From positions 1-64,000 of the forward strand of contig JAIOIK010000128.1 in NCBI GenBank assembly GCA_019912545.1: 64,000 nucleotides of DNA, written 5' to 3'. The position numbers were made by a program, and so were the translations under genes. The DNA is from Ignavibacteria bacterium. Lineage in GTDB: Bacteria > Bacteroidota > Ignavibacteria > Tepidaquicellales > OLB5. The notes below the pieces were generated by a model that ran no database searches, was not told where the DNA came from, and was given only the letters and a program-made list of their open reading frames with translations. Shown here piece by piece: positions 1 through 64,000 of the stretch (position 1 is the stretch's first letter; each line of letters starts with the position of its first letter).

Positions 1-110
1 GGACTAAGGGGTTAAATTTCCTTCTTTCAGAATATTCCGTCAGGTCTGAGGACCAGACCGGACATGGATATTGATCTTATTCAATTTGGAGCTTAAGTAT
101 AGTAAGAAAT

Positions 111-139
111 AAAAAAGGACGGCCTGAAAAACCGTCCTC
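111..139 (-). terminator. Rho-independent terminator after lpxD
   Basis: Inverted repeat AGGACGG...CCGTCCT with a T-run on the minus strand, just past the lpxD stop. Confidence 0.7.
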
Positions 140-161
140 ACAATATTGTCTTCTGCATGAA

Positions 162-1163
162 CTATTTATTCTTTAGTAAGCGCCTGATAATTGCTTCCTG
201 TTTAAGCTCGTTCATTTGCGGCTGTGCCCTATAGCCTGAGTATAATCCGGGCTTGGTAATTGATTTAGACACATTGGTTGCAGCGGTTAGTATTACCCCA
301 TCGCAAATAGAAATGTGCCCAACGATACCAACTTTGCCGCCAATCATACAATTCTTACCAATTTTCGTGCTGCCGGCAATGCCAGATTGTGATGCAATAA
401 CAGTATTTTCGCCTATTTCAACATTATGTGCTATCTGGATCATATTATCCAGCTTAACTCCTTTACGTATAATGGTCTCTCCTATAGTTGCTCTATCTAT
501 AGAACAATTACTGCCTATTTCTACATCATCTTCAATCACAACTATTCCTTTTTGGGGAATCTTCTGAAAGGTGCCGTCAGGATTCTTAGCCTGCCCGAAG
601 CCATCGCTTCCGATAACTGTTCCGGAATGAATTATCACCCTGCTTCCGATCATACTTCCGTTATATACTGTTACATTAGGGTAGATAAGCACGTCATCAC
701 CAATTTCTGCTCCGGTTAATATAACAGTATTAGGAAGTATGCTTACGCGCTTTCCTATCTTCACTTTTGCCCCAATAAAAGCGTGTGCTCCGATACGCAC
801 TTCTTCATTTGAAATTACGGCAGATTCACATACCACTGCGGTCTCGTCAATTCCCACTTTCTGCAATTCAGTTTTGGGAGAGAACTTATCAAGAAGTTCA
901 AGGAAAGCCAGATATGGGTCTTCAACTTTTATCAACGGAACAACACGGTCATCGAAACGCTCATACTGCGAGCTTATGAATCTTCTTGAAACGATTACAG
1001 CACCTGCAGAAGTCCCGCTGAAAAACTTTTCATAAAGTGGATTAGAAATAAAGGTTACTTCGCTTGGTTTGGCAGATTCAATCTTGCCTATACCGGTAAC
1101 TTCGATGTCACCATCGCCAATAAGCTCGCCGCCAATAAGATTTGCAACATCCTGAAGTTTCAT
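162..1163 (-). CDS. lpxD: UDP-3-O-(3-hydroxymyristoyl)glucosamine N-acyltransferase
   Basis: Hexapeptide-repeat protein with IGSDGFGQAKNPDGTFQKIPQ and IAHNVEIGENT motifs; downstream of bamA/ompH. Confidence 0.95.
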   Translation of the reverse strand: MKLQDVANLIGGELIGDGDIEVTGIGKIESAKPSEVTFISNPLYEKFFSGTSAGAVIVSRRFISSQYERFDDRVVPLIKVEDPYLAFLELLDKFSPKTELQKVGIDETAVVCESAVISNEEVRIGAHAFIGAKVKIGKRVSILPNTVILTGAEIGDDVLIYPNVTVYNGSMIGSRVIIHSGTVIGSDGFGQAKNPDGTFQKIPQKGIVVIEDDVEIGSNCSIDRATIGETIIRKGVKLDNMIQIAHNVEIGENTVIASQSGIAGSTKIGKNCMIGGKVGIVGHISICDGVILTAATNVSKSITKPGLYSGYRAQPQMNELKQEAIIRRLLKNK

Positions 1164-1180
1164 GGAATTAATAAACCGGT

Positions 1181-1696
1181 TTATTGAGTTTCCAGCTTCT
1201 TGATAACTTTCTGAGTCAAGTCATATCTGTCATTCATATACAGAAGCATAAGCTGGCTTGAGCGGTCAATAACAAAATCATAACTGCCTTCTTTCGCAAC
1301 GTCCTGAATTGCCTTAAAAACCCTGTCCTGCACAGGTTTCATAAACTCTGACTGTTTCTGAAAATACTCTCCGTTTTCACCGAACTTTAACTGCTTGAAA
1401 TCTGCAATTCTCTTTTCCTGTGTCTTAATTTCATCTTCCTTTTGCAGTCTTACTTTTTCTGTTAATATCAGCTTCTTCTTATCAAAATCATCTTTCAAAA
1501 ATAAAAGACTGTCATTGAGTGATTGCAGCTCGATCTTCCATTTTTGCACAAGGTTATCCAGGTTAGTCTGTGCATCCTTTGCATCCTGAAGAGTTTCGAG
1601 GATCACCTTAGAATCAACATAACCAATCTTCTGCTGTGCGTAAGCCGAAGCAGAAAGTAAAATAAGAGACGATATAAGAATCCATTTTAATTTCAT
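1181..1696 (-). CDS. OmpH/Skp-family periplasmic chaperone
   Basis: Signal peptide, KIGYVDSKVILE, coiled coil, FVIDRSSQLMLLY. Confidence 0.85.
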   Translation of the reverse strand: MKLKWILISSLILLSASAYAQQKIGYVDSKVILETLQDAKDAQTNLDNLVQKWKIELQSLNDSLLFLKDDFDKKKLILTEKVRLQKEDEIKTQEKRIADFKQLKFGENGEYFQKQSEFMKPVQDRVFKAIQDVAKEGSYDFVIDRSSQLMLLYMNDRYDLTQKVIKKLETQ

Positions 1697-1746
1697 TTAC
1701 TGAGTATTAAAATTGATAAAAAGTAATACAGAATTATGGTAAACTA

Positions 1747-2292
1747 TTATTTAAGCTTATCAAGAACTTTAAAAGTAATATCAATTTCTTTATCGCCGTA
1801 GAGCAATCCGTCTGATGCTTTATCAAATACCATATTATATTTCAGTTCTTTAGCAAGTCCTTCAATCGCTTTTGTTATCTTTTCCTTAACGGGCTTAAAA
1901 AGCTCAACCTGAAGGTCGTACAGCACTTTTTGAATATCCTGCTTGTACAAAGAGAGTTCCTGGTCTAATGCCTGTACCTCTTCCTGCATTGCTCCCAGCT
2001 CTGTTTCAAGCGCTTTAATCTGGTCTGCGTTCAGTTTACCGGCTTCAATCTGTTTCTGCGCATCAGCATATTTATCTTTAAAGGCATCAGCTTTGACTTT
2101 GATATCGTTATCTTTAGCTGTGATAGTATCAACATATAACTTTTGCTGATCTTCAAGCTTTTTCTTTACCTCCTGAGCTTCCGGAAGCTGGTTGATAATG
2201 ACTTCACTATCTACAAATGCAATTTTTACCTGTGCACCTGCAGAAAATATTCCGGCAATCAGAAATAATAATGCTATTACTGTCTGTTTCAA
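1747..2292 (-). CDS. OmpH/Skp-family periplasmic chaperone (second copy)
   Basis: KIAFVDSEVIINQLPEAQ, coiled coil; TTG start preceded by AAAGGAG. Confidence 0.85.
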   Translation of the reverse strand: MKQTVIALLFLIAGIFSAGAQVKIAFVDSEVIINQLPEAQEVKKKLEDQQKLYVDTITAKDNDIKVKADAFKDKYADAQKQIEAGKLNADQIKALETELGAMQEEVQALDQELSLYKQDIQKVLYDLQVELFKPVKEKITKAIEGLAKELKYNMVFDKASDGLLYGDKEIDITFKVLDKLK

Positions 2293-2334
2293 TTATTTCT
2301 CCTTTAGTGTTATTATTATGATTAATTTTCTTTT

Positions 2335-4689
2335 TTAAAATCCCTTGCCAAACTGGAAATGGAAAAGCCATGAAGGGTCCTGGCCATCTACTACTTTCCT
2401 GTCAAATCCGTATCCAAGGTCAAATCCTATTATCCCAACTGCAGGCAGCATCAATCTTGCGCCAAATCCAACTGAACGCTTCAAGTCGAGCAGATCAGCG
2501 ACTTTAAAATTTGGCCACAGGTTTCCGGCTTCTGCAAACATAGTCAGGAAAATCGGTATCGGATCCTGGGAAAGAGAGTACCTTAACTCAACTCCATATT
2601 TCATCATGAAACGCCCTCCTACAGGATTACCGGCTATATTCACAGGGCCAAGTGTTCTATCGTCATATCCACGAAGGGCTATGGTATTATATGTTAATCC
2701 GCTTCCTCCCATGAAAAAGAGTTCATTTGGAGGAACGTAATTATCACTTGAAAGGCTGCTGATACTTTGTATATCAAAATTAGATGCCAATACCAGCTTG
2801 CCTGAGTTATCAAGGCTTTTGAAAGCTTCTGTTTTGAATCCGAGCTTATAAAAATTAGTTGTACCAACAAGGTTTGCTCCGGCAATTTCTGCAGAGAGAG
2901 TTACCTTGGAACCGACAGAAGGGTATATCGGGCTGTTTGTAGAGTTCCTTGAAATTACCTGCCCTATACTGAACTGGCTTCTAAGTCCGGTTTCATATAT
3001 ATCCGCTCCCTGTATCACATTTGTTCTCTGGAATTTCAGGAACCAGTCTCCTCTGAAGTAATCATCAGGGAATTTAAATCTTCTTCCAATATTTAGAGTC
3101 GAACCGGTTTCCTGTATCTCGTATGTGTACTTTTGCTTAGTATCATATACATCAATTCCTGCTGATGTTGGTGTATTAAAAAGCCACGGCTCGGTAAAAC
3201 CAATTCTAAAAGTTCTGTATGTACCCTCTGTACCAAAATCCCATTGAAGTGAAAGTATCTGTCCTGCGCCGCCTGAAAGCGGGTCTGTAATATCAAAATT
3301 ATTAAATGTTAACCCAAGGCTGCCGGAAAACCCAAATGTCTGGCTATAGCCAACAGATGCATTCAGCTGATCAGATGAACGTTCTTCAACTACGTAAACC
3401 AAGTCAACAGTACTATCATTCCTCTGAACAAAATCATAATTTAAAACCTCAGGGTTGAAGTAATTTAATTGAGACATCTGCTGCATGCTTCTTACCATTG
3501 CTGTTTTATTGAAATACTGACCGGGTATTGTGAAAAGCTCTCTGCGTATAACTTTATCCTGAGTTTTTGTATTACCTGAAAACGAAATAAGTCCTATCCT
3601 GTACTGCCTGTTTTCAGAAACATCTATTTTCAGATTGACTATGTTATTTTCTTTCGGGTCTTCTTCTACGTTAGCCTGAAAGCCGAGATAGCCGTTATCC
3701 AGATATAATGATGCTATATCGGTCTGGCTTTCATTGCCTCTTAAATTCTGATTCAGCTTAATAGAGTTATAAACGTCGCCTCTTTTAAGGTCAAGTCTTT
3801 CGCGAAGCAGGGTATCGTTGTAAACTGTATTACCAATAAAATCTATACTGCCAACTTTGTAACGAGGGCCTTCCTTTACTTTGATAATAATATCAATATC
3901 TTCTTTATTGTTCTTGTATTGAAGGTCATCTTCAACTATTTCGGCATCTTTGTAACCCTTTTCTTTGTAATACTGCAGAATGAAGTCTTTATCTTTCTCA
4001 TAATCCTTGCGGTTAAACCTTGCTTTGTCCCAGAACTTCCACCACTTTCTCTCAGCGGTTTCTTCCATAGCACCCTTTAAGTCAGAAGAGGAAACCTTCG
4101 AATTGCCTGAAAACCTGATTTTCCTGACGCTGATCTTCGAACCTTCTTCTATCTTGACTCTAAGCTGGGCTTCGTTAAACGAATTTACAAACTGGTCAAC
4201 TTTAACTTCAGCCAGCGGATAGCCTTCTTCTTCATAAAGCTTAACAAGGTTGTACTCTATATCTTTAACAGTCTGCTGGGTTATGACCTGTCCCTTTTCA
4301 AGGGGGATTTTTTCTTCAAGATCTTTATCGCTGAACTCATCATTACCTGAAAATTTCATATTATCCAGCTTTGGAAGCTCCTTAACTTTTATGATAAGAT
4401 AAGCGCCGTCGCCGATCTTCTTATCTACCGCGATCTCCACGTCAGAAAAAAGCCTCATGTTCCATAGGTTCATTATCGCCTGCTGAGTTGCCTCGGAAGG
4501 GACACTTATCTCGTCACCTATTTTTAGCCCGCTGTTTGAAATAATTATCCTGGAATCATAAAACTTATTCCCTTCAACTGATACAGAAAGTATCTTATAT
4601 GTCCTGGGTCCTTCCTGGCAATACGTAATTGAAGAAAAAATAATTAATAGTGCTAAAACGGTGAGGAACGATCTATTTATATATAACAT
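2335..4689 (-). CDS. bamA: Outer membrane protein assembly factor BamA
   Basis: POTRA repeats followed by a surface-antigen barrel (ELFFMGGSGLTYNTIALRGYDDRTLGP). Confidence 0.95.
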   Translation of the reverse strand: MLYINRSFLTVLALLIIFSSITYCQEGPRTYKILSVSVEGNKFYDSRIIISNSGLKIGDEISVPSEATQQAIMNLWNMRLFSDVEIAVDKKIGDGAYLIIKVKELPKLDNMKFSGNDEFSDKDLEEKIPLEKGQVITQQTVKDIEYNLVKLYEEEGYPLAEVKVDQFVNSFNEAQLRVKIEEGSKISVRKIRFSGNSKVSSSDLKGAMEETAERKWWKFWDKARFNRKDYEKDKDFILQYYKEKGYKDAEIVEDDLQYKNNKEDIDIIIKVKEGPRYKVGSIDFIGNTVYNDTLLRERLDLKRGDVYNSIKLNQNLRGNESQTDIASLYLDNGYLGFQANVEEDPKENNIVNLKIDVSENRQYRIGLISFSGNTKTQDKVIRRELFTIPGQYFNKTAMVRSMQQMSQLNYFNPEVLNYDFVQRNDSTVDLVYVVEERSSDQLNASVGYSQTFGFSGSLGLTFNNFDITDPLSGGAGQILSLQWDFGTEGTYRTFRIGFTEPWLFNTPTSAGIDVYDTKQKYTYEIQETGSTLNIGRRFKFPDDYFRGDWFLKFQRTNVIQGADIYETGLRSQFSIGQVISRNSTNSPIYPSVGSKVTLSAEIAGANLVGTTNFYKLGFKTEAFKSLDNSGKLVLASNFDIQSISSLSSDNYVPPNELFFMGGSGLTYNTIALRGYDDRTLGPVNIAGNPVGGRFMMKYGVELRYSLSQDPIPIFLTMFAEAGNLWPNFKVADLLDLKRSVGFGARLMLPAVGIIGFDLGYGFDRKVVDGQDPSWLFHFQFGKGF

Positions 4690-5477
4690 TAAACTTTTTT
4701 CTTTTTTAGAATTTGTTTTGTGGTCATACCGTATCTGCGTTCACGGTTTTGGTAAGCATTTATAGCATCGTACAATTGGGTACGGCGGAATTCCGGCCAG
4801 AAAGTCTTATCAAAATAAAACTCTGTATAGGCTGATTCCCATAGGAGGAAATTGCTAATCCTGAAATCACCCCCTGTTCTGATCAGCAGGTCGGGATCAG
4901 GAATACCTCCTGTAACCAGGTAAGATGAAAAAGTTGATTCGTCGATTTCTTTAAGGCTGATCTTAGTGTTTTTAATGTCTGATGATATATTTTTGACGGC
5001 ATTTAAAATATCCCATCTGCCGCTGTAACTTAAAGCTAAAACCAATGTTAGCCCCTTATTGTTCCTTGTTTTTTCTATAGCTTCCTGAAGTTCTTTCAGA
5101 ACCTGTGGGGGCATTACAGACATATCCCCAATTGCCATTAAACGCACGTTATTTTCGTGCAGTTTATAAGTTTCGCTCTTTAATGACCTGATAAGAAGCC
5201 GCATTAAGATTGCAACTTCTGTCTTTGGCCTGCGCCAGTTTTCTGTTGAAAATGTATATAAAGTGAGATATTTAATTCCAACTTGACCCGCAGCCTCAAC
5301 GATATCGCGTACAGAATGTACTCCCTGTCTGTGCCCGAATGTTCTTGGCCGACGTTTTTCCTGAGCCCAGCGGCCGTTTCCATCCATGATTATCGCAACA
5401 TGTCCGGGTATTTCTCCCGTTTTTTTCAATGAATCCTGAATTTTCTTATCAGCCGGCGACGGTTCGTTAAAAGCCAT
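4689..5477 (-). CDS. uppS: Isoprenyl transferase (undecaprenyl diphosphate synthase)
   Basis: HVAIIMDGNGRWAQ...RPRTFGHRQG, DLLIRTGGDFRISNFLLWESAYTEFYF. Confidence 0.96.
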   Translation of the reverse strand: MAFNEPSPADKKIQDSLKKTGEIPGHVAIIMDGNGRWAQEKRRPRTFGHRQGVHSVRDIVEAAGQVGIKYLTLYTFSTENWRRPKTEVAILMRLLIRSLKSETYKLHENNVRLMAIGDMSVMPPQVLKELQEAIEKTRNNKGLTLVLALSYSGRWDILNAVKNISSDIKNTKISLKEIDESTFSSYLVTGGIPDPDLLIRTGGDFRISNFLLWESAYTEFYFDKTFWPEFRRTQLYDAINAYQNRERRYGMTTKQILKKKKV

Positions 5478-5801
5478 CCTAGTATATTAACAATGGGTTT
5501 TACAAACCCCTAAAATATTCTTATTAAACGAATAATTTAGCGTATAAAGTGCAAAAATACAATTGAGAAAACAGTGCTGAAAATGATGGTAAATTATCAA
5601 TAAAATACAGTTTAATATTAATATATAGAACAGAGTACTTTAATGACACTTATAATAGGTAATTCAAAATTTCTAAGATTTGTGCAAAAAAAAGGTCAAG
5701 GAGTATTTATTTCTAAAAATAAATAATTATGAATATTCCCTGAAAATTCAACAGTCTGAGTCTCAAGTTGACCCAGAGGGTACGCCACGGGGATGATAAA
5801 A

Positions 5802-8156
5802 TTAAAATCTGAATGGCAAATTCAACTGTAAGTTAAAGCTTCTTCCCGGATTCATCGCATATCCCTTATATCTGCTCAAATGATCAACGTACTTTGTATC
5901 TGCAAGATTATCAATAGATAAATCTAAAGAGGCGATTGATCCCGCTAAACAAAGATCAAATCCGATACCTGCATTCAGTAAAGTATATCCCGCAGTTCTT
6001 GTTTCAAGGATATCGACATTATCTTGAGCAGAAACTATTTTGGCGCTTAGTTTGAAATACGCATTTAATAAACTGCCTAAATTTTGCCTTTGAACTTTGA
6101 GCTCGAATATATTTTTCATTGGCGGGGTGAAAGGCAGCGGATTGCCTGTGGCATTGTTCAGTGTATTGACATAATCGCCGCCAGCCATGAGAACAATCCA
6201 TTTAACCGGCTGATACTGGACACTGTATTCGTACCCATAGAATGTGCTCATTGACTGTTTAATATTAAAGACCGGCAATCCGTCAATTGTATCTCCAGTA
6301 ATGGATGGATAAATAAAATTATCAACCATATTCCGGTAAGCGGAAATCTGGATACTAAGCTGCTTATAATTAAGCCGGATGCCGAGATCAGAATTAATCG
6401 ATGCCTCTGGCTTTGGCTCTGCAAGCGTGTTGAGTGTCTTTATTCCGCGCTCATACCTGCCTGTGCCTTCGTGCACACCATCTACAAAAAGTTCAAACTC
6501 AGAAGGCGGCCTCCATCCCCTGCCAATATTTGCGAATATGTTCAGGTATTCAGAAGGAGTATAAACAATTCCAAAAGAACCCGAAACAGCCTCAAAAGTT
6601 ATGGATTGTGGAGTAAGTGTTCTTAAAGGATTACCAGTAGAGTCCATTTCAAAAACCGTTTCTTCAATATTAAGTTTCTTATTATCAAACCTGGCACCCG
6701 CTGAGAAAGTGATTTTGCTAAGGTCGAGCTTTTCCATCAGGAATACACCCGTAGTATTTGCATAATAGTTCGGGATAAGTTTCTCTTCTACAAGAGTTTT
6801 ATTATCCTGACGGTTGAAAGAAACTCCGAATGTACCACTCATTTTTGAAGAAAATTCATGATGAAGCTTTAATGCTCCGTCAAAAGTCTTCAGATCGAGA
6901 TGAAGCGCTTCATTAACTGCACTTTTATCTTCGATACTTTCAAACTCTTTCCTGGTTTGAAGTTGATAGGACAAAACAGGTTCTAACTTAAGTTTTGCTG
7001 ATAAATTAATATTGCTTTCAAGTGAAAACTGTTTTGTCTGCACTTTTTGGTTTGGTGTTGCTTCAGAATCTTCAAGAGGGTCTTCGTGGATTTGCAGCTC
7101 ACGGTCAAAAAGTTCAAACCCAAGATTCATCATTCCGAAATTCCCGTTTATTCCTAAATTAACTCCGCCTTCAAGTTCTTTTGATGCAGAATTAAATAGT
7201 TCTCCTCCCTGTATTTCCTTTTTCCCCTCAGGAGTATTTATGGTAAAAGTTCCGTCAGGCGTAATGGTGTTTCCTGATTTCCTGTAACCAAAATGTCCTT
7301 TGAGACCAAAGTTTTTAGTACCAAAACCTAAAGTGCCGTTTGTAAAATACTGCTTATCCACAGAGAATCCTCCAAGGGTGAAACCTCCATAATAAACCGG
7401 TCTTTTTATGTTTGAAAATTCCAGCGGCTTGCTTATGACATTTATCACTCCGCCAATTCCATCAGCCCCGTAAACAAGGCTTGCCGGCCCGCGCAGGATC
7501 TCTATTCTATCCAGATCGAACAGGCTAAGCTCCGGGCCATGTTCATCGCCCCATGACTGTGATTCCTGTTTAACTCCATCATGTATGACAAGTACACTCT
7601 GCGAGGTTAATCCCCTGATCACCGGCTTTCCTATGCCGGTCCCGGTTGATACGTTACTGATACCGGGAATATTCTGAATTGTTTCTGCAAGGTTCTGACT
7701 TCTTGATTTAGTTATTGTACGGCTGGTTAACTCGGTAATAGAAAACGTACTTTCAGAAATTTCAGAAGCATTGAATGATCCAGTTACATCTATAACCGGT
7801 ATTTCAATCAAACTTTCTTCAAGTAAGATGGAGTAAAGTGTATCATTACCTGTAAGATTCACATCAAGTGAGCGCGATGCATAACCGCTGAGTTTAAAAG
7901 TCAAAATATGTGAGCCATTTGATATTCCGTTAAAACTAAATCTTCCCTTACTATCAGTTGCTGAAGTAAGACCGAGATCATTCACAAATACAGAAACGAA
8001 TTCAAGTGGTTTATTATTTTTATCGGTCACAATACCATTTAGATTGTTTACTGACAGAATTGATGTTTGTGCAAGTGTATTCCGGCAATCTGAAATGATC
8101 AAAAGGCTGAACACAACAAGAAACATCAGCATGAATTTACTGATCTGTTTTCTCAT
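5802..8156 (-). CDS. TonB-dependent receptor with N-terminal carboxypeptidase-regulatory-like domain; metal-type (ZnuD/OprC-like) suspected
   Basis: Plug PVIRGLTSQSVLVIHDGVKQESQSWGDEHGPE, C-terminal DHLSRYKGYAMNPGRSFNLQLNLPFRF. ORF track starts at 8198; ATG at 8156 gives a signal peptide. Confidence 0.88.
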   Translation of the reverse strand: MRKQISKFMLMFLVVFSLLIISDCRNTLAQTSILSVNNLNGIVTDKNNKPLEFVSVFVNDLGLTSATDSKGRFSFNGISNGSHILTFKLSGYASRSLDVNLTGNDTLYSILLEESLIEIPVIDVTGSFNASEISESTFSITELTSRTITKSRSQNLAETIQNIPGISNVSTGTGIGKPVIRGLTSQSVLVIHDGVKQESQSWGDEHGPELSLFDLDRIEILRGPASLVYGADGIGGVINVISKPLEFSNIKRPVYYGGFTLGGFSVDKQYFTNGTLGFGTKNFGLKGHFGYRKSGNTITPDGTFTINTPEGKKEIQGGELFNSASKELEGGVNLGINGNFGMMNLGFELFDRELQIHEDPLEDSEATPNQKVQTKQFSLESNINLSAKLKLEPVLSYQLQTRKEFESIEDKSAVNEALHLDLKTFDGALKLHHEFSSKMSGTFGVSFNRQDNKTLVEEKLIPNYYANTTGVFLMEKLDLSKITFSAGARFDNKKLNIEETVFEMDSTGNPLRTLTPQSITFEAVSGSFGIVYTPSEYLNIFANIGRGWRPPSEFELFVDGVHEGTGRYERGIKTLNTLAEPKPEASINSDLGIRLNYKQLSIQISAYRNMVDNFIYPSITGDTIDGLPVFNIKQSMSTFYGYEYSVQYQPVKWIVLMAGGDYVNTLNNATGNPLPFTPPMKNIFELKVQRQNLGSLLNAYFKLSAKIVSAQDNVDILETRTAGYTLLNAGIGFDLCLAGSIASLDLSIDNLADTKYVDHLSRYKGYAMNPGRSFNLQLNLPFRF

Positions 8157-8229
8157 ATACGTATGATTATATGTTTTCTGAAGATTATCAGAAAACAAGA
8201 TTTTTATTTGAATAAGTTAATTAGATGTA

Positions 8230-8532
8230 TCAGATATGAGAAACAACAGGAGGAGCTCTGCCGGGAGATGCGATTAAGCAATCCGATTGCGGAACCGGGT
8301 TAACAAAATTGGAAATTGACTGGTAAGTAAAAAGCTGCGGGGTGAAGACAAAAACCTGCTCAACCAAAGCAGTTTTGAGTGAATGATTAAAAATACAGGC
8401 TTCACACTTTGATTCATCATTTTCAGAATCCTGGTCATGATGATGCAGAAATTCCGCCCCGTTAATAGTAAAAAGTGCAAAAACGAGGAGGAATGAAGTT
8501 ATATATTTTCTCAAAAAATTCACTTGATCCAA
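8230..8532 (-). CDS. Small exported His/Cys-containing protein (DUF2946-like)
   Basis: Signal peptide; LHHHDQDSENDESKCEACIFNHS; ...GRAPPVVSHI tail; directly upstream of the TonB receptor. Confidence 0.6.
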   Translation of the reverse strand: MDQVNFLRKYITSFLLVFALFTINGAEFLHHHDQDSENDESKCEACIFNHSLKTALVEQVFVFTPQLFTYQSISNFVNPVPQSDCLIASPGRAPPVVSHI

Positions 8533-8611
8533 TAGTAATCAAGAAATGAAAATCAAACAAGTCATTTACAAATATGAACATTAATTAACTACTGTGTATT
8601 CCAGATTCATC

Positions 8612-8640
8612 AAAAAAAAATCCCGCTTTTTGAGCGGGAC
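8612..8640 (-). terminator. Rho-independent terminator
   Basis: Minus strand TCCCGCTCAAAAAGCGGGATTTTTTTTTG downstream of the YHS gene. Confidence 0.85.
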
Positions 8641-8667
8641 TTGGATAAGACCAAATTATTTTACGAA

Positions 8668-9129
8668 TTAATTTTTGTAGCCATTCTTATACTTATCGGG
8701 GTCATTTTCAAATTTCTTTATGCAAGACTTGCAGCAAAAATAGTACTTCGTGCCATTATTTACTACAAACACATCTTTCGATTCTATAACTTCACCCATA
8801 ACCGGGCATTTCATTTCTTCTTTGATGTAATTCATGGGCTCTTTTCTGAATTTAGCTTCGCAGCCCTCGCAGCAAAATGTATAAGTCTTGCCGTAGTAAT
8901 CGAATTTCACACCCTGTCCATCTCCAATAGCTTCACCGGATACCGGACAAGTCATGCCTGCAACTGATGAATCACCGCCGGCATTGCCAAGCTCTATACA
9001 GCAATCTTTACTTTCAGTACAGCATGATGCAGACTTCTCTTTGCAGCAGTCATCAGACTGGCTGAAAGAATTTGAATTAAAAATAAATAAAGCAATTATG
9101 ATTGAGGATAATGCTAATAAAGTTTTCAT
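8668..9129 (-). CDS. Exported double YHS-domain, Cys-rich metal-binding protein
   Basis: Two CPVxGE...FCCxxCxxKF modules after a CC-rich linker (DDCCKEKSASCCTESKDCC). Confidence 0.75.
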   Translation of the reverse strand: MKTLLALSSIIIALFIFNSNSFSQSDDCCKEKSASCCTESKDCCIELGNAGGDSSVAGMTCPVSGEAIGDGQGVKFDYYGKTYTFCCEGCEAKFRKEPMNYIKEEMKCPVMGEVIESKDVFVVNNGTKYYFCCKSCIKKFENDPDKYKNGYKN

Positions 9130-9196
9130 TTTTTTGTTAGTATTTAGAATTTAATAATTATGTTTTTTCAAATTAAATATTGAAAGAAATAATTAT

Positions 9197-9616
9197 CTAA
9201 ATCCTGATAGATAGATTGGTAAGATACGTTCCGCTCACATCCCTTATGGGCGGCGAGTATTTGTGCACTAAACCGCTTAATGCAACAGGATCATAACCGG
9301 TTTCAACAGAAGAATTGTGAACAAGGGTGTGTACAGACTTTACAGAATTGCTGCTTTTAAGGTCATTATACAAATCAGCAACAGGCTGAGATTCCTGCAT
9401 ATTGCATCCACAATGATTGCTTAACCTTTCTTTTGAGGTAATATTGATCGGCTTTACGCAGCAGGCCTTTACTTTATTGCTTACATGGCAGCAATCTTCT
9501 CCCATATACATGTTACTGCAATTAACAAATCCTGCAAAGTTCAGCATAAATACTGAATATGCAGATACTAAAGTCAACGACTTAAAAATTGTATTTTTAT
9601 AGGATTTGAGCATCAT
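9197..9616 (-). CDS. Small Cys-rich hypothetical exported protein
   Basis: N-terminal hydrophobic segment; multiple CC/CxC motifs (EDCCH, ACC, CGC). Confidence 0.5.
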   Translation of the reverse strand: MMLKSYKNTIFKSLTLVSAYSVFMLNFAGFVNCSNMYMGEDCCHVSNKVKACCVKPINITSKERLSNHCGCNMQESQPVADLYNDLKSSNSVKSVHTLVHNSSVETGYDPVALSGLVHKYSPPIRDVSGTYLTNLSIRI

Positions 9617-9697
9617 TCAACAACAAATATAACGATTTTAGTGCTTATTAGTTCCACTAAAAACAGGTATTAATACTTAAATCTATAAAAGTCCAAT

Positions 9698-9726
9698 TTC
9701 CTGCCTGATAATTTCAGGCAGGAAAA
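9698..9726. repeat. 12-bp stem hairpin (TTTCCTGCCTGA/TCAGGCAGGAAA), possible terminator
   Basis: Perfect inverted repeat with 5-nt loop downstream of the 9738 gene. Confidence 0.6.
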
Positions 9727-9737
9727 AGGCTTATATT

Positions 9738-11015
9738 CTATTTTACAAGGATCATTTTTTTTGACTCAGTAAGATCACCCGAGTTAAGCTGATAATAATA
9801 AATTCCGCTTGAATAATTTGATGCATTCCAGTCAACTTCATAAGTGCCGGGGGCAAGATTTTCGTTTACAAGAGTTGTAACTTCTTTGCCCAGGAGATCG
9901 TAAATTGTAAGTTTGGAACGGTCACGACCGTTCACTACAGGTATTTGAAAGCGAAATTTTGTAGAAGGGTTGAAAGGATTTGGGTAATTTTGCGAAAGTG
10001 AAAATTTCTCGGGAATTGTATTTGAAATTAACTGAATACCCAATCCGCCAGTATATTTTGATATTCCGCCGTTGTCTCTTACAGCCCAAGTTCTTAATCC
10101 CCCGTAACCGTTAGTTGAAATGTGATTATAAGATCCAGAAGGCGCAGTGTACTGCTGTGTAAAATTACTTCCATTCGTTCCAGCATAAATAACATTTCCC
10201 TTTATGTACCAACAAATTGCAGTTGGGCCCCAGGAAACAGCTAAGCCTTTGATATCTCCACTTCCCGGAGTTGAAACCGGATTCCAATTTACACCCAAAT
10301 CAGTAGTTTTCGAAATATTCGTTCCGCCGGTAAGGCCATATCCAATATCTTCAACCAATAAAAAAGAAAAGCCTAATGAAATTGAATTGACTTCCGGAGT
10401 AGTAGATTGAGTGCTCCAGGTTGCACCTCCGGAATTTGAATAATATATTCGTGTATTATTTGTTCCAAACCAGAACTTTCCTTCAAGTGAATAAACCGAG
10501 TTATAGAACCCCGATTCATTTCCTGCCTGAACAAGATACAAACCAGTTGAATCCCAAGTAGTTCCATAATTTTCTGATTTATAAATAGTCCACCTCCCGC
10601 CAGCCGGAGAGCCTATAAACAAAACCGGGATGATATTGCCAAACCCGTAGACATTAATACCGGACTGGTTAAAAGTATTTTGCCATGATGCTCCGTTGTT
10701 AGAACTCATATAGATTACTGCCGAGCCACCTGCATTAATTCCTGATACCAGTACTCTGTTGGGGAGCATACTAAAAATGGCTTTCAAATTTGTGTTTGCC
10801 GGAATTCCAGAAGAAACATTTATCCAGTTAGTTCCTCCATTTGAAGTCCTAAGCACTGTCCCATTATCACCGCAAATCCAACCAAGATCTTCATTTGAAG
10901 AAGGCGAATGAACAGAATTTAATGAAACCGATACACCTGAGGTCTGTTCGATCCATTGAGAAAAAAGGGAAGTAACCTGAAATAAAATCACCAATAAAAG
11001 AATTGAGTTTTTCAT
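9738..11015 (-). CDS. YCF48/BNR-like propeller protein with T9SS type A sorting domain
   Basis: Repeated GTVLRTSNGGTNW-type motifs; C-terminal SLSQNYPNPFNPSTKF...SSGIYYYQLNSGDLTESKKMILVK. Confidence 0.85.
   Translation of the reverse strand: MKNSILLLVILFQVTSLFSQWIEQTSGVSVSLNSVHSPSSNEDLGWICGDNGTVLRTSNGGTNWINVSSGIPANTNLKAIFSMLPNRVLVSGINAGGSAVIYMSSNNGASWQNTFNQSGINVYGFGNIIPVLFIGSPAGGRWTIYKSENYGTTWDSTGLYLVQAGNESGFYNSVYSLEGKFWFGTNNTRIYYSNSGGATWSTQSTTPEVNSISLGFSFLLVEDIGYGLTGGTNISKTTDLGVNWNPVSTPGSGDIKGLAVSWGPTAICWYIKGNVIYAGTNGSNFTQQYTAPSGSYNHISTNGYGGLRTWAVRDNGGISKYTGGLGIQLISNTIPEKFSLSQNYPNPFNPSTKFRFQIPVVNGRDRSKLTIYDLLGKEVTTLVNENLAPGTYEVDWNASNYSSGIYYYQLNSGDLTESKKMILVK
9915..9939 (-). repeat. REP copy inside T9SS C-terminal domain (TGTAGTGAACGGTCGTGACCGTTCC)
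   Basis: 24/25 match to the RAYT-adjacent REP at 54438-54462; reads NGRDRS in frame. Confidence 0.9.
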
Positions 11016-11044
11016 AAGTATTTAGATTTAATTAGAGAGCAAGA

Positions 11045-12280
11045 TTACTTAATTAAAATCATTTTTCTGCTTCTGTATCTATCACCGTAATTTAATACAT
11101 AATGATAAATTCCGGCAGGTAATTCGGCAGCGTCCCATTCCACTTCATAAGTGCCGGGCGCAAGATTTTCGTTTACAAGTGTTATAATTTCTCTGCCCAG
11201 GAGATCGTAAATTGTAAGTTTGGAACGGTCACGACCATTCCCAATAGGTAATTGAAAGCGAATTTTTGTAGAAGGGTTAAACGGATTTGGGTAGTTTTGG
11301 GATAATGAGAAGTTCTCAGGAACTTCATTACCTACATTATGTATTCCAAGCGGAAAAGCTCTGACCCAAACTCCTCCATTAGTTGCACCGCTTAAAGCTG
11401 CAAACATATAATTCCCGCTTTTGACGATCTGGTTTGCGCTGAATGTCAAGTTATCGTTTATGAAAGTTACACCGCCATTGGTAGAATAGAACACTCCCCC
11501 GTTACCTGAAATATAAATATGACCGGAAAGATCACCGTCAGCAATCCCCCTGCCAATATAGCCAGTGGCGGCAGTTGTCCAGTTCAAACCGCCATTAGTG
11601 GATTTATCGACAGGTCCACCGGCTGTAGTTGAAACTGTAAACAAATCGTTTGGTGATTTCTGCAGTATGCCATAGATATTCTTGCCGGGATTCAGATTTG
11701 CTGAAAATGTAGCTCCATAATCGGTTGACCTGTAGAATCCGTTAGGACCGGCTGCTGCAGTAGTAACTCCAACATATACAATAGCAGAATTGTATTTATC
11801 TACAACAATTGAGATCACCTGGGCAGATGCGAGTCCTGTAAACGTAAAAGTTGCACCCGTATCAATACTACGATAGAATCCTCCTCCATTTGTGCCTACA
11901 TAAATGCGCCCTTTTTTTCCGCAGGCAACTGCCTGTGGATTCTGGCTGCCGAATGATGAAACAGGCATTGTAGTAAAATTCGCTCCATTGTTCGTGGATT
12001 TCAGGAGTCCGGCAGAAAAATTAGCCGCAAAAATATTGTTCATCGAGTCAACTGCAATGCTGAAAATCGTTTGTGAATTGCCTGTCGTAAGTTCTGACCA
12101 GTTAAATCCGGTATTGGTGGTTTTATACAATTTTGAAGAAGAGCCAAGTGAGCCGGCGTATATATATCCGTTATGATCTTTTGCAACAGACCATATCGAA
12201 ATACCATCTAAGGTTTGATTCCATTGAGAGTTTGAAACTGAAGAAACAAACAAGAGCAGGAATATTGAAAACTTCTTCAT
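11045..12280 (-). CDS. BNR/sortilin-like propeller protein with T9SS type A sorting domain
   Basis: Repeated YRSTDYGATF-type motifs; C-terminal SLSQNYPNPFNPSTKIRFQLP...SRKMILIK. Confidence 0.85.
   Translation of the reverse strand: MKKFSIFLLLFVSSVSNSQWNQTLDGISIWSVAKDHNGYIYAGSLGSSSKLYKTTNTGFNWSELTTGNSQTIFSIAVDSMNNIFAANFSAGLLKSTNNGANFTTMPVSSFGSQNPQAVACGKKGRIYVGTNGGGFYRSIDTGATFTFTGLASAQVISIVVDKYNSAIVYVGVTTAAAGPNGFYRSTDYGATFSANLNPGKNIYGILQKSPNDLFTVSTTAGGPVDKSTNGGLNWTTAATGYIGRGIADGDLSGHIYISGNGGVFYSTNGGVTFINDNLTFSANQIVKSGNYMFAALSGATNGGVWVRAFPLGIHNVGNEVPENFSLSQNYPNPFNPSTKIRFQLPIGNGRDRSKLTIYDLLGREIITLVNENLAPGTYEVEWDAAELPAGIYHYVLNYGDRYRSRKMILIK
11222..11246 (-). repeat. Partly decayed REP copy inside T9SS C-terminal domain (TATTGGGAATGGTCGTGACCGTTCC)
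   Basis: Same palindrome family as 54333-54357; reads GNGRDRS in frame. Confidence 0.85.
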
Positions 12281-12310
12281 TATGCGGCCTCCCGAGATGT
12301 TTTTTAAAGA

Positions 12311-13039
12311 CTACTTTAATTTATTTTTAGCTTCGTCGTATTTTGCTTTCACAACCTGCTTCATGAAAGGAGACATTTCTATGAGTTTATCCCAATCATC
12401 AACTGCTTTCTGAAACTCACCTGATTCAAAATAACAGATCGCCCTGCCGCTATATGCAAATGCGTGTTTAGGATCCAGTTTTATGACCATGGAATAATCT
12501 TCAATTGCAAGCGGCATGTTATCATTCCTTCTGTAAAGCAGCGCTCTGCCGTTAAAGGCAAGTTTATTTACCGGATCGATCTGTAATGCTTTATTGAAGT
12601 TTTCAAGCGATTTTTCGGGCTGACTGGTTGCATCATACATTGTTCCAAGTCCTATAAATGCAAACGTGGAATTTGGATTAAGAGAAATGGCTTTTTCAAA
12701 ATCATCTTTTGCGGCGTCGTATTTACCGCCAGAAACTTCTGCATTTGCTCTTAAGACATAAAGAGAATCTACTTCAGGAGCAAGTTCAATAGCATTAGTA
12801 AAATCATTAATTGCTGATGTTTGATTTAAGCTGAACATGTAAACGGTTCCACGCCCAATATAAGCCTCTACGTACTTACTATCCGCATCGATGGCTTTTG
12901 TATAAAATTTCACTGCTTCTTCATTTTTGCCGATCTCAAACATATATTTCCCCTTTTCAAAGTACTCTTCAGCACTTTGTGCAAATTTGCTTTGGACAAC
13001 AGCGAAAATGAACAGGAAAACAAGTATTAATTTATTCAT
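12311..13039 (-). CDS. Exported TPR-repeat protein
   Basis: Signal peptide plus successive TPR motifs. Confidence 0.85.
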   Translation of the reverse strand: MNKLILVFLFIFAVVQSKFAQSAEEYFEKGKYMFEIGKNEEAVKFYTKAIDADSKYVEAYIGRGTVYMFSLNQTSAINDFTNAIELAPEVDSLYVLRANAEVSGGKYDAAKDDFEKAISLNPNSTFAFIGLGTMYDATSQPEKSLENFNKALQIDPVNKLAFNGRALLYRRNDNMPLAIEDYSMVIKLDPKHAFAYSGRAICYFESGEFQKAVDDWDKLIEMSPFMKQVVKAKYDEAKNKLK

Positions 13040-13237
13040 ATTTTTGATGAATTAGTTTAATGTGTATCCATTATACGGATAAAAATCTTCAAATGTTCAG
13101 TCTAAGATATCTAATTTGCATGGGCACAGATAACAAAAGCAGGAATTCCAACTATTTTATTCATAAAATATTCGTTCTAATTACCTGATTGTTTCTAATT
13201 TGCTCTATTTATTTGTAAAATTCAATATCATATTTCA

Positions 13238-13269
13238 TTTGCATAAATACTGTATATACCTTATTTTTG
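13238..13269 (+). promoter_or_regulatory. Bacteroidota-type promoter (TTTG-N20-TATTTTTG)
   Basis: TTTG at 13238-13241 and TAnnTTTG at 13262-13269, upstream of the 13305 CDS. Confidence 0.5.
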
Positions 13270-13304
13270 TTCATTAGTAAATTAAATTTCAAAGGAAAAA
13301 AGTA

Positions 13305-13832
13305 ATGGCAGATCTCAATTCACAATTAGACGCAGTAAAATCCAAGGAGAATTTCCTCGAAAAGATCACAAGGATCATACCCGGTTATGACGGTTATGTT
13401 AACAGGGATAATTCTAGAGAGCTGGATACAATATTAAGGAATACACTTGCTACCAGGCTTGATGCGAATCACATAAAGCTGAAAAATACTATTTTGAACC
13501 TGTCACAGCGCGGAAAACTATTTGAATCCGATGGCATTGATAAGCTTGATAAGAAGCTTCAACTGGCCGTTGGGAAATTCAAGGCTGCAGCCCGCGGTTA
13601 CAGCGGTGCGTTTGACGTTGTAAAAGTAAAAGAAGACAAGTTAAACCAGCTTTACCAGTTTGACGCAAGCATGCTTACTAATGTTGATAGCATTACGGCT
13701 GCTTGTTCAGAAATGGATACTAACAGTAAATCAAATGTTGACATAAAGCCATCTATGGAAAAAGTAAGCGCGGCATTAGATGAGATAGTCGGCATGTTTG
13801 ATCAGCGCGAGAGTATTTTGAATAACGTATAA
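13305..13832 (+). CDS. Conserved hypothetical cytoplasmic protein, mostly helical
   Basis: ATG with upstream AAAGGA; IIPGYDGYVNRDNSRELDTILRNTL; followed by a terminator. Confidence 0.75.
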   Translation: MADLNSQLDAVKSKENFLEKITRIIPGYDGYVNRDNSRELDTILRNTLATRLDANHIKLKNTILNLSQRGKLFESDGIDKLDKKLQLAVGKFKAAARGYSGAFDVVKVKEDKLNQLYQFDASMLTNVDSITAACSEMDTNSKSNVDIKPSMEKVSAALDEIVGMFDQRESILNNV

Positions 13833-13868
13833 AGAATTAGACAAAACTGCGGCTTTAAGTTTATTGGA

Positions 13869-13894
13869 GGCTGTCTTAAAAGGGCAGCCTTTTT
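13869..13894 (+). terminator. Rho-independent terminator
   Basis: GGCTGTCTTAAAAGGGCAGCCTTTTT. Confidence 0.8.
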
Positions 13895-14029
13895 GATAAA
13901 ATGGTGAATAAAATTGTAATAGTAGTATAATGAAAAATAGAAGAAGAATGATTATTTTTGTGAATGAAAAAACAATCAACTTCCAAACAAATATTTAAAC
14001 CGTATCAACAACATCAACAGTATCTACTA

Positions 14030-14039
14030 CCCCCCCCCC
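14030..14039. repeat. Homopolymeric C tract (10 C)
   Basis: ctactaCCCCCCCCCCtcattag, about 50 bp upstream of the TonB receptor start. Confidence 0.95.
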
Positions 14040-14088
14040 TCATTAGAAGAATTAAATGTTTGATTGAAAAAGAAATTAAAAAAATAAA

Positions 14089-16230
14089 ATGAAGATTAAG
14101 TATTTAATAATTTTGTTAATATTGATTTTTGAATATGGTCTGTACTCACAGGATGACCCTGTTGATACAACAGAATATCAGACTGATGAGATTATTATAA
14201 CAGGAACCAGAACTGAGCAGAAGATCATAGATATTCCTTATCCTGTAACACGTATTAACTCAACTAACTGGATAACCAGCCGAAAAATCGGAGTCCAGGA
14301 CGTTTTGTTGACAGTGCCCGGTTTATTTTTACAGCCAAGATATGGCAATCACGATACAAGGATTACCATTCGCGGATATGGAAGCCGTTCAAATACCGGC
14401 ATTCGCGGAGTTAAGATACTTCTTGACGGTATTCCGGAATCCGAGCCTGACGGGCAAACACGAATAGAAGCTATTGATTTCGACGCAATAGGAAGGATTG
14501 AAGTTGTAAGAGGATATTCATCGTCTTTGTATGCGAATGCACCCGGAGGTGTAATAAACTTCCTTACAGATAAATATTTCCCGGTATCATTTTTTCAGTT
14601 GAACAATGAATTCGGTTCTTACGGATTGAGGAAGAACGGATTCAAACTTGGAGTGAATGCGAAGAACAGCCGCTTTATGACAAGTTACAGCTACCAAAAC
14701 TATGATGGATACCGCCAGCACAGCCAGGAATATCAGCACAGGCTAAACACTTTGTTTGAAGCTGATATTAACCAGGAATCGAAATTATCTGTTTACGCTT
14801 ACTATGTAAAAGGGCTGATCAAATTACCCGGGTCTCTAACATTACAGCAGTATGTAGAAAATGATACAATGGCAAGACCGAACTCAATTACCAGAGACGA
14901 AAAGAGAATCTCTGAAAAAGGCAGGTTAGGCGTTAATTATGTTAGCAGTATTGAAAAGGGCCGCTTGAAACATACTTTTGAATTAACAGGCTACGGTACG
15001 ATAAAGATATTTGACAGGACCGCAAGAACATACAGGCTGTTTACAAGATACGGCATAGGGGGAACGCTGAGGTACGTAAACAAATATACATTTGGCTCAA
15101 AAATAAAATCCAAACAGCGAACAAATGAATTTACAATTGGTACAGACTTGTTCTACCAGGATGGCCCGATTAGAGAATATAATAATGTGGGCGGACAAAA
15201 GGGAGATGACCTTATAGGGATCTCGGACGAAACTTTGGCTAATGTAGGAGCGTATGCATTAAATCAATTTGATATAGTTCCGCAGAGGCTTACGCTTCTC
15301 TTAAGCGGAAGGTATGACAGGGTAGTTTTTGCCCCGAAGGATGAAATTGCCAGTTACAGGGACACGACACGGATATTTTCGGCATTTACACCCAAAGCAG
15401 CTCTGAATTTCAAGATTATGCCTCATATATCTTTGTACACATCATTTGGTTTGGGATTTGATTCCCCCGCCGGAAATGAAATGGATAATTTCATTTATAC
15501 AAGTGACTCCGGTTATCATGCATTGAATCCGGATCTGCTTGCTCAGAAATCCACTTCATTTGAGGTCGGCATAAAAGGCGAATCAAAAGGCATCAAAGGA
15601 AAATATTTCTTGAATACTTTCTTTGAAGTATCTTTTTACCATATTAAGATCGAAGATGCCATTGTACCTTTTGTTGTTGATGGTGATGCATATTTCAGAA
15701 ATGCTGCCGAGGTAAAAAGAACAGGTGTTGAAGTTGGATTCAATACTGAATTCTTTAAGGGATTCAGCCTGAAAAGTTCTTTTGCTTACCAGAATTTCAA
15801 GTACAGTAAATATGTGGCAGGAACAGTTGATGAAAACGGCGCTTTGGTAATACAGGATTTTACCAATAATCTTGAGCCTTCGAATCCGAAGATTTTCTTT
15901 TCCGGAGAGCTGATGTATCAGCACACATTCCGGAAGAAATATACATTTTATGTTAAATCCACAATGCAGCATGTTGGCGAGATGTTTGTAAATGACGCGA
16001 ATATGGATAGCCTTAAGACAGCATCTTACTCCTTAATCAACGCACAGGTTGGCATTGATCTTAATTTCGATAAATTCAGATTGATCGCTTACGGCGGCCT
16101 GAATAATATTGCGGACAAAAAATATGTTGCATATATAAACATCAATTCAGATTCCAACAGGGATTACTACGAAGCCGGGCCGAGAAGAAACTTCTTTGGA
16201 GGTTTGACGCTGGCGTACCTGTTTAAATGA
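14089..16230 (+). CDS. TonB-dependent receptor (FecA-like/siderophore type)
   Basis: EIIITGTRTEQKIIDIPYPVTRI, RITIRGYGSRSNTGIRGVKILLDGIPESEPDGQT, C-terminal barrel. Confidence 0.88.
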   Translation: MKIKYLIILLILIFEYGLYSQDDPVDTTEYQTDEIIITGTRTEQKIIDIPYPVTRINSTNWITSRKIGVQDVLLTVPGLFLQPRYGNHDTRITIRGYGSRSNTGIRGVKILLDGIPESEPDGQTRIEAIDFDAIGRIEVVRGYSSSLYANAPGGVINFLTDKYFPVSFFQLNNEFGSYGLRKNGFKLGVNAKNSRFMTSYSYQNYDGYRQHSQEYQHRLNTLFEADINQESKLSVYAYYVKGLIKLPGSLTLQQYVENDTMARPNSITRDEKRISEKGRLGVNYVSSIEKGRLKHTFELTGYGTIKIFDRTARTYRLFTRYGIGGTLRYVNKYTFGSKIKSKQRTNEFTIGTDLFYQDGPIREYNNVGGQKGDDLIGISDETLANVGAYALNQFDIVPQRLTLLLSGRYDRVVFAPKDEIASYRDTTRIFSAFTPKAALNFKIMPHISLYTSFGLGFDSPAGNEMDNFIYTSDSGYHALNPDLLAQKSTSFEVGIKGESKGIKGKYFLNTFFEVSFYHIKIEDAIVPFVVDGDAYFRNAAEVKRTGVEVGFNTEFFKGFSLKSSFAYQNFKYSKYVAGTVDENGALVIQDFTNNLEPSNPKIFFSGELMYQHTFRKKYTFYVKSTMQHVGEMFVNDANMDSLKTASYSLINAQVGIDLNFDKFRLIAYGGLNNIADKKYVAYININSDSNRDYYEAGPRRNFFGGLTLAYLFK

Positions 16231-16278
16231 ATTCGGTTTTTGAGAGAGATTTATATTGTATTGCTTCATTAATATTAT

Positions 16279-16324
16279 ATAGCTGTTAAGTTTTGAGAAT
16301 TTCATAAGCTTAACAGCTATTTTC
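16279..16324 (+). terminator. Terminator hairpin after TonB receptor
   Basis: 12-bp inverted repeat ATAGCTGTTAAG/CTTAACAGCTAT followed by TTT. Confidence 0.6.
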
Positions 16325-16455
16325 TGTTTATTTAAGTTTATTTGATAAAATCTGTGCATTATGACTTTTTATAAGTTTGGTTAATTCTTAAATTTGATTT
16401 ATTAATGCAGTCTATTAATAATTTTTCCATCAAATTTTTCAAGAGTAATTACAGA

Positions 16456-18051
16456 ATGAAACTTATCACTACTACATTTATACTGTTTTTGAATACTTTA
16501 CTGCTGAACAATTGCATTTTTTCTCAATACGCTAACTTCAGGTTGTTCCCTTCGGGGTTTAACCAAATAGAGCCTTCAATATCAATTCATCCTTCAAATC
16601 CACAGATATTGTTTGCAAGCGCATACACAATTTCAGGCGGCACACGAAGTGAAGGGATATATGTTACAACCAATGGCGGATTGAACTGGACCGGCACTGA
16701 TGTCTGCAATGGCACCCCTACCCAGAATCACGGAGGAGACCCCGGTCCGATAATTGATAAGAACGGAATATTTATTTTGACTCACCTTGGCGGCATTCAA
16801 ACCGGAATGTTCTCTAATTTTTCAACTGATAATGGTACTAACTGGTCGCCAAACAAACAAATACTTATCGGCGATGTTGATAAAGGTTCACCAGGAACAG
16901 ATGCTGTAAATTCAAGCGCATATTACGGGAGAACATATTTAGTGTGGACTTATTTTGTTCCACCATACAGGATAGTACTTTCATATACTACAAACAGCGG
17001 GGCCGATTGGTCTCCAATCATAAACGTTAATAACGGAACCGGCAGCAACCGCTCATACGGACCATCAGTAATCGTCAGCCCTAACGGAACTGTTTATTCC
17101 ACCTGGGCATCTACAATTCCCAGCTCCCCATTCACTGAAGTATTTATTGGTTTTTCAAAATCAACAAATGGCGGAGTTAACTGGACGGCTAATGAAACTG
17201 CAATCCCCTGCAACGGAATACGAACAACCGGGCTTGCACCATGGACAATTCGCGCAAACAGTTTTCCTACTATAGATGTTGACAGGACAGGCGGCCCCAG
17301 ACACGGATGGATCTATATTGCAGTTTGCGATAAAAATATCGCACCCGCAGGAAGTGACCCCGATATTGTTTTGCACCGCTCAACAGATGAGGGTAACTCG
17401 TGGTCAGCAGGTGTTCGCGTTAATAATGACCCCATTAACAATGGCAGGAACCAGTTCTTCCCGGCTTTGAGAGTTGATGAAAACGGCGGAGTAAATATCA
17501 TTTATTATGATAACAGGAATTCAATTGATTCCGTTGACGTTTACTTATCGCGCTCTGATAACGGAGGAGCTTCCTTTTCAGACTACAGGGTAACGGATAC
17601 ACGGTTCAAACCAATTTCGGTATCCGGAGCGGGCGGAGGCAATATGGGCGATAATCTTGGAATAACTTCAGGCAACGGCAATCTTTACCCGGTGTGGATG
17701 AGCAATGTTTCGGGAATATTTCAGACATGGTCGGCAATAATAGATTATACCACAATAAGTATTCAGCAAATTGGCAATGAACTGCCGAAGGAATATTTGC
17801 TTAAACAGAATTACCCGAATCCATTTAATCCGGAGACTAAAATAGAATTCAGCATTCCCCAAAGTGCTCATACAGTGATAAGAGTATTTGATATAACCGG
17901 TAAACTAATAAGCACTCTCTCAGAGCAGGATTTGCCGGCAGGTACATTTTCTGTTACATGGAATGCAGTAGATATGCCTTCAGGTGTTTATCTGTACATG
18001 CTTGAAAGCGGCTCATTCAGATCGTCTAAAAAAATGATCTTGCTTAAATAA
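16456..18051 (+). CDS. Sialidase/BNR-repeat secreted protein with T9SS type A sorting domain
   Basis: Asp-box-like repeats (STDEGNSWS, SDNGGASF); LLKQNYPNPFNPETKIEFSIP...SSKKMILLK. ORF track starts at 16405; ATG at 16456 gives a signal peptide. Confidence 0.82.
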   Translation: MKLITTTFILFLNTLLLNNCIFSQYANFRLFPSGFNQIEPSISIHPSNPQILFASAYTISGGTRSEGIYVTTNGGLNWTGTDVCNGTPTQNHGGDPGPIIDKNGIFILTHLGGIQTGMFSNFSTDNGTNWSPNKQILIGDVDKGSPGTDAVNSSAYYGRTYLVWTYFVPPYRIVLSYTTNSGADWSPIINVNNGTGSNRSYGPSVIVSPNGTVYSTWASTIPSSPFTEVFIGFSKSTNGGVNWTANETAIPCNGIRTTGLAPWTIRANSFPTIDVDRTGGPRHGWIYIAVCDKNIAPAGSDPDIVLHRSTDEGNSWSAGVRVNNDPINNGRNQFFPALRVDENGGVNIIYYDNRNSIDSVDVYLSRSDNGGASFSDYRVTDTRFKPISVSGAGGGNMGDNLGITSGNGNLYPVWMSNVSGIFQTWSAIIDYTTISIQQIGNELPKEYLLKQNYPNPFNPETKIEFSIPQSAHTVIRVFDITGKLISTLSEQDLPAGTFSVTWNAVDMPSGVYLYMLESGSFRSSKKMILLK

Positions 18052-18056
18052 AGATT

Positions 18057-19583
18057 TTACTTTACGGGTTCATTATATCCTTTTGCTTTAAGGATATTCT
18101 CATACTGCATAGCCCTGATACTATCACCTTTTGCTATGTATAGCCTCATCAAATATATCAAGGGCTGCACATCATTATTATTTATACTCGCTGCTTTCAA
18201 GAGAAGTATCTCAGAATCAGTTAGATTGTTTCTTTTGAAGTTGATTATACCGAGTATCAAATTGGCATCATAATCTCCATGCTCTTTACTCAATACTTTT
18301 TCATAATATATAGCTGCTTCATCAGGTCTGTTCAGCCTAGTCAGGCAAAATGCCGACTTTCTGTAATAATCGGTATTGGTGCTGTTGAGTTCAATTGCTT
18401 TATTGTAATATTCAAGCGCCGCTTCATAATTCCCGTTTTGGAGATAATATGATCCAAACCCGGATTGGGCAAGATCTAATGAAACAGAATTAATTGCCGC
18501 ACTCTGCCAGAAGAAAAAATTATCATTATAGCTTCTGGAATAATTTATGTTTGAATAACAGAAGAGTCCAATTATCACCAGATAAAACCCAATGAGATAC
18601 TTGTTAGTTAGTTCCAGTTTCTTGACGAAATCAGCCTGGGAGATGAAGATAAATATACCTATAGTAGGAAGATACAGCCTGCTTTCTATCATAATATCCC
18701 GAGAGTATTCCGGATTGATATTAATGAGGCCGGGCAGCAAAAAAATAATAAACCAAAACAGGCCAAGAAGCACAATTCTGTTATTCCTGCTTTCGGAATA
18801 CCAGAATAACACAGTCAATGCAATTATTGAAGATATGCCGTACAGGTATGTCGTATTTTCAATTACAGGCAGTACCGTTAAGTTTACCGGAACAGTGATC
18901 TTACCAATTGCTTGAATAAAGTAAGGCGTATTGCGGAAAAGATTAAAGGTTGTTTCATCAGTTATTACCTCTTGACGAAAGATAAGCCAAGTAAAAAACA
19001 GTATCAGCCAAATAGGGAATAGAATCATTATCTTACTTCTGAAGAATTTATTATGGAATAGAATCAAATAAACAGGAAATAAAGCTATCCCTGCCACAGC
19101 GGTTTCTTTAGAAAACAGTGCAGCCAGGAATCCAAGACCATGCAAAGCCAAAAATAATATACTGCCGGATTCAGCATATTTCATCAAAGCCAGGAAACTC
19201 AGCAAAACAAATAATGCCAGCAGAGAATCGTTCCTGCCCGGTAACCAAGAAACTGAATTTACCAAAACAGGATGAACAGCAAAAATTAACGAAAGCATCA
19301 AAGATTGGAAAGAAGTACTTTTAAGTCTGACCAGGATGAAAAAAAGCAGAATTACAGAGATTGAATGAATAAGGATATTAACAGCATAATGCTGATACAG
19401 TGAATCACCTGCCGCCACAGATGTTATTAATACTGTAGCATTTACAACTGGCCTGTAGAATATACCATCATTAAACAGGTAAGGAGAGTTAATGAAGCTA
19501 AAAGCATTTTGATGCTCCTGAATTACTTTGGCGGCATTACCAAGCAAAAGCCTGTCATCACAGCCGGTCAAATTGTTATTCAA
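18057..19583 (-). CDS. Polytopic membrane protein with C-terminal TPRs (TMTC/PMT-like, DUF1736-type)
   Basis: YRPVVNATVLIT, AVHPVLVNSVSWLPGRNDSLLALF, C-terminal TPRs. True N-terminus probably upstream of 19583. Confidence 0.75.
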   Translation of the reverse strand: MNNNLTGCDDRLLLGNAAKVIQEHQNAFSFINSPYLFNDGIFYRPVVNATVLITSVAAGDSLYQHYAVNILIHSISVILLFFILVRLKSTSFQSLMLSLIFAVHPVLVNSVSWLPGRNDSLLALFVLLSFLALMKYAESGSILFLALHGLGFLAALFSKETAVAGIALFPVYLILFHNKFFRSKIMILFPIWLILFFTWLIFRQEVITDETTFNLFRNTPYFIQAIGKITVPVNLTVLPVIENTTYLYGISSIIALTVLFWYSESRNNRIVLLGLFWFIIFLLPGLININPEYSRDIMIESRLYLPTIGIFIFISQADFVKKLELTNKYLIGFYLVIIGLFCYSNINYSRSYNDNFFFWQSAAINSVSLDLAQSGFGSYYLQNGNYEAALEYYNKAIELNSTNTDYYRKSAFCLTRLNRPDEAAIYYEKVLSKEHGDYDANLILGIINFKRNNLTDSEILLLKAASINNNDVQPLIYLMRLYIAKGDSIRAMQYENILKAKGYNEPVK

Positions 19584-19681
19584 TGTGTTAACATAAATAA
19601 GCGATGATGCTATAAATAGTAAAAATATGTTCAGCTTATTATTCAGGAATATTTTGCCGGGACCTTTAATACTATAATTAT

Positions 19682-20977
19682 TTATTTGATGATTACCATT
19701 TTCTTTGAGTCAGAAAAATCACCTGAAGTGACTTTATATATGTATATCCCAGAAGAGAGCCCGAAATTTACAAACCTGAAAGTATTATCACCTGCAGGCC
19801 TGATTCCTTCGAAGTAAACTTTGACCTCTTTGCCAAGCAGGTCATAAATTGTGATCTTCACATGTCCCGGCTTTACCAAAAAATATTTTAAAACAGTAGA
19901 TGGATTAAACGGATTTGGATAATTCTGGCTAAGGCTGTTTCTATCAGGTAACTGTGTACCGGTAGGAGTTATTCCGATAACCGAAGAATTATATTTCAGG
20001 ATAGCTCCGTTAGACCCGAATCCCCATCCGCATGTTGGAGAGACAAATTGAGCAGCATATACAGAAGTGCTATCCGGCGCCTGGATTCCGATCCATTGTG
20101 TCCCGGTTTTACCGGAGTCAAGATTCAATCCCCATATCTGTGAAAAAGAAAGAGGTAGCCATAATTCGGCGGGTGTTCTGAATGCAAGGTTTTGCCCCTG
20201 CCCGGGTAAGCTTGTTGTATCATAAAGCCAAATGTTGCCTCCATCGTAACTATTAACAGTACTTGCTCCAAATTCAAGGTCACCTCCCGTACTGACAATT
20301 CTTGTTCCGGAAATGGGTTTTATATCAAAAAGCGGTTCCGGCCCGACACAAAAAGTAAACCAGTGCAAACCTGCATTTGTTGTTTTCCAGATAATACCTG
20401 CAATATCCATATGGCCGCCGCATGCAAATCCTGTCAGAGAGTTCAAAAACGAGATCTTCTTCTTAGGGAAAAGGTAAAGTACCGGGCAGTATGCTGAATC
20501 AACATAGGTCTCGAACCAACTGGTTCCTCCATTTGTAGTTTTATTTATGTTTCCCGAAAAACCGGTAATAAATCCATTCAACGAATCAATAAAAAATATA
20601 GTTGTATATACTTTTGCTGAATCAGGCAATCTGGAAACAACCCAGTTTATTCCACCGTTAGTAGTCTTTGTCAAAAGTGTTCCTTGTACAAAATAATCAT
20701 TAGAAAGCGCCCAGCCAAGCCTTCTGTTGAGGAAAAAAATATCCTCAATGGGATAGTTAAATATCCCTGAATTCTGGATAGTCCAGTTATTTCCGCCATT
20801 GGTGGTATTGATCACTGTACCGGAATCCCCTGCGGCCCAGCCGTACAATGTATCAACCAGTGAGCATTTCGTTAGCCATCTTGTTGTGGGAGAAGGGACT
20901 CTTAACCAGTAATCCTGAGATTTTAAAAATCCGGAAAAAACAATAAAAATCAATATTGTTAAAACAGATTTTTTCAT
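19682..20977 (-). CDS. YCF48-like propeller protein with T9SS type A sorting domain
   Basis: GWAAGDSGTVINTTNGGNNW repeats; SLSQNYPNPFNPSTVLKYFL...SDSKKMVIIK. Confidence 0.85.
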   Translation of the reverse strand: MKKSVLTILIFIVFSGFLKSQDYWLRVPSPTTRWLTKCSLVDTLYGWAAGDSGTVINTTNGGNNWTIQNSGIFNYPIEDIFFLNRRLGWALSNDYFVQGTLLTKTTNGGINWVVSRLPDSAKVYTTIFFIDSLNGFITGFSGNINKTTNGGTSWFETYVDSAYCPVLYLFPKKKISFLNSLTGFACGGHMDIAGIIWKTTNAGLHWFTFCVGPEPLFDIKPISGTRIVSTGGDLEFGASTVNSYDGGNIWLYDTTSLPGQGQNLAFRTPAELWLPLSFSQIWGLNLDSGKTGTQWIGIQAPDSTSVYAAQFVSPTCGWGFGSNGAILKYNSSVIGITPTGTQLPDRNSLSQNYPNPFNPSTVLKYFLVKPGHVKITIYDLLGKEVKVYFEGIRPAGDNTFRFVNFGLSSGIYIYKVTSGDFSDSKKMVIIK

Positions 20978-21148
20978 AGTTTAATATAATTATTAAAAAT
21001 TATCCTGAACAGGTAAAAAAAATCATAATTTGAAGGATAAAGAAGAATACGGCGTTTAAAGTTCTATCTCAAGAACGGAAACAGAAATCCCCTTTACAAA
21101 CAGTTTGCATATTGTTAATTTAGGTGAACACTTCATCCATAATAAACA

Positions 21149-22504
21149 ATGCTCGATCTAGAATATATCCGGGAAGAATTTCCTATTACAAAAAAAAGCT
21201 TCCAGGTTTATGGGAGCACTGAGCCGCGAAACCTGATTTATCTTGATCACGGCGCATCCACTCACCCATGCAATACGGTACTAAATAAGTATATCGATTT
21301 CATTAAGAATTATTATTCTAATGTTCACAGGGGAAAACATTATTTATCAATGATCTCGACTGAGCTCTTTGACAGGGTTTATGAGACCATACTTAAGTTC
21401 ATAAACGCTTCGAAAGACGATAATGCAATTGTGCTTACTGCAAATACGACCAGCGCACTTGATATGACGGCCTGGCTGATGAAGGATTATGAAGGCATTA
21501 CGCTTGTTTCGCTGATGGAGCATCACTCCAACGACCTGCCTCACAGGCACCGGGGAGAGATTATGCATTTTGGTGTGAATCCCGACGGAACGCTTGACAT
21601 GACCGATCTGGAAAACAAACTAAACACCAACAAAGTTAAGTTGGTTGCTGTAACGGGGGCATCTAATGTAACCGGATTCATAACTGATATACACAAGATC
21701 GCTGCACTTGCGCATAAACACGGCGCTCGCATTTTGATTGATGCAGCGCAACTCTTGGCACATAAAAGTATTGATGTTAAGCCCAATGATGATCCTGAAC
21801 ACATTGATTTCCTTGCAGCAGCAGGTCACAAAGCCTATGCTCCGTTTGGTTCAGCTTTCTTATTCGGGCCAAGGGATGTACTTGATAGAGTTGAGCCTTA
21901 TGTACCCGGCGGCGGGACGGTACTTTTTGTAAGTGAAAATGATTATATATATGCTAACTCACCGGATAGGCACCAGGGCGGGACACCAAACATTGCCGGG
22001 GCGATTGCACTAGCCGAATCGCTTAACTTTTTGAGTAAAGCAGGGATGGAAAATATCCGCCGGCATGAAATTGAGCTAACTGAATATGCGCTTGCGAGAC
22101 TTAAGGAAATTCCTGATATTAACATTTTAGGAAATATTCCGGCTGATAAAAGGCTGGCTGTAATTACATTTAATATTGGAGACATAAACAACGGTTTAGT
22201 TGCAGATATTCTAAATCACGAAGCAGCAATAGCAACACGCAACGGCAGATTCTGCGCCCATCCGTATTTGAGTTTTTTACTTGGGAGGAATGATGCAGCT
22301 GAAATTATCCAAAGGATCAGGGCCGGCGAAAAGTTTGATATTGGAGGCGCTGTAAGAATATCATTTGGTATTTTCAATAATGAAAAAGAAGTAGATTATG
22401 TAATAGATAACCTCAAAATGATAGCCGGCAGAAACTGGAAAGCAAATTATGATGATACCCCTGAATATTTTGACTGTAAGGGTGTTCAGTTGAGTGCATC
22501 CTGA
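21149..22504 (+). CDS. Class V aminotransferase (cysteine desulfurase-like)
   Basis: IYLDHGASTHP, MEHHSNDLPHR, DAAQLLAHKSIDV, AAAGHKAYAPFGSAFLFGP. Confidence 0.88.
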   Translation: MLDLEYIREEFPITKKSFQVYGSTEPRNLIYLDHGASTHPCNTVLNKYIDFIKNYYSNVHRGKHYLSMISTELFDRVYETILKFINASKDDNAIVLTANTTSALDMTAWLMKDYEGITLVSLMEHHSNDLPHRHRGEIMHFGVNPDGTLDMTDLENKLNTNKVKLVAVTGASNVTGFITDIHKIAALAHKHGARILIDAAQLLAHKSIDVKPNDDPEHIDFLAAAGHKAYAPFGSAFLFGPRDVLDRVEPYVPGGGTVLFVSENDYIYANSPDRHQGGTPNIAGAIALAESLNFLSKAGMENIRRHEIELTEYALARLKEIPDINILGNIPADKRLAVITFNIGDINNGLVADILNHEAAIATRNGRFCAHPYLSFLLGRNDAAEIIQRIRAGEKFDIGGAVRISFGIFNNEKEVDYVIDNLKMIAGRNWKANYDDTPEYFDCKGVQLSAS

Positions 22505-22839
22505 ATAATAAAGCCCTTATTTGAATCAAAGTAACTGACTTCTTCCCGAAATCCCCTTAACCAATTGCCTCAAATAAAAAGTAACCCTATAAGTAGTATT
22601 TTTTTTCTTTTGGCTCTTTGATATCGAATTCTTATCTCTTCGAGATATTCATTCTTTGACCTTTTGCTCATATAAGTAACCTTTTTTCTTTGTTCTTCTA
22701 CGGTTACATATAATAAGAGGCAACGACTTATTTTGTCATACTACTACGGTTACATTATTTATGAGGCAATGCGTGCACTCCGCAATTTCCAAAAAATCAT
22801 TGCTAAATCCCTATTTTTTAATTATATTACTTTTTGTGC

Positions 22840-23850
22840 ATGGTGAATAAGGAAATCGTTAGTTTAATTAATAATAATCAAGAGTTTATATTAACAAGCC
22901 ACGTTAATCCCGATGGGGATTCAATTGGCAGCGAAATTGCTCTTCAGAAATATTTAAGCAGTCTTGGCAAAAGTGCCAAAGTTCTTAACTATTCCCCTAC
23001 GCCGGCAAACTATACTTTCCTTGATAGTGATAATGTCATTGAGCAATTTAACGAAGTACATCACAAAAACCTGATCGAGAATACAGACGTAATTTTTGTG
23101 CTTGATACCAACGAATATTCAAGGCTGAGGACGCTTGAACCTTTCATTAAATCAAGCAAAGCAAAAAAGATTTTGATAGATCATCACCTGGGGTATGACC
23201 CTGTTTCAGGTTTATTTGATAGTTATATAGTAGATACAGACTCCCCTGCTACAGGAGAGATGTTATATAAGTTCTTCAAAAATATTGCTGAAGATTCATC
23301 ACAGGATATTAAAGATATAGTGACCCGTGATATGGCGGTAGCTCTTTATGCAGCCATTATGACAGATACAGGCTCATTCAAGTTCAACAGAACTGATTCT
23401 GAAACCCATGATATTATTTCTGAGTTATTGAGTTATGGACTTAATCCATATGACATTTACTCCGAAATATATAACCGGGCTACGCTTGGGAAGCTTCATC
23501 TGCTTGGCAGATTCTTGAATAAGATAACAATGATATATGAAGGGAAAGCTGCATACTCGGTAGTTAGCCAGAGTGATTTCGAAGAAACCCAGACTGATGA
23601 ATACGCAATTGAAGGTTTCAGCTCACATTTAATGAGCCTTGAAACAGTCGAACTCGGAATTGTTATCACCGAAACAAAGCGCGGAGTAAAGCTGAGCTTC
23701 AGGTCAAAAGGTAATGTCAGATCGAATGAACTGGCAGGCGAGTTTCAGGGAGGCGGCCACATGAATGCATCAGGGGCATTTGTTCCGGGGGCAAAATTAG
23801 AGAGTATAGTCAAAGAAGTAATATCCAAAGCTGAAAAATATTTAAAATAA
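22840..23850 (+). CDS. DHH-family phosphoesterase (NrnA-like oligoribonuclease/pAp phosphatase)
   Basis: TSHVNPDGDSIGSE, DTNEYSRL, LIDHHLGY, GGGHMNASGA. Start adjusted from TTG 22834 to ATG 22840. Confidence 0.9.
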   Translation: MVNKEIVSLINNNQEFILTSHVNPDGDSIGSEIALQKYLSSLGKSAKVLNYSPTPANYTFLDSDNVIEQFNEVHHKNLIENTDVIFVLDTNEYSRLRTLEPFIKSSKAKKILIDHHLGYDPVSGLFDSYIVDTDSPATGEMLYKFFKNIAEDSSQDIKDIVTRDMAVALYAAIMTDTGSFKFNRTDSETHDIISELLSYGLNPYDIYSEIYNRATLGKLHLLGRFLNKITMIYEGKAAYSVVSQSDFEETQTDEYAIEGFSSHLMSLETVELGIVITETKRGVKLSFRSKGNVRSNELAGEFQGGGHMNASGAFVPGAKLESIVKEVISKAEKYLK

Positions 23851-23891
23851 AAAAAATAAAACTAAAATAATATTAATACTCGGAGTCAATA

Positions 23892-25406
23892 ATGAAAATT
23901 AAGTATGATGTAAAGAAGATAAAAGATATTAAAGCCGATGCGGTCGCCTCGGTAGCATTTGAAGATATGGCAGGACAGAAATTACATTGGCTAAATACCC
24001 TTTTCAAAGGTAATCTTGATACCCTGATAGAAACAAACGATTTTAAAGGAAAAGCAGCAACTTCGATACTATCATATCTTGGACCTGATAACAGGAGCAA
24101 ACGGCTTTTTATAATGGGATTGGGCAATTCAAAAGAGATCACTCTTGAATCTTTAAGGAAGACCTATGCGACAGCAGCAAAGAAGATACATGCATTGAAA
24201 ATGAGTACAGTTGGGTTTGAAGTACCCGATCTTGCTCTGATAAAGAGCATAACCAATGCATCACATTATGAAATAATGCAGGCTATTTGCGAAGGAGTGT
24301 TCTTAACACAGTATTCACCCAAAAAATATTATTCAAAAAATGATTTTACACCATTTAATGAAGTAATATTTTTTACAGATTCGCCCAAATATACCCGCGA
24401 AGCTACAGATGCATTAAAGGATTCAAAAGTGATCTGCGATGCGGTTATTGTTGCACGCGAGCTTGAAAATGAACCTTCCAATTTCCTTACACCGGATAGA
24501 TTCGCAGAGTATGTAAAAAAGTCATCAATAAAAGCAGGATACCAGGTTACCGTTTTTGATGAGAAGAAAATTGCGCAATTGAATATGGGCGGTGTGCTGA
24601 ATGTTGGAAAAGGCAGTATAAATCCCCCTCGCTTTTTGATACTTCAGTATTTCGGTGCAAATAAATCCGATAAACCTGTTGTTCTTGTCGGCAAAGGTGT
24701 AACTTTTGATTCAGGCGGTATATCTATAAAACCTTCAGCCGGTATGGATCAAATGAAGATGGATATGGGCGGCGCTGCTGCAGTAGTTGGCGCATTTGAA
24801 GCAGTAGCAAGGCTAAAGTACAGAATGAATCTTATAGGGCTTATCCCCGCAGTAGAAAATATGCCTGATGCAAATGCATACAAACCAGGCGATGTAATAA
24901 AAAGCTATTCAGGAACTTCAATTGAAATTGATAATACAGATGCAGAAGGACGACTTGTGCTTGCCGACGCGCTTGACTATGCGGCAAATTACAAACCCAG
25001 AGCTGTAATAGATATCTGCACTTTAACAGGTGCGGCGGTTGTTTGTTTTGGTCATTTATTGGCAGGATTAATGGGCAATGATAAAGAGCTGAGCAAGAAA
25101 ATATACGATGCAGGACAGAAAACTTATGAAAGAGTATGGGAGCTTCCGCTTTATGAAGAGTATGATAAGTTAATGAAAAGCGAAGTAGCTGATATTAAGA
25201 ATGCCGGACCCGCAAGACAGGCTGGCACAATAATGGGAGGAATATTCCTCAAGAAATTTGTTCAGGATAAGTATCCCTGGGCACATCTTGATATTGCAGG
25301 TGTTGCATTTGGCCTGGCAGAGTCAACAGAAGAATACCACACTATTGGAGCTACGGGATACGGAGTTAGATTGTTTACCGAGCTTTTAAGACAGTATTCT
25401 CATTAA
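23892..25406 (+). CDS. pepA: Leucyl (cytosol) aminopeptidase
   Basis: VGKGVTFDSGGISIKPSAGMDQMKMDMGGAAAV, NTDAEGRLVLADAL. Confidence 0.95.
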   Translation: MKIKYDVKKIKDIKADAVASVAFEDMAGQKLHWLNTLFKGNLDTLIETNDFKGKAATSILSYLGPDNRSKRLFIMGLGNSKEITLESLRKTYATAAKKIHALKMSTVGFEVPDLALIKSITNASHYEIMQAICEGVFLTQYSPKKYYSKNDFTPFNEVIFFTDSPKYTREATDALKDSKVICDAVIVARELENEPSNFLTPDRFAEYVKKSSIKAGYQVTVFDEKKIAQLNMGGVLNVGKGSINPPRFLILQYFGANKSDKPVVLVGKGVTFDSGGISIKPSAGMDQMKMDMGGAAAVVGAFEAVARLKYRMNLIGLIPAVENMPDANAYKPGDVIKSYSGTSIEIDNTDAEGRLVLADALDYAANYKPRAVIDICTLTGAAVVCFGHLLAGLMGNDKELSKKIYDAGQKTYERVWELPLYEEYDKLMKSEVADIKNAGPARQAGTIMGGIFLKKFVQDKYPWAHLDIAGVAFGLAESTEEYHTIGATGYGVRLFTELLRQYSH

Positions 25407-25427
25407 TTTTAAATAAAGAGGATTGCT

Positions 25428-26645
25428 CTGGAAAAGATCGAGTCCCCCTCTAAGATATTACTTGTATTAACATTAATTGAGTTTATCAATTATTTTGATA
25501 GACAGGTAGTATTCCCTTTATTCAGTTTTCTGAAGGCTGATTTCTATCTCACAGATTTTGAGCTTGGGCTTATTGGAACCGTGTTCATGATAATTCATGC
25601 AACAGGTTCTGTACCGCTTGGAATTCTGGCGGATAAATGGATAAGGAAAAAAATCATCGCCATGGGTGTGGCAGTCTGGTCAATTGCAACTTTCTTTACA
25701 GGGCTGGCAAATAACTTTACGCAGCTTTTGATAACCCGCGCAACAGTCGGCATAGGCGAAGCATCATACGCGCCTGCAGCAACTTCACTTATCGCAGATA
25801 ATTTCCCGGTAGAAAAACGTGCTAGGGCAAGCTCAGTATTTCATCTTGGAATGTTCTTAGGAGGTACTTTGGGAATGGTACTTGCAGGAGTTATAGGAAC
25901 TCACCTGGGATGGCGTGCATGTTTTTTTATAGTTGCAATCCCCGGTCTTATACTTGCTTTCACTGCTCTTCAGATTAAAGAAAGAAAGCATGAGCATCAT
26001 ATTACAGATGAAGTCAACTTAACAACCATCACTCATCTTTTCAAAAATCCTGCTTACATAATGACTCTTGCATCGGGAATAATGCTCACTTTCACATCAT
26101 CAGCAATTATAAGCTGGATGACACAATTTTTCATCCGCTTCCACAATTACTCGGTTGACTATGCTTCGCTAACTATAGGGCTCACTGTTGTAATTGCCGG
26201 CCCTCTTGGGATTTACTCGGGAGGATATTTTTCAGACCTGCTATACAATAAATACAAAAAGCCGCGATCGCTGGCAATGGCTTTTGCCTTTATTGCAGCA
26301 ACTCCGCTTATTTACATTACGCTCACTACACAAAATGAAGTTTTAATGATAGTAACGCTGGTGATTGCGACTTATTTGATGACGTGGTATTATGGCCCTA
26401 TGGTTGCATTGATTCAGGATATAGTACCCGGAACACTAAAGGCTACTGCATTTGCATTCTATTTATTCACGGTTCATTTAATAGGCTCAACTCCGGCTCC
26501 TGCGCTTATAGGCAGTGTCTCAGATGCAACCAATCTTCAAACGGCTTTATTCCTGGTCGTGATCTCGAATTTCTTAGGAGGCGTTCTGTTACTGATTACA
26601 AGCCGGGTAATCAAAAAGGGAAACCCGAGAGCCGAACCTGCATAA
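25428..26645 (+). CDS. MFS transporter, probable CTG start
   Basis: The frame upstream of ATG 25581 encodes LEKIESPSKILLVLTLIEFINYFDRQVVFPLFSFLKADFYLTDFELGLIGTVF, a typical MFS N-terminus; AAAGAGG lies 6 nt before CTG 25428. Confidence 0.8.
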   Translation: MEKIESPSKILLVLTLIEFINYFDRQVVFPLFSFLKADFYLTDFELGLIGTVFMIIHATGSVPLGILADKWIRKKIIAMGVAVWSIATFFTGLANNFTQLLITRATVGIGEASYAPAATSLIADNFPVEKRARASSVFHLGMFLGGTLGMVLAGVIGTHLGWRACFFIVAIPGLILAFTALQIKERKHEHHITDEVNLTTITHLFKNPAYIMTLASGIMLTFTSSAIISWMTQFFIRFHNYSVDYASLTIGLTVVIAGPLGIYSGGYFSDLLYNKYKKPRSLAMAFAFIAATPLIYITLTTQNEVLMIVTLVIATYLMTWYYGPMVALIQDIVPGTLKATAFAFYLFTVHLIGSTPAPALIGSVSDATNLQTALFLVVISNFLGGVLLLITSRVIKKGNPRAEPA

Positions 26646-26770
26646 AAGGACAATTTTGGATAGTATAACATTGGTTTTTACTTAAAATTTTGACTAAATT
26701 ATTAAGAATCTTTAAGATAAATTTGTGAAACATATTTGCATGAATATGGATTAAATAAGTAAAGCATTAA

Positions 26771-28183
26771 TTGGACGAAAAAGAGTTAAAAAATAGTGTA
26801 AAAACGGGCAAAAATACCGGTCAAAACGGCAAGGTTTTGAGATGCATAAATATTGATTGTGTATTTAACAGCTCAAACGAGCATGGTGCAATTCGTAATA
26901 CCTGCAATCACCCAAATGTGGTTGTGGAAAGCAGATTTGCAGACATCACTATAGCCATATGCTCAGAATTCCGTTCAAAGAAGGATTATACATTCGAAAA
27001 GCCCGATACACTTATTGATCTTAAATCCAGAGAAAAAACACTTGTAGTGGGTAAACCGGAAGTAGGCGACCAGACTTCCACAATTGAGAAGATAACTACC
27101 AAAGACCTTGAAAAGGGAGCTGGAGTTTCCAACCCGGTTGATGCAGTTGATGAGAGTTCTATCGTAAATCAATCAGCTGAAAATAAAGAAGCGCCCGGGC
27201 AATTGAAACCCGTCATCCTTGAGGCTGAGCATACACCGGCAGAAGAACTTACTGTTGACCAGATTTATAACCTGAGCACTAAACAGGGCACGGATTTCTT
27301 GATATTAAAGAAGATATACCAGCCCAATATCAGAATTGGATTGATATTATCTGTTATATCTCATTTCTTTATGCTCTTTATTATGTACCAGTTCCTTGTT
27401 CCAAAGGAAGAAACACCCGGCGAAGAACATAATCAGCGGATAGTTGTTGTTGAAGACCTTGAAATGCCAAAGTTTGATCCTCCTGATATTGACAAGATGA
27501 AGGAAGAAGAGGACAAACTGAAGGAAGAATCTGAGATTGAGAATAACACAAAAGAAGTTCGCCCGAAAATTAACAAGAAAACAGTAACGCCAAAGATCAA
27601 CAGGCCGAAAGATAATGATACGCCGCCGGATTCTAACAGTTCATTGAATGATGACTCGAACAAAGTTAAAATTGATTCAAGCCTTGTCAAAAATACACGG
27701 GACACATCAAGGATACAAGTGCCTGATTCTATGAAATCCACCTATGACCAGAATGACGTTGGGCTGAAGTTATGGTACCCTGTTGGCTGGAAGTTAATTG
27801 ATAGCCGCCAGATAAACTTAACTCAGAAAGAATTCAATGGAGTTATATTAAATCCGGATTCGCTGAGTACCGACCCGGGCGCAGTAAATATGTTTATTTT
27901 GATTGATGACCCTCAGCACAGCGCATATAATAAAGCAACATACAAGAATGCATTCCAGATGGATGATTCATTAACTGTTGGTTATGTTACAGACCCTATC
28001 AAATCAAGCGGCAAGAAGCTTTCGGCAAAGTATTTTCTTTTCACTGACCCGACCGGGATGAAAAATATCCAGGTTAATGTTGATTTTGTATCACAGGAAA
28101 TGCTGGATAAATACCAGAAGCTTATAGATGCAATAGTAAGGTCAATAAAGATCGTTAAAACACCTGAGAAACCTGGTCCTTAA
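26771..28183 (+). CDS. Hypothetical single-TM protein with N-terminal Cys cluster
   Basis: TTG start; CINIDCVFN...CNHP...CSEF, TM segment, acidic/proline-rich linker, C-terminal domain. Confidence 0.7.
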   Translation: MDEKELKNSVKTGKNTGQNGKVLRCINIDCVFNSSNEHGAIRNTCNHPNVVVESRFADITIAICSEFRSKKDYTFEKPDTLIDLKSREKTLVVGKPEVGDQTSTIEKITTKDLEKGAGVSNPVDAVDESSIVNQSAENKEAPGQLKPVILEAEHTPAEELTVDQIYNLSTKQGTDFLILKKIYQPNIRIGLILSVISHFFMLFIMYQFLVPKEETPGEEHNQRIVVVEDLEMPKFDPPDIDKMKEEEDKLKEESEIENNTKEVRPKINKKTVTPKINRPKDNDTPPDSNSSLNDDSNKVKIDSSLVKNTRDTSRIQVPDSMKSTYDQNDVGLKLWYPVGWKLIDSRQINLTQKEFNGVILNPDSLSTDPGAVNMFILIDDPQHSAYNKATYKNAFQMDDSLTVGYVTDPIKSSGKKLSAKYFLFTDPTGMKNIQVNVDFVSQEMLDKYQKLIDAIVRSIKIVKTPEKPGP

Positions 28184-28267
28184 AAACACAGAGCTGCAGC
28201 AGGTATGCTGTTTGTTTATCACTACTTGCCTATAACTTGTCATTCTGCAAGAAATGAATGATTAAAC

Positions 28268-29329
28268 ATGAACCTCACTTCAATCCATTTAAAAAAAATA
28301 ATTCAGGATAAAGCCACAGAGCTTGGTTTCATCAAAACAGGCTTTGCGAAATATTCCATGCTTGAGAATGAGTCCGGAAAGCTTAGAACATGGCTGGATG
28401 ATGGCAAACAGGCTGATATGGCATGGATAGAACGCGGCTTTGATAAGCGCAAAGATGTGAGGCTGATAATGCCAGAAGCAAAAGGTGTAATTTCTCTTGC
28501 ATTCAATTACTACACTCCGTTTGAACACGATGAAACTAAACCGAAAATTTCGCGCTACGCATGGGGTAAGGATTATCACAAGATACTAAAGAAGAAGCTG
28601 AAGGAATTATGTGAATTTATTGAGAAAATCCCCCTTAATCCCCCCTTTTATCAAAGGGGGGAGGAGCGAAGCGACGGGGGGTTCAAGACAAGAGCATATG
28701 TAGATGACGGACCGGTAATGGATAAAGCTTGGGCAGTCAGAGCCGGCATAGGTTGGATGGGAAAACATACAAATGTTATTAATCCCGAATTTGGCTCATG
28801 GTTTTTCATTTCAGAAATAATCACAAACATTGAATTTGATAGTTACGACGAGCCGATAGAAGACTTATGCGGAAGCTGTTCTCTTTGTATATCAGCCTGC
28901 CCGACCGGAGCAATAACCGATGAATATGTTGTTGATGCCAATAAGTGCATATCTTATCAAACTATTGAGAATCGGGGTGAGATTCCGCCTGAAATTAATT
29001 TAGATGGCTGGATATTCGGCTGTGACGAGTGCCAGGATGTATGTCCGTTTAATTCGCCTAAGTATAATTTTGTTACTGTTGAAGGTGGGTTTTATCCTTT
29101 ACAATTGACCTCGCCCCCGACCCCTCTCCTTGAAGGAGAGGGGGGCAAAGAATTCGGCATTTCGACACCGAGCGGATACGAGGGGTGCACTTCGACTACG
29201 CTCAGTGCGACAAGTTCGGAATTAGAAAGTTTAACTGAAGAAAAATTTAATGAAATATTTGCTGACTCCCCTATTAAGCGCACGAAGTTCAAAGGGTGGA
29301 AGCGGAATTTGGCAAATATTTCGATTTAA
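28268..29329 (+). CDS. queG: Epoxyqueuosine reductase with two repeat-derived insertions
   Basis: AYVDDGPVMDKAWAVRAGIGWMGKHTNVI, CGSCSLCISACPTGAI, CDECQDVCPFN. Confidence 0.92.
   Translation: MNLTSIHLKKIIQDKATELGFIKTGFAKYSMLENESGKLRTWLDDGKQADMAWIERGFDKRKDVRLIMPEAKGVISLAFNYYTPFEHDETKPKISRYAWGKDYHKILKKKLKELCEFIEKIPLNPPFYQRGEERSDGGFKTRAYVDDGPVMDKAWAVRAGIGWMGKHTNVINPEFGSWFFISEIITNIEFDSYDEPIEDLCGSCSLCISACPTGAITDEYVVDANKCISYQTIENRGEIPPEINLDGWIFGCDECQDVCPFNSPKYNFVTVEGGFYPLQLTSPPTPLLEGEGGKEFGISTPSGYEGCTSTTLSATSSELESLTEEKFNEIFADSPIKRTKFKGWKRNLANISI
28631..28680. repeat. Palindromic element inside queG (CCCCTTAATCCCCCCTTTTATCAAAGGGGGGAGGAGCGAAGCGACGGGGG)
   Basis: 9-bp stem CCCCCCTTT/AAAGGGGGG at 28640-28661, in frame (PLNPPFYQRGEERSDGG). 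Confidence 0.8.
29113..29219. repeat. Composite repeat inside queG (CCCCTCTCCTTGAAGGAGAGGGG plus TTCGACACCGAGCG...CGCTCAGTGCGACAA)
   Basis: 11-bp perfect inverted repeat at 29121-29143 and a second imperfect hairpin, in frame. Confidence 0.75.
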
Positions 29330-29359
29330 AAGGATCGAGCGAGTTCCCTACAAAAGCAA

Positions 29360-29456
29360 GTAGGGAATGCATCTGAACGATATTGCTTCACTTAGGAGGC
29401 TAAATTTGCATCATTGAATATGCTCATCTGAATAATTGCAGAGATGCATTCCCTAC
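29360..29456. repeat. 15-bp inverted repeat GTAGGGAATGCATCT...AGATGCATTCCCTAC
   Basis: Perfect arms at 29360-29374 and 29442-29456. Confidence 0.8.
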
Positions 29457-29541
29457 CCTGCATTGAAGAGATTTACAGGTTCAATGAAAAATATTGTATT
29501 AAAGTAATTCACAATTAATCCACAATCTCTTATATTTGTAT

Positions 29542-29787
29542 ATGACAAAAGTAAAATTCCTGAAGCTTTTTGCGATGATAGAAATGCTCTCGGCAGTTGT
29601 TTTCATTTCTCTTGCTGTGATATTCTATATATCTAAGGAAGCAATAGGAAATGATATGATGATTCCGGGAATATTTGGATTCATAGGATTATGTTCTGTT
29701 ATAGCTGTTCCGGTGATACTGAAGATCGCAAAGAAGCAGGGTGCTGTAGTTACTGAAATGAATACTAAACAAATCAACATTGAATAA
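29542..29787 (+). CDS. Small membrane protein, hypothetical
   Basis: Two predicted TM segments; stop overlaps the start of the next gene. Confidence 0.6.
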   Translation: MTKVKFLKLFAMIEMLSAVVFISLAVIFYISKEAIGNDMMIPGIFGFIGLCSVIAVPVILKIAKKQGAVVTEMNTKQINIE

Positions 29788-30268
29788 AAACCTGAAAGTC
29801 CTCAAATTCGTTGCATTTGGAATGCTCTCCGCAAGTATAGTCTTAATTATAATGGGAGTATATTTCTACACCAAAGAAGATGCATTCCTTAAAGAGTGTA
29901 AACTCATCAAATGCCGTATAGAAAAGATCGAGGAGAAAAGGCTTGGCAAAGCTACGTTGACTTTCAGGGAAGTAAACGGCAATTATCCCCCATTTGAGTA
30001 TAAAATAGAATATGATGCTTCCGAAGACGAGCTTGGATATGCTGAAAATGAAGTGCACGATGTTTATTATTATTCAAAAGATGTAAGCCGCTCTGAAATA
30101 AAAGATTTTTTCATAAATCATTTAACGTCATTTATACTGATAATCATTGGCTTTGCATTTATGATGGATTTCCCTGTTATGCTGTTTGTTATCAGCCTTC
30201 AGAAAAAGAAACAGTCGCCTGTTCAACAGGGTTACCAGGAATTGAAAGATCAGATAATAAGCGAATAA
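29780..30268 (+). CDS. Membrane protein, DUF3592-like
   Basis: Two TM segments flanking a soluble domain (CKLIKCRIEKIEE...DVYYYSKDVSRSEI); coupled TTGAATAA overlap. Confidence 0.6.
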   Translation: MNKNLKVLKFVAFGMLSASIVLIIMGVYFYTKEDAFLKECKLIKCRIEKIEEKRLGKATLTFREVNGNYPPFEYKIEYDASEDELGYAENEVHDVYYYSKDVSRSEIKDFFINHLTSFILIIIGFAFMMDFPVMLFVISLQKKKQSPVQQGYQELKDQIISE

Positions 30269-30275
30269 GTCTTCA

Positions 30276-30299
30276 GTCAAAGGCATGCCTTTGACCTAC
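30276..30299 (-). repeat. Second GTAG-headed palindrome (GTAGGTCAAAGGCATGCCTTTGAC)
   Basis: Perfect 20-nt palindrome preceded by GTAG on the minus strand. Confidence 0.75.
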
Positions 30300-30402
30300 T
30301 AGCGATGGATACCTTTGCATGTTTTTTTAAGCAAATATTCTCAGCAGATTGTCACACGTGTATTTTTCGGACTGTCTAAGTTATAAACAAAACCGGAAAT
30401 AC

Positions 30403-30873
30403 ATGAAAAAACTCAAATTAGCCCTCCTAATTAAACTACTATTTTGCTCTATGATAATCTCTCAGGTAAACCTGAAACAGGAAACAGATGCCCTAAAACA
30501 AGTTGATATTGATTTCTCAAATCTATCTAAAGAAAAAGGAATGCGTGTTGCTTTCCTTGAGTATGCTGCCGAGAACAGCGTATTATTAAAGCCCTTCATG
30601 ATGCCCGTTGTTGGCTATGAGAATGTGAAGAAATTCCTTGAAGATGGCGATGATACAGGATTTACGCTGACATGGAGTCCATTATTCGGAGACGTAAGCG
30701 CCTCAGGGGAACTTGGTTATACTTACGGCATATATGAAATGCTCACAAAAAACGAAGCTGGAAAAGATGTAGTTAGAAAAGGTACTTACGTATCCATTTG
30801 GAAGAAGAACTCAGAAGGGAAATGGAAATTCACTCTTGATACAGGTAATCCGGGAATAGAACCGAAGCAGTGA
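30403..30873 (+). CDS. Exported SnoaL/DUF4440-like protein
   Basis: Signal peptide from ATG 30403; short NTF2-like domain (TYGIYEMLTKNEAGKDVVRKGTYVSIWKKNSEGKWKFTLDTGNPG). Confidence 0.65.
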   Translation: MKKLKLALLIKLLFCSMIISQVNLKQETDALKQVDIDFSNLSKEKGMRVAFLEYAAENSVLLKPFMMPVVGYENVKKFLEDGDDTGFTLTWSPLFGDVSASGELGYTYGIYEMLTKNEAGKDVVRKGTYVSIWKKNSEGKWKFTLDTGNPGIEPKQ

Positions 30874-30943
30874 AGTAGTAATAACAGTGTGTCTCTTCTA
30901 AGCTTGAAGGAGATTCAGGAAGAAGTAAATTCCTATTCTAGCG

Positions 30944-30970
30944 GAGTCCCCCATCCACCGGAGGGGACTC
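30944..30970. repeat. Hairpin GAGTCCCC...GGGGACTC
   Basis: 8-bp perfect inverted repeat. Confidence 0.6.
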
Positions 30971-31045
30971 AGCGATATTCTTTTCAGAGTCACTTTCAGG
31001 ACACTTTGAAGTAACTAAACTTTTCCCAAAACTGCTTTTAGCGGA

Positions 31046-31447
31046 TTATTGACCTGAGACAACAACTTCAACTTTAATCCTGTCCGGATCTTCAAAAAAT
31101 ACGGCAAAATAATCCTTTCCACCTGCGTAAGGATGTTTATCCGGATAAAGGATATTAACACCCTTTTCCCTGAGTTCAAGCGTAAGCTCTTCTATAAATT
31201 CCTTTGAATTGCAATGAAATGCCAAATGATTTAATCCAGTGTTTTTTCGGTTATAAGGAAATTCAAGATATTTCTCTTCAGTCTGCACAAATACAATGTA
31301 AGTATCACCAAGTAAGAAACTGATACCGGAATCCCATTTTTGAGAAACGACATAGTTAAACTTCTCCGTCAGCAGCCAGTGCCAGAAAGCAATGGTTTTA
31401 TCCAGGTCTGAGACATATATTTCAACGTGATGTAATGTTCCATTCAT
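31046..31447 (-). CDS. VOC (glyoxalase/bleomycin-resistance) family protein
   Basis: LHHVEIYVSDLDKTIAFWHWLL...GLNHLAFHC...FFEDPDRIKVEVV. Confidence 0.88.
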   Translation of the reverse strand: MNGTLHHVEIYVSDLDKTIAFWHWLLTEKFNYVVSQKWDSGISFLLGDTYIVFVQTEEKYLEFPYNRKNTGLNHLAFHCNSKEFIEELTLELREKGVNILYPDKHPYAGGKDYFAVFFEDPDRIKVEVVVSGQ

Positions 31448-31533
31448 AATTTTACAGGAAATGTCATTTACAAACTGAATATTAAAAATAATAATAACTT
31501 CTGAATTAAAAAAATGTAAAATATAAACAAAAA

Positions 31534-31566
31534 AAACAGAGCCCTTTTATTGAGACTCTGTTTTTA
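31534..31566. terminator. Bidirectional terminator-like hairpin
   Basis: AAACAGAG...CTCTGTTTTT. Confidence 0.7.
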
Positions 31567-31591
31567 AATAATTTGTTTTTGCAGTAAAAAC

Positions 31592-31617
31592 GAACAAGGG
31601 GTTGCAACCCCTTGTTC
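31592..31617. repeat. 26-nt perfect palindrome GAACAAGGGGTTGCAACCCCTTGTTC
   Basis: Self-complementary over its full length. Confidence 0.9.
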
Positions 31618-31629
31618 CGGCAATTGAGC

Positions 31630-34600
31630 CTAATCCGTTATTTCAATCTTAAGTTCTTCGCTTGAGCCCATAACATCCGGGTAGTACATGAGCATTCCGG
31701 TTGCGGGTATAACATTGTAACTTCCCGGTATCTGTGCCCGCATTATATAGGTGAACTCGTATGTATCACCATACAAATATGTTGCGAAGAAAGTTACACG
31801 GTTATCGCGGATATCTTTATCGGCATACCACCATCTCCACCAGTAATAATCCCATCCGCTGTAATCTTTTTCTTCCTCAATAGTATAAGCCCAGTCATCC
31901 TTTATTACTTCGCAGCCTGCGGGAATAGGATCTTCAAGCATAAAGTACTGCAGGTCTTTATCTTTGGCTTCAACTCTTACCTTAACCAGAATTTCGTCAC
32001 CGGATTTAACACTGCCGTCGAAGAATCTTTTGCGGTAAGTAATTTTATTATCTTCGCCGTACTTGCTGTATTTTTCCAGCTTGAAGTATTCTTTCTGTAC
32101 CCTGAATCCATTTTCACGCGGCTGGATCTTTCCTTCGCTTGTATAGTATCTCAGATCAGTTGATATATATACCTTACCTTCGCCGCTTTTTTCTATCTTG
32201 ATGTCATTCTGCCCTGCCTTAAGCTTAGAGCCCTCGATAACAAACTTCAGGTCTTTTAAGAATACATCTTCCCTTGTCATCTTCTTATCGAGTATCATTT
32301 CGCCGTTAACATACAGCTTCACAGTATAATCAGGTTCCAGCTCTTTTGAGGCTTTCAGGTAATCGACCATTGCATAGATAATAAATGCTGTTGACTGAGT
32401 ATTCCACCAGCTGCCACCCTGGCGCTGCTGCATAAGCCATCTTATGGCTTTATTCATAAGTTCAGGGTTATCCTTCATACTGCTCGGCTCAGCAAGAAGC
32501 GCCTTAACAGCCATTGCAGTTGTTTGCACTTTATCATCCTGCCATGAATAATGCCAGGTCTTGCCGCCCCAGTAAGAACCCGACTCTCCCATTTCCTGAA
32601 CATGGCTAACAAGTAATTTTGAATATTTCATTGCAGTTTCTTTATCACCAATGTTGCTTGCTGCCATAGAAAGCAGCGCAACAGCATAATCATTCAATTC
32701 AGCTTTACTCAGTATTTCAAACTGCTCTTCAAAAAGCTTTGTATCTTTGCCTTCTGCATATGATAGAGCGTAAAGCATATATGCCCTGGTAGATGCATCA
32801 AGGACCTCATTCTGGAGCTGAGTTTTGATAGCAGTAATACCTTTCTTATATACATCCTGTCTTACGGGGTAACCTGCAGAATTACCAAGAGTTAATCCAT
32901 ACACAACATAAGCTGTCATGAACGGATTGCTCTGGTCATTTGTCCACCAGCCCCAGCCGCCATCATAATGCTGCATTGAGTACAACCTGTTATATCCCGC
33001 ATCAACCATTTTAGGCAGGTCCTTTTTAGTAGCTTCACTGATAGGAGCATTCAGGTCCTTAAATGCATTTGCGACAATTACTGTTGGCATAAAACGGCTC
33101 ATAGTTTGTTCAACGCAGCCGTAGGGATAGCCAACAAGTTCATCAAGCGCTGTAAGCATTGTAGAAGCAAGTGAAGGCGCCACATTCAGTGTAAGCTTAG
33201 TGCTGCGAAGATCAGTGTATTCCGGAATATTAACAAACTTATAATCCGATTTATTTGCATCAGAAATATCCATCGATTGGTAACTTGCAAGCTTCAAACC
33301 GTGCGGCTGCAGCGGCACTTTCAGCTCAACAGCATCAGATTCTTCGTTAGTGAGTGCAGTTGCAGTAAGCTTTGCAAATCCCATTGGGTCATTTACTTTT
33401 ACACGCCAGTCAATGCGTTTTTCTTCATTCTTACCCATCGTAAAGACTTTTTCGTTTGAGTCACCAATAATTTCAAGATTTTCTGTCTTAAGGCTAAGCT
33501 TTGTTTCCTTTTCAGTTTCAAGATAATTGTGAACAATTGTTGAGATAGTCACTTCATCATTTTGCTGGAAGAACCTTGGAGTTTCCATCCTTACAAGCAG
33601 GTCTTTCCTGGTAATAATTGTATTTACATTCTGGCCAACTTTTGTATCATCAGTTATGACCCTTGAAGTAATTCTCCATGAAGTTAAATTATCGGGGAAT
33701 TTTACCTGGACAGTAGCGTAACCGTTTTCGTCGGTTGTAACCGTGGGCTGCCACATGATAGCGTCCCGGAAATCACTTCTTACCTCAGCATCAATAAACC
33801 TTCCGCCCTCTTCACTATCCTTATCGGCGAAAAAATCGCCTTTAGATTCTTTTTTCATTTTTTCATCTTCTGTTTTGGGGGCATTCATTGTTTTGGTTTC
33901 ATCATTTGATCTTCCATTTCGCAATGAAACTTCACCAGTTACCACGGACTGCTGAGAAACCTGAAAATCATCCGTCAAGCCATCCATTACAAGTCCGCCA
34001 GTAGTGCTCTTGAGGTTCACTTCAATCGTTTTTCCTTTAATTACGTTGAGGTCCCTATCGCTTTCTTTGGACCTCTTATTCTTCATCACTCCAATGGTAT
34101 AACTTCCTTCGGGAAGCTTAAACTCATAGCTGCCGTCTTCACCTGTAGTTGCCGCCACGAAATCACCATCTATAATAATTGTAGCATACGGCATTGCGTT
34201 GCCATTTTTATCAGTAAGCCTGCCTTTGATAGTACCAAGCTCACTATCTCTAAGTGATTTAACATCAAACCGCTCGTATATCGTGATCAGTCTGGAATAG
34301 CTGTAATATGAATATGCATTACTGTAATGAACGCTTACTGTATTCCATTTAGGAGCGTAGAAGTAACTCTTAATATCCTTTACGGCATCCGGTTTTATTG
34401 CATAAATACTTTCATCAACTATACCAATGGATACTTCGGCATTTCTTACTGGATTGCCATCTTTATCCGTCACTCTTACTGAAACAGTACCTTCTTCTTT
34501 AGGTTTATAAGTTGTTTTGTCTGTGCCAATGTTTACCGTGAGGAATTTCTTTTCGGGCATAACCATAACGCTTTTGCTTGCGGAATAAAACTGTCCCCCG

Positions 34601-36690
34601 CTTACATAAGATACCGAAATATAGAAATTCGGAGTCGCATTTTCTTCAACCGGAATTTCAATTAACTTCGAAGTCCCGTCTATTTTTTCTACTTTATAGG
34701 AGAGTATATTGTCATTTTGAGTTGTGATAAGAACATTCGCCCCGGGAGTTGTTGTAACTATCAGCGCTTTGCAAACTTCTCCCGGTTTGTATGAATCTTT
34801 ATCAGGAAATATCTGAACTGCCCCTGACTGATTGTACCACCACCACATATCCCCTTTGGATACATAGCAGTAAGTTTCCTCAGTTACTTTTTTGCCGCGG
34901 GTATCGTATGAACTTACTTCAATTGAATAGTACCCTTCGCCTGCAGCGTCAAAAGTGGCAGTGCCCATACCCATATTATTTGTGTTGCCGCTAACAGTTG
35001 TGACATATTCTTTTTCCTGCTTATAATTCGGGTATCCGCCCCATGTAACTCTGTTTACAACAGCTTCAAATTTTACATCACGCGGTTTTTCGCTGAAATC
35101 CATAGCGCGGATTTCGAGAGTAATTTTTTCATCCGGTTTGTACAGGTATTTATCCGCTTTGGCAGTCAGGAAGAAATCAGCCCTTGTGACATAAACGGTC
35201 TGTGTAGAGGATATCTCACGCCTGGATTTATCTGTAACTTTAGCCTGAATGATATAAATAAAATCCGTTTCATAAGTTCTATCGTTATCATAATACCACC
35301 AGTACTTATACTTTGATTTAAAGTCTTCTTTAATTGAATAATCGAAATCAAACCTGCCTTCTTTATTCAGTTTGCCGGTTCCGCTGTAAATGAAATCTGC
35401 ATTATTAAATTTCTGATTATCATCCTGGTTGGCATAATATTCTTCATACCACCATTTATATTCGCTGAAGTACCACCATGGTTTGTAGAATGTCTTTTTA
35501 TAAACATTGTATTCAACCTCAGCATCTTGCACTGCGCTGCCGAAATAATAATCAGCCTGCACTACTCCTTTGATATTATCACCATTAGTGTACTGGTCTT
35601 TATCAAGAGTAATGCCTACCTTATATTCGGGCTTCTTATATTCTTCAACAAAAAATGAACCGGTGTATTCCTGGTCTTTATCAAGCGAGGCGTAAATAAA
35701 ATACTGCCCCAGAGCAGCATTTTCTTCGATAAAGAACTCGCCGTTAAAACTTCCGTTTGAATTTGTTCTAACTACCTGTTTGAAAACTTCGGCATTCTTC
35801 GAATCTTTAATCTTAACTGTGATATCTTTATCGGGATAGTTATCAAATCCGCCGGAAGCTGTTTTCCTGATAGTTCCTTTGAACTCAACCTTACTTTTAG
35901 GCCTGTAAACCGGCTGAGAAGGATATATATAGACGGTGTACATATTGGCTCCATAACCAAAATATAAATATGGATCAGAGACAGCGATATCATCACCTTT
36001 TCTGCCGATAATTAAAGGATAGGAAACACTGTTTTCTGCGGCATACTGCCTGTCAACATCCTCAACTGATTTATAGAAAAGTCCGCCAAGAGTTTTACCA
36101 ACACCAATTTTTTTCGTTCCGATAAAAAATGACAGATCTACATCGTTAATCGGTTCACCGGTTTTTTTATCAACCGTATATGCAAGCAGTGCATTATTTG
36201 AAGCTTCGGTAATTGTGCCAATATCGGTAACAAAAAATCCGGTATAAGCCACTTTATTTTTATAGGATACTCTTATAACAAATGCGCCTTTTTCCTTCGG
36301 CTTATAAGTGATTGTTTCGTAGCTGTAATAATAATTATCAGAGCCTTCTACTTTCAATTTCTTATTGAAGTTATCCACTTCATCGCACATCGATAGCAGA
36401 TTCAGGCTGTCTTTACTCAAAACATCAATTTGAGAGTTAGATAATTGACGGGAAAAAAATCCCTCAATATCCCTTATTTTATATACCTTAAAATTAAATT
36501 CAGTATTCTTTTTCAGGTAATAAGCATAAACATTTACAGATACTTCATCACCTGAAGAATACATATTATTTGTGTAAACCGTGAACGACATATTATATTC
36601 ATCCCAGTCATTCTGTGAAAATGATTGGAGCGGGTATAATAATGCCAATAATACTATCCCCAGTAAGCTTAATTTGATCTTGTTAAACAT
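31630..36690 (-). CDS. Bacterial alpha-2-macroglobulin-family protein
   Basis: Signal peptide, MG domains, thioester motif GCVEQ, terpenoid-cyclase-like domain, internal carboxypeptidase-regulatory-like domain. Confidence 0.9.
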   Translation of the reverse strand: MFNKIKLSLLGIVLLALLYPLQSFSQNDWDEYNMSFTVYTNNMYSSGDEVSVNVYAYYLKKNTEFNFKVYKIRDIEGFFSRQLSNSQIDVLSKDSLNLLSMCDEVDNFNKKLKVEGSDNYYYSYETITYKPKEKGAFVIRVSYKNKVAYTGFFVTDIGTITEASNNALLAYTVDKKTGEPINDVDLSFFIGTKKIGVGKTLGGLFYKSVEDVDRQYAAENSVSYPLIIGRKGDDIAVSDPYLYFGYGANMYTVYIYPSQPVYRPKSKVEFKGTIRKTASGGFDNYPDKDITVKIKDSKNAEVFKQVVRTNSNGSFNGEFFIEENAALGQYFIYASLDKDQEYTGSFFVEEYKKPEYKVGITLDKDQYTNGDNIKGVVQADYYFGSAVQDAEVEYNVYKKTFYKPWWYFSEYKWWYEEYYANQDDNQKFNNADFIYSGTGKLNKEGRFDFDYSIKEDFKSKYKYWWYYDNDRTYETDFIYIIQAKVTDKSRREISSTQTVYVTRADFFLTAKADKYLYKPDEKITLEIRAMDFSEKPRDVKFEAVVNRVTWGGYPNYKQEKEYVTTVSGNTNNMGMGTATFDAAGEGYYSIEVSSYDTRGKKVTEETYCYVSKGDMWWWYNQSGAVQIFPDKDSYKPGEVCKALIVTTTPGANVLITTQNDNILSYKVEKIDGTSKLIEIPVEENATPNFYISVSYVSGGQFYSASKSVMVMPEKKFLTVNIGTDKTTYKPKEEGTVSVRVTDKDGNPVRNAEVSIGIVDESIYAIKPDAVKDIKSYFYAPKWNTVSVHYSNAYSYYSYSRLITIYERFDVKSLRDSELGTIKGRLTDKNGNAMPYATIIIDGDFVAATTGEDGSYEFKLPEGSYTIGVMKNKRSKESDRDLNVIKGKTIEVNLKSTTGGLVMDGLTDDFQVSQQSVVTGEVSLRNGRSNDETKTMNAPKTEDEKMKKESKGDFFADKDSEEGGRFIDAEVRSDFRDAIMWQPTVTTDENGYATVQVKFPDNLTSWRITSRVITDDTKVGQNVNTIITRKDLLVRMETPRFFQQNDEVTISTIVHNYLETEKETKLSLKTENLEIIGDSNEKVFTMGKNEEKRIDWRVKVNDPMGFAKLTATALTNEESDAVELKVPLQPHGLKLASYQSMDISDANKSDYKFVNIPEYTDLRSTKLTLNVAPSLASTMLTALDELVGYPYGCVEQTMSRFMPTVIVANAFKDLNAPISEATKKDLPKMVDAGYNRLYSMQHYDGGWGWWTNDQSNPFMTAYVVYGLTLGNSAGYPVRQDVYKKGITAIKTQLQNEVLDASTRAYMLYALSYAEGKDTKLFEEQFEILSKAELNDYAVALLSMAASNIGDKETAMKYSKLLVSHVQEMGESGSYWGGKTWHYSWQDDKVQTTAMAVKALLAEPSSMKDNPELMNKAIRWLMQQRQGGSWWNTQSTAFIIYAMVDYLKASKELEPDYTVKLYVNGEMILDKKMTREDVFLKDLKFVIEGSKLKAGQNDIKIEKSGEGKVYISTDLRYYTSEGKIQPRENGFRVQKEYFKLEKYSKYGEDNKITYRKRFFDGSVKSGDEILVKVRVEAKDKDLQYFMLEDPIPAGCEVIKDDWAYTIEEEKDYSGWDYYWWRWWYADKDIRDNRVTFFATYLYGDTYEFTYIMRAQIPGSYNVIPATGMLMYYPDVMGSSEELKIEITD

Positions 36691-36849
36691 GATATCTCTC
36701 CTTTAGTAAATAAGCAATTCTTTACTTTATTATATACAAATTTAGAGAAAATGTTCCCAAATTAGTGTGATAAATTAGTTTACTGAAAATTAAATGATTT
36801 AAAGTTAAATTGCAGGTTTACGGCAAATAAAAGGAAGCAATAACACTAT

Positions 36850-38826
36850 ATGCTATCAGTTTCAGATATTACGGTACAATACGGCTCAAGGAAGCTTTTT
36901 GAAGGGGTTTCTTTCATTGTTAACCCAAGGGACAGGATCGGCCTGGTAGGCTCTAACGGCGCGGGTAAATCAACTTTGCTTAAGATCATCGCCGGACAAA
37001 CGGAGCCTGATAAGGGCGATATTGCGCTTTCAAAACACACTACCGTAGGCTACCTTCCGCAGGATGGTATCGCATTTGAGGGTAAATCTATCTATGAAGA
37101 AGTTTATTCAGGCGTTGGCGATATTTCAGCACTAAAAGATGAACTGGAAGAAGTTCATAAAGAACTTGAAACCCACCCGGATCATACTTCGGATGATTAC
37201 ATGGAGCTGATCGAAAAGCTGGGCGAGCTGCAGCATAAGTTCGAGGACCTGGATGGATTCAGGATTAAATCAAATATTGAAAAGATACTAGAAGGACTTG
37301 GATTTCATTCAAAGGATTTTGACAGGCTGACTGACGAATTTTCAGGCGGATGGCAAATGAGGATAGCCATGGCTAAGCTTCTGCTCAAAAAGCCTTCGGT
37401 ACTGCTTCTTGATGAGCCGACAAATCATTTGGATATTGAATCTCTTATCTGGGTAGAGGATTTTCTGAAATCATACGAAGGGGCAATAATACTTGTTTCG
37501 CATGACAGGACATTTCTTGACAATATTTCGAATAAAACAATTGAAATTTATGCCGGTAAGGTTACGATTTATAACGGTAATTATTCATATTACGTAACGG
37601 AAAAAGATATCCGGAAAGAACTGCTCTTTAAAAGCTATGATAATCAGCAGCGTTACTTAAAGCAGCAGACACAATTTATAACGAGATTTCGCTCTAAAGC
37701 ATCAAAGGCAAGCAGTGTTCAAAGCAGAATCAAGCAGCTTGATAAGATCGATCTGATTGAAATTGAAGATGAAGAGTCCGCGATTCACTTTAATTTTCCG
37801 CCTGCCACACATTCAGGCAGAAAGGTTTTTGAACTCAAGAATGTTTCAAAGAGCTATGGAGATAATCTTGTGCTTAAAGGTGTAAACTTAGAAATTGAGC
37901 GTGGCGATAAAATAGGGCTTGTTGGAGTAAACGGTGCGGGTAAATCTACATTGGCAAGAATTATTCGGGGAACTGAAGATATTCAGCATGGTACAAGAAA
38001 GCTGGGTTTCCAGGTTGCACTTGAGTATTACAGCCAGCACCAGGCAGATTCACTTGACCCCGGCAATAATGTACTCGGCACACTTGATAGTGTTGCAACA
38101 GGTGATGTAAGAAAGCAGCTAAGGACAATACTCGGGAGCTTCTTATTCCGTGGCGATGATGTTTTCAAACAAGTATCGGTACTTTCCGGCGGGGAGAAAT
38201 CCAGGCTTGCGCTTGCGACAATGCTTCTGAAGTCGAGTAACTTCCTGGTACTTGATGAACCGACTAACCATCTGGATATGAATTCCAAGAAAGTGCTTAT
38301 GGATTCATTACGCGATTACGGCGGCACAATTCTGATCATTTCACATGACCGTGAATTTTTAGACGGCATTGTGAATAAAATTATTGAAGTAAAAGACAGG
38401 AACATTAAAACATACCTGGGTAATTGCTCTTACTTCCTTATGAAAAAGGAGGAAGAAAAAACTGCATCAAGTTCATCAAAGACTTTAAAGAAAAGCGAAG
38501 CTAAACCACAGGGGATTAATGGAACAGTCAAAAAGACAAAAGAGCAAAAAAGACAGGAAGCAGAAGCAAGAAACAAGATGTACGGCGTTTTAAAGCCTTT
38601 AAGAGACAAAGTTCACAAGATAGAAAAAGCTATTAAACTAAAAGAAGACAAGCTGCGCGACCTGGATAGAATGATGGAAGCGGCTGATTTTTACAAGAAT
38701 GCGGATAAGGCGGCCAAAACTACTCATGAATACAAACTCCTGAAAGATAATTTAAGTAAACTCTATGAAGAATGGACTCTTGAAACGGGTAAGATGAGTG
38801 AACTTGAGCAAAGTATCCAGAAATAA
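36850..38826 (+). CDS. ABC-F family ATP-binding protein
   Basis: Two Walker A/B + signature (LSGGE) modules; C-terminal coiled coil. Confidence 0.93.
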   Translation: MLSVSDITVQYGSRKLFEGVSFIVNPRDRIGLVGSNGAGKSTLLKIIAGQTEPDKGDIALSKHTTVGYLPQDGIAFEGKSIYEEVYSGVGDISALKDELEEVHKELETHPDHTSDDYMELIEKLGELQHKFEDLDGFRIKSNIEKILEGLGFHSKDFDRLTDEFSGGWQMRIAMAKLLLKKPSVLLLDEPTNHLDIESLIWVEDFLKSYEGAIILVSHDRTFLDNISNKTIEIYAGKVTIYNGNYSYYVTEKDIRKELLFKSYDNQQRYLKQQTQFITRFRSKASKASSVQSRIKQLDKIDLIEIEDEESAIHFNFPPATHSGRKVFELKNVSKSYGDNLVLKGVNLEIERGDKIGLVGVNGAGKSTLARIIRGTEDIQHGTRKLGFQVALEYYSQHQADSLDPGNNVLGTLDSVATGDVRKQLRTILGSFLFRGDDVFKQVSVLSGGEKSRLALATMLLKSSNFLVLDEPTNHLDMNSKKVLMDSLRDYGGTILIISHDREFLDGIVNKIIEVKDRNIKTYLGNCSYFLMKKEEEKTASSSSKTLKKSEAKPQGINGTVKKTKEQKRQEAEARNKMYGVLKPLRDKVHKIEKAIKLKEDKLRDLDRMMEAADFYKNADKAAKTTHEYKLLKDNLSKLYEEWTLETGKMSELEQSIQK

Positions 38827-38839
38827 CATATAGATTTAA

Positions 38840-39694
38840 ATGAAGATAGGAAATTATAAATTACACTCTGTACAAACCGGTTTATTCAGGCTTGATGGCG
38901 GCGCGATGTTTGGTGTTGTACCGAAACCCCTTTGGTCAAAGACCAATCCCGCTGATGATAGAAACCGGATAGACATGTGCATGAGGTCGCTTCTGCTTGT
39001 TTCTGCGGATAAAAAGATAATAATAGATAACGGAGTAGGTTATAAACTCAGCGATAAATTAAACGATATATACGGAGTCGATCACTCTAAATTCACTATG
39101 GAGCATGAGCTTAAAACTCTAGGCTATAGCACAAATGATATTACAGATGTAATTTTAACCCATTTACATTTTGATCACGCAGGTGGTTCTACAAAAACAA
39201 ACGAAAATGGAAAACTGAGCCTGATGTTCCCAAACGCAATATGTCATCTTCAGAAGAAGCACTGGGAGTGGGGACAAAATCCAAGCGAGCGTGATAAGGC
39301 AAGTTTTATGCCTGAAAACTATAATCCAATAAAAGAAGCCGGAAAGCTTCTTTTATATGACGGCGATACAAAGTTTGATGACACTATTAGTTTGCTTACC
39401 GTAAGCGGCCACACTCCTTTTATGCAGCTTGTTAAATTAAGTGATGATGAGAATACAATGCTGTTTACGGCTGATCTATTCCCTACGACTTCTCATATAC
39501 CTCTTGCATTCATAATGGGATATGATCTTTTCCCTTTAACTACGCTTGATGAGAAGAAGAAATTTCTCCCGCAGATAGTAAAAGAAAACTGGCTGTTATT
39601 CTTTGAGCATGATGCATTTACAGAAACATGCCGGGTTCAGCAGACAGAAAAGGGTTTTGCTGTGCATGATAAAATGGAATTAAAAAACCGGTAA
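38840..39694 (+). CDS. MBL-fold metallohydrolase
   Basis: THLHFDHAGG motif. Confidence 0.9.
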   Translation: MKIGNYKLHSVQTGLFRLDGGAMFGVVPKPLWSKTNPADDRNRIDMCMRSLLLVSADKKIIIDNGVGYKLSDKLNDIYGVDHSKFTMEHELKTLGYSTNDITDVILTHLHFDHAGGSTKTNENGKLSLMFPNAICHLQKKHWEWGQNPSERDKASFMPENYNPIKEAGKLLLYDGDTKFDDTISLLTVSGHTPFMQLVKLSDDENTMLFTADLFPTTSHIPLAFIMGYDLFPLTTLDEKKKFLPQIVKENWLLFFEHDAFTETCRVQQTEKGFAVHDKMELKNR

Positions 39695-39714
39695 ATTGTT
39701 ATTATATTAAACTA

Positions 39715-39882
39715 ATGAGGACACAAGAATTAAAAAATTCCATAATAGAACAGATAAACAAGATTGATGATGAAGATTTCTTAAAAGCACTTCTTATATT
39801 CATGAATAAACTCAAAGAAGGAACTACAGATTTTGATTTTTTTGAACATTATCAAAAGAAAAAGAAAAGCAAAAGCAAATAA
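39715..39882 (+). CDS. Small antitoxin-like protein (55 aa), not in ORF track
   Basis: ATG-TAA ORF MRTQELKNSIIEQINKIDDEDFLKALLIFMNKLKEGTTDFDFFEHYQKKKKSKSK. Confidence 0.5.
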   Translation: MRTQELKNSIIEQINKIDDEDFLKALLIFMNKLKEGTTDFDFFEHYQKKKKSKSK

Positions 39883-39906
39883 TTGATATTTATTAATGTA
39901 TTCCGA

Positions 39907-39930
39907 AGGGGAGGCAAGTATGCCTCCCCT
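39907..39930. repeat. Hairpin AGGGGAGGCA-AGTA-TGCCTCCCCT
   Basis: 10-bp perfect inverted repeat between two + genes. Confidence 0.75.
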
Positions 39931-39939
39931 ATCATTTAA

Positions 39940-40293
39940 ATGACTGATAACTTTAGAAAAATATGCAAAGTTTCAGACCTTCCCAACCGCAGAGGCAGGA
40001 AGTTCACAATTGCAGAAGATACCGATATTGCAGTATTCAAAGTAAACGGCAGAGTTTATGCTGTATCTAACGTTTGCCCGCACAATCATTCCGAGGTAAT
40101 GTATGATGGTTATGTGGATGAGAATTTATTCCTCGCCTGCCCTATCCACGGCTGGCAATTTCATCTGGAATCAGGAACAGTCCCCCCCGAATGCAAAGGG
40201 CTTTCTGCAAAACTTGAGACCTATGAAGTTAAGATTGAAAATGATGAAGTATGGGTTGAAGTTAAAGTTAAGAAAAAGAAATGGTTCAGGTAA
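39940..40293 (+). CDS. Rieske [2Fe-2S] protein (NirD-like ferredoxin)
   Basis: CPHNHSEVMYDGY...CPIHGWQF. Confidence 0.9.
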   Translation: MTDNFRKICKVSDLPNRRGRKFTIAEDTDIAVFKVNGRVYAVSNVCPHNHSEVMYDGYVDENLFLACPIHGWQFHLESGTVPPECKGLSAKLETYEVKIENDEVWVEVKVKKKKWFR

Positions 40294-40296
40294 TTT

Positions 40297-40380
40297 CAAA
40301 TAGTAAATGCCAAATAATAAATAGTAGTTGCAGATAGTTTATTTCATATTTACTATTTACTATTTATTATTTGCTATTTG
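40297..40380. repeat. AT-rich about 30-bp inverted repeat (CAAATAGTAAATGCCAAATAATAAATAGTA / TACTATTTACTATTTATTATTTGCTATTTG)
   Basis: Long imperfect palindrome; encodes the end of the APC gene. Confidence 0.8.
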
Positions 40381-41820
40381 CACAAAAGGCCACATTTTTT
40401 TCCTCCAAGCCCTCCAAAAGTAAATCAAACTTCCGACTACAAGCAGAACTATTGCATATTTGATCTCTTTCTGGAAATTTTGACGAGAAAAAAGCACGTA
40501 AATAAATCCCGAAAATGCCAGAAGAACTGGTAATGGATAGAGCCACATCTTGAACGGACGCGAAGCATTTGGGGACATTAAGCGGAAATACACTACTCCC
40601 ACTGTTTGAGCGAGGAACTGAACCATAAGCCTGATAACCACAAGTGCAGCTATGAGATCCTTAAGTTTTAAGAAACAAAAACAAATTGCTACTCCACCAA
40701 GAACAAGCAATGATACATATGGAAATCTATGTTTCGGATGGACTTTAGAGAAAATCTTGAAATAATCCCCTTCCACTGCAGCAGCGTATGGCACCCTTGA
40801 ATAACCCATGAGAAGTGAAAAGACTGACGCAAAAGCAGTCCACACAACGAGTAATGTAACCAGATTTCCTGCCCATGTTCCGTATATTTTCTGCATGAAT
40901 ACCGATACAATGTACTTCCTTGCGTCAGTTCCGGCGGTTTCGCTCACTTCGCGCCATGGCAGCACTCCTATAATGCTGATATTCATAACAATATACAATC
41001 CGGCAACAGCAAGTATAGAATAGATTATCGCGCGCGGAATATTCCGGGTTGGGTTCTGGACTTCGCCCCCAAAGAAGTTAACATTATAGTATCCCCAATA
41101 GTCGTACAAAGCAATAAGCATTGCAGAACCAAGGCCAAGAAAAAAAGATGAATTTAAAGTGAAAGCGTCTTCCGGAAAATCAAATGCCAATTTAGGATCA
41201 AAACTGAAAATTCCCGAAACAATGATCCACAGAACCGTAACGATAACTCCTACCCACAGAAATTGGGAAAATCTACTTATAACCGAGACTTTTCTATACA
41301 ATAACACTACAGCAATAATTACTGTCGTTATAGCAAGGATCGTTCCGTTATTTCCGGTAAGGCTGGCCTCAAGTGAACCAAGTATTGGAAGCGGTACACT
41401 CAGATCATAATTGAAATATGTTGTGTTGAGTCCGGGGAATATATAGCTTGCATACATTGCAAGTCCAACGCACCCGGAAGCCATAGAAAGGGGCGCGCTG
41501 AAAGTGAGCTGAAAGATAAAAAGAAATGATGCAAGCCGGCCAAATTTATCTTTGCCATAGATCTCCTTTAGGTAGTTGTAGGAGCCGCCCGCATGCGGCA
41601 TTGCTGCGCCAAGTTCAGCCCATACAAGGCCATCACTTAAGCAAATTACTGCTCCTATGATCCATCCAAGCAATGCCTGCGGCCCGCCCATTGCGGCCAG
41701 GATCAAGGGAATAGTTATGAACGGGCCGACCCCGATCATATCTATCATATTTAGCGCGGTAGCGCCTTTAAGGGTAACCCCCCTGACAAGCTGTTTATCT
41801 GCTGTGTTATCCTGTATCAT
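40360..41820 (-). CDS. APC-superfamily amino acid permease
   Basis: 12-TM topology, MIGVGPFITIPLILAAMGGPQALLGW. Confidence 0.88.
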   Translation of the reverse strand: MIQDNTADKQLVRGVTLKGATALNMIDMIGVGPFITIPLILAAMGGPQALLGWIIGAVICLSDGLVWAELGAAMPHAGGSYNYLKEIYGKDKFGRLASFLFIFQLTFSAPLSMASGCVGLAMYASYIFPGLNTTYFNYDLSVPLPILGSLEASLTGNNGTILAITTVIIAVVLLYRKVSVISRFSQFLWVGVIVTVLWIIVSGIFSFDPKLAFDFPEDAFTLNSSFFLGLGSAMLIALYDYWGYYNVNFFGGEVQNPTRNIPRAIIYSILAVAGLYIVMNISIIGVLPWREVSETAGTDARKYIVSVFMQKIYGTWAGNLVTLLVVWTAFASVFSLLMGYSRVPYAAAVEGDYFKIFSKVHPKHRFPYVSLLVLGGVAICFCFLKLKDLIAALVVIRLMVQFLAQTVGVVYFRLMSPNASRPFKMWLYPLPVLLAFSGFIYVLFSRQNFQKEIKYAIVLLVVGSLIYFWRAWRKKMWPFVQIANNK

Positions 41821-41907
41821 TTCTCTATTATTAGCGGCTAAGATAAGAGAAAAGATTTAATAGTTTAATGTAAAAGAAAAACCATTCATTGCCGCCATTA
41901 GTAAGAG

Positions 41908-42030
41908 AAGAGGCTGTCTCAAAACCAGTGGAACAGACATTCCTGTCTGTCGAAAACCTCGTTTATGTTTAACGATCACAGACAAGAATGTCTGTGCCAC
42001 CGAAAAATGGTACTTTTGAGACAGCCTCTT
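41908..42030. repeat. Long inverted-repeat element with two inverted GTGG-headed palindromes
   Basis: 17-bp perfect outer arms; inner copies at 41928-41951 (+) and 41977-42000 (-). Confidence 0.85.
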
Positions 42031-42063
42031 TTTCGAGAAAATCCTGACACAAATGTTTAACCG

Positions 42064-44565
42064 CTATTTCAAGAAAACCATTTTTTTGAAATCGGAGTAT
42101 TTATTATCGACGGTAAGTTTGTAGAAGTATATCCCGCTTGCTATGTTTTCAGCTTTGAAATCGACCTCATATACGCCCGGTTTCTGTATTGCATCAACAA
42201 GTACAGCAACCTGTCTTCCGGTAATATCAAATACATACATCTTCACGCTATGGGAAGAATTAGAAGTGAAAGGAATTGAATATTTGATCTTTGTTTCCGG
42301 GTTGAATGGATTGGGATAGTTCTGTGATAAGCTGAAACGGTCTGCAATCGTTGAAATCTGTGTGATACCAAAAACATCGTAATAAGATATACGCGCATTT
42401 GTTTCGACCTCTGCAAGTCCGGCTAGGTTCCACCCGTTTACAACTCCCGTATATGATTTAACAATAACCTTTAGTTCATCTATTTGCGGGAGACCATTTA
42501 TATCAATACTTGTGCCATCCTGACTTATAGGGCCGGTTGAAGTCACATGCGCCATTTCGTTGCCTTCAAAGTAACAGAATATTTCGCAGTCATTAACCTG
42601 GATATTTGTATTCGATAAAGGATTAGGGCGGATATTATAGAGAACTACTCTTCTTATATCTGTTGGCACGATCCATTTTAGAACTACGAACTCATTTGCA
42701 GTCCCGTTTGCTATCCAGTTAACGTGCATAGAATCGTTTCTGGCTTTGCGGTCAACAACTTTCGTGCCGGGGTACTGCGTAGAATCATTAATGAACTTAA
42801 ATGAACTCTGTGTCACATTTGCCGATGTTGAAGTATTGAAGAATGCAGCCTCTGATATTGTTGGAGGGACAGGGATATCAGTATGCCCTGCGTGACAGCC
42901 AACACACTTTGTACCGGTGCCCACCTGCCCGAAGTTCATGCCTATTACATGAGCCACCTGGCCTTTTGATCCAACCAAAACTTTTCCTGAACTATCCACA
43001 ACCTGCTCAAACATAGAAACATTTGCAGGCGCGTGTTCAAAAGCAATTTGTCCAGTGTGCGTGATAAGCTGAGTTGATAGAAAAAGTGGTGTATCAAGCC
43101 CAAGAGAGTCCATTCTTTGGAAATTAAGGAAGAACTTGATCTTTGGAAATCTTGATATCGGAGGAGCATCTTCCATAACTTCATCAACATCTCCGTTAAC
43201 GAACATATTAACGCAATCAAATCTAAACCCTCCATCCTGAAACCAGGTATTAGGGTCAGCAGTTGGTGGAAGATCACTAGGGAAGGCCAAAATAGCATCA
43301 ATCAATATGGGAGGAACTGGTTTTGGCAGAAGTACCTCTGCATTAAGCTCAAGCTTTCCTGCAATATCAAAATATGGCTGAAGCCCTGATCCGTTTATAT
43401 CAACAGTATATAGTGCATAATCCTGATTCTCAACTTGTGTTACATATGAGATAAGGATTTTTCCATTCGGCAATTCAACGGGATCGGTAGCATACGGCGG
43501 CTGCATTGTACCTGTTGAAGGCGGATTTGTAATATAAAGCTGCATTGAATTTGGGTTAACACCGGCAATATAGTTTGGATATCCCATCCCTTTATTGAAC
43601 CACCTGATACCTGAACTGCCTGTAGTATATACCATTGGCGAATGCGGTACAAAAACACTGAGCATCCTGCCATCATTCAGTATATAGGGTTTATAATTAT
43701 TTTGACCTGGCCGGTTATCTCCCGTGCCTGCGTACATAACAAGTCCTTCGCCGTCGGGAGTGATCTTTGCAGCAGACCAAACATTTGCAGCATCGTTTTT
43801 AACAGCTAGAGCAGAATCCCTTGTGAGTCCGCTGGAAGTAATAAGCGAAGGGTGATCAATATTCAGCCACCACCTGCTGTAAACTACCTTCCCGCTAACG
43901 GGGTCAATAGTGGGTTCATCTGCCCCATTCCGTTCTGTGGTAATACGATGCAGATTACTTCCTGTCGTATCAATTACAAACAGATTAGTCGCATTTTTTC
44001 CGCCATACTGGGATAGCGAAGGATAGCGGGTACTTGAAAAACATATTCGTCCATCGGGCAAATAGCAAGGATCAATATCATCATACTTAACAAATTTATA
44101 TGCGATCGTGCCAAACTGAGCCAGACTTATATTCCTGTTTGAATAAGTAACCTTCTTGAAACCGGTGCCGTCTGCTCTTATCTCGTAAAGTCTCCATGAG
44201 CTATCCCTGTGTTCTATTCCGGCAAATACTATCTTTGAGGCATTCCAATAGACATTCGGATCAGAAACATCAATCAGTGTTATTCCCGAAAAATTCATAG
44301 TACTGTCAACTAGCGTTCTAATTGTCGCATTAGCTTCCCTTACCAGAAGCCTGCCTCCAACAACTGCAGTCCTCGAAAACGGCCCCATTCCGGGAAGAAG
44401 ACCTGCCGGCGGATAATAAATGCTTCCGCCCTGAGTCATATTCCGGGATACAAAAACAATTGGATAAGTTTGTGATAAGAGCGCAGAATTTTGAAATATA
44501 AATAAAAAGCCCAATATCATTATTGATGCTGATACCGGGCGTAATGTTCTAAAGATCAAATTCAT
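42064..44565 (-). CDS. TolB/hydrazine-synthase-alpha-like propeller protein with CxxCH motif and T9SS sorting domain
   Basis: LPDGRICFSSTRYPSLSQYGG, KCVGCHAGHTDIP, SLSQNYPNPFNPETKIKYSIP...DFKKMVFLK. Confidence 0.72.
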   Translation of the reverse strand: MNLIFRTLRPVSASIMILGFLFIFQNSALLSQTYPIVFVSRNMTQGGSIYYPPAGLLPGMGPFSRTAVVGGRLLVREANATIRTLVDSTMNFSGITLIDVSDPNVYWNASKIVFAGIEHRDSSWRLYEIRADGTGFKKVTYSNRNISLAQFGTIAYKFVKYDDIDPCYLPDGRICFSSTRYPSLSQYGGKNATNLFVIDTTGSNLHRITTERNGADEPTIDPVSGKVVYSRWWLNIDHPSLITSSGLTRDSALAVKNDAANVWSAAKITPDGEGLVMYAGTGDNRPGQNNYKPYILNDGRMLSVFVPHSPMVYTTGSSGIRWFNKGMGYPNYIAGVNPNSMQLYITNPPSTGTMQPPYATDPVELPNGKILISYVTQVENQDYALYTVDINGSGLQPYFDIAGKLELNAEVLLPKPVPPILIDAILAFPSDLPPTADPNTWFQDGGFRFDCVNMFVNGDVDEVMEDAPPISRFPKIKFFLNFQRMDSLGLDTPLFLSTQLITHTGQIAFEHAPANVSMFEQVVDSSGKVLVGSKGQVAHVIGMNFGQVGTGTKCVGCHAGHTDIPVPPTISEAAFFNTSTSANVTQSSFKFINDSTQYPGTKVVDRKARNDSMHVNWIANGTANEFVVLKWIVPTDIRRVVLYNIRPNPLSNTNIQVNDCEIFCYFEGNEMAHVTSTGPISQDGTSIDINGLPQIDELKVIVKSYTGVVNGWNLAGLAEVETNARISYYDVFGITQISTIADRFSLSQNYPNPFNPETKIKYSIPFTSNSSHSVKMYVFDITGRQVAVLVDAIQKPGVYEVDFKAENIASGIYFYKLTVDNKYSDFKKMVFLK

Positions 44566-44579
44566 TTGCTAAAATGGAG

Positions 44580-45083
44580 TTATTTATATGTAATAACCAC
44601 CGATGAATTATTCTTGTCCTTATCCCACGCAAGCATTATGCTAACATCACGTTTATCTTTTGTCCACATACTCAAACCACCATCTTCACTCATCATTTCA
44701 CCATCGCTCTTTTTGAAACCGGCTTTATCAACACCTTCGGAAAATGCCGCAAGAATAACTTTTGGCTTATCAGTAGATTCAAAAGTAACTACAGTACCTT
44801 CTGATGTATTCAAAGAACCGAGGCATTTAGAATTAGCAGGTTGTGGTATATCTGCCGGGTAATCTGCCGGCAAGCCTTCTTTGATCCCAAGTTCATTTGG
44901 TTTACCCTCGGTATTTGTGCTTGTTTTATTATCACCGGCAACCTGGTTTTTGTTCTTATCAACCTGCGAGATCGAGTCTTTTTTCTTATCGCCTTCGGTC
45001 TTTTGTTCCTGCTTGGTGCAGCCTGTAAGTACGATCAAAACTGCGGCAAATACTGCTGTAAATAAATTTATTTTTGTTTTCAT
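44580..45083 (-). CDS. Hypothetical lipoprotein
   Basis: Lipobox-like VLTGC; acidic/Lys-rich linker. Confidence 0.65.
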   Translation of the reverse strand: MKTKINLFTAVFAAVLIVLTGCTKQEQKTEGDKKKDSISQVDKNKNQVAGDNKTSTNTEGKPNELGIKEGLPADYPADIPQPANSKCLGSLNTSEGTVVTFESTDKPKVILAAFSEGVDKAGFKKSDGEMMSEDGGLSMWTKDKRDVSIMLAWDKDKNNSSVVITYK

Positions 45084-45108
45084 CCTTTAGAATTATGATT
45101 TATTATGG

Positions 45109-45702
45109 TTAGTTATTACATATTACTGCTTCAAATTTTCCTGCAATCCAGCTTTTGGAGTTATCATTGAAAAACATAGCAATTTTTCCTTTTGCAGTTT
45201 TATCGGAGATGCTTTCTAGTTCAAGTGAGCAATTCCAGTCAACTGCGGATTTATTACCGGCAGATTTGTAGAATGCCTGGTATGTATCAGGGCTGTCAGT
45301 AAACTTAACTTTGCCCCAGTTTCCCTGCTTTATCTCGCCGCCTTTTTTGAGTAATGTAAACCCCTCAAAATTTTCTATGAATCCGCAATTTTGAGCAGGC
45401 TTCACTAAAGAGAAATTTATTACATTATCATTAGAGCCGCGCCACTTTTCGAAATTAACATAAGCTATCTGAACTTCTTTTCCGTTAATCATCCCTCTAA
45501 TGGCATAATCAGGGATAGAAATTCCTGAGAGATCTTCACTCCAGCCAAACTCCTTTTTTTGAGTTTGATCCTGCTTCACTTCATCAGATCTCTTACCACA
45601 TGAAACAAATGCAAATACAAATACAATAAATACCGGAAATACTACTTTTCTTTTCAATATAAATTTAACTGGATTAATAATAGTGTTAATTATTACTTGC
45701 AA
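45109..45702 (-). CDS. Hypothetical lipoprotein
   Basis: FAFVSCGKRSDEV lipobox-like N-terminus. Confidence 0.65.
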   Translation of the reverse strand: MQVIINTIINPVKFILKRKVVFPVFIVFVFAFVSCGKRSDEVKQDQTQKKEFGWSEDLSGISIPDYAIRGMINGKEVQIAYVNFEKWRGSNDNVINFSLVKPAQNCGFIENFEGFTLLKKGGEIKQGNWGKVKFTDSPDTYQAFYKSAGNKSAVDWNCSLELESISDKTAKGKIAMFFNDNSKSWIAGKFEAVICNN

Positions 45703-46460
45703 TACTTATTAAACCTGTCGTTTATTCTGCCCCAGTTCAATCCATTCAGGAAGTTATCGATATACTTTGCTCTTGCCGGCCCGTCTTTGTGATAGTAGGC
45801 ATGTTCAAAAACATCACAGGCAACAAGCGGAACGCCGCCCCAGATCGCGCCGTACTGATGCTCATCAACGAGAACATTGATCAATCTGCCGGAATAAAGC
45901 CTATCAAAAACAAGCAATCCCCATCCGCTTAACTTTGCAGCAACTGAACATGCTTTGAATTCAGCTTTCCAGTTATCAAATGAGCCAAAATTATCTTCAA
46001 TGGATTTTTTAGCATCCGGTCCTTTTGAAATATCACCATCTCCGCCCATGTTATCCCAATAAACATCGTGCAGGTACGCGCCCGAGTGATTCCATGTGAA
46101 GCGCCTTTTAAGCTCTCCGATATCGCTCCAGTTGCCGTTTGCTTTGGTCAGGTCAGCTGATTCGAGTTCTTTTTCAATATTGTTCAGGAAAGTAACATAT
46201 CCTTTGTGGTGGGTGTTATAATGCCAGTCAGTTGTTTCGGCATCAACTACATCCCTCAGAAGCGATTTTGCTTCCTCATCCGAGTATGGACGCGGATTAA
46301 ATTTCCATTCGTAAGCCATTTTATTAAAACCTCCTTTAGGTTTCAGGGATTTATCCCCGTGTATATTTATATTCAGAATATTCAATTGAAGCGGTACACC
46401 AAGCCAAAGCGCACCAAGCGCAGAAGTTTTCAGGAATGTTCTCCTGCTTCTTCCGGGCAT
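45693..46460 (-). CDS. Fe/Mn superoxide dismutase with Tat-type N-terminus and possible internal start at 46319
   Basis: NHSGAYLHDVYWDNMGGDG, VDEHQYGAIWGGVPLVACDVFEHAYYHKDGPARAKYIDNF; N-terminal RSRRTFLKTSALGALWLG. Confidence 0.85.
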   Translation of the reverse strand: MPGRSRRTFLKTSALGALWLGVPLQLNILNINIHGDKSLKPKGGFNKMAYEWKFNPRPYSDEEAKSLLRDVVDAETTDWHYNTHHKGYVTFLNNIEKELESADLTKANGNWSDIGELKRRFTWNHSGAYLHDVYWDNMGGDGDISKGPDAKKSIEDNFGSFDNWKAEFKACSVAAKLSGWGLLVFDRLYSGRLINVLVDEHQYGAIWGGVPLVACDVFEHAYYHKDGPARAKYIDNFLNGLNWGRINDRFNKYCK

Positions 46461-46461
46461 G

Positions 46462-46830
46462 TTACACTCCGAATGAGCTTCCGCAGCCGCAGGTTTTCTT
46501 GGCTGAGGGATTGTTAAAAGTAAATCCTTTGCCGGTCAAGCCATCAGTATAATCAACAGTTGTGCCGTTTAAGTACAAAATACTCTTCCAGTCAACTGCC
46601 ACTTTGACCTCATCAAATTCGAGGATCTTATCAGTATCTTTTACCTCAGCATCAAAACCAAGGGTATAAGAAAGTCCTGAACAGCCCCCGCCTTTCACGC
46701 CAATTCTAAGCACATAATCATCAGGAATAGTATTTTCTGATTTGATCTTTTTTACTTCATTTACAGCTTTAGAAGTTAATGCAATGCCCTCTTTTACTTC
46801 ATGCATAACTGCTGTTTTTAAATCTTCCAT
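46462..46830 (-). CDS. Iron-sulfur cluster assembly accessory protein (HesB/IscA/ErpA family)
   Basis: VKGGGCSGLSYTLGFD...CGCGSSFGV. Confidence 0.92.
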   Translation of the reverse strand: MEDLKTAVMHEVKEGIALTSKAVNEVKKIKSENTIPDDYVLRIGVKGGGCSGLSYTLGFDAEVKDTDKILEFDEVKVAVDWKSILYLNGTTVDYTDGLTGKGFTFNNPSAKKTCGCGSSFGV

Positions 46831-46862
46831 AAAATATTATATTTTAGAATTACAAAATTACT

Positions 46863-47621
46863 TTATTTAAAGAAAACATTCATACCCATAAAAAGAGACC
46901 AGTAAACAACCCGCCTGTTAGATTTCAATCCATTTGTAGTGCTTGCTTCATCCCTGAAAACTATGACGTGATCGTCAACCGGAGTTACTTCTGCTGTTTG
47001 TTTACTCCACAGGTTATCATAAGTATAACTGTAACCCAGAAATAGTGCAATTGTTTTTTTTAACCTGTAATTCAGCTTAATACCTGCAGAGTAACCATAC
47101 CTTGGAATAACTTTGAAGAAACTGAGACCTGCCTTATGAAAAGTTTCTCCGCCTAGCAAATTAAGCCTCAGCAATCCGAATATTCCGGGGTAAAACTTTT
47201 TCTCATGCCCCAATGGATTAATCTCAGAGCCGATCCCTGCTGAAAATGTTTGTACACGCACCCCAATATCATAGCCCTCACCGCCAGGATAAATCCCATA
47301 CAAAATATTATATCCCAGGTTCAACAGCACCTTAACATATCCCTTTCTGAACAGGCTATACTTCAGATATGTTTGAACAGTATAACCGGTGTTTGTCCCC
47401 AGATTTGGTGAAGTAAGAATACTTTCTCCGGCAACAAAGATCCTGTCATAAGTACTGTTAATTGTTACATTGTCTCCATAAGCTTCTAACATCGGCCTTG
47501 AGTATCCGACATGGAAGCTTAACTCAAACCTGCTTAATGCCGTAGAATCCTTTTTAGCCTGTGCAGAAATTAATACCGGAAACAACAGGATCAATATGAA
47601 AAAGAACTTAAACTTCGGCAT
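46863..47621 (-). CDS. Hypothetical outer membrane beta-barrel protein
   Basis: Signal peptide and alternating strands ending in aromatic F-F-K; overlaps the iscS 3' end. Confidence 0.65.
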   Translation of the reverse strand: MPKFKFFFILILLFPVLISAQAKKDSTALSRFELSFHVGYSRPMLEAYGDNVTINSTYDRIFVAGESILTSPNLGTNTGYTVQTYLKYSLFRKGYVKVLLNLGYNILYGIYPGGEGYDIGVRVQTFSAGIGSEINPLGHEKKFYPGIFGLLRLNLLGGETFHKAGLSFFKVIPRYGYSAGIKLNYRLKKTIALFLGYSYTYDNLWSKQTAEVTPVDDHVIVFRDEASTTNGLKSNRRVVYWSLFMGMNVFFK

Positions 47622-48798
47622 ATTCTCCTTTTTCACTTTTCAGGGAAATCTGCCTCAGGAAATTTACTTTTTCAATAACCTTATTAATAGTGTAAATTAT
47701 CTCTTCTTCATTATTAAATCTCCCGATTCCGAATCTTATTGCCGAGTGTTTCAAATCTTCATCAATATTAATAGCTTTTAACACATGTGAAGTTTCACCT
47801 GTTTCGCTAGAACATGCACTGCCGGTTGAAACTGCAACTTCTTTCATTGCGAGTATAAGTGAATCTGAATTTATGCCTTCAAAGCTTAAATTCAGATTAT
47901 TTGCAATGCGCCTCTTGGGGTGTCCGTTTAATTTAACCCCATTTAACCCTGTAATAATTCCATTATAAAGCATGTTTTTCAATGAATTTATACGATTTGT
48001 TTCTGCGATCAATTCAGACTTTGCAATTTCGCACGCTTTTCCGAAACCCGCAATACCCGGAACGTTCAGTGTGCCTGCACGAAGTCCCCGTTCCTGCAAA
48101 CCTCCATCGATCTGAGGCGCAATCCTGATCTTGGGAATTCTGGATTTCATGTACAATGCTCCAACTCCCTTTGGCCCGTATATCTTGTGAGATGAAAAGC
48201 TGAGTAGGTCAATCCTATCACTCAGAACATCAACAGGTATCTTTCCAACAGCCTGAGTTGCATCTGTATGGAATAAAATATGTTTACTTTTGCAGATCTT
48301 TCCAATTTCGCTTAAAGGCTGAATTGTTCCGATCTCATTATTTGCATACATTACCGAAACAAGAATTGTCCGCTCTGTAACACTGTTCTTAATATCATTA
48401 GGATTCACAATTCCAAAATTATCGACATCAAGATATGTTACATCAAATCCTTTCTTCTCAAGACTTTTGCAAGAATCAAGCACTGCTTCATGTTCTATTG
48501 TAGTTGTGATTATATGGTTCCCTCTTGAGGAATACATTTCGGCAGCGCCTTTAATGGCAAGGTTAACGGATTCCGTTGCACCGCTTGTGAAAATAATATT
48601 GCGGCTTTCTGCATTTATCAGCCGGGCAACTAGCTTCCTCGAGTTTTCTACAGCTGCATCAGCCTTCCAGCCGAACTCATGCGATTTGCTGGACGGATTA
48701 CCGAAAACTTCTGTAAAAAAAGGGAGCATAAATTCAACCACCTTCGGATCGACAGGAGTCGTAGAATGATTATCCAGGTATATCGGAAATTTTATCAT
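47608..48798 (-). CDS. iscS: Cysteine desulfurase
   Basis: YLDNHSTTPVDPKV, TTTIEHEAVLDSCK, HTDATQAVGKIPVDV, SFSSHKIYGPKGVGALY, STGSACSSET. Confidence 0.9.
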   Translation of the reverse strand: MIKFPIYLDNHSTTPVDPKVVEFMLPFFTEVFGNPSSKSHEFGWKADAAVENSRKLVARLINAESRNIIFTSGATESVNLAIKGAAEMYSSRGNHIITTTIEHEAVLDSCKSLEKKGFDVTYLDVDNFGIVNPNDIKNSVTERTILVSVMYANNEIGTIQPLSEIGKICKSKHILFHTDATQAVGKIPVDVLSDRIDLLSFSSHKIYGPKGVGALYMKSRIPKIRIAPQIDGGLQERGLRAGTLNVPGIAGFGKACEIAKSELIAETNRINSLKNMLYNGIITGLNGVKLNGHPKRRIANNLNLSFEGINSDSLILAMKEVAVSTGSACSSETGETSHVLKAINIDEDLKHSAIRFGIGRFNNEEEIIYTINKVIEKVNFLRQISLKSEKGEYAEV

Positions 48799-48801
48799 AG
48801 A

Positions 48802-49206
48802 TCAGACGATCTCCGAAAGCTTGGTTGTATTAAAATAACTGTTGATCTGCCGCTGTATTTTCTTTAACGGACTGCTTAATATACATGTATCATAAATAGA
48901 ACAGCTCTCAGGATCGGTGTGATTGCCGCAATCAAGGATATAGCTCTCGCCTTCAATTGCATTGAATATTGTGGCAAGGCTAAGTTTCTCCGGTTTTTGT
49001 GATAAGGTATAACCACCGCGGGTACCCTGCATTGAAGTTAATATATTTTCCTTCTTAAGCTTTTGTAATATCTTACTAAGCAGGTCATATGGAATCTTAT
49101 ATGTTTCGGATATCTCTTTGGCAGAGCAAGGCGTTTTTTCGCCCGTCATAGCCATATGCTTAACAGCAATCAATCCGTACTCAACTTTCTTGGATAATTT
49201 GAACAT
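48802..49206 (-). CDS. Rrf2-family transcriptional regulator (IscR-like)
   Basis: LSKKVEYGLIAVKHMA...GTRGGYTLSQ, CX2-spaced cysteine region; adjacent to iscS. Confidence 0.9.
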   Translation of the reverse strand: MFKLSKKVEYGLIAVKHMAMTGEKTPCSAKEISETYKIPYDLLSKILQKLKKENILTSMQGTRGGYTLSQKPEKLSLATIFNAIEGESYILDCGNHTDPESCSIYDTCILSSPLKKIQRQINSYFNTTKLSEIV

Positions 49207-49260
49207 TTTTTATTAGTGCCGGTTCACCGGTTTTGAGTTCAATGCTTAGTTCATGGAAAT

Positions 49261-50895
49261 TTACTGCGCTCTTCTTATAAGCCTTGCAGCAAAAGAGCCA
49301 TCAATGTTGTGCTTATGCTGAAATGTTTCTATGCAGCCATCTGCGTTAACCAGGTCTTTATTCACATATTGCGCAGCGCTATCAATATAAAAATCCGGGT
49401 TCTTTTCAATGAAGTCTTTAACAATATCCATATTTTCTTCGGGTTCGGTAGAGCATGTGCTGTAAACAATTACTCCGCCCGGCTTTAAATAATTCGCTGC
49501 GCTATTAAGCAGCTTCTTTTGAAGTATAGCCAAAGCCAGGATATCTTCCATTTCGCGTTTCCATCTTATCTCAGGTTTTTTAGAGAGCACTCCAAGCCCG
49601 GAACACGGCGCATCAAGCAGGATCTTATCAAATTTTATATCCTTTAACATCGGATTCTGGAAGTCCGTAGCATCATCCTGAATAAACTCAATATTCGTAA
49701 TGCCAAGCCTCTCTGCATTTTTCCGCATCATGTTTATCTTCGCGTCGTATTTATCAACAGAGTATATCTTTCCTTTGTTGCCTATCAACTGCGCAATGTG
49801 GGTTGATTTCCCGCCTGGTGCGGCGCACATATCCAAAATTACATCATTTTCTTTTGGATTCAAAAGGACTGCCGGCAAGCCTGCGCTTTCATCCTGTACA
49901 GTGTACTTTCCGCTCACAAAATCTTCATCAAGGTATATCTTTGACATTAGCCTGAGTGTAACGAAGTAATCTATGTAACGGCATGTTCTGAAAACGATAT
50001 TTCGCTCTTCGAATCTCTTAAAAACTTCATTTCTTCCGGTCTTAAGAGTATTTATCCTAAGCGTAAGTATGGGGCGTTTATTATTTGCTTCTGCCAAAAT
50101 TGCAGCATCATCAAAACCAAATCGCTCTATCCATCTTTTGATCATCCAGTTCGGATGGGACTGCATTATAGCAAGATATTTTACTTCATCAATTTCACGG
50201 GTTGGGTAAACAAGATCATTTTTTGTTCGTATGATCGTTCTAAGCAATCCATTAACAACATCTGCATGCTTCTGAGTGCTGATCTTTTTTACGAATTCAA
50301 CAGCTTCATTCACCGCAGCAAAATCAGGTATCTTATTCAGGAAAAGTATCTGGTATAATGCAACGCGCAATGTATTCTTAATTTCGGGAGTACATTTTTC
50401 CCAGTTGCCGCGGTAAAATCCGTTTAAGAACCAGTCAAGCCTGCGCATCCATCTTATTACACCGTGACAGATCTCGTTAAGTAATGATTTATCATAATCA
50501 TTCAGAATTTCAGTGCGTATTTCGTAATCAATAAGTTTATCAAGGTATGAGTCGGTTCGCTCTACCCGGGTTAATATCTTAACAGAAATGCTTCTTGCAT
50601 CACTGTAGATAGTATCGCCGCGCGGTTTATCCCTTTTATTTGGGTAGCGCTTATCCTTGCTGTAGGTTTTTCCGGCAGGAGGACCATCGCTTTTTGGCTT
50701 TTCAATAGGAACAGCCGGTTCGTTATTTTTTACTTCAGGTGCTTGTGGAGAGTCAGCCGTCAATATTTCGGTTTCGGCTGCTGTTTTATTCTCATTCAAA
50801 ACAGGTGCTTGGAAAACAGGTGCTTGGATAGTTTCCTTTAGCTCTTCCTTCACATTTTCGCCTGAATTATCAAGATTCTCAGTCATATTATTCAT
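49261..50895 (-). CDS. rsmB: 16S rRNA m5C methyltransferase RsmB-like
   Basis: NusB-like domain followed by DMCAAPGGKSTHIAQ, LDAPCSGLGVLSKKPEIRWKR, YSTCSTEPEEN. Confidence 0.9.
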   Translation of the reverse strand: MNNMTENLDNSGENVKEELKETIQAPVFQAPVLNENKTAAETEILTADSPQAPEVKNNEPAVPIEKPKSDGPPAGKTYSKDKRYPNKRDKPRGDTIYSDARSISVKILTRVERTDSYLDKLIDYEIRTEILNDYDKSLLNEICHGVIRWMRRLDWFLNGFYRGNWEKCTPEIKNTLRVALYQILFLNKIPDFAAVNEAVEFVKKISTQKHADVVNGLLRTIIRTKNDLVYPTREIDEVKYLAIMQSHPNWMIKRWIERFGFDDAAILAEANNKRPILTLRINTLKTGRNEVFKRFEERNIVFRTCRYIDYFVTLRLMSKIYLDEDFVSGKYTVQDESAGLPAVLLNPKENDVILDMCAAPGGKSTHIAQLIGNKGKIYSVDKYDAKINMMRKNAERLGITNIEFIQDDATDFQNPMLKDIKFDKILLDAPCSGLGVLSKKPEIRWKREMEDILALAILQKKLLNSAANYLKPGGVIVYSTCSTEPEENMDIVKDFIEKNPDFYIDSAAQYVNKDLVNADGCIETFQHKHNIDGSFAARLIRRAQ

Positions 50896-50981
50896 ATAAA
50901 TTCAGATAATCGAGTAATATACCGTTATATTATAGTAGTTTCAATGAAGGCAGTATGCTCTCCAAAATGTTTACTTAGACA

Positions 50982-51000
50982 CCTGCCTGCTGCAGGCAAG
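50982..51000. repeat. CCTGCCTGC-type palindrome
   Basis: CCTGCCTGCTGCAGGCAAG; compare 58031-58049. Confidence 0.7.
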
Positions 51001-51092
51001 CGAATTTCACTAATTTGCACGAATCAAAAGACCTCAATATCTATGTTTAATATGGTTTTTATGTTGTTTATTTTTGAGCGAGCAAAAGATAT

Positions 51093-51170
51093 TTGCGAGC
51101 ACAGCGAAGCAATCTTATCAGGATCATCAATATCTTAACTGAGATTGCTTCGTCGCTTCGCTCCTCGCAA
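51093..51170. repeat. Imperfect long hairpin TTGCGAG...GAAGCAATCT...AGATTGCTTC...CTCGCAA
   Basis: Inverted arms at both ends; overlaps the predicted N-terminus of the ORF-track aminotransferase. Confidence 0.8.
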
Positions 51171-51197
51171 AAAACTAATTATAACTACACACTCCAA

Positions 51198-52628
51198 ATG
51201 ATATCCATAAAAGACTTAAACCCGCATTTATTAACGGCAGAATACGCCGTAAGAGGACCCATAGTTATTCGCGCACAGGAGCTTGAAAAAGCAGGCAAAA
51301 AAATTATATACTGCAATATCGGCAATCCGCAGGCATTGAAGCAAAAGCCGCTTACATACATAAGGCAAATACTGAGTTTAATGGAGTATCCGGCCCTGCT
51401 GGACTCTCCAAACATAAAAGACTTGTATCCCGCAGATATTATTGAACGTGCTAAACATCTGCATCACTTAATGCCGCATGGAACAGGCGCATATACGCAG
51501 AGCGCAGGCATGCCGTTTATTAAGCAGGCAATTGCTGAATTCATAAACAACCGCGATGGGATTCCAACCGATGAGAACCAGATCATACTTACAGACGGCG
51601 CGAGCAAAGGTGTTTCTGCAGTACTGACTGCCCTGCTAAAAAAGCCAAGTGACGGGTTTATGATCCCTATACCGCAATACCCGCTTTACAGCGCGACTAT
51701 AGAATTATATGGCGGCACTCAGATAGGATATTACCTTGATGAAGCAAACTCATGGCAGTTGAATGAGGAGATATTAGTAAAGAGCTACAATGATGCAAAG
51801 GTGAAAGGAATAGATCCGGTTGCAATTGTTGTGATAAACCCCGGCAATCCAACAGGAGCCGTGCTATCGTACGAAAATATCGTAATGATAATCAACTTTG
51901 CGAAGAAACACAAGCTCGCAATTATGGCAGATGAAGTTTACCAGGATAATATTTATTCTGTAAACGGAATGTTTAATTCATTTGCCAAAGTTATGCATCA
52001 ATTGGGTGAGAGCAGTATATCCCTCTTTAGTTTTCACTCGGTATCAAAAGGATTTATGGGAGAGTGCGGTCACAGGGGCGGTTATCTTGAGATCCGCAAT
52101 GTACCGGCTGATGTTAATGCGGAGTTTATTAAACTGCAATCAATAAGCCTTTGTTCAAACACTGTGGGACAGCTTGTGACGTATCTCGTTGTCACTCCCC
52201 CGCAGAAAGGCGATGCAAGTTATGATCTATATATAATAGAGCGTGACGGAATACTTAATGAACTTAAAACGAAGGCTGAAATTCTTGGCAAAGGATTAAA
52301 TGATATTGATGGCATGACAATTGATATTCCCGAAGGCGCGATGTATGCTTTTGTGAAGTTTGAATTGCCGCATACCGAGGATGTAAGCAAAATGACTCCC
52401 GCCGAACAATTGGCATATGAAAGCAAGCGTGATAATGATTATTGCATGTCACTACTGGAAGAAACAGGAATTTGCGTAGTCCCCGGCTCCGGTTTCGGCC
52501 AATTACCCGGAACATTGCACTTCAGGACAACATTCCTGCCTCCACGAGATGAAATGGAGGAATTGGTGAAGAAGATGAGGGAGTTTCATGGGAAATATGT
52601 GAAACAATTAGGAATTAGGAATGGATAA
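51198..52628 (+). CDS. Class I/II aminotransferase (alanine aminotransferase-like)
   Basis: YTQSAGMPFIKQAIAEFINNRDGIPTDENQIILTDGASKGVSAV, NPGNPTGAVLS, SFHSVSKGFMGECGHRGGY. Start moved from 51093 to ATG 51198. Confidence 0.88.
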   Translation: MISIKDLNPHLLTAEYAVRGPIVIRAQELEKAGKKIIYCNIGNPQALKQKPLTYIRQILSLMEYPALLDSPNIKDLYPADIIERAKHLHHLMPHGTGAYTQSAGMPFIKQAIAEFINNRDGIPTDENQIILTDGASKGVSAVLTALLKKPSDGFMIPIPQYPLYSATIELYGGTQIGYYLDEANSWQLNEEILVKSYNDAKVKGIDPVAIVVINPGNPTGAVLSYENIVMIINFAKKHKLAIMADEVYQDNIYSVNGMFNSFAKVMHQLGESSISLFSFHSVSKGFMGECGHRGGYLEIRNVPADVNAEFIKLQSISLCSNTVGQLVTYLVVTPPQKGDASYDLYIIERDGILNELKTKAEILGKGLNDIDGMTIDIPEGAMYAFVKFELPHTEDVSKMTPAEQLAYESKRDNDYCMSLLEETGICVVPGSGFGQLPGTLHFRTTFLPPRDEMEELVKKMREFHGKYVKQLGIRNG

Positions 52629-53046
52629 AGAAAGCTTTAAAAAGTTTACCGAAGATGCTTTAAAGAACATATTATTGTTTGGTGAAGCTTTTCATCGCAA
52701 ACCATTACCCCAAAAAATTGTTTTTCAGTGGGGCTATGGAGATAAAAAAGAACGGTTCAGGGAAAATTTATCTCAAATCATCGTTGATAACCCAAGAGTA
52801 TATATAGATGAAGATCACATCAATCCATTTCTTGATTTAGTTGTACTTGATATATTGCCAAGTAATGAAACATTGATAGGTTGTTATGTCTCTGGACATG
52901 AATTAAGAAGTTTTCCTGAAAGAAATTGGAATGGACCACCAGGTCCATATATTTATCTTGTTCTTGACAAAATTCGTGATAAAAAAATAAGTAAGGATTC
53001 TATTAAAAAAAATTTGATAGAAAAAGGCTTATATTCTGAATTATGA
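52621..53046 (+). CDS. Hypothetical protein
   Basis: ATG ORF overlapping the upstream stop; 141 aa. Confidence 0.6.
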   Translation: MDKESFKKFTEDALKNILLFGEAFHRKPLPQKIVFQWGYGDKKERFRENLSQIIVDNPRVYIDEDHINPFLDLVVLDILPSNETLIGCYVSGHELRSFPERNWNGPPGPYIYLVLDKIRDKKISKDSIKKNLIEKGLYSEL

Positions 53047-53226
53047 ATAAACCCAACAACCACTTATCCCTCAAAGATACAGCAGAAAAGCTTAAGGAAT
53101 CGGGTAAGGAATGCTCCCTATATTCCTACAATTTCTAGCCTTTTTCCCCTCCCTTGTTTACGGTATAAAATTTTGCAATAAGTTGTTGTAAATTGTCAAC
53201 TGTAAATCAAAACTAAGTCAACTAAC

Positions 53227-54312
53227 ATGATAAAAAGATTAATTTTTCTTCTGATATTTGTAACAGCATCAGTTTTTTCGCAGGATATTGAGTCAACCGT
53301 AAATGGGCTGGTTCAGCCACTTATTGATGGAGGGAAGAACAGGAGCGTATCTGTCGGACTCTTTGAGATCGGAAATGAATACCCGAAGATGTTCTTCTAC
53401 GGCAAAGTTGCCAAAGAGGATTCTGCCAAACCGAATGAATACACGGTTTATGAAATAGGCTCGATCACCAAAACTTTCACTGCAATGATGATGATGATGC
53501 TTGCAAGAGACGGCAAGATGCAGGTCAGTGACCCGGTGCAAAAATTCCTTCCGGATTCCGTGACCATTCACAATTTCACAAGCAGTGAACATATAAAAAT
53601 TTCGAATCTGGTCACTCACACTTCCGGACTTCCAAGTATGCCAAGTAATCTGATGACAGACCCGAAGACCGATAAGAAAGATCCGTTTAAAAATTACACC
53701 ACAGCAGACCTGTATAACTTCATCAATAATTACATACTGGAGCGCGAGCCCGGCACAAGATATATTTATTCCGATCTAGGCATGGGGCTGCTTGGGCATT
53801 TGGAATCACGCGCATCAGGCATGAGCTACGAGAAGTTGCTGCATTATTATATTCTGGATTCCCTTGGAATGAACTGGACGGGAATTACTTTATCGCCGGA
53901 GATGTCAAAGAACCTTGCAAAAGGCTACACAGAAAAAGGCGAACCCTCGGGCAATTGGAATTACCAGGTGCTTGAAGGCGCCGGCGCGATAAGATCGAGC
54001 CTTAAAGACATGCTGAAGTATCTTGCATTCAACATGGGCAAGACAGATACCATGCATTTTAAGGAAGCATTAGAGGTAATGCAAAGACGCAGGTTTGATA
54101 CTGATATGCAGGGAGTATATATCGGCACCGGCTGGAACATTTCTGAAACGGGCGGCGGCAAACAGGTCATTTGGTATAGCAGCAATACAGGCGGTTACAC
54201 CAGTTACATTGCCTTCATGCCGGAAACCGGCGCAGGTGTGGTGGTGCTTTCAAATCAGGCAAGCTCAGTTGACCAGGTTGGAATTGAGATATTGAGGTAT
54301 TTGAACAGGTAA
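53227..54312 (+). CDS. Serine hydrolase, class C beta-lactamase family
   Basis: Signal peptide; EIGSITKTFTAMM (SxTK), YSDLGMGLLG (YxN-like position), beta-lactamase C-terminal fold. Confidence 0.9.
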   Translation: MIKRLIFLLIFVTASVFSQDIESTVNGLVQPLIDGGKNRSVSVGLFEIGNEYPKMFFYGKVAKEDSAKPNEYTVYEIGSITKTFTAMMMMMLARDGKMQVSDPVQKFLPDSVTIHNFTSSEHIKISNLVTHTSGLPSMPSNLMTDPKTDKKDPFKNYTTADLYNFINNYILEREPGTRYIYSDLGMGLLGHLESRASGMSYEKLLHYYILDSLGMNWTGITLSPEMSKNLAKGYTEKGEPSGNWNYQVLEGAGAIRSSLKDMLKYLAFNMGKTDTMHFKEALEVMQRRRFDTDMQGVYIGTGWNISETGGGKQVIWYSSNTGGYTSYIAFMPETGAGVVVLSNQASSVDQVGIEILRYLNR

Positions 54313-54332
54313 AGGAAGATCTAAAGATTCTC

Positions 54333-54357
54333 TGTAGGGAATGGTCGTGACCATTCC
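54333..54357 (+). repeat. REP copy 1 upstream of RAYT (TGTAGGGAATGGTCGTGACCATTCC)
   Basis: GTAG tetranucleotide plus palindrome, 20-nt core at 54338-54357. Confidence 0.92.
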
Positions 54358-54437
54358 TCATAATTTTTTAATCAGCAATGTATTATCAGAATCTTCAAAA
54401 ACCAAAAATTTAATCTATCAAAGTTCATTGTATTTCA

Positions 54438-54462
54438 TGTAGGGAACGGTCGTGACCGTTCC
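54438..54462 (+). repeat. REP copy 2 upstream of RAYT (TGTAGGGAACGGTCGTGACCGTTCC)
   Basis: Same orientation, 105 nt downstream of copy 1. Confidence 0.92.
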
Positions 54463-54495
54463 TTGATTTTACTAATACTTTTGCATTAATAAATT

Positions 54496-55056
54496 TTGCA
54501 GAATTCAACACATATTCCAAACAGAAAACGTAACCGATTAAAAGGATACGATTATTCAAATCCTGGTATTTATTTTATAACGATCTGTACCGATAATAGA
54601 GTTAATAGTTTTGGAACAATCGTCCAGAGTGAAATGATTCCGAACAATTCCGGCAAAATAGTTATGGATAAATGGATATGGCTAAGTGAACAATATTCAT
54701 ATGTTGTATTAGATCAATATATCACAATGCCCAATCATTTTCATGGAATATTGGCAATAGTAGATGGTGACAGGAACGGTCGCGACCGTTCCCTACAAAA
54801 GGTCAAATCTATTTCCTCTTTAATTGGAGCATTTAAGACAACTTCTTCTAAGGAGATTCATCTAAATTCAGATAAGGCGTTCAAATGGCAAAAGTCTTTC
54901 TACGATAGGATTATCCGAAATGAAGCGGAATTAAGCAATATTCAGAGGTACATTTTCTACAATCCATTAAGCTGGCAAAATGATATAGAGAATTCAAATA
55001 GATATAGCAAACATGTTAGAGAAAAATATTATGATGATATTATTCAGAATAAATAA
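54496..55056 (+). mobile_element. REP-associated tyrosine transposase (RAYT, Y1/HuH, IS200-like)
   Basis: RNRLKGYDYSNPGIYFITICT, MPNHFHG (HuH), WQKSFYDRIIRNEAELSNIQRYIFYNPLSW; TTG start. Confidence 0.93.
54773..54797 (-). repeat. REP copy inside the RAYT coding sequence (minus strand TGTAGGGAACGGTCGCGACCGTTCC)
   Basis: Perfect 20-nt palindrome plus GTAG on the minus strand; reads RNGRDRS. Confidence 0.92.
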
Positions 55057-55086
55057 TCATTTTAAAAGTAATAAATCTATTTATCA

Positions 55087-55968
55087 TTGTCAGGAATTGT
55101 AATTACGGGTGTTTCGGGATATTTGGGTCCATACCTATGCAGGGCGCTTGCAGGAAAACATGATGTTTATGGTATTTATAACAGTCACCCTGTAAGTTTT
55201 GAAGGGATCAATATTATTAAGTGTAATCTGACGGACTTTAAAGAGCTCTCAGAAGTATTTGACAGAGTGAAACCCGATGTTGTTTATCATCTCGCATCGG
55301 TAACACCAACCCGCATTACAGACGAGTCAGATGGTTTTGTTGAATTCTTTAACAGAGAAGTCACTGCAGAGATTGCCCGTTTGTGCGCAAAGCATAATTC
55401 ACTTATGATATACACATCAACTGACCTGGTTTATGATGAAGGCACAGGCATAGAAGAAGATTCCGCGAAACTTGCGCCTAAAACCATTTATGCCAAAACA
55501 AAGTTAATGGGAGAGCGATCTGTAAAAGATTATGCTTCAAAGTACATTGTTTTAAGAACTGCGCTTGTTTACGGCTTTACACTTTCTTCATATACATCCT
55601 TTTTTGATATCTCTTACCGTGCAATGGCAGAAGGTGAATCCGTTAACGCTTTTTTTGACCAGTACAGGAATCCGATTTACACAGAAGACGCTGCTTCAAT
55701 ACTTGCTGAGCTGCCTGCAAAGTATATAACAAATGAAACGATCAATTTCTGCGGTAGTGAATTTTTATCAAGATATGAAATGTGTTTGATGATGGCAGAA
55801 GAATTCGGGTTTGACCCGGGCCTGATAAAAAAAGTAAGCTGTAAAGAATTTACAGCTTACCCACTGGTGGAGAAATTAGAAATGAAGTTTGAAAAGATGA
55901 AGCTGTTTGAATTTAAAACAAGATCTTTCAGGGAGGCCCTGAAAAGATCAAGATCATTTATTATATAA
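55087..55968 (+). CDS. SDR/RmlD-like NAD-dependent sugar epimerase/reductase
   Basis: VITGVSGYLGPYLCRAL, YTSTDLVYDE, YAKTKLMGE; TTG start. Confidence 0.85.
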   Translation: MSGIVITGVSGYLGPYLCRALAGKHDVYGIYNSHPVSFEGINIIKCNLTDFKELSEVFDRVKPDVVYHLASVTPTRITDESDGFVEFFNREVTAEIARLCAKHNSLMIYTSTDLVYDEGTGIEEDSAKLAPKTIYAKTKLMGERSVKDYASKYIVLRTALVYGFTLSSYTSFFDISYRAMAEGESVNAFFDQYRNPIYTEDAASILAELPAKYITNETINFCGSEFLSRYEMCLMMAEEFGFDPGLIKKVSCKEFTAYPLVEKLEMKFEKMKLFEFKTRSFREALKRSRSFII

Positions 55969-56181
55969 CTAAAGCCATTTTCATGGTTTTGCTGCTGATA
56001 TATCCTGCCGAAATTAATACAAACCTGTAAACCGCTGGCGTATGCTTTTTTGCAACCCATTATATATTGTAATATCATATTGTTATCCGATGCCGGCCGG
56101 AATAATCTCAGAAAAAACCTTAAATATAAGGCAAGAATAAATTATTGACGATTAAACTTTTGCCGTAATTTGGTGTCAAAC

Positions 56182-58020
56182 ATGAAAGCAAAATATAAAG
56201 AATTGAAGAAAAACTACATCAAATTTCACTTTTTAGCATATTTCTTATTTTTCGTCATGATATCACTGGTCCTTGGATTCAGTGCTGGCCAGTATGCAAC
56301 CAGGCTCAATTCAAAAGAAATTGACCGCTTGATAAAAAGCAAATGGAGCACAAATAAACTTGAGCCGTCTGCAAAGACAGGTGACGAAGAATTCTTACGC
56401 AGGGTTTGTCTTGATCTCATTGGCAGAACTCCAAACGCAGATGAAGTGAAAGTATTCCTAAACGAAAATAACAGCGATAAGCGGAAGATGAAGATCGAAG
56501 AATTACTGGGAAGTGATGAATACGGGAAATATATGGCTGATACCTGGATACAGATTATATTTTCATATGACGGCAAACGCAAAGTGAAGGCTCCAACTTA
56601 CAATCTTGTAAGAAATGAATTTTCAGGATCATTTAATCAAAATAGGCCTTATACTGAATTTGCTGATAAACTTATCAGCGCGCAGGGATTCGTGACTTCA
56701 AATCCTTATGCGCTTTACATGGGCAGATTTGAAACACCCGAAGATGCAGCCGGCAATGTAATGAAGATATTTACAGGCAGGCAGATCCAGTGCGCACAAT
56801 GCCATAAGCATCCTTACGAAAAAATCACTCAGGAAGACTTCTACGGTGTGGCATCCTTTTTTGCCAGACGAAAGGTATTGCCCTTATTAAAGAAGGACCA
56901 GGCGCAAAAGATCACTAATACTATTTCCAGAATGGAAAAGCAGATAACGAAAGCACGTGATAACGAAATGGAAGCAAATACTGACGGTACAAATGACATG
57001 AACGAAGAAATGATGAAAAAAGATGAACATAAAAATGTAAAGAAGCAAAAGAAAGTAAAAAATAAGAATAACGGCCAGAAGTACATACCTCCACAGTGGG
57101 CTATTGATAGTCTTAAGGCAAGAATGATCGACTCCGCATTCAAGCCTGATCTGCTGGTATGGGATGCAGTTAACGGCCAGATGAACTATGAAGTTAAAGG
57201 CGAGAAGAAGACTGTTTACCCTAAGTATTTGGGCGGAGCCTCGGTTTCCGGTGATGCCGGTATAGACAGAAGAAGCCTTCTAGCCAATAATATTACGGTT
57301 ACAGAAAGCAAACAGTTCGCAAAAGCATTTGTTAACAGGTTCTGGAAACATTTCTTTGGGTATGGATTTGTGAATCCGGTTGATGATTTTACATCAAATG
57401 ACCCCGGCACTAATCCTGAGTTATTGGAAAGGCTTGCTGATGAATTCATAAGCAGTAATTTTGATATAAAGAGCTTATTCAGACTGATGTTAAATACTGA
57501 AGTTTACCAGTTATCCTCTACTCCAAACAGCACAAATAAAGATGACCATGAATATTTTTCCAGGGCAGTCTTAAGGCCAATGGACCCCATCCAGCTTTCT
57601 AACTCCCTGCTTATAACAAGCGGATATCTAAACACGGGCGGGCTAAAGAACAAGTCCGATGAAGAGCTTGCAAAGATAAGGTTCAGGATACTTCAGCTGT
57701 TTATATATACATTTGAAGATGACGAAATGAATGAAGCCGAGGATTTTTCGGGTACTATTACACAGGCATTATTAATGATGAACAGTGATATTACCGAAAA
57801 GATAAGTGAGAAGAAGCCGGGCAATTTTATTGCACAGGTAATGAATAAAACTAAAGATCCTGAAGAAAGACTTGAGTTAATATTCCTGAATACGCTTGGC
57901 CGCTATCCCGGTGATAAAGAAAAGGACAAATACCTTTCCGGGAATACTGATAGCGAAGACATTTACGAGAATATTCAATGGGCGCTGTTAAACAGCAGTG
58001 AATTTATATTTAATCATTAG
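56182..58020 (+). CDS. DUF1549/DUF1553 domain protein with CxxCH motif
   Basis: FLRRVCLDLIGRTPNADEV, CAQCHKHPYEKITQEDFYGVASFFAR, AKAFVNRFWKHFFGYGFVNPVDDF. Confidence 0.88.
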   Translation: MKAKYKELKKNYIKFHFLAYFLFFVMISLVLGFSAGQYATRLNSKEIDRLIKSKWSTNKLEPSAKTGDEEFLRRVCLDLIGRTPNADEVKVFLNENNSDKRKMKIEELLGSDEYGKYMADTWIQIIFSYDGKRKVKAPTYNLVRNEFSGSFNQNRPYTEFADKLISAQGFVTSNPYALYMGRFETPEDAAGNVMKIFTGRQIQCAQCHKHPYEKITQEDFYGVASFFARRKVLPLLKKDQAQKITNTISRMEKQITKARDNEMEANTDGTNDMNEEMMKKDEHKNVKKQKKVKNKNNGQKYIPPQWAIDSLKARMIDSAFKPDLLVWDAVNGQMNYEVKGEKKTVYPKYLGGASVSGDAGIDRRSLLANNITVTESKQFAKAFVNRFWKHFFGYGFVNPVDDFTSNDPGTNPELLERLADEFISSNFDIKSLFRLMLNTEVYQLSSTPNSTNKDDHEYFSRAVLRPMDPIQLSNSLLITSGYLNTGGLKNKSDEELAKIRFRILQLFIYTFEDDEMNEAEDFSGTITQALLMMNSDITEKISEKKPGNFIAQVMNKTKDPEERLELIFLNTLGRYPGDKEKDKYLSGNTDSEDIYENIQWALLNSSEFIFNH

Positions 58021-58030
58021 CGCCCTCACC

Positions 58031-58077
58031 CCTGCCTGCAGCAGGCAGGCCCAACCCCTCTCCCGAAGGGAGAGGGG
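58031..58077. repeat. Two adjacent palindromes: CCTGCCTGC-A-GCAGGCAGG and CCCCTCTCCC-GAA-GGGAGAGGGG
   Basis: 9-bp and 10-bp perfect inverted repeats. Confidence 0.85.
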
Positions 58078-58145
58078 AGAGAATTTTCTCAGAATTACTC
58101 AAATGGAAAGATTCTTCTGTTAGAAAAATAAAGAATTTAAATTAT

Positions 58146-59486
58146 ATGTCTGAAAAAGATCTGATCAAAAAAGGTTTGCATTGCGGCTGTAAAGACCACA
58201 AAGAAGAAGCAGAAGTTTCACGAAGGAAGTTTTTATCTATCAGTATGGCACTGACTTCAGGACTGATACTCTCAAAATTCGGGTTTGCTAAAAGCGTTGC
58301 ACAAAATAACCCCGGATTATCTTTTATGAATCCCCTAAATGCGAAGGCAGAAGCAGTAATAGTTCTTTGGCTTGCCGGTGCGCCATCTCAGTTTGAAACT
58401 TTCAGCCCGAAATCGAAAAGCAAAAATGGCGGCAGCACAAAATCCATTCAATCTAATGTTTCGGGGATTGAGTTATCAGAACATTTGCCGATGCTTTCTC
58501 AGCAAATGGATAAGATGACCCTGATCCGCTCATTAACCAGTAAGGAAGGCAATCACAACCGCGCAAGTTACCTCATGCATACTTCTTACCCGCCAGTTGG
58601 GGTTGTAAAACATCCAAGCTTTGGAGCAATTACAGCTAAAGAGCTTGGCGGAGCAAAGGAATTTGATCTGCCATACTTCATCAGTCTTGCGGGGCCATCA
58701 TACAGCGCTGAATTCCTGGGAAAGGAATACTCTCCATACGTAATTAAGGATATTGATAAACCTCTTCAGAATATCAAAAAATTCAAAGATGTCGATGATG
58801 CAAGATTTGCAGAAAGAATGAACATTCTCAGCAAAATGGAAGATAACTTCTATAAAGAAAAAGGCCTGGAAGATATTAAAGAGCATAAGTTGATCTATGA
58901 AAAATCTGTAAAGATGATGAACTCTCCTTTAATTAAGGCTTTTGATATTAGCGAAGAGTCCGATGTTTTGAAACAGGCATATGGCGATAATTCCTTCGGT
59001 AAAGGCTGCCTGATGGCAAGAAGGCTTGTTGAAACTGGAGTGAAATTTGTTGAAGTAACGCTTGACGGCTGGGATACACACCAGGATAATTTTACCAGGA
59101 CAGCAAATCTTTGCAAAAAACTTGACCCCGCGCTATCAACTCTCCTGCAGGATCTATCGCAAAAAGGTATGCTTGATAAGACATTAGTACTTTGTATGGG
59201 CGAGTTTGGCAGGACTCCGGCAATTAATGCCAATGAAGGCAGAGATCACTATCCAAACGCATTTGCCTGCGCAGTTGCAGGCGGCGGAATTCGAGGCGGC
59301 AGGATTTATGGCGAAACCAGTGATGACGGTGACCAGATCATATCAAATCCAGTAACACCAGAAAATCTGTTTGCAACTCTTTGCAGCCAGCTTGGAATCG
59401 ATTATAATAAAGTGAATTATTCGCCACAGGGAAGACCGTTGAAATATGTTAACAGCGGCATTGTAATTGAAGAACTAGTGAGTTGA
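58146..59486 (+). CDS. DUF1501 domain protein, Tat-type signal
   Basis: SRRKFLSISMALTSGLIL; LWLAGAPSQFETFSPK, GEFGRTPAINANEGRDHYPNAFACAVAGGGIRGG. Confidence 0.9.
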   Translation: MSEKDLIKKGLHCGCKDHKEEAEVSRRKFLSISMALTSGLILSKFGFAKSVAQNNPGLSFMNPLNAKAEAVIVLWLAGAPSQFETFSPKSKSKNGGSTKSIQSNVSGIELSEHLPMLSQQMDKMTLIRSLTSKEGNHNRASYLMHTSYPPVGVVKHPSFGAITAKELGGAKEFDLPYFISLAGPSYSAEFLGKEYSPYVIKDIDKPLQNIKKFKDVDDARFAERMNILSKMEDNFYKEKGLEDIKEHKLIYEKSVKMMNSPLIKAFDISEESDVLKQAYGDNSFGKGCLMARRLVETGVKFVEVTLDGWDTHQDNFTRTANLCKKLDPALSTLLQDLSQKGMLDKTLVLCMGEFGRTPAINANEGRDHYPNAFACAVAGGGIRGGRIYGETSDDGDQIISNPVTPENLFATLCSQLGIDYNKVNYSPQGRPLKYVNSGIVIEELVS

Positions 59487-59520
59487 GAGGTTTGAAAGTT
59501 GGAAAGTTAGAAGTTTCGTA

Positions 59521-59612
59521 TTCTCAGAGTCTCTCACCTTCAGGTGAGGACTCTGAGAATGGTATGAAAGAGCAAATCGTTTTCAGAGTCCTGCTTTGCA
59601 GAGACTCTGAAA
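59521..59612. repeat. Tandem pair of related hairpins with TCAGAGTC/GACTCTGA cores
   Basis: 59521-59559 and 59581-59612. Confidence 0.8.
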
Positions 59613-59623
59613 GGACACATATC

Positions 59624-60235
59624 TCAGGCAGATTTTTTCTGTTGAAGCCACTGATTTTCAGCTTCATCAAGTTCAGCAACTAATCCTTCTCCGAAATAAT
59701 ACTTCAATTCATCGCGCGAACCGCGGTATAATGTCGGGCCATCGCCGAGACAAATCGTGAGATTCTCATCTATTTCTTCGGGTGTCATTAAAACCCCATC
59801 CATATAAGTTACGGGGAACATCGAACAGAAAAAGGGTTTTACTTCGTGGTAATCTATCCCTTTATGCAGAGCAAAACTGTGAAGCATGCATCCCCTGCTT
59901 TGGGTATTCAGGAAAATGCAATAATCTTTTTCTTCATCGTATGTTGTTCTCAAATAGTCATGACCGGGATATTCCGGGTCGGTTTTTTTTTCGCTTTCAT
60001 CAAACCACCTCTCGCTCTTAATTCCAGTGAAGGTTTCAAGTTCATCTTCATGTTTCATAATCCTGTCAACATTCTGCATATCTATATCAGCGCCCCACTC
60101 GCAGCACTGATCTTTGCAAGAAGTGCATTCCATACATTTCATGAAATATGTTATATCGAAAATATCAGTATCAACTGAGTGGATTACCGGAAGTCCGTGA
60201 ATACTTGCATGTGAATTCTTAAGCTTGATTACCAT
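59624..60235 (-). CDS. YkgJ/DUF3109-like cysteine-cluster protein
   Basis: CMECTSCKDQCCEWGADI, YCIFLNTQSRGCMLHSFALHKGIDYHEVKPFFCSMFP. Confidence 0.8.
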   Translation of the reverse strand: MVIKLKNSHASIHGLPVIHSVDTDIFDITYFMKCMECTSCKDQCCEWGADIDMQNVDRIMKHEDELETFTGIKSERWFDESEKKTDPEYPGHDYLRTTYDEEKDYCIFLNTQSRGCMLHSFALHKGIDYHEVKPFFCSMFPVTYMDGVLMTPEEIDENLTICLGDGPTLYRGSRDELKYYFGEGLVAELDEAENQWLQQKKSA

Positions 60236-60262
60236 GTATTTTTTACAATTATTTTTAATTAA

Positions 60263-60299
60263 TTGTTGGTCTTCGACTCGAAGAGTTATAGACCAACAA
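60263..60299. repeat. Hairpin TTGTTGGTCT...AGACCAACAA
   Basis: 10-bp perfect arms. Confidence 0.75.
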
Positions 60300-60437
60300 C
60301 TGTGTTGGAATCACCAAAAATCCTGTTCTGTATTAAATTGATTTAATTATAAGTTCAATCAGCAAATTTTGAATTGAAGAACCAAGTGCCAATAGCCTTG
60401 TTACAGCAATTTCATAGTCACTGCACTCCAAAAATAA

Positions 60438-61496
60438 TCAATAATAACCCAGCTTATAATTTCTGAAACCATTAATTGTTTCTTTAGCGCTCACTTTCAG
60501 AATTGTTGCAACTGGTATTGCTATGAGTGCGCCAAATGCGCCTAGTATCTGATTGCCAATTAGTATAAGCGCAATTATAGCGATCGGGTTCATTTCAGCA
60601 CCTTTCGAAAAAAGGTAAGGCTGAATAAATGAGCTATCAAGTATATAAATTATTGTGAAAAGTATAACAATCGGTAGCACCATATGAAAGTCACCAAACT
60701 GGATGATAGAAATAAGTATTGCCGGAATGCCCCCGATTATTGGACCTGCATAAGGTATCAAATGCCCTGCCCCGGCAGCAAGTCCTATAATAATTGAATT
60801 ATTTATCCCGAGTATCGAGAGCCCTGCAAACGAGAGCAGCCCAAGTATCAGAGCGTCAAGCAGCCATGACCTTACATACGAACTAAGCTGCATTTCGATC
60901 TTATCAATTATATTGATAGTCATTTCAAAATAGCGGTTAGGCACAAGCCCGATAAGCCCGTTCTTGAGTCTTTGCCTGTCTCTAAGTATAAAGAATGTTA
61001 TGAAAGGAATTATGATAATGTAAAGCACAGTTGATACAACCCCTGAAATAAAATCTTCAGCTTTGGAAAATGATGACTTAACATACACTTCAATTTCTTT
61101 TCCAACATCACCCTTCTTAAGGTAGGGAACATTCTTTTCTATCCATTTTTCGGAGGTTTTGAGTTTTTCTGATACCTGGAATTCCTTATACGATTGCTGA
61201 AGCGAATTGCTCTGCTCAATAAAACTGGGCGCTATCAAATTGAAAATAAAATAGAGCGCAATGCCGATCACAGCATAGACCATGAGAATTGAAAATGATC
61301 TGCCTATGCCCAGGCCCTGTATAAAATCTACGAAAGGACTGAGGACAAGAGCAAACAACAGGCAGATTATCAATGCGATAAAAATATCCGTAAAGAACGT
61401 AATAAATCCGGCAACTATAAGTAAAGGAATGAGAAGTATAAAAACCTTTGCAATTCCGCTTAGCTGCTTCGTTTGCCTTAAATAAGGTGTCTTCAT
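60438..61496 (-). CDS. AI-2E family transporter / permease
   Basis: Polytopic; IIGLAAGAGHLIPYAGPIIGGIPAILI, DSSFIQPYLFSKGAEMNPIAIIALILIG. Confidence 0.88.
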   Translation of the reverse strand: MKTPYLRQTKQLSGIAKVFILLIPLLIVAGFITFFTDIFIALIICLLFALVLSPFVDFIQGLGIGRSFSILMVYAVIGIALYFIFNLIAPSFIEQSNSLQQSYKEFQVSEKLKTSEKWIEKNVPYLKKGDVGKEIEVYVKSSFSKAEDFISGVVSTVLYIIIIPFITFFILRDRQRLKNGLIGLVPNRYFEMTINIIDKIEMQLSSYVRSWLLDALILGLLSFAGLSILGINNSIIIGLAAGAGHLIPYAGPIIGGIPAILISIIQFGDFHMVLPIVILFTIIYILDSSFIQPYLFSKGAEMNPIAIIALILIGNQILGAFGALIAIPVATILKVSAKETINGFRNYKLGYY

Positions 61497-61512
61497 AGAC
61501 TAATGAATTCTC

Positions 61513-62142
61513 TCATGTAATTTTTTCCCTGATAATTTCATTTATCACGTGGTAGTCAAATCCCTTTCTTGCAAGGTGATCGTACACTTTACGCTTCTTT
61601 TCATTAATATCAGCGGCTTTAGATTCCAATTTAGTATAATACTTATCAAAACTTACCATAGCAAGCAATTTTTCATCAGTTTCACCAAAGAGTTTTTCTA
61701 TTACTTCTTCAGCAATTCCGGCGGGGATCCCTTTTTCGAAAAGCTTCTGCTTAAGTACTTTCTTTCCTACCGGATTCCTTTTTAGTTTTTCGTTGATAAA
61801 CTGCCTGGCAAAATCAGTATCATTTGTCAGTCCCAGCTCACCAAGGTGCGCAAGTACTTTTTCAATTGAACTCTCAGAGATCTTTTTTGAATGAAGCTTT
61901 TTTCTGATCTCACTTATAGTTCTTATCCTGTATGAAAGAAAATTAAAGGCTAATTTCTTCCCGTAAATGTACTCATCAAAGCCTTTTATTTCCTCTAAAC
62001 CAGCTTCAGTGGTCTCATCTCCCGATGCAATTCCATATTTAAGAATTGTATCATCATACAGGCCGCAGTAAAATTCGCCATCAAGGTATAAATTATATCT
62101 TTTCCTGTCCTTTTTCTGCCGCTCTATTTTTGTGATGAGCAT
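61513..62142 (-). CDS. recX: Regulatory protein RecX
   Basis: FNFLSYRIRTISEIRKKLHSK, LGELGLTNDTDFARQFI; downstream of recA. Confidence 0.88.
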   Translation of the reverse strand: MLITKIERQKKDRKRYNLYLDGEFYCGLYDDTILKYGIASGDETTEAGLEEIKGFDEYIYGKKLAFNFLSYRIRTISEIRKKLHSKKISESSIEKVLAHLGELGLTNDTDFARQFINEKLKRNPVGKKVLKQKLFEKGIPAGIAEEVIEKLFGETDEKLLAMVSFDKYYTKLESKAADINEKKRKVYDHLARKGFDYHVINEIIREKIT

Positions 62143-62195
62143 TTTTCCCAGTATACAAAAGTTAAATTCAAGTTTTGCTCAATAAGAAGCTAAAA

Positions 62196-63269
62196 CTACT
62201 TCTTAGCTTTTTCTTTCTGTTTGGCTTCACTGCCATTTGTTGCTGCACTGTTTGCTGAGGATTCTTTGGCTGCAGGCGGAACTTCCATACCCATTTGCTC
62301 TCTAACATCACGGTTAAGTTTATCAAGCAGCTTCGGATTTTCGAGCAGGTAATTTTTAACACCTTCCCTGCCCTGCATTCTTTGCTCGCCATATGCGAAC
62401 CATGCGCCGGATTTCTTAATTATCTCCATATCAACAGCGCAATCAACTAAATCACCTATTTTGGAAATTCCTTCATTGTACATAATATCAAATTCAACTT
62501 CCTTGAAAGGCGGAGCTACTTTATTCTTTACAACTTTTACTTTCGTGCGGTTACCTATAACATTTGTGCCGTCTTTTATCTGCGCAATTCTGCGGACATC
62601 AAGCCTGACGGAAGCATAAAACTTCAACGCCTTGCCGCCCGTTGTAGTTTCGGGGCTACCAAACATAACACCAATCTTATCACGAAGCTGGTTTGTGAAC
62701 ATTAAAGCTATGTTTGATTTTGATACAGCGGCTGTAAGTTTTCTTAGTGCTTGCGACATAAGCCTTGCCTGAAGCCCCATGTGTGAGTCACCCATTTCGC
62801 CTTCTATTTCGGCTCTTGGAGTTAATGCTGCAACTGAATCAAGCACAATGATATCCAAAGCATTACTGCGAACAAGTGTTTCGACTATTTCCAGTGCCTG
62901 CTCGCCATACTCGGGCTGTGAGATTAGAAGATTTTCCACATCAACTCCAAGCTTCTTTGCATAGCCGATATCTAATGCGTGTTCTGTATCGATGAACGCT
63001 GCAAGTCCCCCGCGTTTTTGAGCCTCTGCAATTACATGCAAGCTGATTGTAGTTTTACCAGATGATTCCGGTCCGTATATCTCGGTTACTCTGCCTCTTG
63101 GAATGCCGCCAATACCCAGGGCTGAATCAAGTGATATAGAGCTGGTTGAGATCGCATCGACCTTATTAATAACGCCGTCGCCGAGCTTCATAATTGAGCC
63201 CTTTCCGTGTGACTTTTCGATCTGGTCAATAGCAATCTGCAATGACCGCAGTTTTTCGTTATCTGCCAT
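62196..63269 (-). CDS. recA: Recombinase RecA
   Basis: [82 protein letters not shown]. Confidence 0.98.
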
Positions 63270-63370
63270 AATGGTGAAACCTTTCTACTTTATTGGTTGT
63301 GATTTTAGCGAATATAATTATTATTAGTATTACTTAATAGACAAAGATATAAGGAATATTTGAGCTATGC

Positions 63371-63387
63371 GTATCATTCAATGATAC
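63371..63387. promoter_or_regulatory. 17-nt palindrome GTATCATT-C-AATGATAC upstream of recA
   Basis: Perfect 8-bp arms about 100 nt before the recA start. Confidence 0.35.
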
Positions 63388-63451
63388 TTTTTTCATTTTT
63401 TTTGGAGACGATTAAGAGGATATATTGTGCAAAAATAGTTATGGGCTTTGG

Positions 63452-64000
63452 CTACAATAAGTCCGACGTAGTTTGAGAGTAATACTTCCTTTTCAGCCAA
63501 AAAGCGACATTAACCAGTGCAATAAGCGCAGGTACTTCCACTAACGGACCGATAACACCGGCAAATGCCTGGGGACTGTTGATTCCGAACACTCCAATAG
63601 AAACAGCGATTGCAAGTTCGAAATTATTGCCCGCGGCCGTAAATGAGAGTGCTGCGTTCTGGGAATAATCCGCCCCAAGTTTTTTACCAATGAGAAATGT
63701 TACCAGGAACATTATGGCAAAATATATCAAAAGCGGAATTGCAATTCTTATTACATCAAACGGGATCTGAACAATAAGCTCCCCTTTCAAGCTGAACATT
63801 GCAATGATAGTAAACAGCAAAGCAATTAATGTTATGGGACTTATCTTTGGAACAAATACTGTTTCATACCAATCTTTACCTTTCAGTTTTATCAACAGGA
63901 ATCTGCTCAGGAATCCCGCTATGAAAGGTATACCGAGATAAATGAACACACTTTCCGCTATTTGTCTTATGCTGATATCAACTGCGAGTCCGCCAACACC
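63452..64000 (-). CDS. ACR3-family arsenite efflux permease (truncated at window edge)
   Basis: [58 protein letters not shown]; frame stays open to position 64000. Confidence 0.85.

Follow-up and report, generated by a model that had tools for sequence, protein, structure and literature searches.

The loop between the second and third β-strands (β2-β3) of the type IX secretion system (T9SS) C-terminal sorting domain (CTD) has probably served, in one genus, as a safe harbour within coding sequence for repeated and independent insertions of REP palindromes of several families, a reading to which we give a probability of a little under 0.8. Copies are found in this one exposed loop, their reading frame is conserved, and they recur across families and across species. 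As we envisage the process, REPs of several families would insert repeatedly and independently into the β2-β3 hairpin loop, the resident RAYT being the likely mobiliser of the GTAG-type family called F1 here; an inserted copy would be kept only if the frame stayed open and the encoded turn (mostly a polar one) could be tolerated, a few of the original loop codons would be lost on or after insertion, and retention would reflect neutral tolerance rather than benefit.

REP copies in the window

The window (the whole stretch of DNA analysed, 64 kb in length) contains at 9738-11015, on the minus strand, a T9SS cargo gene of 425 aa whose product is beta-propeller-like (with weak BNR/YCF48 matches) and ends in a CTD. 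This tail matches both PF18962 (E=7e-9, 36.3 bits against a cut-off of 27) and TIGR04183 (E=7e-10, 38.8 bits against a cut-off of 23), and on these profiles, together with its Ig-like fold, it is assigned as a T9SS type A sorting domain, which at the C-terminus of this gene would be predicted to serve in export. Within it, positions 9915-9939 of the minus strand read TGTAGTGAACGGTCGTGACCGTTCC, which fits the F1 search pattern with 0 mismatches, is identical at 24 of 25 positions to the REP at 54438-54462 beside the RAYT, and encodes VVNGRDRS in frame (translation ...FQIPVVNGRDRSKLTIYDLLGKEV). The earlier note on this DNA had described this element as a REP in frame in a T9SS CTD, and correctly so; it was right also that the CTDs of the genes at 16405-18051, 19682-20977 and 42064-44565 do not contain the motif.

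The occurrence that it reported, though genuine, was incomplete, as two copies had been overlooked. One of these (11222-11246, minus strand) lies in frame in the CTD of the neighbouring T9SS cargo gene (411 aa, 11045-12280, minus strand), where it encodes IGNGRDRS (translation QLPIGNGRDRSKLTIYDLLGREI). The other (54773-54797, minus strand) lies in frame within the RAYT ORF, past the HUH motif, and translates as VDGDRNGRDRSLQK (RNGRDRSLQ). On the plus strand, one F1 REP (54438-54462) is found immediately upstream of the RAYT and a further one (54334-54357), a compensatory AATGGTC/GACCATT variant, also lies upstream of it. With up to 3 mismatches allowed, the F1 search pattern is matched 4 times in the window and not once in 100 dinucleotide shuffles. 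The earlier note spoke of six added residues; in fact the element at 9915-9939 codes for 8, and the net gain relative to REP-free CTDs is only 3, implying that part of the old loop was displaced. Across REP-bearing CTD loops the net gain is 3-6 residues, not 8.

The RAYT

The RAYT (TnpA-REP, 186 aa, 54496-55056, plus strand) has NHFH and WQ motifs and a Y motif near its C-terminus. It matches NF047646 (REP_Tyr_transpos) with E=7e-17, although its 61.6 bits fall below the curated cut-off of 80, and PF01797 with E=0.003. Motifs of subclass 2.4 are present (NHFH, WQKSFYD and YIFYNP, with the Tyr motif off by one residue), GTAG REPs flank the gene upstream (54334, 54438), and a cognate REP lies in frame inside it (54773); on its motifs and flanking REPs the protein is thus a predicted transposase of this subclass. 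RAYTs at loci L346-L348 show the same REP arrangement, with the identical F1 REP on the flanks of those at L347 and L348; a Flavobacterium homologue (L349) has no REP insert. In the same genome as the window, the RAYTs on contigs C76 and C18 also have the same loop occupied, by different GTAG REPs of their own. The nearest named relative of the window RAYT comes from Melioribacter sp. (50%), which suggests a host lineage in the Bacteroidota near Ignavibacteria. All told, its named relatives fall in Melioribacter, Flavobacterium and further Bacteroidetes bins, a distribution that speaks against a host in the Rickettsiales.

Mobilisation of GTAG families by RAYTs is plausible in view of the cognate flanking REPs. 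The RAYT-mobilised insertion put forward in the earlier note survives to the extent that the coding insert truly copies the repeat that flanks the RAYT; its movement would be deduced from those same cognate REPs.

Distribution of F1

A whole-genome pattern search found 14 copies of F1 (TGTAGGGAACGGTCRYGACCGTTCC) in the 3.66-Mb genome. The family has the marks of a GTAG REP, namely a GTAG foot, an imperfect palindrome and multiple dispersed copies, and its stem variants are compensatory (AATGGTC/GACCATT and CGCTC/GAGCG). Half of the copies (7/14) lie in one CTD loop, in both orientations: five in one orientation (window 9915, window 11222, and contigs C27, C62 and C177) and two, both on C160, in the other (RNGRDRSLQ). 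The non-CTD copies comprise one in the RAYT and six placed in no other credible ORF, 2 of them just upstream of the RAYT. Apart from CTDs and the RAYT (whose ORF, at 186 aa, is under the length limit set for credible ORFs), F1 was found in no credible ORF in the 1.64-Mb sample.

Within CTDs it is the polar reading frame of F1 that is used every time; in one orientation the remaining frames are interrupted by stops. Among the five forward CTD copies, four show CCT-GTAG. Strong target-site specificity was considered and rejected, because the bases preceding GTAG share only a T and no further consensus can be claimed.

Other families in the same loop

The sample comprised 172 CTDs from 1.64 Mb of stretches, and was supplemented by whole-genome pattern searches. 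The standard span of 34 residues, from NYPNPFNP to YDxxGxxV, was found in 142 of the 172 CTDs; many that exceed it have a palindrome at one shared position, and some longer loops have none, so that loop length must vary for other reasons too. In this genome the loop of other CTDs is occupied by at least three palindrome families besides F1. One, GATTCCCGCCTTCGCGGGAATGAC, codes for DSRLRGND and resembles the CGTC-type REPs of PMC3733652; another, F3, is a two-hairpin element (CCCCTCTCGAGAGGGGTGTCCG..CGGACGGGGTGTG) of the CCCCTC two-hairpin type; and F4 consists of GTCAAAGGCATGCCTTTGAC-like copies (GRHAFDT), several of them decayed. CTDs on C54, C185 and C142 contain diverged F4 copies, and one further copy lies in frame in a non-CTD ORF (C171:9345). 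The palindrome TCAAGCTTAAGCTTGA is a single CTD-loop case. Of the 11 copies of F3 in this genome, four lie in CTD loops (C70, C114, C171, C176); three of the others were read and lie outside CTDs, and four were judged by their non-CTD length alone.

Neither the CGTC-type nor the two-hairpin palindromes of CTD loops are tied to the window RAYT, and neither family has an assigned transposase. The single, isolated insertion linked only to the RAYT that the earlier note envisaged had to be replaced by a multi-family picture: seven CTDs contain F1, others contain unrelated palindromes and sister species have yet others, and the RAYT link is consequently one case of a wider, loop-specific build-up.

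Two observations concern palindromes elsewhere in this genome. The F4 palindrome at 30276-30298 of the window is intergenic and multi-copy in the genome, and the palindrome GCACAGACA..TGTCTGTGC has, in the 1.64-Mb sample, 36 copies outside credible ORFs and 0 in CTDs.

Structure of the loop

AlphaFold models of five window CTDs (mean pLDDT 87) predict a seven-stranded sandwich, in which strands 16-23 and 30-38 would be joined by a turn made of the REP residues 25-32, these residues also supplying the start of the latter strand. The position is that of the β2-β3 hairpin, directly after a conserved Ile-Pro and before the KLxIYD strand. Besides further Ig-like domains, the Foldseek matches include the T9SS CTDs 8glk and 8qb1 and that of PorU (6za2), though as the best matches are generic Ig-like domains the fold match is supportive only. 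According to PMC10994853, the fold of type A CTDs is specified by conserved motifs and the pocket of the translocon shows plasticity, findings that would be consistent with tolerance of changes in the loop.

Enrichment and reading frame

When hairpins of at least 8 paired bases were scanned for without any knowledge of the families, densities of 1.79/kb in CTD loops, 0.061/kb in CTDs outside the loop, 1.69/kb in noncoding DNA and 0.091/kb in other coding DNA were obtained. In this respect the CTD loop resembles intergenic DNA, its density being some 20-fold that of coding DNA elsewhere (Fisher P=1.5e-8); since ORFs were called mechanically and some of the ‘coding’ DNA is spurious, this contrast is conservative. 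For F3, pooling the classified copies from the same genus, element length was 2 mod 3 in 20 of 20 CTD copies as against 5 of 29 copies elsewhere (P=2e-9, a value obtained from copies that are not fully independent), the CTD copies having 26 or 32 nt between fixed motifs. These lengths are direct evidence for a reading-frame constraint on the CTD copies.

Relatives

Allowing at most 1 mismatch, F1 was found in 6 of the 197 genomes searched, its own genome included, and orthologues in sister species do not have NGRDRS; what the earlier note had named as telling against its proposal, NGRDRS being widespread in the absence of the REP, is thus not what is seen in the genomes examined. In a genome of the same genus (G010) F1 again lies in a CTD (IPSNVGNGRDRSVKVIIYD). 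The best matches of the window gene at 9738-11015 in same-genus genomes are about 50-58% identical over their full length, and at the same loop position its orthologues have F3, a GAGACGACCC..GGGTCGTCTC repeat (often GTAG-footed, and coding for ETTRRVVS) or CTCCCCCTGAAAGGGGGAG; in matches from more distant members of the genus the loop holds VAQTFLSV-like relics. Same-genus genomes contain F3 and the GAGACGACCC repeat in multiple copies, and in one complete, two-contig genome (G009) CTD loops account for 8 of the 19 F3 copies, each of the eight lying on the coding strand.

Outside the genus the picture is different. In outgroup G187 none of the 17 F1 copies examined lies in a CTD (P=0.001; there are 45 strand-counted F1 matches), and in outgroup G022 none of the 12 F3 copies examined does (P=0.01; 46 F3 matches), although CTDs are as numerous in these genomes and REPs more numerous. 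It follows that loop tolerance is insufficient by itself, and that having both REPs and CTDs is not enough; a permissive CTD lineage, or local spread within the genus, is likely to be needed as well. Ranking the CTDs of relatives by TIGR04183 proved uninformative, because insert-bearing CTDs score low.

VAQTFLSV-like relics are seen in CTD loops of relatives at L230, L238, L249 and L257, although the GCACAGACA..TGTCTGTGC palindrome has no CTD copy in the sample of the window's own genome. At L178 (G001:C357:5634) F1 occurs in an open frame just before a PHP-like N-terminus (FIHLHNHSHYSLLDA, DnaE-like), where it may lie upstream of the true start.

Probable recurrent insertion and its alternatives

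The most serious alternative is that there were few insertions (one or two), all ancient, which gene duplication and gene conversion then passed on from CTD to CTD, transposition into the loop being rare; this is possible, but we judge the odds to be well against it. Tandem pairs share the REP together with its flanks, as do the genes at 9738 and 11045, whose CTD regions are 87% identical over 200 nt, and pairs on C160. Gene conversion explains such pairs, so that independent events must be fewer than copies. REP-bearing CTDs are moreover moderately clustered, being somewhat more alike than chance would have it, and the pattern of REPs in the CTD loop is limited to this genus. However, F1 is present in opposite orientations and several unrelated families occur at one position; unlinked F1 carriers have CTD flanks that are 56-71% identical (the all-pairs median being 56%) despite nearly identical REPs; and nearest CTDs often differ in family, examples being C171 (F3) and C54 (F4) at 79%, the F1 and F2 pairs on C160 at 72-76% and the F3 and F4 pair on C185 at 72%. 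On CTD trees, built on a 67-residue alignment and with limited support, 8-10 changes between insert and none are needed, 11-13 changes of family state and at least five for F1. Pure CTD duplication, which covers the tandem pairs, was rejected as insufficient given these flank identities, family differences and tree changes. Among the orthologues compared, no clean pair of empty and filled orthologous loops was found.

If the inserts were adaptive, the REP-coded loop, or an mRNA hairpin some 180 nt before the stop codon, would tune how the CTD is recognised or cleaved, or how stable the mRNA is. That one loop of a sorting signal has retained inserts again and again in one genus would suit such a role, as would the strict keeping of frame and the polar F1 frame each time; but the peptides are wholly different from family to family (NGRDRS, DSRLRGND, LSRGVSEGRGV, VETTRRVVS), the 142 of 172 CTDs with the standard span show that most do without, and the stops in the other frames of one F1 orientation mean that the choice of frame is partly forced, so that we consider this unlikely. 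Of similarly low probability is the idea that the loop is a maintained landing site, in which families would replace one another and which would form a reservoir of RAYT-mobilised repeats that diversify exported proteins and re-seed the genome. That NGRDRS is an ordinary protein motif with a coincidental likeness to a REP might be suggested by the natural variation in length of CTD loops (that of the 42064 gene is FTSNSSHS), but nucleotide identity is near-exact, includes the GTAG foot and holds in both orientations; with no match in the shuffles, 14 copies in the genome and rarity among the 197 genomes, chance was discarded. An artefact of a fragmented draft (the genome is in 206 contigs) is just as improbable, the same pattern being present in the two-contig complete G009 and the flanks being distinct at every copy. 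Repeated independent insertion into a tolerant loop is therefore the reading that we prefer.

Comparison with known systems

In-frame REPs and REPs within RAYTs are known, and what is new would be a variant, the convergent coding hotspot. Intragenic GTAG and CGTC REPs have been described in various genes (PMC3733652) and, like Rickettsia palindromic elements (a likeness claimed only for the manner of working), they are short palindromes that enter protein genes without breaking the frame, the proposal being that in loops or linkers they are neutral. Their sites are scattered over unrelated proteins (recB in two Xanthomonas being the exception), whereas here one loop receives many families. In-frame REPs within tnpA-REP genes of subclass 2.4 have already been published (PMC6006769): in the parts of that paper available to us, the REPs are of a double-foot GTAG...CTAC form common in Bacteroidetes, and the cognate REP lies in frame between the HUH and Tyr motifs, as in the window RAYT; those parts report no CTD insertions, and here REPs lie also in genes for secreted proteins. 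E. coli and S. maltophilia REPtrons (PMC8266576) likewise have a GTAG foot by the hairpin and a RAYT flanked by REPs. Cleavage there takes place at CT next to GTAG REPs, and most forward CTD copies here follow CCT; E. coli REPs are mainly extragenic, and the present system is known from its sequence. No recurrent REP hotspot in one secretion-signal loop was found in the literature searched, which was mostly outside subscription journals.

REPs are regarded as extragenic, with few and scattered intragenic cases, and here one loop carries them at intergenic density, in a domain with well over 150 copies per genome. Mobile repeats have thereby become part of dozens of predicted secreted proteins in the genus, and NGRDRS, DSRLRGND and ETTRRVVS in CTDs are to be read as footprints of mobile DNA, not necessarily as functional motifs. 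The system offers a natural experiment in how mobile palindromes become protein and in what T9SS sorting signals tolerate, and its dense set of sites, some filled and others empty, among close relatives could be used to test whether RAYTs move REPs.

Palindromes were also seen at other coding sites. The last-hairpin loop, before the FTETKKM strand, contains them at L320 (G009:C2:1349588), L268 (G006) and L084 (G000:C160:27616), a reversed F3 element being among them. A large non-CTD protein contains F3 in frame at L260 (G002) and L270 (G010); both copies are followed by similar sequence (TAKxxYDSI), and may therefore represent one shared old insertion.
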